A stretch of DNA of 50,961 bases from Oscillospiraceae bacterium. Its GTDB lineage: Bacteria > Bacillota > Clostridia > Oscillospirales > Oscillospiraceae. Positions 1 through 50,961 of the stretch are shown here, piece after piece. The notes below the pieces were generated by a model that saw nothing but the letters and a program-made list of their open reading frames with translations, was not told the origin of the DNA and did no database searches. Each line of letters starts with the position of its first letter. The first letter of the stretch is position 1. The position numbers were made by a program, and so were the translations under genes. The stretch spans positions 1-50,961 of the forward strand of contig JAFQFP010000001.1 in the NCBI GenBank assembly GCA_017398625.1. The letters run 5' to 3'.

Positions 1-141
1 CAAAAAGACCCTGAAAATCAAGGGATTGTTCCGTATCGAAACCTTACAATCCCCCAGTCAAAAATCAAATAGATTTTTGACAGCCCCCTTTACACAAGGG
101 GGCCTTTGGGTGCGGTGCAAACATGTCGATAAATCGGAATT
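1..141. repeat. Intergenic palindromic repeat, copy 1
   Basis: This stretch is repeated almost base for base, in reverse orientation, at 30304-30445. It contains two hairpins: one with arms GTCAAAAATC/GATTTTTGAC near 57-84 and one with arms CCCCCTT/AAGGGGG near 84-103. Parts of it recur at about 21718-21775. No coding potential is seen. It lies just downstream of the fumarase beta gene and may contribute to 3'-end formation, but its hairpins lack a clear U-tract on that strand. Confidence 0.8.
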
Positions 142-149
142 GTTGGGGG

Positions 150-707
150 TCATTTTTGGGTGGAGAGGTAGGCGCGGGGACCCAGCTCGTAGAGGTCGCC
201 GCCGTGGCTGTCTAAAACCACGGTCAAGGGCATATCCTCTACCTCCAGCAGCCGTACCGCCTCGCAGCCCAGATCCTCCCACGCGATGACGCGGCAGCTT
301 TTGATGCAGCGCGCCATTAGCGCCCCTGCGCCGCCCAATGCCGCCAGATACACAGCGCCGGTTTCCAAAACCGTCTGCTTTACCTCGGCATTTCGTTTGC
401 CCTTGCCGATCATCACCAGATTTCCCAGCTTCAGCAGCCGGGGGGAATAGCTGTCCATCCGTCCGGCGGTGGTGGGGCCTGCAGAGCCGATGACCTGCCC
501 CGGCCGTTCCGGGGTAGGGCCTACATAGTAGATGGCGCTGCCGTTTAGGTCAAAGGGCAGCGCTTCTCCGCTGTCCAGCGCCTGCATAAGCCGCTTGTGG
601 GCTTGATCCCGGGCGGTGTACACCCTGCCGCTGAGCAGCACGGTGTCGCCTGCGTGTAAGCTTTTCAGATCCTGCGCGGTGCAGGGAACGGTCAATCTAT
701 GCTCCAT
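150..707 (-). CDS. Fumarate hydratase, beta subunit (class I, Fe-S)
   Basis: Beta subunit of an oxygen-sensitive [4Fe-4S] hydro-lyase that interconverts fumarate and malate in the cytoplasm. The 185-residue length and the conserved blocks (GDTVLLSGRVYTARDQAHKR, IYYVGPTP, GSAGPTTAGRMD, MIGKGKR) match the C-terminal swivelling domain of class I fumarases and L-tartrate dehydratases, which in anaerobes is often a separate subunit. It follows the alpha subunit by only 9 bases, so the two are surely one operon. The sequence alone cannot separate fumarate from tartrate as substrate; fumarase is the more likely choice in Clostridia. Confidence 0.9.
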   Translation of the reverse strand: MEHRLTVPCTAQDLKSLHAGDTVLLSGRVYTARDQAHKRLMQALDSGEALPFDLNGSAIYYVGPTPERPGQVIGSAGPTTAGRMDSYSPRLLKLGNLVMIGKGKRNAEVKQTVLETGAVYLAALGGAGALMARCIKSCRVIAWEDLGCEAVRLLEVEDMPLTVVLDSHGGDLYELGPRAYLSTQK

Positions 708-716
708 GGCGTCACC

Positions 717-1556
717 TCAAAGCTCCGCCGTTGCACGGCGGGTGGCGTGGCAGGATACATTCACTGCTACCGGCAGCCCTGCCACATGGGTGGGCATGGC
801 TTCAATGGCAAGCCCTAAGCAGGTGGTCTTGCCGCCGAAGCCTTGGGGCCCGATGCCCAGAGCGTTTATTTTTTCCAGCAGGGAGCGCTCCAGTTCCGCA
901 TAGTAGGGGTCTGGATTTGGAACATCCAGCGGACGGAGCAGTGCCTGCTTGGCAAGGCAAGCCACCTTGTCGAAGCTGCCGCCTACGCCGATGCCCAGCA
1001 CCGTGGGGGGACAGGGGTTAGAGCCGGCAAGCCGCACCGTTTCCAGCACGAAATCCACGAACCCCTCCACCCCGTCGGCAGGCTTCAGCATCCCCAGACG
1101 GCTCATGTTTTCGCTGCCGAAGCCCTTGGGCGCAACGGTGACGCGGCAGCCGTCACCGTTTACCAGATGCACGGTGATGGCGGCAGGGGTGTTGTCTCCG
1201 GTGTTGCCCCGGCGCAGGGGGTCGGCAACGATGCTTTTGCGCAGGCAGCCTACGCCGTAGCCCTTACGGACACCGGCGTGGATGGCGTTTTCAAAATCTC
1301 CCTCGATATGGACATCCGTGCCCAGCTCCACGAACACGCATGCCATGCCCGTGTCCTGACAGATGGGCAGCTCCTGCTGCCCGGCGGCACAGAGGTTTTC
1401 CTGCAGCAGCTCCAGTGTGGCGCTTGCCAAGTGCCAAGGCTCGCTGCGCTGCGCCCGGTCAAGGGCTGCGCGCACATCTTCCGGCAGGCGCAGATTGGCG
1501 TCGATGCACAGCTTGGCAACGGCATCGGTAATGGCGGCGGCGGTAACGGTTCTCAT
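717..1556 (-). CDS. Fumarate hydratase, alpha subunit (class I, Fe-S)
   Basis: Catalytic, iron-sulfur-carrying subunit (279 aa) of the heterodimeric class I fumarase/tartrate dehydratase; pairs with the beta subunit directly downstream. Visible signatures are ELPICQDTGMACVF around residues 62-75, whose Cys66 is a likely cluster ligand, the NTGDNTPAA block, the APKGFGSENMS block and the GIGVGGSFDKV block. An in-frame extension upstream to 1646 exists, but the start at 1556 is preferred because it has a GAGGT ribosome binding site, begins at the usual family start (MRTVTAAAITDAV), and leaves room for a promoter at 1588-1616. Expression is probably driven from that promoter, divergent from the DUF5662 gene. 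Confidence 0.9.
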   Translation of the reverse strand: MRTVTAAAITDAVAKLCIDANLRLPEDVRAALDRAQRSEPWHLASATLELLQENLCAAGQQELPICQDTGMACVFVELGTDVHIEGDFENAIHAGVRKGYGVGCLRKSIVADPLRRGNTGDNTPAAITVHLVNGDGCRVTVAPKGFGSENMSRLGMLKPADGVEGFVDFVLETVRLAGSNPCPPTVLGIGVGGSFDKVACLAKQALLRPLDVPNPDPYYAELERSLLEKINALGIGPQGFGGKTTCLGLAIEAMPTHVAGLPVAVNVSCHATRRATAEL

Positions 1557-1587
1557 AAACAGACCTCGTATTATTTGGAATGACACC

Positions 1588-1616
1588 ATTATAACCCACC
1601 GCGGCAGCTTTTTCCA
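1588..1616 (-). promoter_or_regulatory. Predicted promoter of the fumarase operon
   Basis: On the minus strand, -35 TGGAAA and -10 TATAAT are separated by 17 bases, ending about 30 bases before the alpha-subunit start. The -10 is perfect and the -35 is weak (4 of 6). It overlaps the region used by the divergent promoter at 1628-1656. Confidence 0.55.
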
Positions 1617-1627
1617 CTCCAAATTTC

Positions 1628-1656
1628 TTGCATTTGGCGGCGTCATCGCTTATAAT
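1628..1656 (+). promoter_or_regulatory. Predicted promoter of the DUF5662 gene
   Basis: -35 TTGCAT, 17-base spacer, -10 TATAAT, about 23 bases before the GTG start at 1680. Only 11 bases separate its -35 from the -35 of the divergent fumarase promoter, so the two could interfere or be co-regulated. Confidence 0.65.
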
Positions 1657-1679
1657 GGAGGGGAACAGGGGGGACAGCA

Positions 1680-2234
1680 GTGAAACCTTGGAAGCATTTT
1701 AAGACCATAACCCGGCACCGGTTTATCGTGATGCAGGGGTGTTTTCGGGTGGGGCTGATCTGGCAGGGTCTGACCCACGATCTTTCCAAATATTCTCCGG
1801 TGGAATTCTGGATCGGGGCAAACTATTATCAGGGTGACCGCAGCCCCAATGCCGCGGAACGAGAGGACAAGGGCTACAGTGAGGCGTGGATGCACCACAA
1901 GGGCCGCAACCGCCACCACTACGAATACTGGACGGACATGAGCCGCGCTACCAAGAATTATGAGCCGGTGCCCATGCCCCGCAAATATCTGGTGGAGATG
2001 GTGATGGATCGCCGTGCCGCCTGTATCGTGTATCAGGGGGAGGCGTATACCGACGGCTCGGCGCTGGAATACTTTGAAAAGAGCCGGGAAAAAATGCTGA
2101 TGCACCCGGATACCCGGCAGCAGCTTGGCTATATCCTCACCATGCTGCGGGATCGGGGAGAGCAGGAGACCTTCCGCTATCTAAAGGAAGCTGTGCTCCG
2201 GGGAGAGCCCTTTCCTTGGGAGGCAAAAGAATAA
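1680..2234 (+). CDS. DUF5662 family protein
   Basis: A 184-residue soluble protein without signal peptide or membrane segments. The N-terminal pattern (HRFIVMQGCFRVGLIWQGL followed by THDLSKYSPVEF) and the histidine-rich middle (WMHHKGRNRHHYEYW) are typical of the DUF5662 family, common in Firmicutes and phages. The conserved His/Asp residues (H-D in THDLSKY, HH in WMHHK, HH in NRHHYEYW) suggest a metal-binding alpha-helical fold resembling HD-type hydrolases; that is inference, as the family is uncharacterised. Translation most likely starts at GTG 1680 just after a purine-rich GGGGGGAC stretch. It is monocistronic, with a promoter upstream and a terminator at 2242-2275. Confidence 0.75.
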   Translation: MKPWKHFKTITRHRFIVMQGCFRVGLIWQGLTHDLSKYSPVEFWIGANYYQGDRSPNAAEREDKGYSEAWMHHKGRNRHHYEYWTDMSRATKNYEPVPMPRKYLVEMVMDRRAACIVYQGEAYTDGSALEYFEKSREKMLMHPDTRQQLGYILTMLRDRGEQETFRYLKEAVLRGEPFPWEAKE

Positions 2235-2241
2235 AAATTAC

Positions 2242-2275
2242 TTCTCCGGGCAAGCTATTCCTGCCCGGAGAAAAA
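2242..2275 (+). terminator. Intrinsic terminator after the DUF5662 gene
   Basis: Perfect 11-bp stem TTCTCCGGGCA/TGCCCGGAGAA with a 9-base loop. It follows the stop codon by seven bases. The right arm is followed by A-rich sequence on the plus strand, so the stem is clear but the U-tract is poor. Confidence 0.6.
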
Positions 2276-2298
2276 TCCGCAGAAATGGAAAAAAGTGC

Positions 2299-2326
2299 TT
2301 GACTTTTCGCCGCTTTTGCGTATAAT
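2299..2326 (+). promoter_or_regulatory. Predicted promoter of tRNA-Gln
   Basis: -35 TTGACT, 16-base spacer, -10 TATAAT. Transcription would begin about 25 bases upstream of the mature tRNA 5' end. Confidence 0.75.
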
Positions 2327-2357
2327 AATATCCGTGCTTACACGGAGTCGTTAACAC

Positions 2358-2431
2358 AGAGGATTAGTGTAACGGTAGCACACCGGACTCTGACTCCGTT
2401 TGCGGGGGTTCGAATCCCTCATCCTCTGCCA
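2358..2431 (+). tRNA. tRNA-Gln (anticodon CUG), CCA encoded
   Basis: The 74-base sequence folds as a cloverleaf. The acceptor stem is AGAGGAT/ATCCTCT. The anticodon loop CTCTGAC sits on a CCGGA/TCCGT stem, giving anticodon CTG. The T-arm carries the invariant GTTCGAATC, the discriminator base is G, and CCA is encoded at 2429-2431. Its own promoter lies at 2299-2326. An unusual inverted repeat starts inside its 3' half (see 2409-2492). Confidence 0.95.
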
Positions 2432-2492
2432 ATAAAAATGACCACCCAACGGGTGGTCATTTTTATTGGCAGAGGATGAGAAAGGATTCGAA
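2409..2492 (+). repeat. Inverted repeat joining the tRNA-Gln 3' end, terminator and an antisense copy of the tRNA 3' end
   Basis: A perfect 30-base inverted repeat has arms 2418-2447 and 2451-2480 around the loop AAC. After a 3-base AAA bulge it continues for 9 more pairs (2409-2417 with 2484-2492). The left arm includes the T-arm 3' side, the acceptor 3' strand and CCA of tRNA-Gln. The inner part, GACCACCC/GGGTGGTC followed by TTTTTATT, works as an ordinary intrinsic terminator. The outer part is therefore an antisense copy of the tRNA 3' end. Read-through RNA could pair with the tRNA acceptor strand. Confidence 0.85.
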
Positions 2493-2705
2493 AGGGCGGC
2501 ACCAGTGCGCACACTGGTGCAACAAAGTGTCCGGAGGACACTTTGTTAGCCCGTGGGAGAATCCATGGTTTTTCGGATGCATCCGGTACGGATGTAGACG
2601 CAAAACCATCATGAGGGATTCGAACCCATCCAAATGCGGCGCGAGTGAGCGCCGCCGGCGACGGCTTGACAGAGCCGCACCTTGATTCAATCGAATCCCT
2701 CATCC
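2493..2705. repeat. Hairpin array downstream of tRNA-Gln
   Basis: No plausible gene. In order there are: a hairpin CACCAGTG/CACTGGTG (about 2500-2519), a hairpin AACAAAGTGTCC/GGACACTTTGTT (about 2520-2547), an antisense tRNA-like stretch GAGGGATTCGAACCC (about 2613-2627), GC-rich stems around GGCGCGAGTGAGCGCC (about 2638-2653), and a matching sense stretch TCGAATCCCTCAT (about 2691-2703). The last and third form an inverted pair, and both resemble the T-arm/acceptor region of the adjacent tRNA. Confidence 0.65.
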
Positions 2706-2762
2706 GACCAAGTTACGGAATGCTGCCAAATACGGTTAGGCTCGCGGGAAGTAAAACCATAC

Positions 2763-3032
2763 CTACCGATTAGAAAACATCGCTCCATAGGCATACATTT
2801 TGTAGCAAAGAGTATCTGTGATATCCTGCAATGCTTGAATCATGATCTCAATGTCCGCGTCCTCATCGATCACACCTAGGCGATCCCGTAGCCGGGCATA
2901 AGCGTCTCGCATTTCTTTATACCACCGCGCACAGTCTGACCCTTCAGTAAAGAGATCTTCGACCCCCGGTATCGGAGACACCAATAATCCCTGCAAAGAA
3001 GCATAAACATCCTCCATAAACCCGCGATCCAT
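2763..3032 (-). CDS. Small hypothetical protein, DUF6809-like
   Basis: An 89-residue acidic, largely helical protein with a strong ribosome binding site (AGGGGGGTGA, 5 bases before ATG). The C-terminal half (IEIMIQALQDITDTLCYKMY then YGAMF) resembles the C-terminal pattern of small DUF6809-type proteins of Clostridia and their mobile elements; I recognise this only by pattern, so it is tentative. It is divergent from a small ribbon-helix-helix gene, and both share an intergenic region with two palindromic operators. No signal peptide or membrane segment is present. Confidence 0.6.
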   Translation of the reverse strand: MDRGFMEDVYASLQGLLVSPIPGVEDLFTEGSDCARWYKEMRDAYARLRDRLGVIDEDADIEIMIQALQDITDTLCYKMYAYGAMFSNR

Positions 3033-3063
3033 TCATTCACCCCCCTATGGAAGCAAGTATAAC

Positions 3064-3093
3064 AAATATGCATTGCAAATGCAATGCATATTT
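3064..3093. promoter_or_regulatory. Palindromic operator, site 1
   Basis: Inverted repeat with 13-base perfect arms (AAATATGCATTGC and its complement) and a 4-base spacer. It shares the core ATGCATTGC with site 2, 24 bases away. Location between two divergent start codons, next to a ribbon-helix-helix gene, suggests binding by that protein (inference). Confidence 0.7.
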
Positions 3094-3117
3094 TCCGGGG
3101 TATATGGCGTAAACTTA

Positions 3118-3139
3118 TTGCAATGCATATGCATTGCAA
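3118..3139. promoter_or_regulatory. Palindromic operator, site 2
   Basis: A perfect 22-base palindrome; the half-site is TTGCAATGCAT. It lies 15-36 bases before the ribbon-helix-helix start and runs into its ribosome binding site (AAAGGAGG), so occupancy should block transcription or translation of that gene. It repeats the site 1 core. Confidence 0.75.
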
Positions 3140-3153
3140 AGGAGGATGCTCAT

Positions 3154-3321
3154 ATGGGAAAATTCAAAATACCTACAACACCGCCCACTGTAAACAAAAC
3201 GGTTCGTTTTCCAACGGATGTGGTAGAGGCTGTGGAAAAAGAGATACAGGGAAAGGATTGCACCTTTTCTGCCTTTGTGATCGCTGCTGTTCGTGCGGCG
3301 CTGGAGGATCTGAAGCAATAG
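3154..3321 (+). CDS. Small ribbon-helix-helix DNA-binding protein
   Basis: A 55-residue protein with the layout of the MetJ/Arc/CopG fold: a short N-terminal strand (NKTVRFP, about residues 14-20) that would insert in the major groove, then two amphipathic helices (TDVVEAVEKEI, and SAFVIAAVRAALEDL). The start at 3154 has AAAGGAGG ten bases upstream; longer in-frame starts would run through the operators. Two palindromes directly upstream make autoregulation likely, together with control of the divergent small gene at 2763-3032. Target genes beyond that are unknown. Confidence 0.75.
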   Translation: MGKFKIPTTPPTVNKTVRFPTDVVEAVEKEIQGKDCTFSAFVIAAVRAALEDLKQ

Positions 3322-3379
3322 TACAGAGTTTTGGCAGAACGGTTTCACGCCGTTTTATCAAAAACGCATAAGCGTAAAA

Positions 3380-3435
3380 AGAAATAGCCCTTAACTGAGG
3401 TGTTTTGCAACACGGATCAGTTAAGGGCTATTTCT
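3380..3435. terminator. Long perfect hairpin, probable bidirectional terminator
   Basis: 19-base perfect arms (3380-3398 and 3417-3435; core AATAGCCCTTAACTGA) around an 18-base loop that itself contains GTGTT/AACAC. It sits 58 bases after the ribbon-helix-helix stop codon. It is unusually long and AT-flanked for a simple terminator. Confidence 0.6.
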
Positions 3436-3780
3436 CTTCACTCTTATTATCTAACATCATTGGTTACCTCCGCTTTCTGCAGAATTTCAGATGCTGTTTC
3501 TTTGTCTGTCCCCACATTCCTCGGCATTTCTTTTTCTAAAATTCAGTTCAAATATGCTCGTATGCGAGCCCTCATTCATGCCGGAACATTTTGCTTTCAA
3601 AGATCGCATCTCAGGGTCCCGTTTGTATTCGGAACCGTCAGGATTTTTACCTGTACATCGGTATCACCCTTTCTGACTATACTGTAGCACAAGTTTTTTT
3701 GAATTGCAATATGGAATATTGTATAAAAGAGACAAAAAAGTCTTGTATAAAGTGCGGAAATGGTGCAAAGTAACGAAAAA
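3436..3780. other. AT-richer stretch with no convincing gene
   Basis: No standard gene is supported. On the minus strand there is a promoter-like TTCAAA, 16 bases, TATAGT just before a ribosome-binding-like GAAAGGGTGAT. Coding-like but short and out-of-frame pieces follow: one reading KILTVPNTNGTLRCDL, one beginning at an ATG and reading MRSLKAKCSGMNEG, one reading MPRNVGTDKETASEILQK, and a 10-codon frame behind GGAGG. They may be remnants of a decayed small gene or separate micro-genes; I cannot decide. Confidence 0.4.
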
Positions 3781-3784
3781 GCGG

Positions 3785-3866
3785 TTGACAGGGACGGGGG
3801 CTTGCCGCTATAATAAACCTGTTGAGCGCAGAGTGGGCAGCCGGTAACGGCTGCCCACGGTTTTTT
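3785..3866 (+). ncRNA. Tiny promoter-terminator unit, possible ~45-nt RNA
   Basis: -35 TTGACA at 3785-3790, 18-base spacer, -10 TATAAT at 3809-3814, then only 18 bases later a strong intrinsic terminator: GTGGGCAGCC/GGCTGCCCAC with a 6-base loop (3833-3858) and six T at 3861-3866. If active it would give a transcript of about 45 nt starting near 3822, mostly the terminator stem. The T-tract lies on the plus strand, so this is not simply the terminator of the minus-strand transporter gene ending at 3884. Confidence 0.5.
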
Positions 3867-3883
3867 ACGGTGCAGGGGAAGGG

Positions 3884-5287
3884 TCAATATTCGCGGGAGA
3901 GCAGGCGCTGGGCTTCTTCCCGGGTGATCTCGCCGGAGTTGCACTTTGCCATGATCTGCACATCCTTGTCGTTGAGCTTATAGCGCAGGTAGAAGAAGGT
4001 GCTGATGATCATGCCGATGACAGGCACCAGTGCGTAGACGATCCACAGGCCGTTCAGCGCGGTCTCGCTCTGCTGCACGCCCATAGCCGCCAGCTCCTCA
4101 AAGCTTTCCGCCTCCACGGTGGCCCAAGAGAACAACCCCAGCAAAAACAGTGCCAGCGCAGAGGAAATGGCACCTGTGATCTTCACAGAGAAGGTCTGGA
4201 TGGCAAAGGTAATGCCCTTGGCGCTGATGCCGGACTTATACTGCCCGTACTCGGCGCAGTCCGGGGTGAACATGAAGGCAAGAACGCCCACAGTACACAT
4301 GGGAATGGCACGGAGGAAGGTCATCACAAGGAAAAACACCTTGTTTTCATAGCCTGCAAAGTAGATCACCAGACCGAGAAGGATGTTTACGATGTGGCAC
4401 CAGAACAGGGTCTTGAATTTGTCGAATTTTTTCAGGATGGTGGGCATTGCCATGGCGGCGAAGATGCCGGGGACCATACCCAGCAGGGTGAGGATGGTGT
4501 TGAATTCCACCTTGCCGAACAGGTAGAAGGAGACGAACAGGGTCACGGCGGCGGAGGTCTTTAACGCGTCGGTCGCCATGTAGCCGCCGTAGTAGGTCAG
4601 CAGGTATTTATTGGAGCGCAGGTAGCGCCACATATGGGTGAAGCTGAAATCGCCGCCGTCCTCCGCCGGGTCATAGTTGCGCTCCTTGCAGTTGACGCAC
4701 AGGGGCACCATGGTCAGCGCGCTGATGATGGACAGGATGGCAACTGCCATGCCGTAGCTCATGCCCACATTTTCGCCGATGAGGATGGGCAGCGCCAGCG
4801 CGCAGACCAGATAACCGCCGCCGGAAAAGACCCGGTTGACGCTGAGCAGCAGGTTGCGCTCCTCCAGAGAGTCGGTCATGGTGTTCAGCATGGCATAGGC
4901 GGGCACATCGGTGAGGGTGTAGACCGTATCCCACAGCAGATAGGCAACACCGAACCAGATCAGCTTGCCGGTCTCGCTGAAGTCGGGAATGGCAAACACC
5001 GCAATGGTGACAAAGGGGATCAGAAGCACGGACAGCCGCAGCCAAGGCAGGCTCTTCAGACCGGACTTAAACTTTACCTTGTCGAAGATGTAGCCGAACA
5101 GAGGATCGTTGATGGCGTCCCATGCCTTGACGATGAACAGCACCGCGGAGACCTTCCACAGGGTGATGCCCTGCATGGCAAGATATGTGGACAGGAACAG
5201 GAAGGTAATGTTATAGTACACATTCTGTCCCACAAAATAGGTCCAGTAGCTCAGCCGTTCCCGAAAGGTGGTCATGTATTTCTTCAT
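3884..5287 (-). CDS. GPH-family sugar:cation symporter (MFS)
   Basis: A 467-residue integral membrane protein with about 12 hydrophobic segments, matching the glycoside-pentoside-hexuronide (MelB/YicJ-like) symporters. The N-terminal SYWTYFVGQNVYYN block and the KAWDAINDPLFGYIFDK motif, whose Asp residues belong to the cation/sugar site in this family, are clear. The predicted role is uptake of a glycoside or short oligosaccharide with Na+ or H+. It starts 10 bases after the stop of the family 3 glycoside hydrolase gene, with a GAGGGA ribosome binding site, so transporter and enzyme probably handle the same substrate. The exact sugar cannot be read from sequence. Confidence 0.88.
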   Translation of the reverse strand: MKKYMTTFRERLSYWTYFVGQNVYYNITFLFLSTYLAMQGITLWKVSAVLFIVKAWDAINDPLFGYIFDKVKFKSGLKSLPWLRLSVLLIPFVTIAVFAIPDFSETGKLIWFGVAYLLWDTVYTLTDVPAYAMLNTMTDSLEERNLLLSVNRVFSGGGYLVCALALPILIGENVGMSYGMAVAILSIISALTMVPLCVNCKERNYDPAEDGGDFSFTHMWRYLRSNKYLLTYYGGYMATDALKTSAAVTLFVSFYLFGKVEFNTILTLLGMVPGIFAAMAMPTILKKFDKFKTLFWCHIVNILLGLVIYFAGYENKVFFLVMTFLRAIPMCTVGVLAFMFTPDCAEYGQYKSGISAKGITFAIQTFSVKITGAISSALALFLLGLFSWATVEAESFEELAAMGVQQSETALNGLWIVYALVPVIGMIISTFFYLRYKLNDKDVQIMAKCNSGEITREEAQRLLSREY

Positions 5288-5297
5288 ATGTATTCCC

Positions 5298-7688
5298 TCA
5301 CAGTTCTTTCAGTTCCAGAATGGTCTGCAGTATCCTTTGGGCACAGCGCTGGATCTCGCCCAGCGTGATGCCCTCTTCCTTGCCGTAGGTTTTCAGAAGG
5401 GAGCTGTCCTTGGTGCTTCGCTCACCGAAGCGGCGGTTGCCGGGCATGAGCACATCCACGCCGGCGCGCACCCGGTAGGCATTGTCCCTCAGATTGGGGA
5501 ATTCCGGGCTGGGAGCATACTGCATCCACCAATCGGTGAGCACCGTGCCCTTGTAACCCCATTCCCCGCGGAGCACCGTCTGCACCAGCTCATAGTGGTA
5601 GTGTCCCCAGACGCCGTTGATCTTGTTGTAGCTGGTCATAAGGGTCTTGGGGCTGGATTCCTTGACGCAGATCTCAAAGCCCTTGAGGTAGATCTCCCGC
5701 AGCGCCCGCTGGCTGAGGGCGGAATCGTTTTTGTTGCGGTTGTATTCCTGATTGTTGCAGGCGAAGTGCTTGGGACAGGCGGCAACGCCGGCGCTTTGCA
5801 GACCCCGTACCGCCGCGGCGGCGACCTTGCCGGTGAGCAGGGGGTCCTCGGAGTAGTATTCAAAGTTCCGTCCGCACAGCACATTCCGGTGGATGTTCAT
5901 GCCCGGTGCCAGCAGCACATCGCTGCCCCGCTCTTTCATTTCCTTGCCCAGCTTCCGAAACAGCTTTTCCACCAGCGCCGTGTCGAAGGTGCAGGCAAGC
6001 AGCGTGCCGATGGGCAGCAGGGAGCAGGAATCGTACAGGCGGATGCCGGAGGGACCGTCGGTGGTGACCACCGGGGGGATGCCCTTTTCCCGGAGGGAGG
6101 CGGTTACACCGCCGAAGATGCCCGCGTTGCCCTTGGGCCCTAAGGGGTGATCCATGCGGCAGCCGCCCCGGGTGATGGCTTCCAGCTCCTCCATGGAAAG
6201 CTGCGCCAGAAAAGCCTCCATGGAAGCGCTGCCGCTTTGCACATCCTTCAGCTTTAGACCTCTGTCCCCGGTTTGGGGAATGGCAGGGGGCAGGGAGGAA
6301 AGGATGGCAGCTTTCAGATCGGCGGTACGCAGGAGAACCGCCTTGTATACCGGCTTGCCGTTTTCGTTTTCCACACGGTCAAAGGCGGTGACGGGAGCGG
6401 CGGCCTCCGTCAAACGGGAGAGGAGCTTCTGCTCACCCACTTCATAGGTATCGGTGAGCAGGGCGCTGCGCACATCGGTGCCGCAGTAGATCTCATAGCT
6501 GCCGGGGAGCAGAACATAGCAGTTGGGGCAGCCGGTGCAGCCGCTGTCGTCAAAGGAGCTAAGCTGCTCCAAAGAGAGGTTCAGCTCCAGAGTTTGGCTT
6601 TCGCCGGGGGCTAAAAGGCCGGTCTTGGCAAAGGCTGCCAGCTCCCGGGTGGGATTGCCCAAAGCGCCTTGGGGCTTCTCCACATAGACCATGGCGGTTT
6701 CCTTGCCGGGGTAGTTGCCGGTGTTGGTGACGGTGACGGCATAGCTCAGCGGTGCCGTCTTTTCCCAGCTCATGGAAAACCGGGTGTAGGACATGCCGTA
6801 GCCAAAGGGGTAGAGCACCCTGTCCTTGGCGAAGGTCTCGAACCAGCGGTAGCCCACATAGATATCCTCGGTATAGCAGTTGCGGTCCTTGCTGCCGAAG
6901 CCGGAAGCGCTGGGGTAATCCCCGTAGCGGCGTGCCACGGTGTCCGTCAGCCGCCCGGAGGGAGTCTGCTTGCCACAGAGCAGGTCTGCCGCGGCGTTGC
7001 CGCTTTCCATACCCCCCTGCCACAGGATCATCACAGCCCCCAGACGGGGCAGAAATTCCTCCAAAAAGGACAGATCCATCACAGAGCCGATATTCAGCAG
7101 CAAAACCGTATCGGAAAATGCCCCGGTGACGGCCCGCAGCAACTGCTTTTCCCTTTCGGTGAGGTAGTAGCTGCCCGGCTCCAGCACATTTTCCCGGTCT
7201 TCGCCGGAGGAGCGGCCGATGACCACCACCGCATAGTCGGAGTGCTGCCGTGCCTGCTGTGCCAGCATTTCGCTGACAGGCATCTCCGGGTGGCTTCTGG
7301 GCCAGCAGCCCCAAGCGCCGTGGTCGGCGGGATTCTGGCTGACCCATGTCTCATAGACCTGCGCCAGCGACTCGTTGACCCGCAGCGCTTCGCAGCTTCT
7401 CAGACCCTGCAGCAGATTGATCCGGTAGGGCGTATTCACATCGCCGCCGGAGCCGTAGCCGGTGCAGAAGTAATCCAGCTGCACTCTGCCGAACACCGAC
7501 ACAACGGCGTTTTCCGGCAGGGGAAGCACCCGGTTTTCCAGCAGCACCGCACCCTCCGCGGCACAGCGGCGCAGCAGCGGGGGCATACCGGGGGTGATGG
7601 TCTTGATAGGGTTGTGGTGACCTTGGTCTTGGGCAAGGGTATGTACCAGCCGGATGCCCAGCGCCTTGAGCTTCTCGGAAAAGGACAT
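5298..7688 (-). CDS. Glycoside hydrolase family 3, domain-permuted beta-glycosidase
   Basis: A 796-residue cytoplasmic enzyme (no signal peptide) likely to hydrolyse beta-glucosides or xylosides imported by the neighbouring symporter. The order of domains is reversed relative to classical GH3: an alpha/beta sandwich domain (roughly residues 30-250, with SGEDREN and the likely acid/base Glu163), a fibronectin-III-like domain (about 300-390), then the TIM barrel (about 480-796) with TTDGPSGIR, PGMNIHRNVLCGRNFEYYSE, CPKHFACNNQE and VLTDWW, whose Asp719 is the expected nucleophile. Start chosen at 7688 behind GAGGAGGAGA. First gene of a two-gene operon with its own promoter at 7720-7748. Confidence 0.92.
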   Translation of the reverse strand: MSFSEKLKALGIRLVHTLAQDQGHHNPIKTITPGMPPLLRRCAAEGAVLLENRVLPLPENAVVSVFGRVQLDYFCTGYGSGGDVNTPYRINLLQGLRSCEALRVNESLAQVYETWVSQNPADHGAWGCWPRSHPEMPVSEMLAQQARQHSDYAVVVIGRSSGEDRENVLEPGSYYLTEREKQLLRAVTGAFSDTVLLLNIGSVMDLSFLEEFLPRLGAVMILWQGGMESGNAAADLLCGKQTPSGRLTDTVARRYGDYPSASGFGSKDRNCYTEDIYVGYRWFETFAKDRVLYPFGYGMSYTRFSMSWEKTAPLSYAVTVTNTGNYPGKETAMVYVEKPQGALGNPTRELAAFAKTGLLAPGESQTLELNLSLEQLSSFDDSGCTGCPNCYVLLPGSYEIYCGTDVRSALLTDTYEVGEQKLLSRLTEAAAPVTAFDRVENENGKPVYKAVLLRTADLKAAILSSLPPAIPQTGDRGLKLKDVQSGSASMEAFLAQLSMEELEAITRGGCRMDHPLGPKGNAGIFGGVTASLREKGIPPVVTTDGPSGIRLYDSCSLLPIGTLLACTFDTALVEKLFRKLGKEMKERGSDVLLAPGMNIHRNVLCGRNFEYYSEDPLLTGKVAAAAVRGLQSAGVAACPKHFACNNQEYNRNKNDSALSQRALREIYLKGFEICVKESSPKTLMTSYNKINGVWGHYHYELVQTVLRGEWGYKGTVLTDWWMQYAPSPEFPNLRDNAYRVRAGVDVLMPGNRRFGERSTKDSSLLKTYGKEEGITLGEIQRCAQRILQTILELKEL

Positions 7689-7719
7689 GGCATCTCCTCC
7701 TCATATTACATCTGCTTTT

Positions 7720-7748
7720 ATCCTACCATCGGGGCGGTTGGAAGTCAA
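7720..7748 (-). promoter_or_regulatory. Predicted promoter of the glycoside hydrolase operon
   Basis: Minus strand: -35 TTGACT, 17-base spacer, -10 TAGGAT, about 32 bases before the ATG. No obvious operator palindrome overlaps it. Confidence 0.65.
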
Positions 7749-7822
7749 CGAAAAAGAGCGCAATGTTGCTCCGTGGGAGCTGCGGGGAACAGGGGGGCAG
7801 TGGGCTTCGACTTCTACGGGGA

Positions 7823-7967
7823 GATGTACCGAACAGTATCCCCCCGCCCCAGTGTGCGCACTGGGGCAGCGCTCTGCGGAGCGCCCCGGTCGCGGCTCTG
7901 ACAGTCCACCGGACTGTCATTCACTACCGCGACTGCGCTTCGCTTACCCTTTAGGCAAGGGGGGCTT
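7823..7967 (+). repeat. 145-bp intergenic repeat, copy A
   Basis: Identical to 13644-13788 except for one base (GAACAG here, GAAGAG there), in the same orientation. It contains the hairpins CCCCAGTG/CACTGGGG, CGCTCTGC/GCGGAGCG and GACAGTCC/GGACTGTC. It lies between the divergent promoters of the glycoside hydrolase and exporter genes; no coding potential is seen. Confidence 0.9.
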
Positions 7968-7974
7968 GGGGGAG

Positions 7975-8160
7975 ATGGAGGCAGTGGCGGGCGGTCAATG
8001 ACCGCCCCTACGGGTTCTATTGGGGGATGTACCGAAGAGAATCCCCCCGCCCCAGTGTGCGCACTGGGGCACCCCCCTTTAGGCAAGGGGGGCTTGGGTG
8101 TGGTGTGGGCAAGGGGGGCTTGGGTGCGGTGTAGGGGCTTTGGTGGGTAAAATTGCAGAT
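7975..8160 (+). repeat. Mosaic of intergenic repeats with two 26-bp tandem units
   Basis: Contains GGGCGGTCAATGACCGCCCC (the GC-rich palindrome also found inside the four ~216-bp elements), then a shortened version of the 145-bp repeat (from about 8027, GATGTACCGAAGAG then CCCCAGTG/CACTGGGG), then two tandem 26-base units at 8082-8107 and 8108-8133 starting GGCAAGGGGGGCTTGGGTG. No gene. Confidence 0.75.
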
Positions 8161-8165
8161 TATGC

Positions 8166-8194
8166 TTGACGGGGGGCGGCGGATGTGGTACTGT
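8166..8194 (+). promoter_or_regulatory. Predicted promoter of the exporter-nitroreductase-MFS operon
   Basis: -35 TTGACG, 17-base spacer, -10 TACTGT, 29 bases before the ATG at 8223. Confidence 0.55.
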
Positions 8195-8222
8195 GTTGAG
8201 AATCGACAGGAGGAAAAATCCT

Positions 8223-9131
8223 ATGAAAATTCCTAAAATACGGCTGCGTGTCGGTTGGCGAACCCTAAAGACCGCCGCGGCGGTGATCCTTTCCATGATC
8301 ATCGTGAATTTCTTCGGCACTACCGATTCCAAGCTGATCTTTGCCATGCTGGGGGCTATGGCGGCGGTCCAGCCCACCTTTACCGAGTCGCTGGAATCCT
8401 GCATGACCCAGATCGTGGGAGTGCTGTTCGGCGCGGCAATGGGCTTGCTGCTGCTGTTTCTGCGGCTGCCGCCGCTGGCCGCCATCGGTGTGGGCATCGT
8501 GCTGATCATTACCTTATATAACAGCTTCGGCATCCGCTATTCGCCGTCCCTGCCCTGCTTTATTCTGGTGATGCTGTGTACCTCTCAAGATGTCAGCCCC
8601 ATGGAGTACGCGCTGGGCAGGATCTGGGACACCGCCATCGGTCTGGCGGTGGGCATGGTGATCAACACCTTGGTGTTTCCCTACGACAACAGCCGCCAGA
8701 TCCGGGATACCGTGGCCAGCTTGGACACAGAGGTCATCGCCTTTTTGGAGGATATGTTCGACGGCGACCAGATCCTGCCGGACTCTCAGGTGATGGCGCG
8801 GAAGATCGATGCCATGGCAAGCCAGATGAAGACCTTTTCCAATCAGCGGCTGCTGCTGCACCTGCGGCGGCAGAAGCGGGAGCTGGAGACCTTTGAGGCT
8901 TGCCGCAAAAAGGGGCGTGAGCTGATGGCACGGATGGAGGTGCTCTCCCACATGGAGCGCCCCGGCAGACTCACCGAGGAAAACCGCCGCCGTCTGGAGA
9001 CGGCAGGGGCTCACATTCGGGATCAGCGGAAGCTGGAGGGAGTTACCGAGCGGGATGTGGTGACCAATTATCATGTGCAGCAGATCCTGCGATTGCGCCG
9101 GGAGCTGCTGGATAGCTTGAAGAAGCAGTAG
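8223..9131 (+). CDS. Aromatic acid exporter (ArAE/FUSC-like) family membrane protein
   Basis: A 302-residue protein with about five N-terminal membrane segments (roughly residues 15-155) followed by a ~145-residue cytoplasmic helical tail rich in Arg and Glu. This is the architecture of the bacterial aromatic-acid-exporter-like proteins (DUF939/ArAE_1 type). The TDSKLIFAMLGAMAAVQPTFTESLE block after the first segment is characteristic. The start at 8223 has AGGAGGAAAAA upstream; earlier in-frame codons overlap the promoter. It lies 9 bases before a nitroreductase gene, so export or detoxification of an aromatic compound is plausible (inference). The substrate is unknown. Confidence 0.82.
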   Translation: MKIPKIRLRVGWRTLKTAAAVILSMIIVNFFGTTDSKLIFAMLGAMAAVQPTFTESLESCMTQIVGVLFGAAMGLLLLFLRLPPLAAIGVGIVLIITLYNSFGIRYSPSLPCFILVMLCTSQDVSPMEYALGRIWDTAIGLAVGMVINTLVFPYDNSRQIRDTVASLDTEVIAFLEDMFDGDQILPDSQVMARKIDAMASQMKTFSNQRLLLHLRRQKRELETFEACRKKGRELMARMEVLSHMERPGRLTEENRRRLETAGAHIRDQRKLEGVTERDVVTNYHVQQILRLRRELLDSLKKQ

Positions 9132-9140
9132 GAGGGAACT

Positions 9141-9860
9141 ATGCAGTTACAGGAAATGATCGAAAAGCGCCGGTCTGTCCGGTCCTACAGCGATACGCCG
9201 GCAGAGCCGGAGATCTTGGAGGAGGTCTGCGGCTTTTTGGAGCAGGCAAAGCCCTTGTATCCCGGCATCCAGACCTATATGGAGATCGTGGACAAGGAAC
9301 AGGTGCGGTTTTTCATGCCGTGGAAAGCGCCCCAGCTTCTGGCGATCTATTCGGAGAATAAGCCCGGCTATCTGGAAAACGCCGGCTTTTTGGGGCAGCA
9401 GCTTGACCTGTTTTTGCAGAGTCTGGGTCTGGGCACCTGCTGGCTGGGCCTTGCCAAGCTCCGGGAAAAGACCTGTCCGGAGGGCATGGAATTTGTGATA
9501 TTGCTGGCATTCGGCTATCCCAAGGGGGAAGTGCCCCTGCGCAGCAAGGAGCAGTTCCGCCGGAAGAAGCTGTCCCAGATCGCCTCTGAGGCAGATCCCC
9601 GGCTGGAGCCTGCCCGTCTGGCGCCCTCCAGCACCAACAGCCAGCCGTGGTACTTCCTGCGGGAGCAGGAGGTGTTCCACGCCTATTGCAGCACCAAGGG
9701 TCTGCTGCGGCACAAGGGGCTGGGCGACATGAACCGCATCGACATGGGCATCGCCTTGGCGCAGCTTTATGCCGCCAATATGGGCACCTTCCGGTTCTTC
9801 CGGGAGGAATACCCGGAGAAGAAAGACGGCTGGGAATACATCGGCAGCTTCCGGCTGTGA
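9141..9860 (+). CDS. Nitroreductase-family FMN oxidoreductase
   Basis: A 239-residue cytosolic flavoprotein of the nitroreductase superfamily. The N-terminal EKRRSVRSYSDTPAEPEILE is the classic FMN phosphate-binding start, GFLGQQLDLFLQSLGLGTCW is the dimer/FMN helix, and LAPSSTNSQPWYF matches the usual APS..NxQPW motif. That last motif normally lies near the N-terminus but is here near residues 155-167, so the protein is of the rearranged Nfn-like type seen in Clostridia. The natural substrate cannot be predicted. Second gene of the exporter operon, with GGAGGG before the ATG and 22 bases to the next gene. Confidence 0.8.
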   Translation: MQLQEMIEKRRSVRSYSDTPAEPEILEEVCGFLEQAKPLYPGIQTYMEIVDKEQVRFFMPWKAPQLLAIYSENKPGYLENAGFLGQQLDLFLQSLGLGTCWLGLAKLREKTCPEGMEFVILLAFGYPKGEVPLRSKEQFRRKKLSQIASEADPRLEPARLAPSSTNSQPWYFLREQEVFHAYCSTKGLLRHKGLGDMNRIDMGIALAQLYAANMGTFRFFREEYPEKKDGWEYIGSFRL

Positions 9861-9882
9861 GCAGAAAGAGAGAAAAGAGACT

Positions 9883-11061
9883 ATGGACACGATCCGTCAG
9901 ACGCGGCGGCAAAACCGGCTCATTGCCGCCACACTGTTTGTTTTCGGCGTAAGCGGCGCCACCTCCATGCTGATGGGCAATCTGATGCCCTTCCTGCGGG
10001 AGCGCTACGACATCAGCTATGCCCACGCAGGTCTGCTGCTGTCGCTGCCCTCATGGGGCAATCTGGCATCCATCTTCATCACCGGCTACCTGCCCACCTA
10101 TATCGGGCGGCGGAAAACGGTGCTGATGACCTCTGTCTGGATGTCGGTGGCATTTGCCATCGTTGCCTTTGGGATCGGCGGAAGTATGCTGCTGCCGCTG
10201 GCTTGCCTGCTGATCGGTATCGCCCGCGGCGGCAACACCAATTTCTCCAACACCATGATGTCCACCCTGCCGGGGAAAAAGGCGGCGGTGGGCTACAATC
10301 TGCTCCACGGCGCTTTCGCGGTGGGTGCGGTGCTGGCACCGGTGGTGCTCATCGCCTGCACCGCAAAGAATAACGATGGCTGGCAGGCTATGAGTATCGG
10401 CGTGGTGGTGCTGTGTCTGGTGCAGCTTTTGGTCTACGCCAAAATGAACCTGCCGGAGGAGAAGATCACCAAGAGCATCAAGACCGTGGACCGCAGCTTT
10501 CTGAAAAACCGGAGCTTCTGGCTGGGCGGGGCGATCCTGTTCTTCTACATCTCTGCGGAGTATGCCATCGTCAACTGGCTGGTGACCTACTTCAAGGATA
10601 CCGGCATTTTGTCGGCGCAGGTGTCGCAGCTGATGACCAGCCTGCTGTGGGTGGTCATCTTCATCGGGCGGATGATCGGTGCGGCGCTGGTGGGCAGAGT
10701 TTCCCGGAGGATCCTTCTGGTGGTGGACGGTGTGGGCTTGCTGGCATTTTTCCTGCTGGTGTTCTTCAGCCGCAGCCAGCTTCCCATTTTTATCGGGATC
10801 ATGGGCGTTGGCTTGTTTATGGCGACCATTTATACCTCCGCGCTGGCATTGGGCACGGAAAGCATCAAGGGCAACGACCTTGGCGTCAGCATTATGATCT
10901 TCACCGGATCGGTAGGCGGTGTCATCACTCCGGCGGTGGTGGGGCTTGTGGCGGAGCACGCAGGGATCCAAGCGGGCATGGGCGTTGTGGTGGCGGTGAC
11001 GGCACTGCTGCTGATCACCATCGTCATCAGCGTCTGCGGCAGAAAAAACAACGAAGAATAA
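9883..11061 (+). CDS. MFS transporter (fucose-permease/FHS-like)
   Basis: A 392-residue, twelve-segment major facilitator. The N-terminal half has GNLMPFLRERYDISYAHAGL and the segment 2-3 loop YLPTYIGRRKTVL (a variant of the MFS GxLaDrxGRR motif). GIARGGNTNFSNTMMSTLPG followed by YNLLHGAFAVGAVLAP resembles the FHS/sugar-permease subgroup. Start at 9883 (weak AAGAGA upstream); a longer in-frame start overlaps the nitroreductase gene and is rejected. Last gene of the three-gene operon. The substrate is unknown: linkage to the exporter-like protein suggests efflux, while FHS relatives import sugars. Confidence 0.82.
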   Translation: MDTIRQTRRQNRLIAATLFVFGVSGATSMLMGNLMPFLRERYDISYAHAGLLLSLPSWGNLASIFITGYLPTYIGRRKTVLMTSVWMSVAFAIVAFGIGGSMLLPLACLLIGIARGGNTNFSNTMMSTLPGKKAAVGYNLLHGAFAVGAVLAPVVLIACTAKNNDGWQAMSIGVVVLCLVQLLVYAKMNLPEEKITKSIKTVDRSFLKNRSFWLGGAILFFYISAEYAIVNWLVTYFKDTGILSAQVSQLMTSLLWVVIFIGRMIGAALVGRVSRRILLVVDGVGLLAFFLLVFFSRSQLPIFIGIMGVGLFMATIYTSALALGTESIKGNDLGVSIMIFTGSVGGVITPAVVGLVAEHAGIQAGMGVVVAVTALLLITIVISVCGRKNNEE

Positions 11062-11065
11062 ATGA

Positions 11066-11093
11066 GCACCCCAGACCGAATGGTCTGGGGTGC
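11066..11093 (+). terminator. Terminator hairpin, left copy (now without U-tract)
   Basis: GCACCCCAGACC/GGTCTGGGGTGC stem with loop GAAT, five bases after the MFS stop. It has lost its T-rich tail because a ~216-bp element begins at 11098. A near-identical hairpin with T-tail lies on the other side of the element at 11315-11342. Confidence 0.8.
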
Positions 11094-11097
11094 GCTG

Positions 11098-11313
11098 CAG
11101 TCTGTCAAAAAACCGGAAATCTACCAATTCTCTTGTAGGGGCGGTCATTGACCGCCCGAAAAATCAAGTATTATTCCGATTCAAGAGCATATAAATTTAT
11201 CAAAATGCTGGGGAAATTGAAACTTTTCTTATTGTTTTTAACGGGCGATCAATGATCGCCCCTACGAATTTGATTGAAACATTGATGAAAAATAATACTT
11301 TTTTGACACTCTC
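11098..11313 (+). mobile_element. ~216-bp terminator-associated MITE-like element, copy 1
   Basis: Starts CAGTCTGTCAAAAAACC and ends TTTTTTGACACTCTC, giving imperfect terminal inverted repeats (TGTCAAAAAA core). Inside are two GC-rich palindromes, GGGCGGTCATTGACCGCCC and GGGCGATCAATGATCGCCC, facing each other, separated by an AT-rich middle. No coding capacity. Flanked by near-identical 28-base hairpins (one mismatch), suggesting an older insertion than copies 2 and 4. Other copies: 19413-19628, 21426-21640, 28497-28714. Confidence 0.8.
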
Positions 11314-11314
11314 A

Positions 11315-11342
11315 GCACCCCAGACTGAATGGTCTGGGGTGC
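11315..11342 (+). terminator. Terminator hairpin, right copy
   Basis: Same stem as 11066-11093 with one base changed (AGACTGAATGG), followed by TGCTTTTATT. It retains the T-tail and probably still ends transcripts of the MFS operon after read-through of the element. Confidence 0.75.
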
Positions 11343-11347
11343 TGCTT

Positions 11348-12157
11348 TTATTGGGGAAGGAAGCCTTCAAAGATGGGGATATAGCCCTCTTTTTCGGCGG
11401 TTTCCAGCTCCTGCTGGCTTTTTACCGTCCATGTGACCCCCTGAACCCGCCAGAGCCTCCGGCACAGGGCGTTGCTGAACAGCTTCCGGTCGCAATAGCG
11501 GAACGCCACGAAGTCCGGCAGTGCCAGAAAGTTGGTCATCAAAAGGGTCATCAGCAGACGGATGGGGTAGGGCATGGAGCCCTTGCTTTTGAAGAAATTC
11601 TCGCTGAGCTGACCCCGGAGCAGCTCCGGGCGGTGCTTTTTCAGCCAGAAAACACATCTGGGATCAAAGGATTCCAGACAGTAGGCTCCGTCATACCCGT
11701 CCAGCAGGGCGCAGGCAGCTTGGCACAGGGCATCGGCGTTGCCGCCCATGGGCTTCAGCTCCACGATCAGCGGCGCTTTGCCCCGGTACAGGTCAAGGAC
11801 TTGGGAGAACAGGGGGATCTGCTCCGAGGTGCCTTCCAGACGGTAATAGGAAAGCTCAGCCGAGGTGAGCGACTCGATCTGCACATCCACTCCGGCAGTG
11901 CGCTTGAGGGAAGCGTCATGGATCACCGCCAGAGCGCCGTCTGCCATCAGATGCACATCCAGCTCGATGCCGAAGCCTGCGTCCAAGGCGGCACGGAAGG
12001 CAGCCATGCTGTTTTCCGGGATGCCCTTGCCGAAAAGCCCCCGGTGGGCATAGCGCCAATTCCGCAAGGCTTGCAGACCGGGATGTCCCCTGCGGCAGCG
12101 CAGGGAAAGGGCATACAGCACCGCCAGACAGAAAAGTACGGTCAGAAGAATTGCCAT
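11348..12157 (-). CDS. Glycerophosphodiester phosphodiesterase family protein
   Basis: A 269-residue enzyme predicted to cleave glycerophosphodiesters to sn-glycerol-3-phosphate and an alcohol. An N-terminal hydrophobic segment (about residues 3-18) probably anchors it in the membrane. The GDPD TIM-barrel signatures follow: YAHRGLFGKGIPENS (catalytic His near residue 37), GFGIELDVHLMADG (metal-binding Glu/Asp) and VIHDASLKRTAG (second catalytic His), then LIVELKP. Starts three bases after the stop of the transporter at 12161-13534, so the two form one transcript. The neighbouring ABC importer might supply glycerol phosphates, but its specificity is open. Confidence 0.9.
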   Translation of the reverse strand: MAILLTVLFCLAVLYALSLRCRRGHPGLQALRNWRYAHRGLFGKGIPENSMAAFRAALDAGFGIELDVHLMADGALAVIHDASLKRTAGVDVQIESLTSAELSYYRLEGTSEQIPLFSQVLDLYRGKAPLIVELKPMGGNADALCQAACALLDGYDGAYCLESFDPRCVFWLKKHRPELLRGQLSENFFKSKGSMPYPIRLLMTLLMTNFLALPDFVAFRYCDRKLFSNALCRRLWRVQGVTWTVKSQQELETAEKEGYIPIFEGFLPQ

Positions 12158-12160
12158 GGC

Positions 12161-13534
12161 TTAGTCTTCCACATCAAAGGCTTCCAGACCCTTCTTGGCT
12201 TCCACCTTGTTGTCACCGTGCTTGACCTGCAGCATGGTCACGAAGGAAGCGGCAACGAACAGCGCCGCATAGGGGAACAGAGTCCAGTAGCCCACATTCC
12301 GCAGCAGAGTGCCTGCCAGAATGGGGGTCACCACCTGCGCCGCCATGGAGAAGGTGTAGTAGTAGCCGGTGAACTTGCCCACCTCGCTGCCCGTGCACAT
12401 CTCCACCACCATGGGCAGGGAGTTGACATTGATGGCAGCCCATGCCAGACCCACCAGAGCGAAGAGGATGTACATGGGAACGGTGATGCTCTTGGCGTTG
12501 ATGGTGGTGACAAAGCCCAGCAGGAAGCAGCTTGCCAGCAGGATCACGCCGCCCATGATGGTCTTTTTTCTGCCGATCTTGGAGGCAAGCGCGCCGATGG
12601 GGATGTAAGAGACGATGGCACCGCCGTTGGCTACCAGCAGGCAGGTGGACGCGCCGCCCAGACCCTCGCCCATGACACGGCTGATGTAGGTGGTGAACCA
12701 AGTGGTCACGCCGTTGTAGCCGATGAACCACAGGGAAATGGAGATCAGCACGAAGATCAGGCTGCGCTTGACCTCCTTGGGAAGCTGCTCCGTGCCCTCG
12801 GCGGTGACCTGCGCCAGATTTTCTTCGGGGTGCGCCTGCTCGTAGGCCTTGTTTTCCGCGGAGAGTTTAGGCTCTTTCACGGTGAGGAACAGAACCGCCA
12901 CTGCCGCTGCCATAATGGCAGACACCACGGCAAACAGCACGCCGTAGTCCACCACAGCCACGGTAGCGCCCTCCGCGTCTACGAAGGAGCCAAGAGTAAA
13001 GAATTTTTCGATGTTGCCGTCGGAGTACAGCACCGCGGCAATGCCCAGATAGATCAGACTGCCCAGCGCGCCCATCAGGTTGATGATGGCGTTGCCCTTG
13101 CTGCGCAGGGGCTTGGGGGTAACATCGGGCATCAGCGCAACAGCGGGGGAGCGGTAGGTGCCCATGGAGATCAGCAGCATTCCCAGAACCACCACAAAGC
13201 CGATGAGCAGGGCGTTGGAGGGGGAGGAATAATAACCGCCCGCAAGGTGGGGCAGAATGTTCATCAGACCCACGGCAAGAATGGTGCCGCCCAGAATGAA
13301 GGGCATACGGCGGCCGATCTTGGTGTTGATCCGGTCGCTGAGTCCGCCGAACAGGGGCAGCAGGAACAGGGCAAGAACATTGTCGGCAGCCATGATGGCA
13401 CCGGACAGCGTCTCGTTGAGCCGGAAGGTGTTGGACAGGATCAGGGGCACCACATTGTCATACATCTGCCAGAAGGCGCAGATGGAGAAGAATGCGAAAC
13501 CCACCAGAACGGTGCGCTTGGTGTTGAGCTTCAT
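12161..13534 (-). CDS. MFS transporter, SLC45/GPH-like sugar transporter
   Basis: A 457-residue, twelve-segment transporter. Diagnostic parts are the N-terminal WQMYDNVVPLILSNTF, the loop GGLSDRINTKIGRRMPFILGG (MFS motif A with the RRMP variant of SLC45/GPH relatives), RSPAVALMPDVTPKPLRSKG, and a second-half repeat ALASKIGRKKTIMGG. A soluble loop near residues 215-255 is acidic. It probably imports a sugar or glycoside by cation coupling. First gene of a two-gene operon with the phosphodiesterase. The start follows TAGGGAGGT, and a promoter lies at 13569-13597. Confidence 0.8.
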   Translation of the reverse strand: MKLNTKRTVLVGFAFFSICAFWQMYDNVVPLILSNTFRLNETLSGAIMAADNVLALFLLPLFGGLSDRINTKIGRRMPFILGGTILAVGLMNILPHLAGGYYSSPSNALLIGFVVVLGMLLISMGTYRSPAVALMPDVTPKPLRSKGNAIINLMGALGSLIYLGIAAVLYSDGNIEKFFTLGSFVDAEGATVAVVDYGVLFAVVSAIMAAAVAVLFLTVKEPKLSAENKAYEQAHPEENLAQVTAEGTEQLPKEVKRSLIFVLISISLWFIGYNGVTTWFTTYISRVMGEGLGGASTCLLVANGGAIVSYIPIGALASKIGRKKTIMGGVILLASCFLLGFVTTINAKSITVPMYILFALVGLAWAAINVNSLPMVVEMCTGSEVGKFTGYYYTFSMAAQVVTPILAGTLLRNVGYWTLFPYAALFVAASFVTMLQVKHGDNKVEAKKGLEAFDVED

Positions 13535-13568
13535 GGGGATACCTCCCTATATGTATTGGTATGGGCTT

Positions 13569-13597
13569 ATTGTACAGGCAAATGGGAGAGTTGTCCA
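13569..13597 (-). promoter_or_regulatory. Predicted promoter of the transporter-phosphodiesterase operon
   Basis: Minus strand: -35 TGGACA, 17-base spacer, -10 TACAAT, about 35 bases before the ATG at 13534. Confidence 0.65.
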
Positions 13598-13643
13598 GTT
13601 TTTTATTTCGGTAAGGGCGGATGAGACTGTCTGCCCGATGGGG

Positions 13644-13788
13644 GATGTACCGAAGAGTATCCCCCCGCCCCAGTGTGCGCACTGGGGCAGCGCTCTGCGG
13701 AGCGCCCCGGTCGCGGCTCTGACAGTCCACCGGACTGTCATTCACTACCGCGACTGCGCTTCGCTTACCCTTTAGGCAAGGGGGGCTT
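13644..13788 (+). repeat. 145-bp intergenic repeat, copy B
   Basis: 144 of 145 bases equal copy A at 7823-7967, same orientation, 5.8 kb away. Such identity outside genes implies recent duplication, gene conversion or mobility. Confidence 0.9.
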
Positions 13789-13852
13789 AGGTGCGGAGGA
13801 GGCAAGGGGGGCTTAGGTGCGGAGGAGGCAAGGGGGGCTTTGGGGGCGGAGG
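13775..13852 (+). repeat. 26-bp tandem repeat, three units
   Basis: Units start at 13775, 13801 and 13827, each beginning GGCAAGGGGGGCTT. Units 1 and 2 are identical; unit 3 differs in a few bases. Related 26-base units occur twice at 8082-8133. The copy sits just before the promoter of the ABC importer operon. Confidence 0.85.
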
Positions 13853-13870
13853 AAATTCTTCCGAAAGGGC

Positions 13871-13899
13871 TTGCATTGGGGGCTTTTGAGGAATATAAT
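13871..13899 (+). promoter_or_regulatory. Predicted promoter of the carbohydrate ABC importer operon
   Basis: -35 TTGCAT, 17-base spacer, -10 TATAAT, 43 bases before the ATG at 13943. Confidence 0.7.
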
Positions 13900-13942
13900 G
13901 GTACTATCGAAAATATTTTCCTTGGAAAGGAACGAGGCGGCT

Positions 13943-15040
13943 ATGAAAGTTGTATTGCAGAATCTGACCAAGAAATTCCCCAACCGGAACAAAAAGATCA
14001 AGGACGATGTGGTGGCGGTGGACGATTTCACCTTCGAGATCCCCGACGGCAAGCTCATCGGTCTGCTGGGCCCCTCCGGCTGCGGCAAGTCTACCACGCT
14101 GCACCTGCTCTCCGGCTTGCAGGAGCCTACCTGCGGCAAGATCTTCTTCGGCGATGAGGATGTCACCGACCTGCCTGCGGAGCACCGGGGGGTGGGTCTG
14201 GTGTTCCAGAACTATGCTTTGTATCCCCATCTGACGGTGGAGAAAAACATCATGTTCCCTCTGCGCAACCGCAGAGGCGCGGACAAGCTGACCAAGCAGC
14301 AAATGCGGGAAAAGGCGCTGGAGGCTGCCAAGCTGGTGCAGCTTGAGGAGCTGATGGACCGCAAGCCCAGCGAGCTCTCCGGCGGTCAGCAGCAGCGTGT
14401 CGCCATCGCCCGGGCGCTGGTGAAGATGCCGAAGATCCTGCTTTTGGACGAGCCTCTTTCCAATCTGGATGCCCGTCTGCGGCTGCAGACCCGTGAGGAG
14501 ATCCGCCGCATCCAGCGCAGCACCGGCATTACCACCGTATTCGTCACCCACGATCAGGAGGAGGCCATGTCCATCTCCGATCTCATCGTGGTGATGAAGG
14601 AGGGCAGAGTCCATCAGATCGGGAAGCCCCAAGCGGTGTATGACGATCCGGTGAACCTGTTCGTTGCCCAGTTCTTGGGCACGCCCCCCATCAATGTGTT
14701 TGAGGGCGAGATCAAGGGGGAGAAGCTGTACATCGGCGGCGCGGCGGTGCTGGAGGTAAGCGGTGTGGCAGACCAGCCGGTTTATGCCGGTGTCCGCCCG
14801 GAGGGCTTCACCGTTGCGGAAAACGGCGCGCTGTGCTGCGGTCTGACCGAGGTGGAGGTCATGGGCAGAGACATCACCGTTGTGGCTTCCCACGAAAGCT
14901 TTCTCGGTGAGGAGATCCGTGCCATCGTCAGCGCCGACAACGATCTGGAGGGGCAAAAGCAGGTGCGCTTTGACCTAAAGCCGGGAAAGGTACATCTGTT
15001 CGCCAAGGATACCCAGCAGCGGATCCGCTTCGGAGGTTGA
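13943..15040 (+). CDS. ABC importer ATPase, MalK/UgpC/MsmK type
   Basis: A 365-residue cytoplasmic ATPase that powers the importer encoded by the next three genes. Walker A is GPSGCGKST (residues 43-51), the signature is LSGGQQQR (from 145), Walker B is KILLLDEPLSNLDARLR, and the switch region is TTVFVTHDQEEAM. The C-terminal third (from about residue 245, FLGTPPINVFEGEI) is the regulatory OB/TOBE domain of carbohydrate and glycerol-phosphate importers. A short insertion NRNKKIKDDVVAV after KKFP near the A-loop is noteworthy. Start 13943 follows AAAGGAACGAGG; longer in-frame starts run into repeats and the promoter. Confidence 0.93.
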   Translation: MKVVLQNLTKKFPNRNKKIKDDVVAVDDFTFEIPDGKLIGLLGPSGCGKSTTLHLLSGLQEPTCGKIFFGDEDVTDLPAEHRGVGLVFQNYALYPHLTVEKNIMFPLRNRRGADKLTKQQMREKALEAAKLVQLEELMDRKPSELSGGQQQRVAIARALVKMPKILLLDEPLSNLDARLRLQTREEIRRIQRSTGITTVFVTHDQEEAMSISDLIVVMKEGRVHQIGKPQAVYDDPVNLFVAQFLGTPPINVFEGEIKGEKLYIGGAAVLEVSGVADQPVYAGVRPEGFTVAENGALCCGLTEVEVMGRDITVVASHESFLGEEIRAIVSADNDLEGQKQVRFDLKPGKVHLFAKDTQQRIRFGG

Positions 15041-15042
15041 CC

Positions 15043-15936
15043 ATGGGAAAGAAAAGCTGGAAGGCGTGGCTGTATCTGCTGCCTGCCGCGCTGTTTCTGG
15101 GGGTATTCATGGTATATCCCCTCATCGATGTGTTTATCTATTCTCTGGAGGAGGGCTATAATTTCGCCTCCCAGACCTATTACGACATCGGTCTTTACAA
15201 CTATTCCTATGTGCTCCATGACCCCTATTTCCTGCAGGCGCTGAAAAACACCTTCATTCTGGTGCTGATCACCGTGCCGGTGTCCACCGGTCTGGCGCTG
15301 CTGATCTCCGTGGGTCTGAGCTCCATCGAGAAGGTGCGCCAGCTTTACCAGACGGTGTATTTCCTGCCCTATGTCACCAATACGCTGGCGGTGGGTCTGG
15401 TGTTTATGATCCTGTTCAAGCAGACCCCCTATTCCGACGGACTGATGAATGTGGTGCTGGGGCTGTTCGGTATGGAGCCCATCGATTTCATCACCGGCCC
15501 CTACTGGGCGAAGATGCTGGTGCTGTGTGTGTACACGGTGTGGGTGGTCATGCCCTTTAAGGTGCTGATCCTCACCGGAGCCCTCGCTTCCGTGAACCAA
15601 AACTACTACGATGCCGCCAAGGTGGACGGTACTTCCCGGTTCCACATCTTCACTTGGGTGACCCTGCCCATGATCTCTCCGTCGCTGTTCTATCTCATCA
15701 TCACCGGCTTCATCGGCGCGTTTAAGGCGTACTCCGACGCGGTGGCGCTGTTCGGCACGGATCTGAATGTGGCGGAGATGAATACCATCGTGGGCTATGT
15801 CTACGATATGCTCTACGGCAATTCCGGCGGCTATCCCTCCTATGCTTCCGCCGCTGCCATCGTGCTGTTTGCCATCGTGCTGACCATCACCTGCATCAAT
15901 TTGCTGGTGAGCAAAAAGCATGTCCACTATGAATGA
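15043..15936 (+). CDS. Carbohydrate ABC importer permease, MalF/UgpA type
   Basis: A 297-residue inner-membrane permease with six predicted segments. The cytoplasmic coupling loop reads YYDAAKVDGTSRFHIFTWVT followed by LPMISPSLFY, matching the EAA motif of the carbohydrate importer-1 family. The ATG at 15043 is preferred over a TTG at 15037, because GGAGG ends at 15036, directly abutting the TTG but spaced correctly for the ATG. It lies two bases after the ATPase stop. Works as heterodimer with the next gene. Confidence 0.92.
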   Translation: MGKKSWKAWLYLLPAALFLGVFMVYPLIDVFIYSLEEGYNFASQTYYDIGLYNYSYVLHDPYFLQALKNTFILVLITVPVSTGLALLISVGLSSIEKVRQLYQTVYFLPYVTNTLAVGLVFMILFKQTPYSDGLMNVVLGLFGMEPIDFITGPYWAKMLVLCVYTVWVVMPFKVLILTGALASVNQNYYDAAKVDGTSRFHIFTWVTLPMISPSLFYLIITGFIGAFKAYSDAVALFGTDLNVAEMNTIVGYVYDMLYGNSGGYPSYASAAAIVLFAIVLTITCINLLVSKKHVHYE

Positions 15937-15944
15937 GGTGCGCC

Positions 15945-16814
15945 ATGGAAAAAAACTACAACACCTTAAAACGCCGCTCTGCCGCCCGCAGCCGGGTGGG
16001 CAAGGCGGTGACCTACGCCCTGCTGACGGTTTGGGCACTGATCGTGCTGTTTCCCTTTTACTGGATGATCCTCACCTCCGTGAAAAGCTACAGCGCCTAT
16101 AACAGCGAGTATATCCCCGCCTTCTTTACCCTCAGCCCCACGCTGGAAAACTATGTGCAGGCGTTTACGGCAGTGCCGCTGGCGGACTATTTCGTCAACA
16201 CCCTGATCTTTACCCTTGCTACCACCGCGGTGATGCTCATCGTCACCGTTTTGGCGGCATTTGCCTTTGCCCGGCTGGATTTCCCGGGGAAGGATCTGGT
16301 TTTTACCGTCTTTTTGTCGCTGATGATGATCCCCAGCGAGCTGACGGTGATCACCAACTTCGTAACCGTCACCAATATGGAGCTGCGCAATAGCTTTATG
16401 GGTCTGATCCTGCCCTCGGTGACCTCGGTGTTCTATATCTACCTGCTTCGGGAGAACTTCGCGCAGGTGCCCGATGAGCTGTACTACGCCGCAAAGGTAG
16501 ACGGTACTTCGGACTTTATGTATCTGATGACGGTGCTGGTGCCCATCTGCCGCCCCACCATCATCACCATCACCATTTTGAAGGTGATCGAGTGCTGGAA
16601 CAGCTATGTGTGGCCCCGGCTGATCACCGACGACGAAAACTATTTTCTGGTGTCCAACGGCATCCAAGCCATTCGGGAAAGCGGCTTCGGCCGGGAGAAT
16701 ATCCCGGCGATGATGGCGGCGGTGGTGGCGATCTCCCTGCCGCTGATCGTGCTGTACCTTATTTTCCGGAAGAAGATCATGGCAGGCGTGGCAAGGGGAG
16801 GTATCAAGGGATGA
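15945..16814 (+). CDS. Carbohydrate ABC importer permease, MalG/UgpE type
   Basis: A 289-residue, six-segment permease. The first segment is followed by PFYWMILTSVKS, a hallmark of MalG-type subunits, and the EAA loop is LYYAAKVDGTSDFMYLMTVL then VPICRPTIIT. ATG 15945 is chosen because GAGGTG is properly spaced for it, whereas the overlapping in-frame ATG at 15933 is not. Its stop overlaps the start of the binding-protein gene (ATGA), implying translational coupling. Confidence 0.92.
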   Translation: MEKNYNTLKRRSAARSRVGKAVTYALLTVWALIVLFPFYWMILTSVKSYSAYNSEYIPAFFTLSPTLENYVQAFTAVPLADYFVNTLIFTLATTAVMLIVTVLAAFAFARLDFPGKDLVFTVFLSLMMIPSELTVITNFVTVTNMELRNSFMGLILPSVTSVFYIYLLRENFAQVPDELYYAAKVDGTSDFMYLMTVLVPICRPTIITITILKVIECWNSYVWPRLITDDENYFLVSNGIQAIRESGFGRENIPAMMAAVVAISLPLIVLYLIFRKKIMAGVARGGIKG

Positions 16815-18403
16815 AAAAGACATTTCTTGCCCTGCTGCTGGTGCTGGCGCTGGTGCTGCCCGGCTGCCACGGCGCACGGGATATGACCGCCTTTCAAGTG
16901 CCGGAAGGCTTTGACGAAAGCCGCAGCTACGAGATCACCTTCTGGGCGAAAAACGATACCAATCTGACCCAAGTGGAGATCTATGAGAAAGCCATCGGGG
17001 ATTTTCAGACCCTCTATCCCAACATCACCGTGAATCTGCGGCTGTATACCGACTACGGACGGATCTACAACGATGTGATCACCAATATCTCCACCGGAAC
17101 GACCCCCAATGTTTGCATCACCTATCCCGACCATATCGCCACCTATATCACCGGCGCGGACACGGTGGTGGCGCTGGACGAGCTGCTTACCGACCCCCGC
17201 TACGGTCTGGGAGGCAGTGAGCTGAAGTTTGAGGGCCCCGGACAGGGGCAGATCGTGGATACCTTTTTGCAGGAGTGCCGCATCGACGGCAGCTATTACG
17301 CCATCCCCTATATGCGCTCCACGGAGGCCTGCTATGTGAACAAGACCTTTGTGGAAAAGCTGGGCTTTGCGCTGCCGGAGAAGCTGACTTGGGATTTCGT
17401 GTGGCAGGTCTCCGAGGCCGCCATGGAAAAGGACGCCGAGGGGAACTTCAAGGTCAACGGACAGAAGGTGCTGATTCCCTTTATCTACAAGTCCACCGAC
17501 AATATGATGATCCAGATGCTCCGGCAGAAGCAGGGGGGCTATTCCACCGCCACCGGAGAGATCCTGATCTTCAACGACACCACCAAGGAGCTGCTGCAGA
17601 CCGTTTCCCAGCATGCGCTCACCAGAGCCTTCTCCACCTTCAAGATCTCCAGCTATCCTGCCAACTATCTCAACGCGGGACAGTGCATCTTCGCCGTGGA
17701 CTCCACCGCCGGTGCCACATGGATGGGCTCCGATGCCCCCTTGCTGGACATCAGCGAGGATAAGCTGGTGCGCTTTGAAACGGCAGTCATGGAGATCCCC
17801 CAGTTCGATACGGAAAACCCCCAGATGATCTCCCAAGGACCCAGTATGTGCGTGTTCAATAAGGAGGATCCCCAAGAGGTGCTGGCAAGCTGGCTCTTTG
17901 CCCAGTATATGCTCACCGATGAGGTGCAGCTTGCCTACGCGGGCACAGAGGGCTATGTTCCCGTGACCGAAAAGGCGCAGCAAAGCGCAGCTTATCAGGA
18001 TTACCTCTCCCGCAGCGGCGAGGACAACGGCTATTATTACAATGTGAAGATCGACGCCGCAAAGCTGATGCTGCGCAATATAGACAACACCTTTGTGACT
18101 CCGGTGTTCAACGGCTCTGCTTCCCTGCGGGACGCGGCAGGGCAGATGATCGAAAATGTCACCAAGTCCATGCGCCGGAACGAGACCGTGGACGACGGGT
18201 ATTTTGAAAAGCTGTATCAGGACATGAATTCCCTCTACCGTCTGGATCAGACCGGCAAGGCCACCGACGGCAAGACCCAGTTCGGCGCGCTGCCCGGCGG
18301 TGCCGTGGTGCTGCTGGTGTGTTTGGTGCTGGCGTGGGCGCTCATGGGCGCTTATGTGGGCGCACAATGGTATAAAAATAAAAAATTTACAAAGAAACAT
18401 TGA
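16811..18403 (+). CDS. Extracellular solute-binding lipoprotein with a C-terminal membrane segment
   Basis: A 530-residue family 1 solute-binding protein for the importer encoded upstream. The signal peptide ends in the lipobox LPGC (Cys19), then YEITFWAKNDTNLTQ, YEKAIGDFQTLYPNITVNLR and the EACYVNKTFVEKLGF hinge region, as in carbohydrate and glycerol-phosphate binding proteins. Oddly, the protein also ends in a hydrophobic segment (GAVVLLVCLVLAWALMGAYV, about residues 498-517) followed by a basic tail, so it would be anchored at both ends. Start at 16811 overlaps the permease stop. Ligand unresolved: no catabolic enzyme is in the operon, although a glycerophosphodiesterase lies 1.8 kb away from the operon start. 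Confidence 0.87.
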   Translation: MKKTFLALLLVLALVLPGCHGARDMTAFQVPEGFDESRSYEITFWAKNDTNLTQVEIYEKAIGDFQTLYPNITVNLRLYTDYGRIYNDVITNISTGTTPNVCITYPDHIATYITGADTVVALDELLTDPRYGLGGSELKFEGPGQGQIVDTFLQECRIDGSYYAIPYMRSTEACYVNKTFVEKLGFALPEKLTWDFVWQVSEAAMEKDAEGNFKVNGQKVLIPFIYKSTDNMMIQMLRQKQGGYSTATGEILIFNDTTKELLQTVSQHALTRAFSTFKISSYPANYLNAGQCIFAVDSTAGATWMGSDAPLLDISEDKLVRFETAVMEIPQFDTENPQMISQGPSMCVFNKEDPQEVLASWLFAQYMLTDEVQLAYAGTEGYVPVTEKAQQSAAYQDYLSRSGEDNGYYYNVKIDAAKLMLRNIDNTFVTPVFNGSASLRDAAGQMIENVTKSMRRNETVDDGYFEKLYQDMNSLYRLDQTGKATDGKTQFGALPGGAVVLLVCLVLAWALMGAYVGAQWYKNKKFTKKH

Positions 18404-18427
18404 TTTTCTCAAGGTTTTGTGTATAAT
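18400..18427 (+). promoter_or_regulatory. Predicted promoter of the ETTAPV lipoprotein gene
   Basis: -35 TTGATT, 16-base spacer, -10 TATAAT. The -35 overlaps the stop codon of the binding-protein gene. It would give a 5' leader of about 115 bases before 18550. Confidence 0.75.
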
Positions 18428-18455
18428 GGGCTTGTGCTTTCGGCACAGGAGGAAG

Positions 18456-18614
18456 ATGTGCTTTCCATACTACACAAAGCGGCAGCTTGACCGCGCGGAG
18501 GAAGGCACCGAAAAAATGTCATTTCAATTTGAAAAGGAGAAAAGGAAAAATGAAGAAGTTCATCGCTGTCGTTCTGGCTCTGACCTTCGTGCTGGCGCTG
18601 GCCGGCTGCAATAA
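18456..18614 (+). CDS. Possible 52-codon upstream reading frame overlapping the lipoprotein start
   Basis: Opens at an ATG with AGGAGG five bases before it, in the leader of the lipoprotein mRNA, and ends 64 bases inside the lipoprotein gene in another frame. The predicted peptide starts MCFPYYTKRQ and is not recognisable. It may be chance, or may couple or dampen translation of the lipoprotein. Only the position and ribosome binding site support it. Confidence 0.25.
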   Translation: MCFPYYTKRQLDRAEEGTEKMSFQFEKEKRKNEEVHRCRSGSDLRAGAGRLQ

Positions 18615-19371
18615 CGAGCCCGTGAACGAGACCACCGCTCCCGTGGAGACCACTGCTCCCGTGGAGACCACCGCTCCCGTGGAGACCACTGCTCCCGTAG
18701 AGACCACCGCTCCCGCCGTGGAGGTGATGACCTACGCCGAGTTCGATGCCGCAGCTCTGGATACCGCCGTTGTGGTGGAGACCTATGTGCAGGCCATCGA
18801 GAGCTGGTATGACGGCTGCGTTCAGATCTATGCCCAGTCCGAGGACGGCGGCTACTACATCTACGATCTGAAGTGCGCTGAGGAAGATGCCGCTAAGTTC
18901 GTTCCCGGCACCAAGATCCGCGTCTCCGGCTTCAAGGCCGAGTGGTCCGGCGAGGTGGAGATCATCGACGCTACCTACGAGATCCTGGAAGGCACCTACA
19001 CCGCTCCTGTCACCGATGTGACCGCGGTTGCCGGCACCGATGCTCTGGCTGACTACATGAACCAGCTGGTGTCCTTCAAGGGCGCTACCGTTGTGGCTTC
19101 CAAGGATGCCAACGGCAACGAGGCTGCTTTCCTGTATAAGTGGGACGGCTCCGGCTCTCAGGGCTCCGACCTGTACTTCAATGTCAGCATCGGCGGCACC
19201 ACCTACACCTTCACCGTGAATGTCTACATGGTGGGCACCGGTGTGGATTCCGATGTTTACAAGGCTGTTGAGAACCTGAAGATCGGCGATGTCATCGACA
19301 TCGAGGGCTTCCTGTACTGGTACAACAACGCCCAGACCCATGTCACCTCCGTGACCGTGGCTGCCAACTAA
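18550..19371 (+). CDS. Secreted lipoprotein with ETTAPV repeats and an OB-fold-like domain
   Basis: A 273-residue exported protein. The signal peptide ends in LAGC (Cys20), which would be lipid-modified. A linker of five ETTAPV hexapeptides (about residues 27-56) then holds the globular part off the membrane; Thr/Pro-rich linkers like this are common in clostridial surface lipoproteins. The rest has two similar beta-rich halves (VETYVQAIESWYDG... GTKIRVSGFKAEW, and LVSFKGATVVAS... GDVIDIEGFLYWY), whose V-x-G/I-x-G endings resemble nucleic-acid-binding-type OB folds; this is inference. Start at 18550 after AAAAGGAGAAAAGG. Own promoter, so separate from the ABC operon. Function unknown. Confidence 0.75.
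   Translation: MKKFIAVVLALTFVLALAGCNNEPVNETTAPVETTAPVETTAPVETTAPVETTAPAVEVMTYAEFDAAALDTAVVVETYVQAIESWYDGCVQIYAQSEDGGYYIYDLKCAEEDAAKFVPGTKIRVSGFKAEWSGEVEIIDATYEILEGTYTAPVTDVTAVAGTDALADYMNQLVSFKGATVVASKDANGNEAAFLYKWDGSGSQGSDLYFNVSIGGTTYTFTVNVYMVGTGVDSDVYKAVENLKIGDVIDIEGFLYWYNNAQTHVTSVTVAAN
18628..18717 (+). repeat. 18-bp in-frame tandem repeat, five units
   Basis: Each unit encodes ETTAPV (the last ends AP then A). Units 1, 3 and 5 use ACCACC for Thr-Thr and units 2 and 4 use ACCACT, a 36-base higher-order pattern that points to duplication of unit pairs. Prone to length variation by slippage. Confidence 0.9.
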
Positions 19372-19384
19372 GATAACACCCAAA

Positions 19385-19412
19385 AAAGGGGCGGTTCAGA
19401 TGAACCGCCCCT
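19385..19412 (+). terminator. Hairpin, left copy, after the lipoprotein gene
   Basis: GGGGCGGTTCA/TGAACCGCCCC stem (AAAGGGGCGG start), 13 bases after the lipoprotein stop. Exactly repeated at 19629-19656 beyond the inserted element. Confidence 0.75.
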
Positions 19413-19628
19413 CAGTCTGTCAAAAAACCGGAAATCTACCAATTCTCTTGTAGGGGCGGTCATTGACCGCCCGAAAAATTAAGTATTATTCCAATTCAAA
19501 AACATATAAATTTATCAAAATGCTGGGGAAATTGAAACCTTTCTTGCTGTTTTTAACGGGCGATCCATGATCGCCCCTACGAATTTGATTGAAACATTGA
19601 TGAAGAATAATACTTTTTTGACACTCTG
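19413..19628 (+). mobile_element. ~216-bp terminator-associated MITE-like element, copy 2
   Basis: Same ends as copy 1 (CAGTCTGTCAAAAAACC ... TTTTTGACACTCTG), same internal palindromes. It is exactly abutted on both sides by a perfect 28-base direct repeat that is the complete terminator-like hairpin, so the hairpin looks like a target-site duplication. Confidence 0.85.
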
Positions 19629-19656
19629 AAAGGGGCGGTTCAGATGAACCGCCCCT
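19629..19656 (+). terminator. Hairpin, right copy
   Basis: Perfect copy of 19385-19412, followed by TGTCTGC rather than a U-tract. It lies between convergent genes and could also serve the minus-strand DUF937 gene. Confidence 0.65.
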
Positions 19657-19697
19657 TGTCTGCATCCTATGGGTATTTTGCAGCGTGCCTGTGCCGG

Positions 19698-20294
19698 TTA
19701 CTTCAGCAGATTGCCCAGCAGACCGCTGAGTAAGCCGCCCAGACCGCCGGAGGATTCCTCCTTGGGCTCTTCCACAGGAGCAGGCTCTTCCTCGCCGCCC
19801 AGCAGACCGCCCAGCAGGCTGCCCAGATCCACATTGCCCAGCAGAGCGCCCATGAGACCGGCAACGCCGGAGTCCTTGTTGTCGTCCTCGTCTGCCTGCT
19901 GACCCAGAAGGCTCAGCAGCAGGGGAGCCACGGCGGACATGATGGTGGAGGTCTTTGCGCTGGAGATGCCTGCCTTCTGTGCGGCAGCCTCGGTGGTGCT
20001 TTCCTTCTCGCCGCCCAGCAGGTGGGAAAGGATCTTGCCGCCGTCTTCCAGATCCACATTGCTCAGAAAGCCGGTCAGGTCGGCAGTGCCGTCCTTGGCG
20101 TGGCTTGCCAGAGCCGCGGCAAAGCTTTCGGCAGTGTCTTCGCCCTTGGCCTGATTGTCAGCGCCGCCCAGCAGGGAGGGCAGAACAGAGCCAAGAACAT
20201 TCTTAACATCGCTGGCAGAAGCGCCGGCGCGCTGGCTCAGACCGCTGATGGCATCAGAGCTGAGCAGAGTGCTTGCAAGTTTCTGAAGATCCAT
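19698..20294 (-). CDS. DUF937 family protein
   Basis: A 198-residue soluble protein. The N-terminal region (MDLQKLASTLLSSDAISGLS, then ASASDVKNVLGSVLPSLLGG) and the middle (STIMSAVAPLLLSLLGQQ) are the paired helical motifs of DUF937, related to the YidB fold. The C-terminal end is a Gly-Leu-rich repeat (VDLGSLLGGLLGGEEE and GGLGGLLSGLLGNLLK) split by an acidic Pro-Glu linker. No signal peptide. The function of the family is unknown. Start at 20294 with AAGGAGAG upstream; an in-frame upstream ATG at 20333 would overlap the promoter -10. Divergent from the membrane-protein gene at 20449. Confidence 0.85.
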   Translation of the reverse strand: MDLQKLASTLLSSDAISGLSQRAGASASDVKNVLGSVLPSLLGGADNQAKGEDTAESFAAALASHAKDGTADLTGFLSNVDLEDGGKILSHLLGGEKESTTEAAAQKAGISSAKTSTIMSAVAPLLLSLLGQQADEDDNKDSGVAGLMGALLGNVDLGSLLGGLLGGEEEPAPVEEPKEESSGGLGGLLSGLLGNLLK

Positions 20295-20331
20295 GATAAA
20301 TCTCTCCTTGATCCAAATTTTGGCTGCTTTC

Positions 20332-20360
20332 ATTATGCATCACAAAAACAAAAATGTCAA
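20332..20360 (-). promoter_or_regulatory. Predicted promoter of the DUF937 gene
   Basis: Minus strand: -35 TTGACA, 17-base spacer, -10 CATAAT, about 38 bases before the ATG. Confidence 0.65.
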
Positions 20361-20387
20361 GAAAACATGTTTTTTTGCGGAAAACAC

Positions 20388-20415
20388 TTGCCTATTGGCG
20401 AAAAACAGGTATAAT
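20388..20415 (+). promoter_or_regulatory. Predicted promoter of the gene at 20449
   Basis: -35 TTGCCT, 16-base spacer, -10 TATAAT, about 33 bases before the ATG. Divergent from 20332-20360. Confidence 0.65.
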
Positions 20416-20448
20416 GGAAGCATCCACTAAACAAAGAGGAGAGTTATT

Positions 20449-21261
20449 ATGGCTGAAAAGAAGAAAAAGAAGATCGTATCCGCCGACGACGGTAAGGAAG
20501 TCACCGCAGCCGCGAAGAAAAAGACCGTGAAGGAAGCCGCGCCCGTGGGTAACGCCACCGGTCTGCGCATCGGCGCTGTTGTGCTGTGGGTGGTTGCCAT
20601 CGCTCTGGAGGTTGTTGCGCTCCTGATCCTCAACGGCACCATCAACTGGACCTTTATGCCCAGCCTGTGGCAGATCATCATCGCGCTGGTGCTGGATCTG
20701 GTCTGCGTGATCATCGGCGCCCAGCTCTGGAAGAAGGCCAACCGCATCAAGCCCGCCAGCAAGAAGAACAAGTTCCTGTTCTGGCTGTGGAACAACATGG
20801 GCGTCATCGTCTGCGCCTTTGCCTTCATCCCCTTCGTGATCCTTGCCCTCACCGACAAGAAGGCAGACAAGAAGACCAAGACCATCGCCACCGTTGTCGC
20901 CATCATCGCCCTGCTCATCGGCGGTGTTGCCAGCTACGACTTTGACCCCGTTTCTCAGGAGGATCTCAGCGCCGCTACCGCTGCCATTACCGACAATGTG
21001 TACTGGAGCACCTTCGGCAAGGTCTACCACACCCATGAGGATTGTCAGGCTCTGAACCAGTCCGATTCTCTGACCATGGGCTCTGTGGAGCAGGCCATCG
21101 CTGCCAACCGTACCCGTCTGTGCGCATTCTGCGCCAAGAAGGACGAGATCACCGGTGTCGTCACCGACAAGAACCCCGACGAGGTGGAGCTGGTAGACGA
21201 TGTCCAGTCCGGCGATGAGAACGGCGAACCCGATGAGACCGCCGGCGAGCCCGCCGCGTAA
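20449..21261 (+). CDS. Membrane protein with C-terminal zinc-like motif, function unknown
   Basis: A 270-residue protein. A lysine-rich N-terminus (KKKKK, AAKKK) precedes about four membrane segments (about residues 40-62, 74-93, 115-134, 146-162). The remaining ~100 residues carry VYWSTFGKVYHTHEDCQALN ... RLCAFC. The His194/Cys199/Cys225/Cys228 set matches the widespread short motif (W/Y..TGK.YH....C..L ... C..C) found in many secreted or surface proteins of Firmicutes and thought to bind zinc. The tail is strongly acidic. I do not recognise a named family. Monocistronic: own promoter, GAGGAGAG ribosome binding site, strong terminator at 21281. Confidence 0.75.
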   Translation: MAEKKKKKIVSADDGKEVTAAAKKKTVKEAAPVGNATGLRIGAVVLWVVAIALEVVALLILNGTINWTFMPSLWQIIIALVLDLVCVIIGAQLWKKANRIKPASKKNKFLFWLWNNMGVIVCAFAFIPFVILALTDKKADKKTKTIATVVAIIALLIGGVASYDFDPVSQEDLSAATAAITDNVYWSTFGKVYHTHEDCQALNQSDSLTMGSVEQAIAANRTRLCAFCAKKDEITGVVTDKNPDEVELVDDVQSGDENGEPDETAGEPAA

Positions 21262-21280
21262 GCCATACCGTTCATAATGA

Positions 21281-21309
21281 GAAGCACCCCGTTTCGGGGT
21301 GCTTCTTTT
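21281..21309 (+). terminator. Intrinsic terminator
   Basis: GAAGCACCCC/GGGGTGCTTC stem, loop GTTTC-type, followed by TTTTC. Nineteen bases after the stop codon at 21261. Confidence 0.9.
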
Positions 21310-21311
21310 CA

Positions 21312-21425
21312 TGCCTGAGCGGTGCAAAAATCCTTCGGCTTCGGGCATAGCCCTCCGCTCAGGATGACATCCTAATTCGGCAAATTTCCCGCGGACGGAT
21401 GGTCTCATCCGTCCCCACAGGTGCA
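21312..21425. repeat. Intergenic inverted repeat and spacer
   Basis: Contains CCTGAGCGG ... CCGCTCAGG arms (about 21315-21364) around TCCTTCGGCTTCGGG, followed by AGGATGACATCC, then GGACGGATGG/CCATCC-type sequence up to the next element. A similar style of repeat (GGATTCC ... GGAATGAC) occurs at 36931-36962. No gene. Confidence 0.55.
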
Positions 21426-21640
21426 CAGTCTGTCAAAAAACCGGAAATCTACCAATTCTCTTGTAGGGGCGGTCATTGACCGCCCGAAAAATTAAGTATT
21501 ATTCCAATTCAAAACATATAAATTTATCAAAATGCTGGGGAAATTGAAACCTTTCTTGCTGTTTTTAACGGGCGATCAATGATCGCCCCTACGAATTTGA
21601 TTGAAACATTGATGAAGAATAATACTTTTTTGACACTCTA
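21426..21640 (+). mobile_element. ~216-bp terminator-associated MITE-like element, copy 3
   Basis: Closely matches copy 2 through its full length (CAGTCTGTCAAAAAACC ... TTTTTGACACTCTA). Unlike the other copies it is not flanked by a duplicated hairpin: a terminator hairpin is present only on its right (21642-21671). Confidence 0.85.
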
Positions 21641-21641
21641 A

Positions 21642-21671
21642 GATGCCCCGCCGGGTTCGGCGGGGCATCCT
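21642..21671. terminator. Terminator-like hairpin
   Basis: GATGCCCCGCCG/CGGCGGGGCATC stem with loop GGTT, directly right of the element copy 3. It may be the surviving half of a target duplication or a terminator for the minus-strand hemolysin III gene. Confidence 0.6.
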
Positions 21672-21689
21672 TGCGTCTGTCTAAAAACC

Positions 21690-21970
21690 CAATTACCATA
21701 CTGTAGGGGCGGCAATCTCTGCCCAAAGGCCCCCTTGTGTAAAGGGGGCCGGCAAAAATCTTTGATTTTTTGACGGAGGGAGAGATCAAAACCCCAGAGC
21801 AATTCTCTCCCCTAGTCAGCTTTACTGACAGCCCCTCGTCGGAGGGAACCTTTGCGGGTGACACAATGATCGTCCCTACGCATTCTGACGGTATATTTAC
21901 CGAACCGAGACGATGTGTCTCGATCGTCCTCTACACAAAACTGTATGGAAAATTGAAAATTGGCGCGATA
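21690..21970. repeat. Intergenic repeat-rich stretch without a gene
   Basis: Contains CTGTAGGGGCGG (related to the palindrome inside the ~216-bp elements), GGCCCCCTTGTGTAAAGGGGGCC (fragment of the repeat at 1-141 and 30304-30445), AGTCAGCTTTACTGAC hairpin, GAGACGATGTGTCTCGATCGTC and other short palindromes. No coding potential beyond chance. Confidence 0.55.
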
Positions 21971-21974
21971 GAGG

Positions 21975-22637
21975 TTACAGCACATACAGGTACACCGCAA
22001 GAAACTGAAGCAGGCTGCCCAGCACTACAAATCCGTGGAACACAGAGTGCATCCACCGTTTGCGAACCCCAATACCGTAGAGCACGGCACCTACCGTATA
22101 GGCAATTCCGCCGGAAAGCAGCAGATAGAAGCCGGGGGCGCTCAAGACCTTCATGGCTTTGGGGAGGAAGAAGATGATCCCCCAGCCCATGCCGATATAG
22201 CAGATCATGGAAAATATATTGTATTTCTTCAGGTCGATGGCAGTGAGGGTGGTTGCAACGATCGCCATCGCCCATTCCGTCGCGCACAGACCCCAGCCTA
22301 TGGTGGGATACACAGGGGCAATGGCGCAGACCACAATAGGGGTGTAGGTGCCTGCAATGAGAAAATAGATGGTGCAGTGGTCGATGATCTGCATCACCTT
22401 TTTCCCTGTGCAGCAGGGAAGACCGTGGTACACACTGGATACGCTGTACAGAGCGATCATGGAGCTGCCGTAGATGGCGGCAGTTACCAGCTCTGCCGTG
22501 GAATCAGCCTTCAGCAGGCACAGCACCAGCACCACCGCGCCCAAAACCCCGCCAAGAATATGGGTAACGGTATTGGTGAGCTCCTCGCCGGGGGTGTAGT
22601 CCGGCAGCTTTCGGTGGCATAGCTTGGTTCGTTTCAT
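21975..22637 (-). CDS. Hemolysin III family (PAQR-type) membrane protein
   Basis: A 220-residue protein with seven predicted membrane segments. Family signatures are EELTNTVTHILGG near the N-terminus, SSVYHGLP after segment 2, IIDHCTIYFLIAGTYTPI in segment 3 and HSVFHGFVVLG near the C-terminus. The conserved Ser, Asp and three His residues are those that bind zinc in PAQR-type hydrolases. The bacterial members (YqfA/TrhA) affect membrane lipid homeostasis; a haemolytic role is historical and not implied. Start at 22637 with AAAGGCGG upstream. Monocistronic, ending in repeat-rich DNA. Confidence 0.9.
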   Translation of the reverse strand: MKRTKLCHRKLPDYTPGEELTNTVTHILGGVLGAVVLVLCLLKADSTAELVTAAIYGSSMIALYSVSSVYHGLPCCTGKKVMQIIDHCTIYFLIAGTYTPIVVCAIAPVYPTIGWGLCATEWAMAIVATTLTAIDLKKYNIFSMICYIGMGWGIIFFLPKAMKVLSAPGFYLLLSGGIAYTVGAVLYGIGVRKRWMHSVFHGFVVLGSLLQFLAVYLYVL

Positions 22638-22790
22638 TTTTGGATCCGCCTTTCCTAAGATGACTGCATTATACCATACACCGCCGGAAACGGCACTCTA
22701 CCCTTGGTGTTTTCCGCTCCACGACCCAGCATATCCCCTCCACCGGGAGTAGAGCAGGTCATTTTGCCCAAAAAATAAGGGTAAAAAGTA

Positions 22791-22819
22791 TTGACAATCA
22801 CCAAAAACTTAGGTAGAAT
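22791..22819 (+). promoter_or_regulatory. Predicted promoter of the lysine riboswitch-lysA transcript
   Basis: -35 TTGACA (consensus), 17-base spacer, -10 TAGAAT. Transcription would begin near 22826, just before the riboswitch. Confidence 0.85.
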
Positions 22820-22837
22820 CTAACCATAAACCATGGC

Positions 22838-23010
22838 TGAGGTTGCGTGCTGCATGAGTAGCTTCGCGGGTACGGCAATTACCGCGAAAGGAAGGGGCAT
22901 CACGCCGAAGAGCTGTTTCCGCTGCCGGGCGGGGCTGCTCTGGGGTCGCGCAGAATATGCGCGGAACTGTCATTCGATCGGATGATGCGCTGACTTGGGT
23001 AGACGATGCT
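22838..23010 (+). ncRNA. Lysine riboswitch (L box)
   Basis: The leader carries the conserved L-box elements in order: TGAGGTTGCG at the 5' side of P1/P2, CATGAGTAG, AAAGGAAGGGG, CACGCCGAAG, CTGGGG and GGAACTGTCATTC, with variable stems between them (for example GCGCAGAATATGCGC). It lies directly upstream of diaminopimelate decarboxylase and is followed by an intrinsic terminator, so lysine binding should cause premature termination. Confidence 0.88.
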
Positions 23011-23016
23011 TTTTTC

Positions 23017-23048
23017 GCTCTGCGCCCGGTCGCGGAGCTTTTGTTTTT
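23017..23048 (+). terminator. Riboswitch expression-platform terminator
   Basis: 8-bp stem GCTCTGCG/CGCGGAGC with 6-base loop, then TTTTGTTTTT, 20 bases before the lysA start. Sequence just upstream (around 22985-23016) could form the competing antiterminator. Confidence 0.85.
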
Positions 23049-23067
23049 GGAAAGAGAGGAAAATACC

Positions 23068-24336
23068 ATGAAAAAGACACCCTTTATCACGCTGGACAAG
23101 GCAAAGGAAATTGCCGCCCAGATCCCCACACCCTTCCACCTCTATGACGAGGCAGGCATCCGCCAGCGGGCACGGGATCTGAACAAGGCGTTTTCTTGGA
23201 ACAAGGGCTTCAAGGAGTTTTTCGCCGTAAAGGCCACCCCCAACCCCTACATCCTCAAGATCCTGCAGGAGGAGGGCTGCGGCTGCGACTGCGCCACCTA
23301 TACCGAGCTGCTGCTGGCAGAGGCGGTGGGTGCTACCGGTCAGGATGTGATGTTTTCCTCCAATGTGACCCCGGAGCTGGACATGGCAAAGGCGGTGGAA
23401 ATGGGCGCTTACATCAATCTGGACGATGCCACCCATGTGGAATTCCTTGCCAATGTGGCAGGGGACAAGCTGCCGGAAACGGTGTGCCTGCGGTATAACC
23501 CCGGCGGCTCCTTCAGCTTGGGCAACACTATCATGGATATGCCCCGGGATGCCAAGTACGGCATGACCGAGGATCAGATGGCGGGCGCCATCAACCGGCT
23601 GCAGAAGCTGGGTGTGAAGCACTTCGGCATCCATGCCTTCCTTGCCTCCAACACCACCACCAACGAGTATTATCCCGAGCTGGCGGGGAATCTGTTCCGT
23701 CTGGCGGTGCGGCTTTCCAACGCCACCGGCGCCCATATCGCCTTTATCAACCTCTCCGGCGGCGTGGGCGTGGATTACCGTCCCGAGCAGCCCTGCTGTG
23801 ACATCGCCGTCATCGGTGAGGGCGTGCGCCAGCGCTACGAGAAGATCCTGAAGCCCGCAGGCATGGACGATATCGCCATCTTCACCGAGCTGGGCCGGTT
23901 CATGCTTGCACCCTTCGGCCATCTGATCTCCACGGTGCTCCACCAGAAGCACATATACCGGGAGTATGTGGGTCTGGATGCCTGCGCTGCCAATCTGATG
24001 CGGCCTGCCATGTACGGCTCCTATCACCACATCACCGTGCTGGGCAAGGAGGATGCCATCTTGGATCATGTCTACGATGTCACCGGCGGTCTGTGCGAGA
24101 ACAACGATAAGTTTGCCATCGAGCGCAGCCTGCCCCAGATCGAAATCGGGGACATAGTCGCCATCCATGATACCGGTGCCCACGGCTTCTCCATGGGCTA
24201 TAACTACAACGGCAAGCTCCGCTCCGCGGAGGTGCTGCTCCACAGCGACGGCAGCTTTACCCAGATCCGCCGTGCGGAAACCCCTGCCGACTATTTCGCC
24301 ACCTTTGATCAGACACCCTTCCGCTTTGATGTGTAA
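23068..24336 (+). CDS. lysA: Diaminopimelate decarboxylase
   Basis: Last enzyme of lysine synthesis: PLP-dependent decarboxylation of meso-diaminopimelate to L-lysine. The 422-residue length and fold type III signatures fit: FFAVKATPNP with the Schiff-base Lys55, GCDCATYTELLLA, HFGIHAFLAS, NLSGGVGVDYRPEQ (phosphate-binding Gly loop), ELGRFMLAPFGHL, and DTGAHGFSMGYNYNG at the active-site Tyr. The sequence is of the divergent clostridial type lacking some E. coli LysA blocks. Start at 23068 after AGAGAGGAAAA; a longer in-frame opening crosses the riboswitch and terminator and is rejected. Controlled by the lysine riboswitch. Confidence 0.92.
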   Translation: MKKTPFITLDKAKEIAAQIPTPFHLYDEAGIRQRARDLNKAFSWNKGFKEFFAVKATPNPYILKILQEEGCGCDCATYTELLLAEAVGATGQDVMFSSNVTPELDMAKAVEMGAYINLDDATHVEFLANVAGDKLPETVCLRYNPGGSFSLGNTIMDMPRDAKYGMTEDQMAGAINRLQKLGVKHFGIHAFLASNTTTNEYYPELAGNLFRLAVRLSNATGAHIAFINLSGGVGVDYRPEQPCCDIAVIGEGVRQRYEKILKPAGMDDIAIFTELGRFMLAPFGHLISTVLHQKHIYREYVGLDACAANLMRPAMYGSYHHITVLGKEDAILDHVYDVTGGLCENNDKFAIERSLPQIEIGDIVAIHDTGAHGFSMGYNYNGKLRSAEVLLHSDGSFTQIRRAETPADYFATFDQTPFRFDV

Positions 24337-24354
24337 TTTGTGCAATCTATACAA

Positions 24355-24386
24355 AAACGGCTGCTGATTTTCGGCAGCCGTTTGCC
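24355..24386 (+). terminator. Intrinsic terminator of lysA
   Basis: AAACGGCTGC/GCAGCCGTTT stem around TGATTTTCG, followed by GCCTTAG; eighteen bases after the stop. Confidence 0.8.
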
Positions 24387-24479
24387 TTAGTTTACAATAA
24401 ATTTTCATCCTGTTTCCGGAAAAGTATGCTATAATGTATTTGGGTGTAATACCCAATGTCATGCGGAAAAGGAGCGATC

Positions 24480-24893
24480 ATGGATAATATCTTGTTTTTT
24501 CTGACCCCGAAGGCGATGTGTTCTTACTTATATGATGATTATACGGTTCGGCAGGCGCTGGAAAAAATGGAGCAGGCAGGCTTCGCCGCTCTGCCCATCC
24601 TCAACCGCCGGGGTGAATACCGTGGTACTTTAACAGAGGGCGACCTGCTGTGGGCGCTGAAAAATATGTGTTATATGGATATGCGGCAGGCGGAAGCCCA
24701 CCGGATCATGTCCATCGCCCGCCGCCGGGACAATATTCCCGTCCGGGTCACCACCAATATGCACGATCTCATTGAGCGTGCTAAGGGGCAGAATTTTGTG
24801 CCTGTGGTGGACGATAAGGATGCCTTCATCGGCATCGTTACCAGAAGCTCTATCATCAAGTACTGCGAGCAGATGCTTTTCCCCGGGGATTGA
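24480..24893 (+). CDS. CBS-domain pair protein
   Basis: A 137-residue stand-alone Bateman module: two CBS motifs (about residues 8-66 and 78-135), as in small adenine-nucleotide-sensing proteins. Seen are MCSYLYDDYTVRQALEKMEQ, FAALPILNRRGEYRGTLTEG at the end of CBS1, and FVPVVDDKDAFIGIVTRSSI at the end of CBS2. Binds AMP/ATP or a related ligand by family knowledge; its partner is unknown. ATG 24480 is chosen over 24456 because AAAAGGAG is spaced for it. A -10 TATAAT at 24431-24436 is plausible, but its -35 is weak. Ends against a strong shared terminator. Confidence 0.88.
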   Translation: MDNILFFLTPKAMCSYLYDDYTVRQALEKMEQAGFAALPILNRRGEYRGTLTEGDLLWALKNMCYMDMRQAEAHRIMSIARRRDNIPVRVTTNMHDLIERAKGQNFVPVVDDKDAFIGIVTRSSIIKYCEQMLFPGD

Positions 24894-24917
24894 ACATAGC
24901 AAAAGGGCTGTCTCATT

Positions 24918-24973
24918 ACCGGCAGCAAAATACAGGGACGAAGTGTGTTTCGTCCCTGTATTTTGCTGCCGGT
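24918..24973. terminator. Bidirectional terminator between convergent genes
   Basis: Perfect 25-base stem (24918-24942 with 24949-24973; core GGCAGCAAAATACAGGGACG) and 6-base loop. The A/T-rich block inside the stem serves as U-tract in each direction. It serves the CBS gene (+) and the gene at 24977 (-). Confidence 0.85.
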
Positions 24974-24976
24974 CAT

Positions 24977-25666
24977 TCACAGCCCACCCAGCTCTTGAAA
25001 CAGCCCGATGGAAAGCAGGACACCGTATTCCTCCGCCCGTGAGAGCAATTTTGAAAGATCCTCCGCTGTCCGCTTCAGGGTGAAAACCGCAGCCTGTTCT
25101 GTTGCGTCTATCCGGTAATGGCAGCAAAGGCGGCTGTCAAAGTGGGGGAAGTCTCCCGCAGCATCGGCATCCGCTTCCCCGGCGCCGGAGGCTGTGACGG
25201 TGACGGTCTTAGCTTCCAGACCGACCTCCAACCAAAGCTGCCTGTCCGGAAAGCGGGCAAACCAATCCTCCGGACAGACATCCACAGGCACAGGATTCAG
25301 CAGCACCGGGCAGCTTAGTCCGTGGGCATACCCCTCAGTGACGCACACGGGACATTCCAAGGTATCCACCGCCGCGCCCACCACTTCCTCGCTGCCGGGG
25401 CGCTGAAAGTCCAGCAGCACGCCGCAGCAGCCCAGCCGTCGGGTCAATTCCGCCAGCTCCCGTGCCACCTGAGCCGGGTCATGGCGGTGGATGGGCATCC
25501 GGTCGTTGAGGATCAACAGGCTGTCCGGCGGAAGCTGCGTGGGGCAGCCTGCCAGACCCAGACCGTAAGGGGAGAAGTGGCATGCCATATAGGCAACGGC
25601 AGGGGGCAGCGGGTGGGTGTGCTCCATTTCCGTTGCCGTCATGGCAAGATACTGCCGCAAAGCCAT
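24977..25666 (-). CDS. Hypothetical protein, possible TIM-barrel fold
   Basis: A 229-residue soluble protein with no signal peptide or membrane segment; I do not recognise the family. Alternating strand/helix pattern (LLILNDRMPIHRHD, VARELAELTRRLGCCGVLLD then FQRP, CPVCVTEGYAHGL, CPVLLNPVPVDVC, WLEVGLEAKTVTVTASG) suggests a partial TIM-like barrel; the GVLLDFQRP strand recalls GH18-like barrels but lacks the DxxDxE catalytic motif. ATG 25666 is preferred to a TTG at 25672 because of AGGGGA upstream. Its start region overlaps the divergent yqeG promoter. Confidence 0.6.
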   Translation of the reverse strand: MALRQYLAMTATEMEHTHPLPPAVAYMACHFSPYGLGLAGCPTQLPPDSLLILNDRMPIHRHDPAQVARELAELTRRLGCCGVLLDFQRPGSEEVVGAAVDTLECPVCVTEGYAHGLSCPVLLNPVPVDVCPEDWFARFPDRQLWLEVGLEAKTVTVTASGAGEADADAAGDFPHFDSRLCCHYRIDATEQAAVFTLKRTAEDLSKLLSRAEEYGVLLSIGLFQELGGL

Positions 25667-25694
25667 GGACAAATTTCCCCTTTCATGTTATAAT
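25666..25694 (+). promoter_or_regulatory. Predicted promoter of the yqeG-peptidase operon
   Basis: -35 TGGACA, 17-base spacer, -10 TATAAT, about 34 bases before the yqeG start. The -35 overlaps the first codon of the divergent gene. Confidence 0.65.
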
Positions 25695-25727
25695 CCTTAT
25701 AGAATTTATGAAGGCGAGGATAGGAAT

Positions 25728-26225
25728 ATGCGTTTTTCCCTGCTGCCGTCGATGCTGATGGACAGCGTCACCGGCATCGATCAGGCGTTTCTGGATAAGC
25801 GGGGCATCCGGCTGCTGATGCTGGACTTCGACAATACCATCGTGCCCTATACCACCGATGAGCCCACCGCCGAGATGGAGCGGTGGCTGAAAAGCATGGC
25901 AGGGAAGGGCGTGTGTGTGGTGTCCAACAGCCACAATGACCGGGTGAAGCTCTTCTGTCAGCGCTATGGCATGGATTGCATCACCCATGCGAAGAAGCCC
26001 TTTCCCAGGGGCATCCGGGCGTGCCTTGAAAAGTACGGCTTGCAGCCGGAGCAGTGCGCACTGGCCGGGGATCAGATCTTTACCGATACCTTGGGCGCCA
26101 ACTGCGCCGGAGTGCGCTCCATTCTGGTCAAGCCCATCCACAATCATAATTTCTGGCTGAAGGCACGGCATGTGCTGGAAAAGCCCTTTATCTATCTTGC
26201 AAGAAAAAGGAGAGTAACACAATGA
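25728..26225 (+). CDS. yqeG: YqeG-family HAD phosphatase (subfamily IIIA)
   Basis: A 165-residue cytosolic HAD-superfamily phosphatase. Motif I is MLDFDNTIVPY (nucleophile Asp33, Asp35), motif II is VVSNSHN, motif III is Lys in THAKKPFPRGI, motif IV is LAGDQIFTDTLGAN. In Firmicutes yqeG is usually near ribosome-assembly genes such as yqeH; here it is followed by a peptidase with overlapping stop and start (ATGA). A role in phosphatidylglycerophosphate or nucleotide dephosphorylation is possible by homology only. Start at 25728 after GAGGATAGGA. Confidence 0.9.
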   Translation: MRFSLLPSMLMDSVTGIDQAFLDKRGIRLLMLDFDNTIVPYTTDEPTAEMERWLKSMAGKGVCVVSNSHNDRVKLFCQRYGMDCITHAKKPFPRGIRACLEKYGLQPEQCALAGDQIFTDTLGANCAGVRSILVKPIHNHNFWLKARHVLEKPFIYLARKRRVTQ

Positions 26226-27286
26226 AAAACATGGAAAAGTACCTGTCTATTCTGGGTGAGGAAGCCGACGGTCTGCTGCTGACCTCCCGCTACAGCCGCT
26301 ATTACGGTGCGGAATTTGATATTGCCGAGGGCGTTGCCATCGTCTCCAAGGCAGGCTGCCGCTACTTTACCGACAGCCGCTACATCGAGTCCGCGGAAAA
26401 GGGTATCCGTGGCTTTGATGTGATGGAGGTCAACCGGGAAAATTCCTACAGCAAGCTGCTGAACGAAGCCATTGCCGACTTCGGCATCACCAAGCTGGGT
26501 TATGAGGAGGTCTATCTCACCGTCGCGGAGCTGCAGCTCTACGAAAGCAAGCTGAACTGCCCCTTGGTGCCCATGAACGAGAAGATCAGCGCTTTCCGGG
26601 CTGTGAAAGAGGAGTGGGAGCTGGCGCTGATGCGCAAGGCGCAGGACATTACCGATGCCGCCTTCGCCGAGGTCTGCACCAAGATCCGCCCCGGCATCAC
26701 CGAGAAGCAGCTTTGTGCCGAGCTGATCTACTGCCTGCTGAAAAACGGCGCTGACGGGCTTGCCTTTGACCCCATCGTGGTCTCCGGTCCCAATACCAGC
26801 CTGCCTCACGGCGTACCCGGTGACCGGGTGCTGCAGAGCGGTGATTTTATCACCATGGACTTTGGTGCGCTGTATCAGGGCTACTGCGCCGATATGACCC
26901 GTACCGTGGCGCTGGGCTTTGCCACCGAGGAGATGCGGCAGGTCTATGAGACCGTGCGGCAGGCACAGCTTGCAGGCATCGCCGCCACCAAGGCAGGAGT
27001 TGCCGGTAAGGACATCGACAGCGCAGCCCGTCAGATCATCGCGGAAGCAGGCTACGGCGCTTTCTTCGGTCATGGCTACGGCCACAGCTTAGGTCTGGAG
27101 ATCCACGAGTCTCCCAGTCCCAACGCGGGCAACGACCTGCCCATGCCTGCCGGAGCGGTGTGCTCTGCCGAGCCGGGCATCTACCTGCCGGGGAAATTCG
27201 GTGTCCGCATCGAGGATGTGGTGATCATTCGGGAGGATGGCTGCGAAAATATTACCCACAGCCCCAAAAATTTGATTATTCTCTGA
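26222..27286 (+). CDS. Xaa-Pro aminopeptidase family protein (M24B)
   Basis: A 354-residue cytosolic metallopeptidase that removes N-terminal residues before proline. An N-terminal creatinase-like domain (about 1-125; LLTSRYSRYYGAEFD) precedes the pita-bread catalytic domain. Metal ligands are visible as Asp213 in TMDFGALYQGYCADMTR, Asp224 in the same block, His288 in GHGYGHSLGLEIHE, and Glu residues in EPGIYLPGKFGVRIED. In Clostridia it commonly precedes efp, as here. Starts inside the yqeG stop (4-base overlap) with AAGGAGAG upstream, so it is co-translated with yqeG. Confidence 0.93.
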   Translation: MKNMEKYLSILGEEADGLLLTSRYSRYYGAEFDIAEGVAIVSKAGCRYFTDSRYIESAEKGIRGFDVMEVNRENSYSKLLNEAIADFGITKLGYEEVYLTVAELQLYESKLNCPLVPMNEKISAFRAVKEEWELALMRKAQDITDAAFAEVCTKIRPGITEKQLCAELIYCLLKNGADGLAFDPIVVSGPNTSLPHGVPGDRVLQSGDFITMDFGALYQGYCADMTRTVALGFATEEMRQVYETVRQAQLAGIAATKAGVAGKDIDSAARQIIAEAGYGAFFGHGYGHSLGLEIHESPSPNAGNDLPMPAGAVCSAEPGIYLPGKFGVRIEDVVIIREDGCENITHSPKNLIIL

Positions 27287-27304
27287 TTTTTTTCCGTTTT
27301 CCTC

Positions 27305-27333
27305 TTGCAAAATGGGCTTGATTCGGTTAGAAT
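27305..27333 (+). promoter_or_regulatory. Predicted promoter of the efp operon
   Basis: -35 TTGCAA, 17-base spacer, -10 TAGAAT. A hairpin GCTTCCC/GGGAAGC (27361-27377) lies in the 5' leader before the GGAGGA ribosome binding site and could affect translation. Confidence 0.65.
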
Positions 27334-27397
27334 ATGATGGCATTGTAATGTAAACATTTCGCTTCCCACTGGGAAGCCATTCAGGAGGATATTATTT

Positions 27398-27961
27398 ATG
27401 ATTTCTGCAGGCGATATCAGAAACGGCGTTACCTTTGAGCTGGACGGCAAGGTTATGCAGGTCATCGAGTTCCAGCATGTCAAGCCCGGCAAGGGCGCTG
27501 CCTTCGTCCGTGTGAAGATGCGCAATGTCATCACCGGCGGCGTGACCGAGACCAGCTTGAACCCTTCCGCTAAGTTCCCCACCGCTTACATTGAGCGCAA
27601 GAAGATGGAGTACTCCTACAGCGACGGTTCTCTGTACTACTTCATGGATCCCGAGACCTATGAGCTGGTGCCCATCGACGGCTCCGTGATGGATGATTCC
27701 TTCAAGTTCGTCAAGGAGAACGACACCTGTGTCATCATGAGCTATAAGGGCAATGTATTCGGCGTGGAAGCTCCCACCTTTGTGGACTTGATCGTCACCG
27801 CTACCGAGCCCGGCTTCGCAGGCAACACCGCCACCAATGTGACCAAGCCCGCCACCGTTGAGACCGGCGCGGAGATCAAGGTGCCCCTGTTCATCAACGA
27901 GGGCGACAAGATCCAGATCGACACCCGTACCGGCGAATATCTGGGCCGTTCCAAGGCCTAA
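27398..27961 (+). CDS. efp: Elongation factor P
   Basis: A 187-residue translation factor that binds between the P and E sites and relieves stalling at polyproline. Three beta domains in order: KOW-like N-terminal ([39 protein letters not shown]), the middle domain ([20 protein letters not shown]) and the C-terminal OB domain ending [16 protein letters not shown]. The modifiable loop reads PGKGAA, so the tip residue is Lys (position 29), as in E. coli and B. subtilis; no modifying enzyme gene is present here. Strong ribosome binding site CAGGAGGA. Confidence 0.97.
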
Positions 27962-27984
27962 GCTTCCGTAAGGAGGAGCATATT

Positions 27985-28452
27985 ATGACCATTTCTGAAA
28001 AGTCCGCATATCTGAAGGGCCTGATGGATGGCCTGAAGCTGGACACCGAAACTGCCGAGGGCAAGATGATCTCCGCCATCGTGGATCTGCTGGGTGATGT
28101 GACCAAGCGGCTGACCGATGTAGAGGCGACCACCATCGCCATCTCTGACGAGCTGGACGAGATCGAGGAAGATCTGGACGCCATCGAGGACTACATTCTC
28201 GACGAGGATGAGGACTTCGAGGAGGACTACGAGGACGACTACGACGATGACGAGTGGGACGACTACGAGGATGAGGACGAGGAATACGACGAGGGCTTTG
28301 ACTTCGGCGATCCCGAATCCACCATCTACGAGGTAGAGTGCGCCTGCGGCAACATCATCGACTTCGACGAGGAGACTCTGGAGGAAGGCAGCATCATCTG
28401 CCCCAACTGCGGCGAGACGCTTGAGTTCACCACCGACGATATCGAGGAGTAA
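27985..28452 (+). CDS. CD1247-like acidic zinc-ribbon protein
   Basis: A 155-residue cytosolic protein in three parts: a helical N-terminal domain (about 1-50, EKSAYLKGLMDGLKLD, typical of the CD1247 N-terminal domain), a long Asp/Glu-rich coiled region (about 55-110), and a C-terminal zinc ribbon with Cys119, Cys121, Cys139, Cys142 (ECACGNI ... ICPNCGETL). It follows efp by 23 bases with AAGGAGGAG upstream, an arrangement conserved in Clostridia by my recollection. Function unknown; the acidic tract and ribbon suggest interaction with nucleoprotein or RNA polymerase (inference). Confidence 0.82.
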   Translation: MTISEKSAYLKGLMDGLKLDTETAEGKMISAIVDLLGDVTKRLTDVEATTIAISDELDEIEEDLDAIEDYILDEDEDFEEDYEDDYDDDEWDDYEDEDEEYDEGFDFGDPESTIYEVECACGNIIDFDEETLEEGSIICPNCGETLEFTTDDIEE

Positions 28453-28463
28453 TTTCATTCCAC

Positions 28464-28496
28464 CAAGCACCCCGCTTCTTGCAAGCGGGGTGCTTT
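28464..28496 (+). terminator. Terminator hairpin, left copy, after the CD1247-like gene
   Basis: CAAGCACCCCGCTT/AAGCGGGGTGCTT stem, ending TTT at the border with the element. Perfect 33-base match to 28715-28747. Confidence 0.85.
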
Positions 28497-28714
28497 CAGT
28501 CTGTCAAAAAACCGGAAATCTACCAATTCTCTTGTAGGGGCGGTCATTGACCGCCCGAAAAATTAAGTATTATTCCAGTCCAAAAAACATATAAATTTAT
28601 CAAAATGTTGGGGAAATTGAAACTTTTCTTGTTTGTTTTTAACGGCCGATCCATGATCGCCCCTAGGAATTTGATTGAAACATTGATGAAAAATAATATG
28701 TTTTTGACACTCTG
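28497..28714 (+). mobile_element. ~216-bp terminator-associated MITE-like element, copy 4
   Basis: Same terminal repeats and internal palindromes as copies 1-3, 218 bases, with a few substitutions (CGGCCGATCCATGATCG at the second palindrome). Exactly flanked by perfect 33-base direct repeats comprising the whole terminator and the first three T of its tail. Confidence 0.85.
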
Positions 28715-28747
28715 CAAGCACCCCGCTTCTTGCAAGCGGGGTGCTTT
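28715..28747 (+). terminator. Terminator hairpin, right copy
   Basis: Identical to 28464-28496 and followed by two more T, so it is a complete intrinsic terminator. It also abuts the 3' end of spmB on the other strand. Confidence 0.85.
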
Positions 28748-28748
28748 T

Positions 28749-29258
28749 TCAATACAGCAGCCCTACGGTCAGCGATGCCATGAAAAAGCCCACGAAGTCC
28801 GCAAACAGGGCTGCCGGGAGGGTGTAGCGGGTCTTTTGGATGCCTGCCGCACCGAAATAGACGCTGATGGTATAGAAGGTGGTCTCCGTGGAGCCCAGCA
28901 TCACCGCGGCGATCCTGCCGATCCGGGAATCCGCGCCGTACTGTGCCATAATGTCTGCCCCCACTGCCAGCGCGGCGCTGCCGCTGATGGGACGGATCAG
29001 TACCAGCATGGCAGTTTCCTCCGGGATGCCGAAAAACCGAAATACCGGTGCCAAAAAACCGCTGAGCAGTTCCACCGCTCCGGACTGGCGCAGCATGCTC
29101 ACCGCCACCATCAGCACCACAAGGGCAGGGAGGATGGAGACAAGCAGCCTCAGCCCCTCCATGCCGCCGGTGAGCAGGGTGTCGTAGGCGTTTTCCTGCT
29201 TTTTAAGGGCGATGAGACAGATCCCAAGCAGCAGCAGCGGAACGATGTAATCCGTCAT
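28749..29258 (-). CDS. spmB: Spore maturation protein B
   Basis: A 169-residue membrane protein needed with SpmA for spore core dehydration and heat resistance in Bacillus and Clostridium. It shares the nucleoside-transporter gate fold. Matching features: MRQSGAVELL-type loop (SMLRQSGAVELLSGFLAPVF), IPEETAMLVLIRPISGSAAL, and GSTETTFYTISVYFGAAGI followed by RYTLPAALFADFVG. Start at 29258, overlapping the spmA stop by four bases (ATGA) with AAAGGTG upstream; a longer in-frame extension overlaps spmA and is rejected. Its presence indicates a sporulating lineage. Confidence 0.93.
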   Translation of the reverse strand: MTDYIVPLLLLGICLIALKKQENAYDTLLTGGMEGLRLLVSILPALVVLMVAVSMLRQSGAVELLSGFLAPVFRFFGIPEETAMLVLIRPISGSAALAVGADIMAQYGADSRIGRIAAVMLGSTETTFYTISVYFGAAGIQKTRYTLPAALFADFVGFFMASLTVGLLY

Positions 29259-29830
29259 CGCCACACCTTTCCCAGCAGACAGGCACATGCAAGCCCCAGA
29301 CCGGCGGAGCAGAGGCTGGTCAGCCACACCGCAGGCAGGATGTCAAAGGGGGAAGCGCTGCCCAGAGATGCCCGCACCGCTGCCACCGTTGCGGGAATGA
29401 ACTGGATGGAGGCGGTGTTCAGTACGATGAGACGGCATAGAGCATCGCTGGCGGTTCTACCGCTGCGGCTTGCCATCCGCTGCGCCGCCCGGATGCCCAT
29501 GGGGGTGGCGGCGTTGCCCAAACCCAGAAAATTGGCGCAGATATTGGCGCTGAGACAGCCGGCAAGCACCGAGTCCTGCCGTGTATCGGGAAAGATCCGG
29601 TGTAGCAGAGGTGTAAGAAGCCGGGAAAGCCTCCTTGTCAGCCCGATCCGCTCCATCAGATGCCCAACGCCTGTCCACAGGCACAGAGAACCTGCCATGG
29701 AGATGGCAAGCTGTATCCCTGCGGCAGCACCGTTGGGCACAGCGGCGGCAAGGTCAGCCCCACGACCCAGATAGGCGGCGCAAAGCAGGCTGATCAGGGT
29801 GATCCCGGTGAATATCCAGCTCATGATCAT
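29255..29830 (-). CDS. spmA: Spore maturation protein A
   Basis: A 191-residue membrane protein, partner of SpmB. Visible features are the N-terminal segment, GIQLAISMAGSLCLWTGVGH then LMERIGL, LLTPLLHRIFPDTRQDS, ANICANFLGLGNAATPMGIR and LIVLNTASIQFIPATV, all typical of SpmA. Start at 29830 behind GGGAGGGA. The operon order spmA-spmB is standard. A hairpin-like GTATTTTT/AAAAAATAC element sits about 35-60 bases upstream of the start; no convincing sporulation sigma-factor promoter could be confirmed. Confidence 0.93.
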   Translation of the reverse strand: MIMSWIFTGITLISLLCAAYLGRGADLAAAVPNGAAAGIQLAISMAGSLCLWTGVGHLMERIGLTRRLSRLLTPLLHRIFPDTRQDSVLAGCLSANICANFLGLGNAATPMGIRAAQRMASRSGRTASDALCRLIVLNTASIQFIPATVAAVRASLGSASPFDILPAVWLTSLCSAGLGLACACLLGKVWR

Positions 29831-29910
29831 AGCGATCCCTCCCTCGGCTTGAGTATATGCGCCGGGGGTGTATTTTTTACAAAAATACAAATGTGCGTGT
29901 GAAAAAATAT

Positions 29911-29939
29911 TTGACATACAAAGGTATTTGATGTATAAT
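29911..29939 (+). promoter_or_regulatory. Predicted promoter of the AbrB-type regulator
   Basis: -35 TTGACA, 17-base spacer, -10 TATAAT, both consensus. The A/T-rich surroundings with repeated TTTGATGTATAA/TTTGACATACAA stretches fit autoregulation by an AbrB-like protein. Confidence 0.8.
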
Positions 29940-29984
29940 GATATAAATATTATCACACGAATAAATTTGTTAAGGGGTGTTAAA

Positions 29985-30227
29985 ATGAGGGCAACCGGAA
30001 TTGTACGCAAGGTGGATGAGCTGGGACGGATCGTGCTGCCGGTGGAGCTGCGCCGCTCCTTGGACATCGGAGAAAAGGATGAGCTGGAGATATTTTTGGA
30101 AAGTGAGCGGATCGTCCTGCAGAAGAAGGATGACCGCTGTGTATTCTGCGGCGCTGTGAACCATTTGACCGGTTTCCGGGATCGGTTCGTTTGCCGGGAG
30201 TGTATTGAAAAGTTGAATAACGGCTAA
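29985..30227 (+). CDS. AbrB/SpoVT-type transcriptional regulator with zinc-finger tail
   Basis: An 80-residue DNA-binding protein. Residues 1-47 are a swapped-hairpin AbrB domain (RATGIVRKVDELGRIVLPVE, RRSLDIGEKDELEIFLE). The C-terminal part carries Cys52, Cys55, Cys70 and Cys73 (RCVFCG ... FVCREC), a likely zinc ribbon, known from a subset of clostridial AbrB homologues. Transition-state or sporulation regulators of this class bind A/T-rich DNA. It is divergent from spmA-spmB and may regulate them (inference). Start at 29985 after AAGGGGTG; own consensus promoter and terminator. Confidence 0.9.
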   Translation: MRATGIVRKVDELGRIVLPVELRRSLDIGEKDELEIFLESERIVLQKKDDRCVFCGAVNHLTGFRDRFVCRECIEKLNNG

Positions 30228-30249
30228 CGGCTGTTTTTCTGTGCTGACG

Positions 30250-30284
30250 AAGCCCGTCGGGGATCTGCCCCGGCGGGCTTTGTC
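30250..30284 (+). terminator. Intrinsic terminator of the AbrB-type gene
   Basis: AAGCCCGTCGGGG/CCCCGGCGGGCTT stem (one G-T pair) with short loop, followed by TGTCTGTTCT. Confidence 0.8.
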
Positions 30285-30303
30285 TGTTCTCATCCAGCCG
30301 CCA

Positions 30304-30445
30304 AATTCCGATTTGTTGACATGTTTGCACCGCACCCAAAGGCCCCCTTGTGTAAAGGGGGCTGTCAAAAATCTATTTGATTTTTGACTGGGGGATTGTA
30401 AGGTTTCGATACGGAACAATCCCTTGATTTTACAGGGCCTTTTTG
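30304..30445. repeat. Intergenic palindromic repeat, copy 2 (inverted relative to 1-141)
   Basis: Reverse complement of the sequence at the window start with only a few mismatches. Contains the same two hairpins. The two copies flank 30 kb in inverted orientation. Confidence 0.85.
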
Positions 30446-30483
30446 GCGGTATATCCTAGGGAGCTGTGGAGACTTGATGAAGT

Positions 30484-30545
30484 ATCCCCCCTGTCAGCTT
30501 CGCTGACTTCCCCCCTTTAGGCAAGGGGGGCTTTGGTGCTCAGCA
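30484..30545. repeat. Short hairpin repeat
   Basis: GTCAGC/GCTGAC hairpin (about 30493-30507) followed by CCCCCCTT/AAGGGGGG (about 30510-30531) and GCTTTGGTG; related to the ends of the 145-bp and 26-bp repeats. No gene in 30285-30615. Confidence 0.6.
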
Positions 30546-30615
30546 ACCACCAACACCCCAACAAATCGGAATTTTTCCACATCTTGTTGATGTTTTTCCG
30601 GCGAAACACATTTTG

Positions 30616-30644
30616 TTGACTTTGGTATAAAAAAAGCGTATAAT
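30616..30644 (+). promoter_or_regulatory. Predicted promoter of the topoisomerase operon
   Basis: -35 TTGACT, 17-base spacer, -10 TATAAT, 40 bases before the ATG at 30684. Confidence 0.8.
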
Positions 30645-30683
30645 ATCATAGACTTATTATGGAGAATTTGGCAGGTAATTGTT

Positions 30684-32678
30684 ATGGCTAAGAAAACCAA
30701 TCAGCAGTATGGAAACGAAAGCATTTCCATGCTGAAGGATGAGGACCGTGTCCGCAAGCGCCCGGCGGTGATCTTCGGCTCCGACGATCTGGAGGGCTGC
30801 AAGCACGCGGTGTTTGAGATCCTCTCCAACGCCATCGACGAAGCCCGTGAGGGTCACGGCGATACCATCATCGTCACCCGCTACGAGGATCTTTCCGTGG
30901 AGGTGGAGGACTTCGGCCGCGGCTGTCCCGTGGACTACAACGAAAAGGAAAAGCGCTACAACTGGGAGCTGGTGTTCTGCGAGATGTACGCCGGCGGCAA
31001 GTACGATGTCAACGGCGCTAACTATGAGTACTCTTTGGGCTTAAACGGATTGGGTACCTGCGCTACCCAGTACGCCTCCGAATATTTTGACGCCATCGTC
31101 CGCCGGGACGGCTATAAGTACACCCTGCATTTTGAGCGGGGCAGAATTGTCGGGCAGATGCAGAAGGAGCCTGCCGACCGGAAAAGGACCGGCTCGCTGT
31201 TCCGCTGGCGTCCCGACACTGAGGTGTTCACCGATATCAACATTCCCGTGGAGTATTACCGGGATGTGCTGCGGCGGCAGGCTGTGGTGAACAAGGGCGT
31301 GACCTTCCGCTTCCGCTATCAGGTGGGCAGCAAATTCGAGACAGAGGAATTCTGCTATGCCGACGGCATCCGCCAGTATATCGAGGAAACGGTGGGGGAC
31401 AATGCCTTTACCATGCCCGTGTACTGGGAAGCGGAGCGCCGGGGCAGAGACGCGGAGAACCGTCCCGAAATGAAGCTGAAGATCACTGCCTCCTTCTGCT
31501 TCTCCAAGCAGGTCAGCCATATCGAGTACTACCACAACTCCTCTTGGCTGGAGCATGGCGGCAGCCCCGACCGGGCTGTGCGGCTGGGCTTCACCGCCGC
31601 CTTTGACAAGTACCTGCGGGACAACAACAAATATAACAAGACGGAAAACAAGATCATTTTCCAAGACATACAGGACAGCTTGGTGCTGGTGACCAACTGC
31701 TTCTCCACCATCGGCTGCTTTGAGAACCAGACCAAAAAGTCCGTCAACTCCAAGTTCACACAGGAAGCCATGACCGCATGGTTCAAGGAGATGCTGCAGG
31801 TCTGGTTCTTGGAGAACAAGCAGGAGGCTGACCGTGCCGCGGAGCAGGTGCTGGTGAACAAGCGCGCCCGTGAGACCGCGGAAAAGACCAAGAGCAACAT
31901 CAAAAAGAACCTCAGCGCCAAGGTGGACATCGCCAACCGGGTGCAGAAGTTTGTGGATTGCCGCAGCAAGGACAATTCTGTCCGTGAGCTGTACATCGTG
32001 GAGGGTGACTCTGCGTTGGGCGCTGTCAAGCTCAGCCGTGACGCGGAGTTTCAGGGCATTATGCCTGTCCGCGGCAAGATCCTCAACTGTCTGAAGGCGG
32101 ACTATACCAAGATCTTTGCCTCTCCCATCATCACCGATCTGATGAAGGTGCTGGGCTGCGGCGTGGAGATCCAAGGGAAGAAGTCCAAGGAGCTGTCCAG
32201 CTTCGATATCGACAATCTGCGCTGGAACAAGGTGGTCATCTGTACCGACGCGGATGTGGACGGCTTCCAGATCCGCACGCTGATCCTCACCATGCTCTAC
32301 CGCCTGTGTCCCACGCTGATCCGGGATGGCTATGTGTATATCGCGGAGTCGCCTCTGTTTGAGATCAACTATAAAGAGGGCGGCAGGGAGCTGACCCGGT
32401 TTGCCTACAACGAGGTGGAAAAGAGCCGCATCCTCAAGGAGCTGGAGGGGAAGAAGTATACCCTGCAGCGCTCCAAGGGTCTTGGCGAGAACGACCCGGA
32501 GATGATGTCTATGACCACCATGAATCCCGACACCCGTCGGCTGATCAAGGTCATGCCCGAGGACGCGGAGCGCACTGCCTATTATTTCGATGTGCTGCTG
32601 GGGGACAGCCTCAGTGAGCGGAAGAATTTTATCGCGGAAAACGGCGCCAGATATCTGGAGCTTGCCGATATTTCCTAA
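30684..32678 (+). CDS. Type IIA DNA topoisomerase, subunit B (ParE/GyrB-like, divergent)
   Basis: A 664-residue ATPase/TOPRIM subunit of a DNA gyrase or topoisomerase IV. GHKL ATPase motifs are EILSNAIDEA (residues 45-54), DFGRG (76-80) and the lid GLNGLG (119-124). The TOPRIM motif VEGDSALGAVKLSRD starts near 439, and the second metal site DADVDG starts near 522. The TOPRIM loop departs from the usual EGDSAGG (EGDSALG) and the lid from GLHGVG, so this is a divergent paralogue rather than the housekeeping GyrB. The following gene, 12 bases on, encodes the partner subunit. It is too divergent for me to assign gyrase versus topoisomerase IV. Confidence 0.9.
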   Translation: MAKKTNQQYGNESISMLKDEDRVRKRPAVIFGSDDLEGCKHAVFEILSNAIDEAREGHGDTIIVTRYEDLSVEVEDFGRGCPVDYNEKEKRYNWELVFCEMYAGGKYDVNGANYEYSLGLNGLGTCATQYASEYFDAIVRRDGYKYTLHFERGRIVGQMQKEPADRKRTGSLFRWRPDTEVFTDINIPVEYYRDVLRRQAVVNKGVTFRFRYQVGSKFETEEFCYADGIRQYIEETVGDNAFTMPVYWEAERRGRDAENRPEMKLKITASFCFSKQVSHIEYYHNSSWLEHGGSPDRAVRLGFTAAFDKYLRDNNKYNKTENKIIFQDIQDSLVLVTNCFSTIGCFENQTKKSVNSKFTQEAMTAWFKEMLQVWFLENKQEADRAAEQVLVNKRARETAEKTKSNIKKNLSAKVDIANRVQKFVDCRSKDNSVRELYIVEGDSALGAVKLSRDAEFQGIMPVRGKILNCLKADYTKIFASPIITDLMKVLGCGVEIQGKKSKELSSFDIDNLRWNKVVICTDADVDGFQIRTLILTMLYRLCPTLIRDGYVYIAESPLFEINYKEGGRELTRFAYNEVEKSRILKELEGKKYTLQRSKGLGENDPEMMSMTTMNPDTRRLIKVMPEDAERTAYYFDVLLGDSLSERKNFIAENGARYLELADIS

Positions 32679-32690
32679 GAGAGGTTCCCT

Positions 32691-34940
32691 ATGGCACGAA
32701 AGAAGAAGGATACGGAACTGAATAAGAATAAGGTGGACACCAGCGGCGTAGTCGGTCTGGTAGGCTCCACCACGGAGCAGGCCATCACCGAGACGCTGGA
32801 GATCAACTACATGCCCTATGCCATGTCGGTGATCGTCTCCCGTGCCATCCCGGAGATCGACGGCTTCAAGCCCTCTCACCGGAAACTGCTGTACACCATG
32901 TATAAGATGGGTCTGCTCACCGGCGCACGGGTCAAGTCCTCCAATATCGTTGGTCAGACCATGAAGCTGAATCCCCACGGTGACGCCGCCATCTATGAGA
33001 CCATGGTGCGTCTGACCAAGGGCAACGAGACCCTGCTGCATCCCTTTGTGGATTCCAAGGGCAACTTCGGCAAGGTCTATTCCCGTGACATGGCTTACGC
33101 CGCCCACCGGTATACCGAGGCAAAGCTGGACGGCATCTGCGGCGAGATCTTCCGGGACATCGACTCCGATACCGTGGACATGGTGGATAACTTCGATTCC
33201 ACCATGAAAGAGCCCACCCTGCTGCCCACCACCTTCCCCAATGTGCTGGTGTCGGCGAATCAAGGCATCGCCGTTGGCATGGCAAGCAATATCTGCTCCT
33301 TTAACCTCAAGGAGGTCTGCGACACCGCCATCGCCCTGATGCAGAACCCGGAGCACGACATTCTGGAGACCCTGCCGGGTCCGGATTTCTCCACCGGCGG
33401 CCAGCTTCTGTTTGATGAGGCTGCCACACGGGAGATCTATACCACCGGACGGGGCAGCTTTAAGCTTCGGGCAAAGTGGCGCTATGTGAAGGAGGGCAAC
33501 CTCATCGAGGTCTATGAGATCCCTTATTCCACCGCCACCGAGGTCATTATGGACAAGGTGGCAGAGCTGATCAAGGCGGGCAAGATCAAGGAGATCTCCG
33601 ATATGCGTGACGAGACAGACCTTGGCGGTCTGAAGCTTGCCATCGATCTGAAGCGGGGCGTAGATCCGGAAAAGCTGATGCAGAAGCTGTTCCGCATGAC
33701 CACCCTGCAGGACAGCTTTGCCTGCAATTTCAACATCCTCATCGCCGGTATGCCCCGGGTCATGGGCATCGGGGAGATCTTGGACGAGTGGACGGCATGG
33801 CGTACCGAGTGCGTCAAGCGGCGGCTGTACTTCCAGATCCAGAAAAAGGAGGACAGGCTGCACCTGCTGAAGGGCTTGGAGCGCATCCTGCTGGATATCG
33901 ACAAGGCCATCGCCATCATCCGGGAAACGGAGCTGGAAAGCGAGGTCGTGCCCAATCTGATGATCGGCTTTGGCATCGACGAGATCCAAGCCAACTATGT
34001 GGCGGAGATCAAGCTGCGCAACATCAACAAGGAGTATATCCTCAAGCAGACCCGTGCCACCTCCGAGCTGGAGCGGGAGATCGCGGAGCTGCGGGATATT
34101 CTGAATTCTTCCCGGAAGCTGAAAAAGCTCATTATCGACGAGCTGAAAAAGGTCTCCGAGAAGTTTGGCAAGCCCAGAAAGACGGAGATCGTCTACGAAA
34201 CTGCCCAGATCGAGGCGGAAGCGGAGGAAGAGCCTGTGCCGGACTACCCTGTGACGGTGTTCGTCTCCAAGGAGGGCTATCTGAAGAAGATCACCGCCCA
34301 ATCCCTGCGGATGTCCGGTGAGCAGAAATTCAAGGAGGGCGACAGCCTTGCTTTCTCCCGTGAGACCTCCAACCGGGCGGAGCTGCTGGTGTTTACCGAC
34401 AAGTTCCAGTGCTATAAGTCCCGGCTTTCCGACTTTGAGGACGGCAAGGCATCCCTGCTGGGAGATTATCTGCCCACCAAGCTGGGCATGGAGCAGGGTG
34501 AGACGGTGACTCAGGTGGTGCTGCCGGGAGATTATAAGGGCTTCGTGCTGTTCTTCTTTGAAAACGGTAAGGCGGCAAAAATTCCCTTGTCCTCCTATGA
34601 GACAAAAACGAATCGCCGCAAGCTCACCGGCGCATACTCGGATAAGAGCCCTCTCAAGACGGTGCTTGCCATGGATGCCGACGGTCAGGCGGTGGTGTAT
34701 ACCACCGATAATCGGGCGGCTGTGATCTCCACAGCTCTGCTCAGCCCCAAAACCAGCCGCAGCTCTCAAGGTGTGGCTGTGATCTCGCTGAAGAAGAAGG
34801 CAGCTTTGAGCCATGCGGTTCGGATGGAGGACAGCGGCATCACAAATCTCAGCCGCTACCGCAGCAGGACCTTGCCCACGGCGGGTTCGGTGCTGAAGGA
34901 AGAGGACTCCCCGGAAAAACAGATCAGTTTTGAGGTTTGA
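32691..34940 (+). CDS. Type IIA DNA topoisomerase, subunit A (ParC/GyrA-like, divergent)
   Basis: A 749-residue DNA cleavage/religation subunit. Catalytic Tyr141 lies in YAAHRYTEAKL, preceded by the winged-helix Arg region (FKPSHRKLLYTMYKMGL). The tower and coiled-coil regions follow (VGMASNICSFNL; ELEREIAELRDILNSSRKLK). The C-terminal beta-pinwheel (from about residue 520, VTVFVSKEGYLKK ... KIPLSSYETKTNRR) is present, but no GyrA box (QRRGGKG) is visible, favouring decatenating (topoisomerase IV-like) over supercoiling activity; that is inference. Co-transcribed with subunit B. It would be a quinolone-target-type enzyme by homology. Confidence 0.9.
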   Translation: MARKKKDTELNKNKVDTSGVVGLVGSTTEQAITETLEINYMPYAMSVIVSRAIPEIDGFKPSHRKLLYTMYKMGLLTGARVKSSNIVGQTMKLNPHGDAAIYETMVRLTKGNETLLHPFVDSKGNFGKVYSRDMAYAAHRYTEAKLDGICGEIFRDIDSDTVDMVDNFDSTMKEPTLLPTTFPNVLVSANQGIAVGMASNICSFNLKEVCDTAIALMQNPEHDILETLPGPDFSTGGQLLFDEAATREIYTTGRGSFKLRAKWRYVKEGNLIEVYEIPYSTATEVIMDKVAELIKAGKIKEISDMRDETDLGGLKLAIDLKRGVDPEKLMQKLFRMTTLQDSFACNFNILIAGMPRVMGIGEILDEWTAWRTECVKRRLYFQIQKKEDRLHLLKGLERILLDIDKAIAIIRETELESEVVPNLMIGFGIDEIQANYVAEIKLRNINKEYILKQTRATSELEREIAELRDILNSSRKLKKLIIDELKKVSEKFGKPRKTEIVYETAQIEAEAEEEPVPDYPVTVFVSKEGYLKKITAQSLRMSGEQKFKEGDSLAFSRETSNRAELLVFTDKFQCYKSRLSDFEDGKASLLGDYLPTKLGMEQGETVTQVVLPGDYKGFVLFFFENGKAAKIPLSSYETKTNRRKLTGAYSDKSPLKTVLAMDADGQAVVYTTDNRAAVISTALLSPKTSRSSQGVAVISLKKKAALSHAVRMEDSGITNLSRYRSRTLPTAGSVLKEEDSPEKQISFEV

Positions 34941-34942
34941 TT

Positions 34943-35806
34943 ATGAAAAAAGGATGGAAAGCTGCTTGGTGGTTTCTAAAGATCCTGTTTGGCAGCGCGG
35001 TGTTCGCGCTGGCGTTTGACCTGTTTTTAGAGCCCAACGGCTTGAACGCAGGCGGCGTGTCCGGTCTTGCCATGGTATTCGTCAAGCTGGCGGACATCGG
35101 CACGGTGGGTATCGTGTCTGCCATCATCAATCTGCCCCTGTTTGCCCTTGGGGGCATCAAGGTGGGCAGGCAGTTCTTTGTCGGCTCTCTGGTGGGCATG
35201 CTCGGTAGCTCCCTGTTTTTGGATCTGTTTGCAGCCATCCCTGCGCCCCAAACAGAGCCGCTGCTGGCTGCGCTGTACGGCGGTGTGCTGTGCGGCGTGG
35301 GTCTCGGCATCGTGTTCGTGACAGGGGCTTCCACCGGTGGCTCGGATATCGTGGTGCGGCTGCTGAAGCTGCGGCTGCAGCATGTTCCCATCGGCACCAT
35401 CAATATCTGCTTCGATCTTGCGGTGGCTGTGCTGACAGGCTTGGCGTTTTGGGATATTTCCCGGGCGCTGTACAGCGGTGTTGCCATTTTCGTCACCGGG
35501 CAGGTCATCGATGCGGTGGTCTACCGCTTCGACTATTCCAAGGTGGCGCTGATCATATCCGGCGAATATGAGGCTGTGGCGGCACAGATCGCCAAACAGC
35601 TTGACCGGGGAGCGACCTTCCTCCATGGGCAGGGAAGCTACTCCGGTAAGGATACCAAGGTGGTGCTGACGGCTGTGAAAAAGCAGCAGATCGCCGAGCT
35701 GAAGCGGCTGGTGGTGGAGATCGACCCCAACGCCTTCATCATCGTGCAGGAGGCACACCAAGTTCTGGGAGACGGCTTCTCCCGTTATTCTAAAGACGCG
35801 TTGTAA
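34943..35806 (+). CDS. YitT family membrane protein
   Basis: A 287-residue protein: five to six N-terminal membrane segments (about 1-195) forming the YitT domain (LEPNGLNAGGVSGLAMV, GASTGGSDIVVRLL), then a soluble DUF2179 C-terminal domain (about 205-285; DRGATFLHGQGSYSGKDTKV, VVEIDPNAFIIVQEAHQVLG). Function is not established; relatives are abundant in Firmicutes. The ATG at 34943 is preferred to the in-frame TTG at 34937; it follows GAGG at the topoisomerase stop, so the gene is probably the third of that operon. Confidence 0.9.
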   Translation: MKKGWKAAWWFLKILFGSAVFALAFDLFLEPNGLNAGGVSGLAMVFVKLADIGTVGIVSAIINLPLFALGGIKVGRQFFVGSLVGMLGSSLFLDLFAAIPAPQTEPLLAALYGGVLCGVGLGIVFVTGASTGGSDIVVRLLKLRLQHVPIGTINICFDLAVAVLTGLAFWDISRALYSGVAIFVTGQVIDAVVYRFDYSKVALIISGEYEAVAAQIAKQLDRGATFLHGQGSYSGKDTKVVLTAVKKQQIAELKRLVVEIDPNAFIIVQEAHQVLGDGFSRYSKDAL

Positions 35807-35829
35807 GCAAAAAGAGGGGAGGGGCAGAT

Positions 35830-36930
35830 GTGAAAAAACTGACGGTTCTGCTGGCGGTGCTGTGTGTGCTGCTGTGCGGCTGCGAAAGCTGGATGGACGG
35901 ACAGTATTATAACGAGGTGCCCCATACCCGGCAGGATAACCAGCTTCAGCAGGCTGTGGTAAAGGTCTCCGTCTACAGCCAGCTTCAAAGGGCGTTGTCC
36001 GATACAGTGGACGGCGGTGGCGAAAGCCTGCGGCTGTCTGTAGAGGGCTACGATCCTGCTGTGCTGGAGGAAGATCTGGAAAAGGCGGCAATGTATATCC
36101 AAAGCCGTCATGCAATCGGTGTATACGCAGTTTCGGACATCACATGGGAGCTGGGTACCGGCGGCGGCTTGCAGATGGTGGCGGTCACCGTGACCTATAA
36201 CCAGAACTACAGCATGCTCCGCAGCATCCGGCAGGTGCAGACGATGCAGGAGGCGATGGAGCTGATCACCGCAGCGCTGGAGCAGTGTGATGCCGGCATT
36301 GTCGTTAAGATCGAGAATTTCGCAGTTACAGATTTTGCGCAGGTCATTCAGGACTATGCCGATCAGTACCCGGAGCTGGTGATGGAAATGCCGCAGGTAA
36401 AGGTGACCATGTATCCGGAAAACGGTGTGACCCGTGTGCTGGAGCTGCAGTTTACATACCAGAACAGCCGTGACGATCTGCGTGCCATGAAAAGGTATGT
36501 GCAGCCGGTGTTTTCCGCTGCCCGGATCTATGTATCCGGTGTGCAGGAGGACAGCATCAAGTACAGCCAGATGTATGCCTTTCTGATGGAGCGCTATGAC
36601 TACAGCTACGATTCCTCCATCACCCCGGCATACAGCCTTCTGCGCTACGGCGTTGGAGACAGCAAGGCGTTTGCGGTGGTGTTTGACGCCATGTGCCGCC
36701 AATCGGAGCTGGAATGTATGGTGGTGGTGGGTACCCGTGACGGAGAGAGCCGCTACTGGAACATTATCTGTCAAGACGGCGTTTATTACCATGTGGATCT
36801 GCTGCGCTGCGGCGAGGCAGGGAAGCTGCTGCTGCTTTCCGATGAGGAAATGCAGGGCTATGTGTGGGATTATCTGGCATATCCGGCCTGCGGCGTGAAA
36901 GAGGAGCCCCAGATGATGGCAACGGAGTAA
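35830..36930 (+). CDS. Lipoprotein with degenerate transglutaminase-like domain
   Basis: A 366-residue exported protein. The signal peptide ends in LLCGC (lipidated Cys18). The middle is unrecognised. The last ~100 residues follow the transglutaminase-core layout: ITPAYSLLRYGVGDSKAFAV, then FDAMCRQSELECMVVVGTRD, then RYWNIICQDGVYYHVDLLRC. The normal catalytic Cys (GvCqgyA) is replaced by Ser in GDSKAFA and the His of HAWN by Tyr, while the Asp of YHVD remains, so it is probably not a protease or transglutaminase but a binding module. GTG start with GGGGAGGGG upstream; 23 bases after the YitT stop. Confidence 0.75.
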   Translation: MKKLTVLLAVLCVLLCGCESWMDGQYYNEVPHTRQDNQLQQAVVKVSVYSQLQRALSDTVDGGGESLRLSVEGYDPAVLEEDLEKAAMYIQSRHAIGVYAVSDITWELGTGGGLQMVAVTVTYNQNYSMLRSIRQVQTMQEAMELITAALEQCDAGIVVKIENFAVTDFAQVIQDYADQYPELVMEMPQVKVTMYPENGVTRVLELQFTYQNSRDDLRAMKRYVQPVFSAARIYVSGVQEDSIKYSQMYAFLMERYDYSYDSSITPAYSLLRYGVGDSKAFAVVFDAMCRQSELECMVVVGTRDGESRYWNIICQDGVYYHVDLLRCGEAGKLLLLSDEEMQGYVWDYLAYPACGVKEEPQMMATE

Positions 36931-37009
36931 CGGATTCCAACGCGCTTGGCGCTCGGAATGACACGCTTTCGTTCATTTTGTCCTTAGGGTGACGAGGTTA
37001 GTCACGCAG
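36931..37009. other. Short intergenic repeat-like stretch
   Basis: GGATTCCAACGCG / CGCTCGGAATGAC-type inverted sequence and a GTGAC/GTCAC hairpin. No gene. Confidence 0.4.
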
Positions 37010-37052
37010 ATAAAAAGAAAAGCAGATGCTTACGCATCTGCTTTCTTTTTAT
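37010..37052. terminator. Bidirectional terminator (lipoprotein gene and tRNA-Gly)
   Basis: AGCAGATGC/GCATCTGCT stem with loop TTAC, extended by AAAAAGAAA/TTTCTTTTT on both sides, so it has a U-tract in either direction. Confidence 0.88.
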
Positions 37053-37127
37053 GGAGCGGGTGACGAGGCTCGAACTCGCTACCTCCACCTTGGCAAGGTG
37101 GCGCTCTACCGGATGAGCTACACCCGC
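37052..37127 (-). tRNA. tRNA-Gly (anticodon GCC), CCA encoded
   Basis: On the minus strand the 76-base sequence folds with acceptor GCGGGTG/CACCCGC, D-arm GCTCATCCGGTAGAGC, anticodon loop TTGCCAA (GCC), T-arm with GTTCGAGCC, discriminator T and encoded CCA. No further tRNAs are adjacent. Its 3' end abuts the terminator at 37010-37052. Confidence 0.95.
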
Positions 37128-37340
37128 GGAACAAGGAGTATTATAGCAGAATTTCCGGAAATGTCAATAGCTATTTGCAAAAAATCCTCTTTTTTACTCC
37201 GTTACCGTCGCAGGGATCGCAGCTTCGGTGACATCGGTCGCCGGTTGGCAAGGATCTTTTTTCCTTCATACCCTCTGCAAGCGCTTCTATGTTCAACTTT
37301 CACGAAAATTCGGCAAATAATTTGGTATTTTCGTCATGCA
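37128..37340. other. Intergenic stretch with no recognised feature
   Basis: No gene is seen on either strand. It contains the probable tRNA-Gly promoter region on the minus strand (not clearly resolved) and some short GC-rich repeats around CGCAGGGATCGCAGC. Confidence 0.4.
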
Positions 37341-37345
37341 AAAGT

Positions 37346-37374
37346 TTGACTTTCTGCGGTTTCGGGTTTATACT
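37346..37374 (+). promoter_or_regulatory. Predicted promoter of the esterase-ATP-grasp operon
   Basis: -35 TTGACT, 17-base spacer, -10 TATACT, 39 bases before the ATG at 37413. Confidence 0.7.
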
Positions 37375-37412
37375 ATGAATACTATGCAGAGCAATGGGGA
37401 GGACACCCGGAT

Positions 37413-38168
37413 ATGGTGAAAAAATGGAATGTGGTCATCCCGGAGCTCTCCGGGGATAAGACCCGCCGTGCCTATATCTATCTGCCGGATTCCTATGAGA
37501 AAGACCCGAAGAAGCGCTATCCGGTGATGTATATGTTTGACGGGCATAATGTGTTTTTTGATTCCGATGCTACCTACGGCAAGTCATGGGGCATGAATAA
37601 ATACATGAAAAAGTCCGGCAAGCAGTTGATCATCGTGGCTGTAGAATGCAACCATGAGGGCAACAGCCGGCTGCAGGAATATTCTCCGGTGAGCTTTGAC
37701 AATGCCACCCTTGGCAAGATCAAGGGCAAGGGCAGGATCTACATGAACTGGCTGGTCAAGACCCTCAAGCCTTACATCGATGCCAACTACCGCACCCTGC
37801 CCCGCCGGGAGCATACCATCATCGCAGGCTCCTCTATGGGCGGCTTGATGGCGCTGTACGGCGCCACCGCCTATAACCATGTGTTCCAGCGGGCAGCCTG
37901 CCTGTCGCCCAGCATCTGGGTCAGCCCTGGCGGCATTTTGGAGCTCATCGCCAAGGCGCGGATCAAAAACGACACCTGTATCTATATGGACTACGGCAGT
38001 GAGGAGATGTTTAACCACGCGGCAAACGGCGAGGCGTTGATCTCCACATCCCATCTGCTGCTGACCAAGCGGGTGAATCTTGCCCTGCGGGTGGTGCCGG
38101 GCGGAAACCACAGCGAGGCATCTTGGGAAAAGCAGATCCCGGTCTTTATGGACTGTTTGGGAATATAG
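37413..38168 (+). CDS. Alpha/beta-hydrolase, esterase D/Fes-like (PF00756 type)
   Basis: A 251-residue cytosolic serine hydrolase. Signatures of the putative-esterase family: YPVMYMFDGHNVFFD near the N-terminus, nucleophile elbow IIAGSSMGGLMALYGA (Ser in GSSMGG), and the late His in VPGGNHSEASWEKQIP. No signal peptide, so it acts on an intracellular or imported ester. First of three co-oriented genes with short gaps (13 and 15 bases): esterase, esterase, ATP-grasp. Relatives in siderophore systems hydrolyse ferric-enterobactin-like esters; here no iron genes are nearby, so the substrate is open. Start at 37413 with GGGGAGG upstream. Confidence 0.82.
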   Translation: MVKKWNVVIPELSGDKTRRAYIYLPDSYEKDPKKRYPVMYMFDGHNVFFDSDATYGKSWGMNKYMKKSGKQLIIVAVECNHEGNSRLQEYSPVSFDNATLGKIKGKGRIYMNWLVKTLKPYIDANYRTLPRREHTIIAGSSMGGLMALYGATAYNHVFQRAACLSPSIWVSPGGILELIAKARIKNDTCIYMDYGSEEMFNHAANGEALISTSHLLLTKRVNLALRVVPGGNHSEASWEKQIPVFMDCLGI

Positions 38169-38181
38169 AAGGAGAGAAAAC

Positions 38182-38934
38182 ATGGAAATTCGCTATTTCA
38201 AGCATTACAGCGGTCATCTGGGCAGAGACATGGAGTTCAAGGTCTACGGCCACAGCGGCAAGCCGGTGCTGTTCGTACCCTGTCAGGGAGGAAGGTTCTG
38301 GGACTTTGAGAGCTTCCACATGATCGACCACTGGGCAAAGTGGATCGAGGAGGGGCGCTGCACGGTCTATTCCATCGATACCGTTGACAACGAGACCTAT
38401 GCGGATCTGGGGGGCGACTGCCGCCGCCGCATAGAGCGCCACGAGCAGTGGTACAACTATGTGGTGGAGGAGATGGTGCCCACCATCCGCCACCTCAGCG
38501 GTGAGCGCAACGGCTTTGACCAGAGCATTCTGGTGTTCGGCTGCTCCATGGGCGCCCAGCACGCGGCTAACCTGTTTTTCCGCCGGCCGGACATCTTCGA
38601 CAGCGTGTTCGGTATTTCCGGTCTGTACGACTCCAAGTGGTCCTTCGGGGAGTATATGGACGAGCTGCTGTATCAGAACACCCCGGTGGAGTACCTGCGG
38701 AACATGAGCCCCGACCATCCCTATATTGATATGTACAACCGGCGCAAGATCCTCATCGTTGTAGGTCAGGGGGCATGGGAGGACGAGCTTCTTGCAAGCA
38801 CCCGCTGGCTGGACAGTGTGCTGCGCAGCAAGGGCATAAACGCGAGAGTGGAATACTGGGGTCATGATGTGGATCACGATTGGCCTTGGTGGTATAAGAT
38901 GGTGGAGCACTATGTGCCCCAGCTTTTGGGCTGA
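38182..38934 (+). CDS. Alpha/beta-hydrolase, esterase family, second copy
   Basis: A 250-residue serine hydrolase distinct from the preceding one. It has LFVPCQGGRFWDFESF near the N-terminus, nucleophile elbow LVFGCSMGAQHAANLFF (Ser in GCSMGA), and the terminal YWGHDVDHDWPWWYKM carrying the likely catalytic His/Asp. This family of about 250 residues often pairs with ATP-grasp genes in gut Firmicutes by my recollection. No signal peptide. Ribosome binding site AAGGAGAG, 13 bases after the previous stop. The role is presumably linked to the ATP-grasp product. Confidence 0.78.
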   Translation: MEIRYFKHYSGHLGRDMEFKVYGHSGKPVLFVPCQGGRFWDFESFHMIDHWAKWIEEGRCTVYSIDTVDNETYADLGGDCRRRIERHEQWYNYVVEEMVPTIRHLSGERNGFDQSILVFGCSMGAQHAANLFFRRPDIFDSVFGISGLYDSKWSFGEYMDELLYQNTPVEYLRNMSPDHPYIDMYNRRKILIVVGQGAWEDELLASTRWLDSVLRSKGINARVEYWGHDVDHDWPWWYKMVEHYVPQLLG

Positions 38935-38949
38935 GAAAGGAGAAAAGCC

Positions 38950-40140
38950 ATGAAGAATTTTGTATTTATTTCCCCCAATTTTCCCGCAAACTACTGGCGC
39001 TTCTGCGCGGAGCTGAAGAATAACGGCATGCGGGTGCTGGGCATCGGCGATGCCCCCTACGACGAGCTGACGCAGGATCTGAAGAACGCCCTGCATGAGT
39101 ACTACAAGGTATCCAGCTTGGAAAACTACGATGAGGTCTTCCGTGCGGTGGCATTCTTTACTTACAAATACGGCAAGATCGATTGGCTGGAATCCAACAA
39201 TGAGTACTGGCTCATGCGGGACGCCAAGCTTCGCACCGAGTTCCATATCACCACCGGCCCTATGGACGCGGACATGGCAAAGATCAAGTTCAAGTCCGCG
39301 ATGAAGGCATATTATGCCAAGGCAGGCATCCCCACCGCCCGTTACCATCTGGTTGAGGGCTACGATGACGCGCTGGAGTTTGCCCATACCGTGGGCTATC
39401 CCGTGGTGGTGAAGCCGGACAATGGTGTGGGTGCCAACAATACCTACCGCCTGTCCAGCGACGAGGATCTGCGGTGGTTTATCGACAAGAAAGACGATAA
39501 TATCTATATCATGGAGGAATTCGTCAACGGCTATGTCCGTACCTACGATGCCATCATCAACTCCAAGGGCGAGCCCATCTTCGAGGCAGGCAATGTTACC
39601 CCCCTTTCGCTGATGGATGTGGTCAACGACAGCGACAATTCCATCTATTACATCGTCAAGGAGCTGCCGGAGGCAGTGATCGATGTGGGTCGGCGCACCG
39701 TCAAGTCCTTTGAGGTCAAGAGCCGCTTTGTCCATCTGGAATACTTCGTGCTGAACGCGGATCAGGAGGGTCTGGGTAAAAAGGGCGACATCATTGGTCT
39801 TGAGGTCAATATGCGTCCCTCCGGCGGCTACACCCCGGATATGTACAACTTCGCCTATGAGACGGATGTGTATAAGATCTGGGCGGACATGATCGCCTTT
39901 GACCGCAGCACCAAGCCCGAGGGGCAGCATCACTTCTGCGCCTTCTGCGGCCGCCGTGACGGCAAGAATTTTAAGATGGACGAGAATGCCATTCTGGCGC
40001 GCTACGGCCACTGCATGAAGATGTACGGCCGTATTCCCGAAGCTCTGTCCGGTGCCATGGCAAACCAGCAGTACACCGCCATCTTCGACACCGAGGAAGA
40101 GATGAACACCTACTACCGGGAGCTTCTGGAGACCAACTAA
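38950..40140 (+). CDS. ATP-grasp carboxylate-amine ligase
   Basis: A 396-residue enzyme expected to activate a carboxylate as acyl-phosphate and join it to an amine, thiol or hydroxyl. Pre-ATP-grasp region (FVFISPNFPANYWRFCAEL), ATP-binding subdomains (GYPVVVKPDNGVGANNTYRL, IYIMEEFVNGYVRTYDAI) and the metal-binding IIGLEVNMRPSGGYTPDMYN near residue 280 are visible. A Cys/His patch follows (HHFCAFCGRRDG). The substrate is unknown; with two esterases in the operon a small ester, lactone or peptide-like metabolite could be made or salvaged (inference). Ends before terminator 40149-40179. Confidence 0.8.
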   Translation: MKNFVFISPNFPANYWRFCAELKNNGMRVLGIGDAPYDELTQDLKNALHEYYKVSSLENYDEVFRAVAFFTYKYGKIDWLESNNEYWLMRDAKLRTEFHITTGPMDADMAKIKFKSAMKAYYAKAGIPTARYHLVEGYDDALEFAHTVGYPVVVKPDNGVGANNTYRLSSDEDLRWFIDKKDDNIYIMEEFVNGYVRTYDAIINSKGEPIFEAGNVTPLSLMDVVNDSDNSIYYIVKELPEAVIDVGRRTVKSFEVKSRFVHLEYFVLNADQEGLGKKGDIIGLEVNMRPSGGYTPDMYNFAYETDVYKIWADMIAFDRSTKPEGQHHFCAFCGRRDGKNFKMDENAILARYGHCMKMYGRIPEALSGAMANQQYTAIFDTEEEMNTYYRELLETN

Positions 40141-40148
40141 AAAACAGA

Positions 40149-40179
40149 AAGGGGAGTGCCCGGCGGCACTCCCCTTGAT
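40149..40179. terminator. Bidirectional terminator between convergent operons
   Basis: AAGGGGAGTGCC/GGCACTCCCCTT perfect 12-bp stem with loop CGGC. It lies between the ATP-grasp stop and the end of the ABC ATPase gene (-). Confidence 0.85.
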
Positions 40180-40183
40180 TCAT

Positions 40184-40960
40184 TTACAGCACCTTGGACA
40201 GGAAATCCTGCAGGCGGGGATGCTTGGGGGAATCGAAGATCTCGCTGGGAGCACCCTGCTCCAAGATCTTGCCCTCGTCCATAAACAGCACCCGGTTGCC
40301 CACCTCACGGGCAAAGCCCATTTCGTGGGTGACCACCACCATGGTCATGCCCTCGGAAGCCAGCTCCTTCATGACCTCAAGGACTTCACCCACCATTTCC
40401 GGGTCGAGGGCGGAGGTGGGCTCGTCAAAGAGCATGACCTCCGGCTCCATCATCAGCGCCCGGACGATGGCAACACGCTGCTTCTGACCGCCGGAAAGCT
40501 GGATGGGATAGGCGGCGGCACGGTCGGCTAGCCCTACCCGCTCCAGCAGGCTCTTTGCCTTGGCTTCGGCATCTGCCTTGGAAAGCTTTTTCAGCTTCAC
40601 GGGAGCAAGGGTCATGTTTTCCAGAATGGTCTTGTGGGGGAACAGGTTGAAGTGCTGGAACACCATGCCCATCTTCTGACGGTGCTTGTCCAGATCCAGC
40701 TTTACCAGCTTACCCTTCTCGTTGGGGATCTTTTTCTTGGTGATGTCCACGCCGTGGAACAGGATCTCACCGCCGGTAGGTTCCTCGGTGAGATTCAGGC
40801 TGCGCAGGAAGGTGGACTTGCCGGAGCCGGAGGGACCGATGACCACCATCACATCTCCCTTGCAGATGTCCACGGTAACGCCGTCCAGCGCCCGGATGAC
40901 ACCCTTGTTATAGTGCTTTTTCAGATCCTTTACTTGGATCAGCTTATCGTTTGCTGCCAC
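40184..40960 (-). CDS. Amino-acid ABC importer ATPase (GlnQ type)
   Basis: A 258-residue cytoplasmic ATPase of the polar amino-acid uptake family. Walker [10 protein letters not shown] (42-50), signature LSGGQKQR, Walker [17 protein letters not shown], switch [13 protein letters not shown]. An insertion between Walker A and the Q-loop ([20 protein letters not shown]) is longer than usual. GTG start at 40960 inside the permease gene (17-base overlap), with AAGGAGA seven bases before it. The gene order binding protein, permease, ATPase shows a complete importer. Confidence 0.94.
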
Positions 40961-41729
40961 GGCTCATTCTCCTTTCCACATAGGCAATGATCTTGGAGGT
41001 GGGGAAGCACAGGCAGAAGTACAGCGCTGTGGCCACCAGCAGAGGCTCCATGATCCGGAAGGTGGCACCGCGGACGGCTTCCACCGCTGCCATGATGTCC
41101 TGCACACCGATGGTGTAGCAGATAGCGGATTCCTTGATGATGACAACGAATTCGTTGGCGATGGCGGGGAGGATGTTGCGGATGGCTTGGGGCAGAACGA
41201 TGTGGAGCATGGTTTGCCCACGGCTTAAGCCCAGAGAGCGGGCAGCCTCGCTCTGACCGCCGTCGATGGATTGGATGCCGGAGCGGATGATCTCGCACAG
41301 GTAAGCACCGGAGTTCATAGCCAGCGCCACCACGCCGGGGAAGAACCGCTCAAAGCTGATGAAACCGAAGAAGGTAAATTTCGGCAGGGAAATGGCCTTG
41401 AACAGACCGTGGTAGATAATGAGGATCTGCACCAGCACCGGGGTGGAGCGGATGACCTCCACATAGCAGGTGGCAAGGAAGGAAACGGGGTTAAATTTGC
41501 TCAAGGTCAGCAGAATACCCCCGTCCCGCAGGCGTCCGTTGCGGTCAATGGCAAGGAAGCGGAAGGGACGGATGTCGGTCATCCGCAGGATGCACAGCAG
41601 AATACCCAGCAGGAAGCCGAATATCACGGTAAACAGCGCCAGCATCACCGTGACCACGATACCCTGCTCAAAGAGCTTGACATACTTGAAGGTCAGATCA
41701 AAACCGGCTTGGGAGATCATAGATCCCAT
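40944..41729 (-). CDS. Amino-acid ABC importer permease (HisM/GlnP type)
   Basis: A 261-residue permease with about five membrane segments. Family marks: [40 protein letters not shown], and the EAA loop [20 protein letters not shown] then [14 protein letters not shown] short insertion after the first segments ([13 protein letters not shown]) is somewhat unusual. A single permease gene implies a homodimer. Start at 41729 after AAAGGAG. A stem-loop separates it from the upstream binding-protein gene. Confidence 0.93.
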
Positions 41730-41756
41730 GGGAAAGCTCCTTTCGTAAAACGCACC

Positions 41757-41783
41757 AATTCCTCCCCGAAGGCGGGGAGGAAT
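41757..41783 (-). promoter_or_regulatory. Intercistronic stem-loop in the amino-acid importer operon
   Basis: ATTCCTCCCCG/CGGGGAGGAAT stem with loop AAGG between the binding-protein gene and the permease gene. No U-tract follows in the direction of transcription, so it is likely a stabilising or attenuating stem that raises binding-protein output relative to membrane components, as known in other ABC operons. Confidence 0.65.
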
Positions 41784-41801
41784 CGGATGGTAAAAATGTG
41801 A

Positions 41802-42683
41802 TTATTCAGCGGCAGCGGTGGTCTCAACGGGGATATTGCCCTCGTCGTCCAGCAGGCCCTGATAGTTGTCACCGGCAGCCAGCTCCAGAGCGTTGGCAAC
41901 ATAGGTGGCGAAGGTGCCCTCGTCTACGCACTTATTCAGTGCCTCGTTGACATACTTCAGCAGGTCGGCGTTGCCCTTTGCCACGCCGATGACATTGCCG
42001 TCAGCCTCGTAGGGAACTTCGCACACGATGGTCAGCTCGGGATAATTCTGCTTGTAAGCCTCAGCCACATCCCATTCCACATAGGCACCGTCCAGCTTGC
42101 CGGAAACCAGCTCAGCGATGATGTCGGTAGCCTTGGGCAGGGAGACGAACTGGGCATTGGGGCTGAACTCGGCAGCCAGATCCATCTGGATGGTGCCGGT
42201 CTGGGCGGCGATGGAGAAGCTGGCGTTGTTGGTGGAAGCCAGATCGGTGAACTGGGAAGCCTTGCTCTCTACGGTGACAAAGGCCTGCTTGCCTGCGTAG
42301 TAGATGTCGGAGAAGTCCATGGCGGTCTCACGGTCGGGATCGGGGGACAGGCCTGCCATTGCAAGGTCGGCGCCGTTTGCAGCCATTTCACCGACGATGC
42401 CGTTGAAGCTCATGGGAATGACCTCCAGAGTCAGACCCAGATAGTCGGCGATGTACTGAGCCAGCTCCATGTCGAAGCCTGCCAGAGAGGGGTTGCCATC
42501 GGCATCCAGAGCGTAGAACTCATAGGGTGCGTAGTCGGGGGAGGTGAGAACGGTGAGGTAGCCTTCCTTCAGGGTGGTCAGGCCGTAAGTATTTTTGCCG
42601 GGACCCTCCTCGGAGGACTGGCAGCCAGCCAGCAGACCCAGCAGCAGAATGGCGGACAGCGCCAGAGCGATGATCTTTTTCAT
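41802..42683 (-). CDS. Amino-acid ABC importer substrate-binding lipoprotein
   Basis: A 293-residue family 3 solute-binding protein. Signal peptide with lipobox LAGC (Cys21). The PBPb domain follows: YAPYEFYALDADGNPSLAGF then DMELAQYIADYLGL, NGADLAMAGLSPDPDRETAM then DFSDIYY, and AAQTGTIQMDLAAEF. The DMELA and SPDPDR blocks contact alpha-amino and carboxylate groups in homologues, so an amino acid is the likely ligand; which one is not decidable. Start at 42683 (AAAAGGAG upstream); an earlier in-frame ATG lacks a ribosome binding site. First gene of the operon, promoter at 42722-42750. Confidence 0.92.
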   Translation of the reverse strand: MKKIIALALSAILLLGLLAGCQSSEEGPGKNTYGLTTLKEGYLTVLTSPDYAPYEFYALDADGNPSLAGFDMELAQYIADYLGLTLEVIPMSFNGIVGEMAANGADLAMAGLSPDPDRETAMDFSDIYYAGKQAFVTVESKASQFTDLASTNNASFSIAAQTGTIQMDLAAEFSPNAQFVSLPKATDIIAELVSGKLDGAYVEWDVAEAYKQNYPELTIVCEVPYEADGNVIGVAKGNADLLKYVNEALNKCVDEGTFATYVANALELAAGDNYQGLLDDEGNIPVETTAAAE

Positions 42684-42721
42684 AACGGTTACTCCTTTTC
42701 GGATCAAATTTTGATAGTTGC

Positions 42722-42750
42722 ATTATAGCGCGAATATTATTCATCGTCAA
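42722..42750 (-). promoter_or_regulatory. Predicted promoter of the amino-acid importer operon
   Basis: Minus strand: -35 TTGACG, 17-base spacer, -10 TATAAT, about 39 bases before the ATG. The 42751-42990 stretch between this and the murC promoter is strongly AT-rich and holds no gene. Confidence 0.78.
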
Positions 42751-42991
42751 TAGGCTTTTGTATACAAGGATGCAAAGGGAAATGTTATTATATATAGTGA
42801 AAACCCAACAAAAACATACAGAATTAAATGAATAATCGAATATGCAAAAATTGTATGTACATAAATATACGAAAAATAATGAATAATATGCAGGAAAGTG
42901 CATATAGCCGGACAAAAGGAAATCGCTGCCGAAAAACAGAGAAATTTTGAAAATTTCGCCGTTGCCGGCATATTTTTGGGCATTTTGATGG

Positions 42992-43020
42992 TTGTAAACT
43001 TGCGCATTATCCTGTATAAT
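42992..43020 (+). promoter_or_regulatory. Predicted promoter of murC
   Basis: -35 TTGTAA, 17-base spacer, -10 TATAAT, 38 bases before the ATG at 43058. Confidence 0.7.
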
Positions 43021-43057
43021 ACTTAGGTTATGTTTAATCCAGGGGGCTGTTTCTTTT

Positions 43058-44416
43058 ATGAATCATAGAAGCCAGGAGCTTAAGAATTTTCTCACGCCGG
43101 GTCGGCGTGTTCATTTGGTCGGTATTGGCGGCGTGTCCATGCGTCCGTTGGGCTTGGTGCTCAAGGGCATGGGGTTGACGGTCACCGGCTCGGATATGAA
43201 TTCCTCTGTTTCCACCGATGAGCTCATCGCCAAGGGCATCGAGGTCCGTATCGGTCACAGCGCGGAAAATATTCTGGGAGCGGAGTGTGTGATCCGCACC
43301 GCCGCTGCCCATAACGACAACCCGGAGATCGCAGCCGCCAGAGTGTCCGGTATTCCCGTGTTTGAACGGGCGGAGGCTTGGGGCGTGATCATGTGCTCGT
43401 ATAAGAATGCCATCTGCATTTCCGGCACCCACGGCAAAACAACTACCACCTCCATGGTGACCCATATCCTTATGGAGGCAAACTGGGATCCCACCGTTAT
43501 GATCGGCGGCGACCTGCCTCTGCTCCATGCGGGACACCGGGTAGGCGAGGGCGACAGCATTGTGCTGGAAAGCTGCGAGTATTGCGACTCCTTCTTGAAT
43601 TTTTCGCCTACGCTGGCGGTGATCCTCAATGTGGAAGCGGATCATCTGGACTATTTCAAGGATCTGGCGGATGTGCAGAAGTCCTTCCGTGCCTTTGCAC
43701 AGCTTGCTTCCTCTGCCGTGCTTGCCAACGGCGACGACCTCCATACCGCGCAGGCGCTGCGGGGGCTTAATTATGTGACCTTCGGCATGGGCGAGCGGAA
43801 CCGGGTGCGGGCAGTGAATATGTGCCCCGACTGGCGCAGCTTTGATGTTTACTGTGACGATGTATTTTACTGCCATCTGGCGCTGGAGGTCATCGGCAGG
43901 CACAATGCCATGAATGCCCTTGCCGCTGCCGGTACTGCGTGGCTGCTGGGCATCCCCGGCGAGGATGTGACCCACGGTCTTGCCCAGTTCCACGGCGCAA
44001 GACGGCGGATGGAATACAAGGGCGAGTACAACGGCGCCCAGATCTACGACGATTACGCCCATCATCCCGATGAGCTGGCAGCCACCATCGAGGCGGTGCG
44101 CACCATGCCTTGCCAGCGAATGGTGGTGGCATTCCAGCCCCATACCTACACCCGTACCAAGGCGCTGTTTGAAGACTTTGTCCGGGAGCTGCGCAAGCCC
44201 GATGTGGTGGTGCTGGCGGAGATCTATGCTGCCCGTGAGCGCAACACCGTGGGCATCTCCTCCCGGGATCTGCTGGCGCAGGTGGAGGGCGCGGTGTACT
44301 GCGAGACCCTGCCTCAGGTGACGGCGTATCTGAAGAAGATCGCCCAGCCGGGAGATGTGATCCTCACCGTAGGCGCAGGGGATATCTACCGTGCCGGCGA
44401 GGCAATGCTGAAATAA
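43058..44416 (+). CDS. murC: UDP-N-acetylmuramate--L-alanine ligase
   Basis: Adds the first amino acid to the peptidoglycan precursor in the cytoplasm: UDP-MurNAc + L-Ala + ATP. The 452-residue protein has the three Mur domains: VHLVGIGGVSMRPLGLVLKG (UDP-binding, 18-37), ATP P-loop ISGTHGKTTTTSM (from 121), the EADHLDYF metal-binding region, and the C-terminal domain with YDDYAHHPDELAATIEAVR and FQPHTYTRTKAL. Start at 43058 behind CAGGGGGC. Clustered with ddl, the other D-Ala branch ligase, and a DUF1934 gene. Confidence 0.96.
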   Translation: MNHRSQELKNFLTPGRRVHLVGIGGVSMRPLGLVLKGMGLTVTGSDMNSSVSTDELIAKGIEVRIGHSAENILGAECVIRTAAAHNDNPEIAAARVSGIPVFERAEAWGVIMCSYKNAICISGTHGKTTTTSMVTHILMEANWDPTVMIGGDLPLLHAGHRVGEGDSIVLESCEYCDSFLNFSPTLAVILNVEADHLDYFKDLADVQKSFRAFAQLASSAVLANGDDLHTAQALRGLNYVTFGMGERNRVRAVNMCPDWRSFDVYCDDVFYCHLALEVIGRHNAMNALAAAGTAWLLGIPGEDVTHGLAQFHGARRRMEYKGEYNGAQIYDDYAHHPDELAATIEAVRTMPCQRMVVAFQPHTYTRTKALFEDFVRELRKPDVVVLAEIYAARERNTVGISSRDLLAQVEGAVYCETLPQVTAYLKKIAQPGDVILTVGAGDIYRAGEAMLK

Positions 44417-44533
44417 AAAAGCACCGGATCACCGGATCCGATATTCCTTGTAAAAATTTTTGCTGTAGTGTCCGCTTTTGGGCATATTATCATCAAGCGC
44501 GGCTGTCCCCGCGGTGAAATCGAGGCGATCGTT

Positions 44534-45604
44534 ATGAAAAAACTCAGCGTTTGCGTACTGTTTGGCGGCATGAGCCCGGAGCATGATGTGTCTTTGCGCT
44601 CTGCGGAGTCTGTGCTGAACAATCTGGACAAAGAGAAATATAATATCTACCCCGTTGGCATCACCAAGGAGGGAGATTGGATCCTGTTCGGCGGCACGGA
44701 CTATTCTATGCTGCCCTCCGGTCAGTGGCTGACCCATCCCGAAAACCGCCGTGCTGCCATTTCTCCTGTTCGGCATCAAGGGCTTCTGAGCTTTGAGGGC
44801 GATTGTGTGGTGCGGGAGCATATCGATGTGGTGTTCCCGGTGCTCCACGGGGAAAACGGCGAGGACGGTGCTATGCAGGGTCTGCTGAAGCTGGCAGGCA
44901 TCCCCTTTGTAGGTCCTCATGTGGCGGCTTCCGCTGTGGCGATGGATAAGACCCTGACCAAGCTGGTGGTGGATCATGCCGCCATCGATCAGGCGGCATG
45001 GCAGCTTGTCAGAAGCTGCGATACGGAAAACCGGATGCAGACGGTGCTGGATTCTCTGGAGAAAAAGTTCTCCTATCCCATGTTTGTAAAGCCTGCGGGC
45101 ACCGGTTCCTCCGTGGGCGTGTCCAAGGCAACGGATCGGGAGACTCTGGCAGAGGCTCTGCGCAGCGCCGCCGCCTATGATGAAAAGATCTTGGTGGAGG
45201 AATTCATCCACGGCAGAGAGATCGAGGTGGCGGTGATGGGCAACGGCAGCCCGATGGCTTCCGTTTGCGGTGAGATCGATTCCGGCGCGGATTTCTATGA
45301 CTACGATGCCAAATATGTCACCGATACCTCCGTTGCCTATATCCCTGCCCGGATCAGCGAGGAAGTGGCGGAGCAGGTTCGGGATGCGGCGGTGAAGGTC
45401 TACAGCGTTGTGGGCTGCAAGGGCCTGAGCCGTGTGGACTTTTTCGTGACCTATGGGGATAACCGGGTGGTCTTTAACGAGATCAACACCCTGCCGGGCT
45501 TTACCTCCATTTCCATGTATCCCAAGCTCTTTGGTGCCAGCGGTATTCCCTACGGTCAGCTTCTGGATGAGCTGCTGAAGCTGGCGATGGAGGCTTGCCG
45601 ATGA
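44534..45604 (+). CDS. ddl: D-alanine--D-alanine ligase
   Basis: ATP-grasp enzyme (356 aa) joining two D-Ala for peptidoglycan pentapeptide synthesis. Signatures: VLFGGMSPEHDVSLRSAESV, VVFPVLHGENGEDGAMQGLL, YPMFVKPAGTGSSVGVSKAT, ILVEEFIHGREIEVAVMGNG, and FNEINTLPGFTSISMYPKLF. The active-site region has Tyr (DYDAKYVTDTS with YVTDT), consistent with a D-Ala-D-Ala rather than D-Ala-D-Lac enzyme by general position; not proven. Start at 44534 (GAGGCGATC upstream); earlier in-frame starts are in intergenic sequence. 117 bases after murC with no terminator, so probably co-transcribed. Confidence 0.96.
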   Translation: MKKLSVCVLFGGMSPEHDVSLRSAESVLNNLDKEKYNIYPVGITKEGDWILFGGTDYSMLPSGQWLTHPENRRAAISPVRHQGLLSFEGDCVVREHIDVVFPVLHGENGEDGAMQGLLKLAGIPFVGPHVAASAVAMDKTLTKLVVDHAAIDQAAWQLVRSCDTENRMQTVLDSLEKKFSYPMFVKPAGTGSSVGVSKATDRETLAEALRSAAAYDEKILVEEFIHGREIEVAVMGNGSPMASVCGEIDSGADFYDYDAKYVTDTSVAYIPARISEEVAEQVRDAAVKVYSVVGCKGLSRVDFFVTYGDNRVVFNEINTLPGFTSISMYPKLFGASGIPYGQLLDELLKLAMEACR

Positions 45605-46026
45605 AACAGCCGGTGATGCTTACCCTGCGGGGGCAGCAGAATTATCCCGACCAAGAGCCGGAGGTTATCGAGCTGGTGACGGAGGGCACCTTGGAGTGCG
45701 TTTCCGGGGTGTGGCATATCAGCTATGAGGAAAGCGATCTGACGGGGATGCAAGGGGTCACCACTCATTTTGCCGTAGAGCCGGGGAAGATCGTGCTGAC
45801 CCGTAAGGGAGCGCTGAACTCCCAGATGGTCTTTCAGGAGGGTGTGTATCACGATTCTTTGTACCAGATGGAGTTTGGGGCGCTGTTGATCACGGTGTGT
45901 GCCCAAAAGCTGGCGTTTTCTCTGACGGAAGCCGGTGGCACCGTGGATCTGACCTATTCCATCGAGATCGAAAACACCGTCGCAGGCTCTATCGATTACC
46001 ATTTGGAGCTGAAAGGAAAGAAATAA
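45601..46026 (+). CDS. DUF1934 domain protein
   Basis: A 141-residue small beta-barrel protein of the DUF1934 (YwiB-like) family, with a lipocalin-like fold in solved homologues. Family features: VMLTLRGQQ at the start, EGTLECVSGVWHISYEESDL then TGM, the MQGVTTHFAVEPGKIVLTRKG block and the final VDLTYSIEIENTVAGSIDYH strand. ATG at 45601 overlaps the ddl stop (ATGA), so translation is coupled. Function unknown. Terminated at 46032-46066. Confidence 0.88.
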   Translation: MKQPVMLTLRGQQNYPDQEPEVIELVTEGTLECVSGVWHISYEESDLTGMQGVTTHFAVEPGKIVLTRKGALNSQMVFQEGVYHDSLYQMEFGALLITVCAQKLAFSLTEAGGTVDLTYSIEIENTVAGSIDYHLELKGKK

Positions 46027-46031
46027 CGAAG

Positions 46032-46066
46032 CAGCGTACGGCTTGACCCCCGTACGCTGTTTTTGT
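46032..46066 (+). terminator. Intrinsic terminator of murC-ddl-DUF1934
   Basis: CAGCGTACGG/CCGTACGCTG stem around CTTGACCC with TTTTTG tail, six bases after the stop. Confidence 0.92.
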
Positions 46067-46109
46067 ATCCGTATAGTCAAATTTGATAGGTTCGTTTTGC
46101 TTTGCTTTG

Positions 46110-46138
46110 TTGACAGCGATTTATTTATTTGCTATAAT
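46110..46138 (+). promoter_or_regulatory. Predicted promoter of the TetR gene
   Basis: -35 TTGACA, 17-base spacer, -10 TATAAT, both consensus. Start of transcription near 46145, just before the operator at 46151. Confidence 0.85.
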
Positions 46139-46150
46139 GAATCATGAACT

Positions 46151-46175
46151 GAACCGTGGTTCGGAATGGGGTTCG
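46151..46175. promoter_or_regulatory. Candidate TetR operator
   Basis: Palindrome GAACC-GT-GGTTC at 46151-46162, preceded by CT and followed by a partial third half-site GGTTCGG at about 46169-46175. It overlaps the predicted transcription start, typical of an autoregulating TetR protein. Confidence 0.55.
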
Positions 46176-46202
46176 GTTTCTGGATCGAAAAGGAGAGGGA
46201 GC

Positions 46203-46883
46203 ATGGAGAAAAGAGCAGCAAATCAACATGAGAATATCCGTTCCCGGGTGCTTCACGCGGCGGCGAAGCTTTTTCTGGAGAAGGGCTATTCCAGCACCAC
46301 CACCAGAGAGATCGCGCAGGCATCACAGGTGAATGTCAGCGCCATGAACCGTGCCTTTGGCAGCAAGGACAATATTCTCGCGGAGCTGGTGGAATATGTG
46401 CTGGAGGGGCAGTTTCGGCTGGCAGCAGAGCTTCTGCGGGGAAAAACAGAGGATAGACTTTTGTTTTATGCCGCGGAGACGGTTTTACAGCTTCATATGG
46501 CAGAATCCAGCGAGCATATTCGGGATCTGTATATTGCGGCATACTCTCTGCCCAATACATCACGGATCATCCAGCGTACCATTACCGGAAAGCTGGAGGA
46601 GATATTCCGTGAACAGCTTCCGCACCTGCAAACCAAGGATTTTTACGAATTGGAGATCGCTTCCGGGGGCATCATGCGGGGCTTTATCACCATACCCTGC
46701 GATATGTACTTTACCATGGACCGAAAAGTATGCCGCTTTTTGGAGACGACTTTTAAGCTTTACGATGTTTCGGCGGAGAAGATCCGTCAGGCGGTAGCGT
46801 TTGTACAAGGCTTTGATTATCCGGCGCTGGCAAAGCAAGCTGTGCACAGCCTGCTTGCCTATCTGGAAGAACAAACCGTGTAA
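46203..46883 (+). CDS. TetR/AcrR family transcriptional regulator
   Basis: A 226-residue repressor-type protein. The N-terminal DNA-binding domain is clear: RVLHAAAKLFLEKGYSSTTT then REIAQASQVNVSAMNRAFGS then KDNIL (about residues 14-60). In position the turn-recognition helix reads SAMNRAFGSK instead of the common SxxxYYHFxxK, an atypical recognition helix. The remaining ~165 residues form the variable ligand/dimer domain, not assignable. ATG 46203 is chosen (GGAGAGGGAG upstream) over an upstream in-frame ATG that precedes the -10. The next gene starts 65 bases later without a clear terminator, so they may be linked. Confidence 0.9.
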   Translation: MEKRAANQHENIRSRVLHAAAKLFLEKGYSSTTTREIAQASQVNVSAMNRAFGSKDNILAELVEYVLEGQFRLAAELLRGKTEDRLLFYAAETVLQLHMAESSEHIRDLYIAAYSLPNTSRIIQRTITGKLEEIFREQLPHLQTKDFYELEIASGGIMRGFITIPCDMYFTMDRKVCRFLETTFKLYDVSAEKIRQAVAFVQGFDYPALAKQAVHSLLAYLEEQTV

Positions 46884-46948
46884 ACCCATTCCCACCGCAA
46901 AGATCACGGCGCATTTTTCATCTGATTTCTTATAGGGAGGTTATATTA

Positions 46949-49900
46949 TGAAGACAAGAAGAATTCTCAGTGTGCTGATCGTCCTGACGATGGTATTTGC
47001 CTTTCTGACAGTGATGCCGATTGGTGTTTCAGCGGCAACACCGGAGCCCTATAACGGAACGCCGGTGAAGCCCATCCAGATCAATTCGAATAACTATAAG
47101 ACTCTTGGGTTGACGGATGCGAACTGGAGCCAGTGGAATGGCTACTATGCCATACGCAATGCTTCGGAGCTTTACGGCTGGGCGGCAATTGCCAATGTGA
47201 AATACGGCAATGCCAGCGCTGTGCTGCTGCAGGATATCGTTGTAAATGAGACGGTCAGCGCCTCCGGCGCTAACTATTCATGGACACCGATCTGTCGGAA
47301 TTACAGCTTTGCAGCCGGCTATAGCGGTACTTTTGACGGAAACGGTCATTTTATCAGCGGCCTGTACTATAAAAATACATCGGAAAGTTTTATTGGATTT
47401 ATTGGAAATACTTCCAAAGGCACGATAAAAAACCTGACTATAAAGAATAGCTACTTCCATGGTGCCGGTTCTGTCGGCAGCATCGCTGGACTTGCTTATG
47501 CCGCTGAGGGAAACATCAACAACTGCCGTGCGGACAGCAGTGTTACGGTCTGTTCCGTGGATTCGGCTGCGGGAGGAATTACCGGAACAGCGTATTGTAA
47601 GGTATCCAACTGTGTAAGCTTTGCCTCGGTCAGCGGATACTATTGTGTTGGCGGGATTGCGGGTCAAAGATCCGATGGTATTCCGATTTCCAACAACTAT
47701 TATCTCAAGGGTGCTGCCAAAGACACCAGCGGAACTGCGCAAAACGGTATTGGTTTTAACAGTCAAGGAAAAACGGTTGCCGACATAGCCGGCGAGTGTA
47801 CAGGGCTGACCTCTGCGAATTCCTCTCACACCTGCGTCAGTGTTACCCATCAGCAGGTGAATGCCACCTGTGCGTACCCCGGACTGTCCGAATACAGCTA
47901 TTGCACGATCTGCGGCAAGCTCACCGGCGGCACAAAGACAGAGACACCGGCTCTGGGACATAGCTGGCAGCCGGCTACCTGTATGGCAGCCAAGACCTGC
48001 TCCCGCTGTGGCGTCACCGAAGGGGAGCTTGGCAGCCACAGCTTTACCTACAGTGCGTCCGGCAGCGTGATCACGGAAAGCTGCAGCAATGGCTGCGATC
48101 ACAGCGAGACAGCCACGCTGGAGGGCTGTGAACCTCTGAGCTATACCGGCAGCGCCATTACACCCCTCGCCGTAACCTATTCTGACGGCTGGATGGGCAG
48201 CACGGGACAGCGTGTGACCTATTCCAAAAACATCAATGCCGGCACAGCTACCGGCTCCGTTACCATCCATGGGGTGACCGCAACACAGAGCTTTACCATT
48301 ACTTCCGCGGACATCAGTACCGCTGGGATCTCCGGCATTACGGATATGACCTATACCGGTACAGCGTGGACCGTGCTTCCCACGGTGACATGGGAGGGGC
48401 AGCGCTTGACGGAGGGGACGGATTACACCGTTTCCGGCAATACGGCCACTGACGCAGGCAGCCATACGCTCACCGTTACCGGTAAGGGCAATTTCTCCGG
48501 CTGGCGTACGGCGGTCTATACCATCTCTCCCGCGGATATCGGTACTGCGGTTGTTTCCGGTATGGAAGCTATGACCTACACCGGTGCCCAGCAGACCCAT
48601 ACTCCCACCGTGACATGGAACGGTATGACATTGCAGGAGGGGACAGATTACTTCCTCTCCGGCGTCAGCGGTACTGACGCAGGCAGCTATAGGATGATCG
48701 CCACAGGTGACGGCAATTTCACGGGAAATGTCAGTGCTGACTGGACCATTGGAAGGCTGGATGTGAGCCGGATCGCCGAGGTGGGTGTATTTGACACCTT
48801 GACCTATAACCGCAGTGCCCAGACACCCTCTGCTTCCGTTACTGTGGAGACAGAAAAGGGGATCGAGACCGTCGGCGGTTACTGGACGGATGTTATCGGC
48901 GTTTCTGACACCAGCCGATTCGTTGTGGACGGCTCCGGCAACTTTACCGGAACGCTGAGCGCCCGCTCCGTGGGGATGCTGCCGCTGGATATCAGCGGCA
49001 CCGCAGTAGCTATAGAAGCGGAAGCGGAGTATGACGGCTATATACAGGAGCCTTCTGTGACCAGCGACGGCATCGCTTTGGACGACGGTGATTGTACCGT
49101 CACATGGGACACCGATCCCGTCACCGTAGGCAGCTATACTGCGACCATCACCGGCAAGGGCAATTACACAGGCAGCGTGGAGCGGCCCTTCGGGGTTATT
49201 GCCAAGCCCTTGACGATTATAAGCATCAAAGCATACAGCAAGAGCTACGACGCAACCGCCGATATAACGGTGTATGCGGCGAATCTGGAGGGCTTCGTGT
49301 TCTACAGCGAGGGCAACTATAAGTCGGATGTACTGGATTACGATGATGTGTACGATGATGTCAGCGTGGATCTGGATAAGCTGGTCGTTGCCATTGCGGA
49401 CTGCGTTCCCGGCTGCTACGAGGAGGCAGATTTGAGCAATATCGTCCTTATCGGCGAGGATGCAGCCAATTACACTCTTGCAGCTTCCGCGGCGGATGTA
49501 CCGTTGGTGGATTTCTATATCTATGCGCCTTCCGTTTGGATCTATGCGCAGGATCAGTATCTGGAGGACGGAAAGACACTGGATCAAACGCTGTATACCG
49601 TGGAGGGCTTGGATGAGAAGTTTACTCTGTCCGGCATTATTCTGGCGGATTGGGATGACGGCTATGTGACTGTGGATACCGGCAATGCCGTGATAACCTA
49701 TGACGGTGTGGATGTTACGGAGCACTTTAGCTTCAATTCCGTCAGCGGTGTGCTGCGAAAGGTCTGTCAGGGACACAGCTTCAATGACAACGGCTTCTGC
49801 GCAACCGGAAACTGCCAGGTCTACCAGAGTCCGAAGCAAATCACGGTTACCGATGAGTACGGAAGTGAACAGCTTTGCTATGAGATATCCAATGCCGGAC

Positions 49901-50961
49901 AGCTCTATTGGTTTGCTGAGCAGGTCAATGAATACGGAAATTCCGGCATCAACGGCAGACTGGCGAAGGATATTGTGGTGAATACGGACATGACCGCAGA
50001 GGATCTGCGGGAATGGACGCCGATCGGGGGCTCCTACCCCTGCTACACCGGTCAGTTTGACGGTCAGGGTCATACGATATCCGGATTGTACTTCAACGAC
50101 GAAAATGCCAGCTATGTAGGTCTGTTTGGATATACCGATTACAATTACACCATCCGGAATGTCACCATTGCAAACAGCTACTTCTGCGGAAACAACTATG
50201 TAGGCGGTCTGGGAGGCTATATGGGCAGTATAGTCAGCGGATGTACGGTAGAAAGCAGTGTTACCGTAGAAGGCGTAAACTATGTGGGCGGTCTGATCGG
50301 CAGCACTACCTACGGCACCGTGGAAAACTGCTACTCTCTGGCTCAGGTCAGTGGGACACAAACCTATGTAGGCGGTCTGATCGGATACAACTGCTCCGAG
50401 GTCAAAAATTGCTATACAAAGGAAGCTTCGCTGATAGGCTACAACCAAGATAACTACGGCGGCAGCATTTCCAACAGCTACTACCTCTCCGAAGCGGAAA
50501 CGGAGGAAGGCGGAAAGACCTTTGCCCAGTTTGCCGGCGGTGAAGTGGCTTATCTGCTCCAGAATGGCATTGTGGGTGAGGATATCTACGACGAGGATTG
50601 GAATTGGGTCGGCACAGCAGATCCGGCACACATCTGGGGTCAGAAGCTCGGTGAGCAGGAGCATCCCGTTCTGGGGGGTATCAAGGTCTATCAGGTGGAA
50701 AACTGCAAGGCAGAAGCTGCCTACAGCAATACCAATGAAAACATTGGGCATAATTACGCCAACGGTAGCTGCACCGTCTGCGGTGAAGCCGATCCGGCTG
50801 CTCCTGCGCTGTTCAATGTCGCCGGTGTGAATCTGGCGCTGAACAACGACATCACCCTGTACATGTACCTGATGGCTGAGAACTACGATCCCAGCTACAC
50901 CATGGAGATCACCAAGAGCTATGCCGACGGCAGAGAGGTCACCAAGACCGTTGCCGCAGCG
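46949..50961 (+). CDS. Giant secreted surface protein with GLUG and MBG-like repeats (3' end beyond the window)
   Basis: At least 1337 residues, open to the window edge. Signal peptide at 1-30 (MKTRRILSVLIVLTMVFAFL then TVMPIGVSAA). Domains: a beta-helix of GLUG-type repeats (about 95-240; YSGTFDGNGHFISGLYYKN, VGSIAGLAY, VGGIAGQ), a Cys-containing module (about 335-365; GHSWQPATCMAAKTCSRCG), four MBG-like beta repeats (about 460-750; MTYTGTAWTVLPTVTWEGQ, EGTDYTVSGN), a YDG-like part (KSYDATADITVYAANLEG, about 755), then a second GLUG beta-helix (about 1030-1155; YTGQFDGQGHTISGLYFNDE, YVGGLIG) and an incomplete C-terminal domain. Likely an adhesin or wall protein; anchoring signals are not in view. 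Ribosome binding site AGGGAGG. Confidence 0.85.

Follow-up and report, generated by a model that had tools for sequence, protein, structure and literature searches.

We analyzed positions 1 to 50,961 of contig JAFQFP010000001.1 from the Oscillospiraceae bacterium assembly GCA_017398625.1, and we refer to this whole stretch of 50,961 nucleotides as the window. An intergenic region of the window lies between a gene for an acidic protein and a convergent gene, whose product presumably resembles the spore maturation protein SpmB. The region contains the same 33 bases twice (CAAGCACCCCGCTTCTTGCAAGCGGGGTGCTTT), and the two copies enclose 218 bp that start with CAGTCTGTCAAAAA and end with TTTTTGACACTCTG (Table 1).

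The preliminary description had reported a noncoding element of this length, with imperfect terminal inverted repeats, between identical copies of a hairpin, and it was correct to the base. The terminal inverted repeat is short, with 12 of the first 14 positions matching. Both 33-bp copies were said to hold the entire terminator hairpin of the upstream gene plus its first T residues, which is the case, but the full T-run (GTGCTTTTTC) is retained by the right-hand copy only. The left copy ends with GTGCTTT, and the element begins directly after it. Of the two copies, a simple terminator scan recognized just the right-hand one; it reported 2 sites in this region, compared with an average of 0.9 in shuffles, a modest excess. 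The length of the repeat is well outside what chance gave, as a search of base-shuffled windows for exact repeats of 14, 16, 18, and 20 bases spaced within 3 kb found a 14-base repeat in 7 of 20 windows and a longer one in 0 of 20.

Table 1. Features at the insertion site and complete copies of the 218-bp element (window positions unless a contig is named)
Feature	Position	Strand	Basis or remark
Upstream gene, 155 aa, acidic protein; its terminator is the insertion target	27985..28452	+	
Left 33-bp copy of the duplicated target, with the complete hairpin and 3 T; U-tract shortened by the insertion	28464..28496	+	Identical to 28715-28747; fold -23.9 kcal/mol
218-bp non-autonomous element (MITE) with IS1182-type ends CAGTCTGTCAAAAA / CAGAGTGTCAAAAA	28497..28714	+	Own-genome copies; ends resemble IS1182 terminal repeats
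Internal palindrome region TAGGGGCGGTCATTGACCGCCC, occurring alone elsewhere in the genome	28534..28557	+	20/21 short matches cover approximately element positions 37-64
Right copy of the target duplication, then the native T-run	28715..28747	+	Sequence identity and terminator scan
Convergent downstream gene, marker for empty sites	28749..29327	-	
Second window copy	19413..19628	+	94% identical; perfect 28-bp hairpin copies at 19385-19412 and 19629-19656
Third window copy	11098..11312	+	93% identical; 29-bp hairpins at 11065-11093 and 11314-11342, one mismatch
Fourth window copy	21426..21639	+	Hairpins on the two sides differ; not duplicated
Fifth complete copy	C35:39291		23-bp flank pair, 20 identical bases (diverged)

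Copies in the same genome and a second family

We then looked for other copies in the genome from which the window comes (G000; 1.35 Mb in 57 contigs, 68.9% complete). The 218-bp element gave 34 matches, of which 13 (itself included) were longer than 50 bp and 92 to 100% identical and 21 measured 22 to 30 bp; 20 of these 21 correspond to the internal palindrome. Of the long matches, five are complete copies (four within the window), and their hairpin flanks are perfect duplicates in two cases, differ by one base in one, have diverged in one, and show no duplication in one. The eight remaining long matches are interrupted or end at contig ends. Comparison of their flanks paired L012 with L007 (26/26 bases), L013 with L009 (28/28), and L006 with L008 (16/17, a weaker pairing, as the hairpin lies within sequence that is itself repeated). 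These pairs look like the halves of three elements, and no flank partner was found for the half-copies L010 and L011 in this comparison of flanks within the genome.

Four copies of a second family, approximately 255 bp long, are also present in this genome. They have the same ends and an interior unrelated to that of the 218-bp element, and all four lie between hairpin duplications of 25 to 34 bp (one with one mismatch). When the diverged and weak pairs are counted, duplicated hairpins thus flank 11 of the 12 testable elements of both families. Flanking duplications thus recur at other copies, with variable lengths, and replacement of the IS1272 type, in which the hairpin is deleted and no duplication is formed, does not describe these sites.

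The 218-bp stretch has the properties of a MITE: it is short and gene-less (on inspection, the overlapping open reading frames look like chance frames), it combines a terminal inverted repeat with a target duplication, and it is multicopy within one genome. Its designation as a small mobile element agrees with the further copies between duplicated hairpins, and, judged by these features of its sequence, the 218-bp element is a transposon. A search of 60 genomes, its own included, matched only short stretches around palindromes outside its own genome, which left no homologous copies from other species to work with.

Another reading would be a functional regulatory or RNA element that is kept for a host purpose and was spread by recombination, not by transposition. 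Such an element might well occur in multiple copies beside gene terminators, as this one does, and the fold of the 218 bp is moderate (single-strand DNA z of -2.4). Nevertheless, we consider this reading improbable: the ends are of the transposon type, target duplications are present, matches beyond the own genome are limited to short stretches around palindromes in the 60 genomes searched, and the Rfam matches lie far below their gathering scores (7 matches listed, the best with 29.9 bits against 120), for which reason we treated them as chance.

Several other repeats were seen along the way. In L007, L011, L012, and L013, a second insertion with ends TGTCAAGTGTAACATGG.../TGTACAGTGTAG... sits inside the internal palindrome of the MITE (element positions 49 to 53) with an apparent 5-base repeat, CATTG, and its position does not differ between the copies. 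The palindrome itself has many solitary occurrences, clustered on the small contigs C46, C12, and C36 (L015-L020 and L022-L029). In the second MITE family (L042, L044, L053, L063, and L100), the left end is itself palindromic (CAGTCTGTCAAAAAA-loop-TTTTTTGACAGACTG) and hairpin-like. Window positions 7805-8118 and 13768-13837 hold direct repeats with CCCCAGTGTGCGCACTGGGG palindromes and CCCTTTAGGCAAGGGGGGCTT units, which form another, intergenic-looking repeat type.

Orthologous sites of the upstream gene

DNA of the upstream gene was matched in 126 of the 136 genomes searched, and we examined 49 loci of the matched relatives for empty sites (the 29 best relatives listed and 20 more). Every locus has a hairpin no more than 110 nt from the stop codon of the orthologue; a permissive scan, which misplaced the hairpin in at least L145, counted one in 34 loci, two in 12, and three in 3. 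The same convergent downstream gene lies within 115 bp in 7 of the 49 loci (L149, L176, L178, L179, L182, L187, and L190), with the intergenic regions of L187 and L190 being read by eye from positions. In six of these seven syntenic relatives, a single hairpin separates the convergent genes, while L182 has several different ones, and none of the seven has an identical hairpin twice. This result identifies the 33-bp repeat as a target duplication of the whole terminator hairpin, as the preliminary description had suspected. The description had asked for empty sites with a single terminator, and at this locus they exist.

The same comparison bears on the idea that no target was duplicated, the element having landed between preexisting tandem terminators or the terminator having been copied by recombination. 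Two different hairpins do flank the copy at 21426-21639 and several IS copies, and for 15 of the 49 relatives the permissive scan placed more than one hairpin (two or three) in the 110 nt next to the gene. However, the flanking copies are perfectly identical, loops included, at many unrelated sites, the ends of the repeats coincide with those of the elements, and the empty sites have a single hairpin in 6 of 7 syntenic cases, which makes this idea highly improbable.

In two loci from other species, independent IS1182-like ends adjoin the terminator of this gene. In L172, a different 206-bp element occupies the terminator of the same upstream gene and is flanked by a 28-bp hairpin duplication. 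In L177, a short palindrome (CTGTCGAAAAACCCC..TTTTCGACAG) lies beside that terminator.

The end motif and IS1182 transposases in related genomes

We found the end motif CAGWSTGTCAAAAA in 68 of the 136 genus genomes searched, versus 10 hits of the reversed control pattern across all 136 (hand count). The outer 40 bp folded at -15 kcal/mol or below at 49 of 83 nonredundant motif sites in the sequences examined, compared to 3 of 79 stretches taken 300 bp away; many of the motif sites that lack an outer fold point inward, as they form the inner arm of a palindromic left end. Alignment of the outer flanks yielded 32 motif-anchored direct repeats, from which we dropped L074 (15 bp, no hairpin) as well as L075 and L084 (repeats seemingly unrelated to an insertion). 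The 29 repeats kept (set A) belong to 27 short and 2 long elements and measure 22 to 41 bp, 16 being perfect; since they were collected by their repeats, the share of repeat-less elements cannot be derived from them. Folds of -8 kcal/mol or below were obtained for 28 of the 29, stem feet and repeat ends are no more than 2 nt apart in 24/28 (5') and 26/28 (3'), and a T-tract follows the right copy in 20 cases (control, 1/105), with an A-tract before the left copy in 8 more.

Some of these ends belong to elements with a gene. The motif leads into a gene in L080 and L093, and in L064 it is followed by the first part of that gene, which encodes an IS1182-family transposase (379.7 bits against a cutoff of 270) with the domains DDE_Tnp_1_6, DDE_Tnp_1, and DUF772. 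L120 is a complete IS of 1520 bp that has ends of this kind, an open reading frame of 495 aa, and a 25-bp hairpin duplication. Other IS1182 copies of the genus have repeats of 34 bp and 64 bp, the 64-bp repeat being a palindrome. From 67 IS1182 ends starting with CAG, we derived the consensus CAGN[CT]TGTC[AG]AA[AG]AA, which the MITE ends CAGTCTGTCAAAAA and CAGAGTGTCAAAAA match; CAGAGTGTCAAAAA has a G at position 5 that is rare among IS1182 ends (1/67). At the level of sequence, the ends of the 218-bp element are thus shown to resemble IS1182 ends of related gut bacteria, with the likeness between MITE and IS1182 being confined to approximately 15 bp at the ends.

IS1182 partners were seen in relatives only. 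The full-length transposase with matching ends that the preliminary description had proposed to look for exists in relatives, as IS1182 (complete in L120), but no IS1182 transposase and hence no autonomous partner was found in the 68.9%-complete own genome. Among 13 motif-rich genomes, only 2 have such a transposase (in G028, a fragment below the cutoff), and none was detected in the own genome and 10 of the 12 others, one of these being rated 100% complete. Metagenome-assembled genomes often lose multicopy IS. Motif and transposase hardly covary in a weak hand tally, the motif being present in 10 of 17 genomes with an above-cutoff transposase versus 58 of 119 others.

Scanning the titled genome collection gave 207 confirmed IS1182 relatives, from which 80 loci were retained and 62 were testable (at least 150 bp on both sides). 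We found a direct flanking repeat at 41 of the 62 loci (19 to 64 bp, median of 30, 35 perfect). Of these 41 repeats (set B), 40 are hairpins, whose feet deviate from the repeat ends by at most 2 nt in 37/40 (5') and 38/40 (3'), whereas control 30-mers fold at -8 kcal/mol or below in 7 of 81 cases. A T-tract follows the right copy in 25, an A-tract precedes the left copy in 6 more, and neither is present in 10; T-tracts occur at 12 of 163 control positions. Several loci can come from one genome (8 from Chakrabartyella piscis, whose 8/8 retained loci lie in different hairpins, and 7 of the 62 tested from Clostridiales CCNA10), and sets A and B overlap in two insertions that are the same by sequence (L093 = L194 and L120 = L193).

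The other 21 of the 62 loci have no flanking repeat, and both ends are recognizable in 10 of them. Several are flanked by two unrelated hairpins (e.g., L234, L235, and L238), which we infer were left by recombination between copies; the two sides of the window copy at 21426-21639 also carry unrelated hairpins, perhaps through recombination between insertions. We also examined nine plasmid loci of more distant IS1182 members. One (Salinivibrio) has a 20-bp hairpin repeat, and none was seen at the five proteobacterial and three Enterococcus faecium plasmid loci among the nine; the three E. faecium loci (two sharing flanks) have a hairpin-like right flank and no duplication. Given this mixed outcome, the hairpin-duplicating behavior seems to belong to a part of the IS1182 family.

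Based on these shared ends and flanks, the 218-bp element is very probably a MITE that an IS1182-family DDE transposase mobilizes in trans. We gave very little credence to a transposase of the IS30 type, for which IS1630 of Mycoplasma fermentans provides a precedent: it targets and duplicates inverted repeats (PMC3317919, citing Calcutt 1999), and its duplicated junctions of 16 to 26 bp at 4 of 7 complete copies represent the same outcome (PMC3317919). IS1630 has a transposase of another family, and the passages on it in that source do not mention a MITE (PMC3317919). The IS30 model NF033563 detected nothing in the own genome or in the motif-rich genomes G015, G016, and G018 and matched in 5 of the 40 genomes searched, a set that includes a part of the motif-rich genomes, and the elements found with CAGNCTGTCAA-type ends plus a gene carry IS1182; we dropped this origin. 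Least probable of all is the IS1634/IS1549-type transposase that the preliminary description had brought in for the long, variable duplications reported for that group, and we abandoned it as well, since the 13 motif-rich genomes gave 0 IS1634 matches over the cutoff (two weak hits of 18 to 19 bits, one inside an IS1182 gene) and the same ends and hairpin duplications occur on IS1182 elements.

Hairpin-guided insertion and known systems

The sequences compared here show that most testable copies, MITE or IS, adjoin a hairpin and that most are flanked by a repeat of the whole hairpin, which varies in length and sequence. By inspection, the targets have no sequence consensus. In the mechanism that we propose, the IS1182 transposase would recognize a cruciform or hairpin, and strands would be joined at the 5' feet of the hairpin. 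The stagger would then equal the whole hairpin, and gap repair synthesis would copy it onto both sides of the element. The target appears to be the palindrome, with the stagger being set by the hairpin. The 10 of 41 repeats without a T- or A-tract, together with the one 64-bp palindrome, argue that the palindrome and not termination is recognized, and these 10 repeats and the T-tract control of 12/163 indicate that the target is not strictly a terminator. In our opinion, terminators are hit most because they are the commonest strong intergenic palindromes.

DDE transposons normally duplicate a short target of fixed length. We lean slightly toward a more general proposal, in which a clade of IS1182 and its MITEs use the extruded hairpin as the target and transfer strands at the 5' feet of its arms. 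The length of the duplication (19 to 64 bp seen) would then be set by the host palindrome and not by the enzyme, and a terminator would be copied and not destroyed, while in sister elements of IS1182, IS1272 among them, cleavage would take place at the opposite, 3' foot and remove the hairpin. If true, both outcomes of one structure-guided reaction would be found within one IS1182 family. The dozens of natural insertions with duplications of 19 to 64 bp that track the host stem point to a DNA-structure-guided choice of target and offer ready-made test substrates.

Such insertions also suggest a low-harm route, as hairpins are multiplied, not broken, and the T-run is kept past the element. At the locus studied here, the right copy retains its T-run, and the upstream gene should therefore still terminate, past the element. 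The suggestion that duplicating a terminator is a strategy that causes little harm is plausible. Some of the "tandem terminators" that annotation of gut Clostridia finds on either side of a short spacer may be the scars of transposons.

For IS1182, ISfinder gives direct repeats of 0 to 60 bp. IS1182-linked MITEs and published IS1182 members are listed with short repeats in several sources (PMC3852290, PMC3196728, PMC3281130), including the tabulated ISMac2-linked MITEs of the IS1182 type (PMC3852290), ISCaa15 with a 4-bp repeat (PMC3196728), and ISPse1, whose tabulated value of 4 bp is apparently a direct repeat (PMC3281130). MITEPye1 of Paracoccus yeei is a MITE whose terminal repeats are of the IS1182 type and which also has direct repeats, but the relevant part of that source mentions neither a hairpin target nor terminator duplication (PMC11578231). 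The SPRITE, RUP, and BOX elements of pneumococcus are likewise small intergenic repeats, with SPRITE being terminator-like, but duplication of a resident terminator is not described in the portion of the source that concerns them (PMC10969869).

Closer to the present elements are members of IS1182 that insert into hairpins. In staphylococci, the targets of IS1272 and TnSha1 are hairpins that lack a sequence consensus and include several confirmed terminators, but according to the excerpts concerned these elements delete or replace the hairpin and do not duplicate it (PMC4923244, PMC5678879). Duplication of the whole stem-loop is only drawn, as the hypothetical pathway b in Fig 13 of the IS1272 paper, while the data in that part of the paper are for hairpin replacement (PMC5678879). 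ISCbo5 of Clostridium botulinum group III and C. novyi resembles our elements in being of the IS1182 type and in its insertion into gene-end hairpins: all sites but one are hairpin-forming inverted repeats at the ends of genes, likely transcription stop signals (PMC3098183, 2011). It differs in being an autonomous IS, with no MITE, and the section of that source on these sites mentions a "surrounding hairpin" and does not measure a duplication (PMC3098183). Among the literature matches listed (titles and abstract openings, with subscription journals mostly outside the scope), none describes a MITE that duplicates whole terminators. The preliminary description knew of no account of such an element, which still applies to a terminator-duplicating MITE among the matches listed, but the insertion of IS1182 into gene-end hairpins had been reported in clostridia in 2011 (PMC3098183). 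What is new here is the MITE families and the measured duplication of whole hairpins; the kind of insertion itself is partly known.
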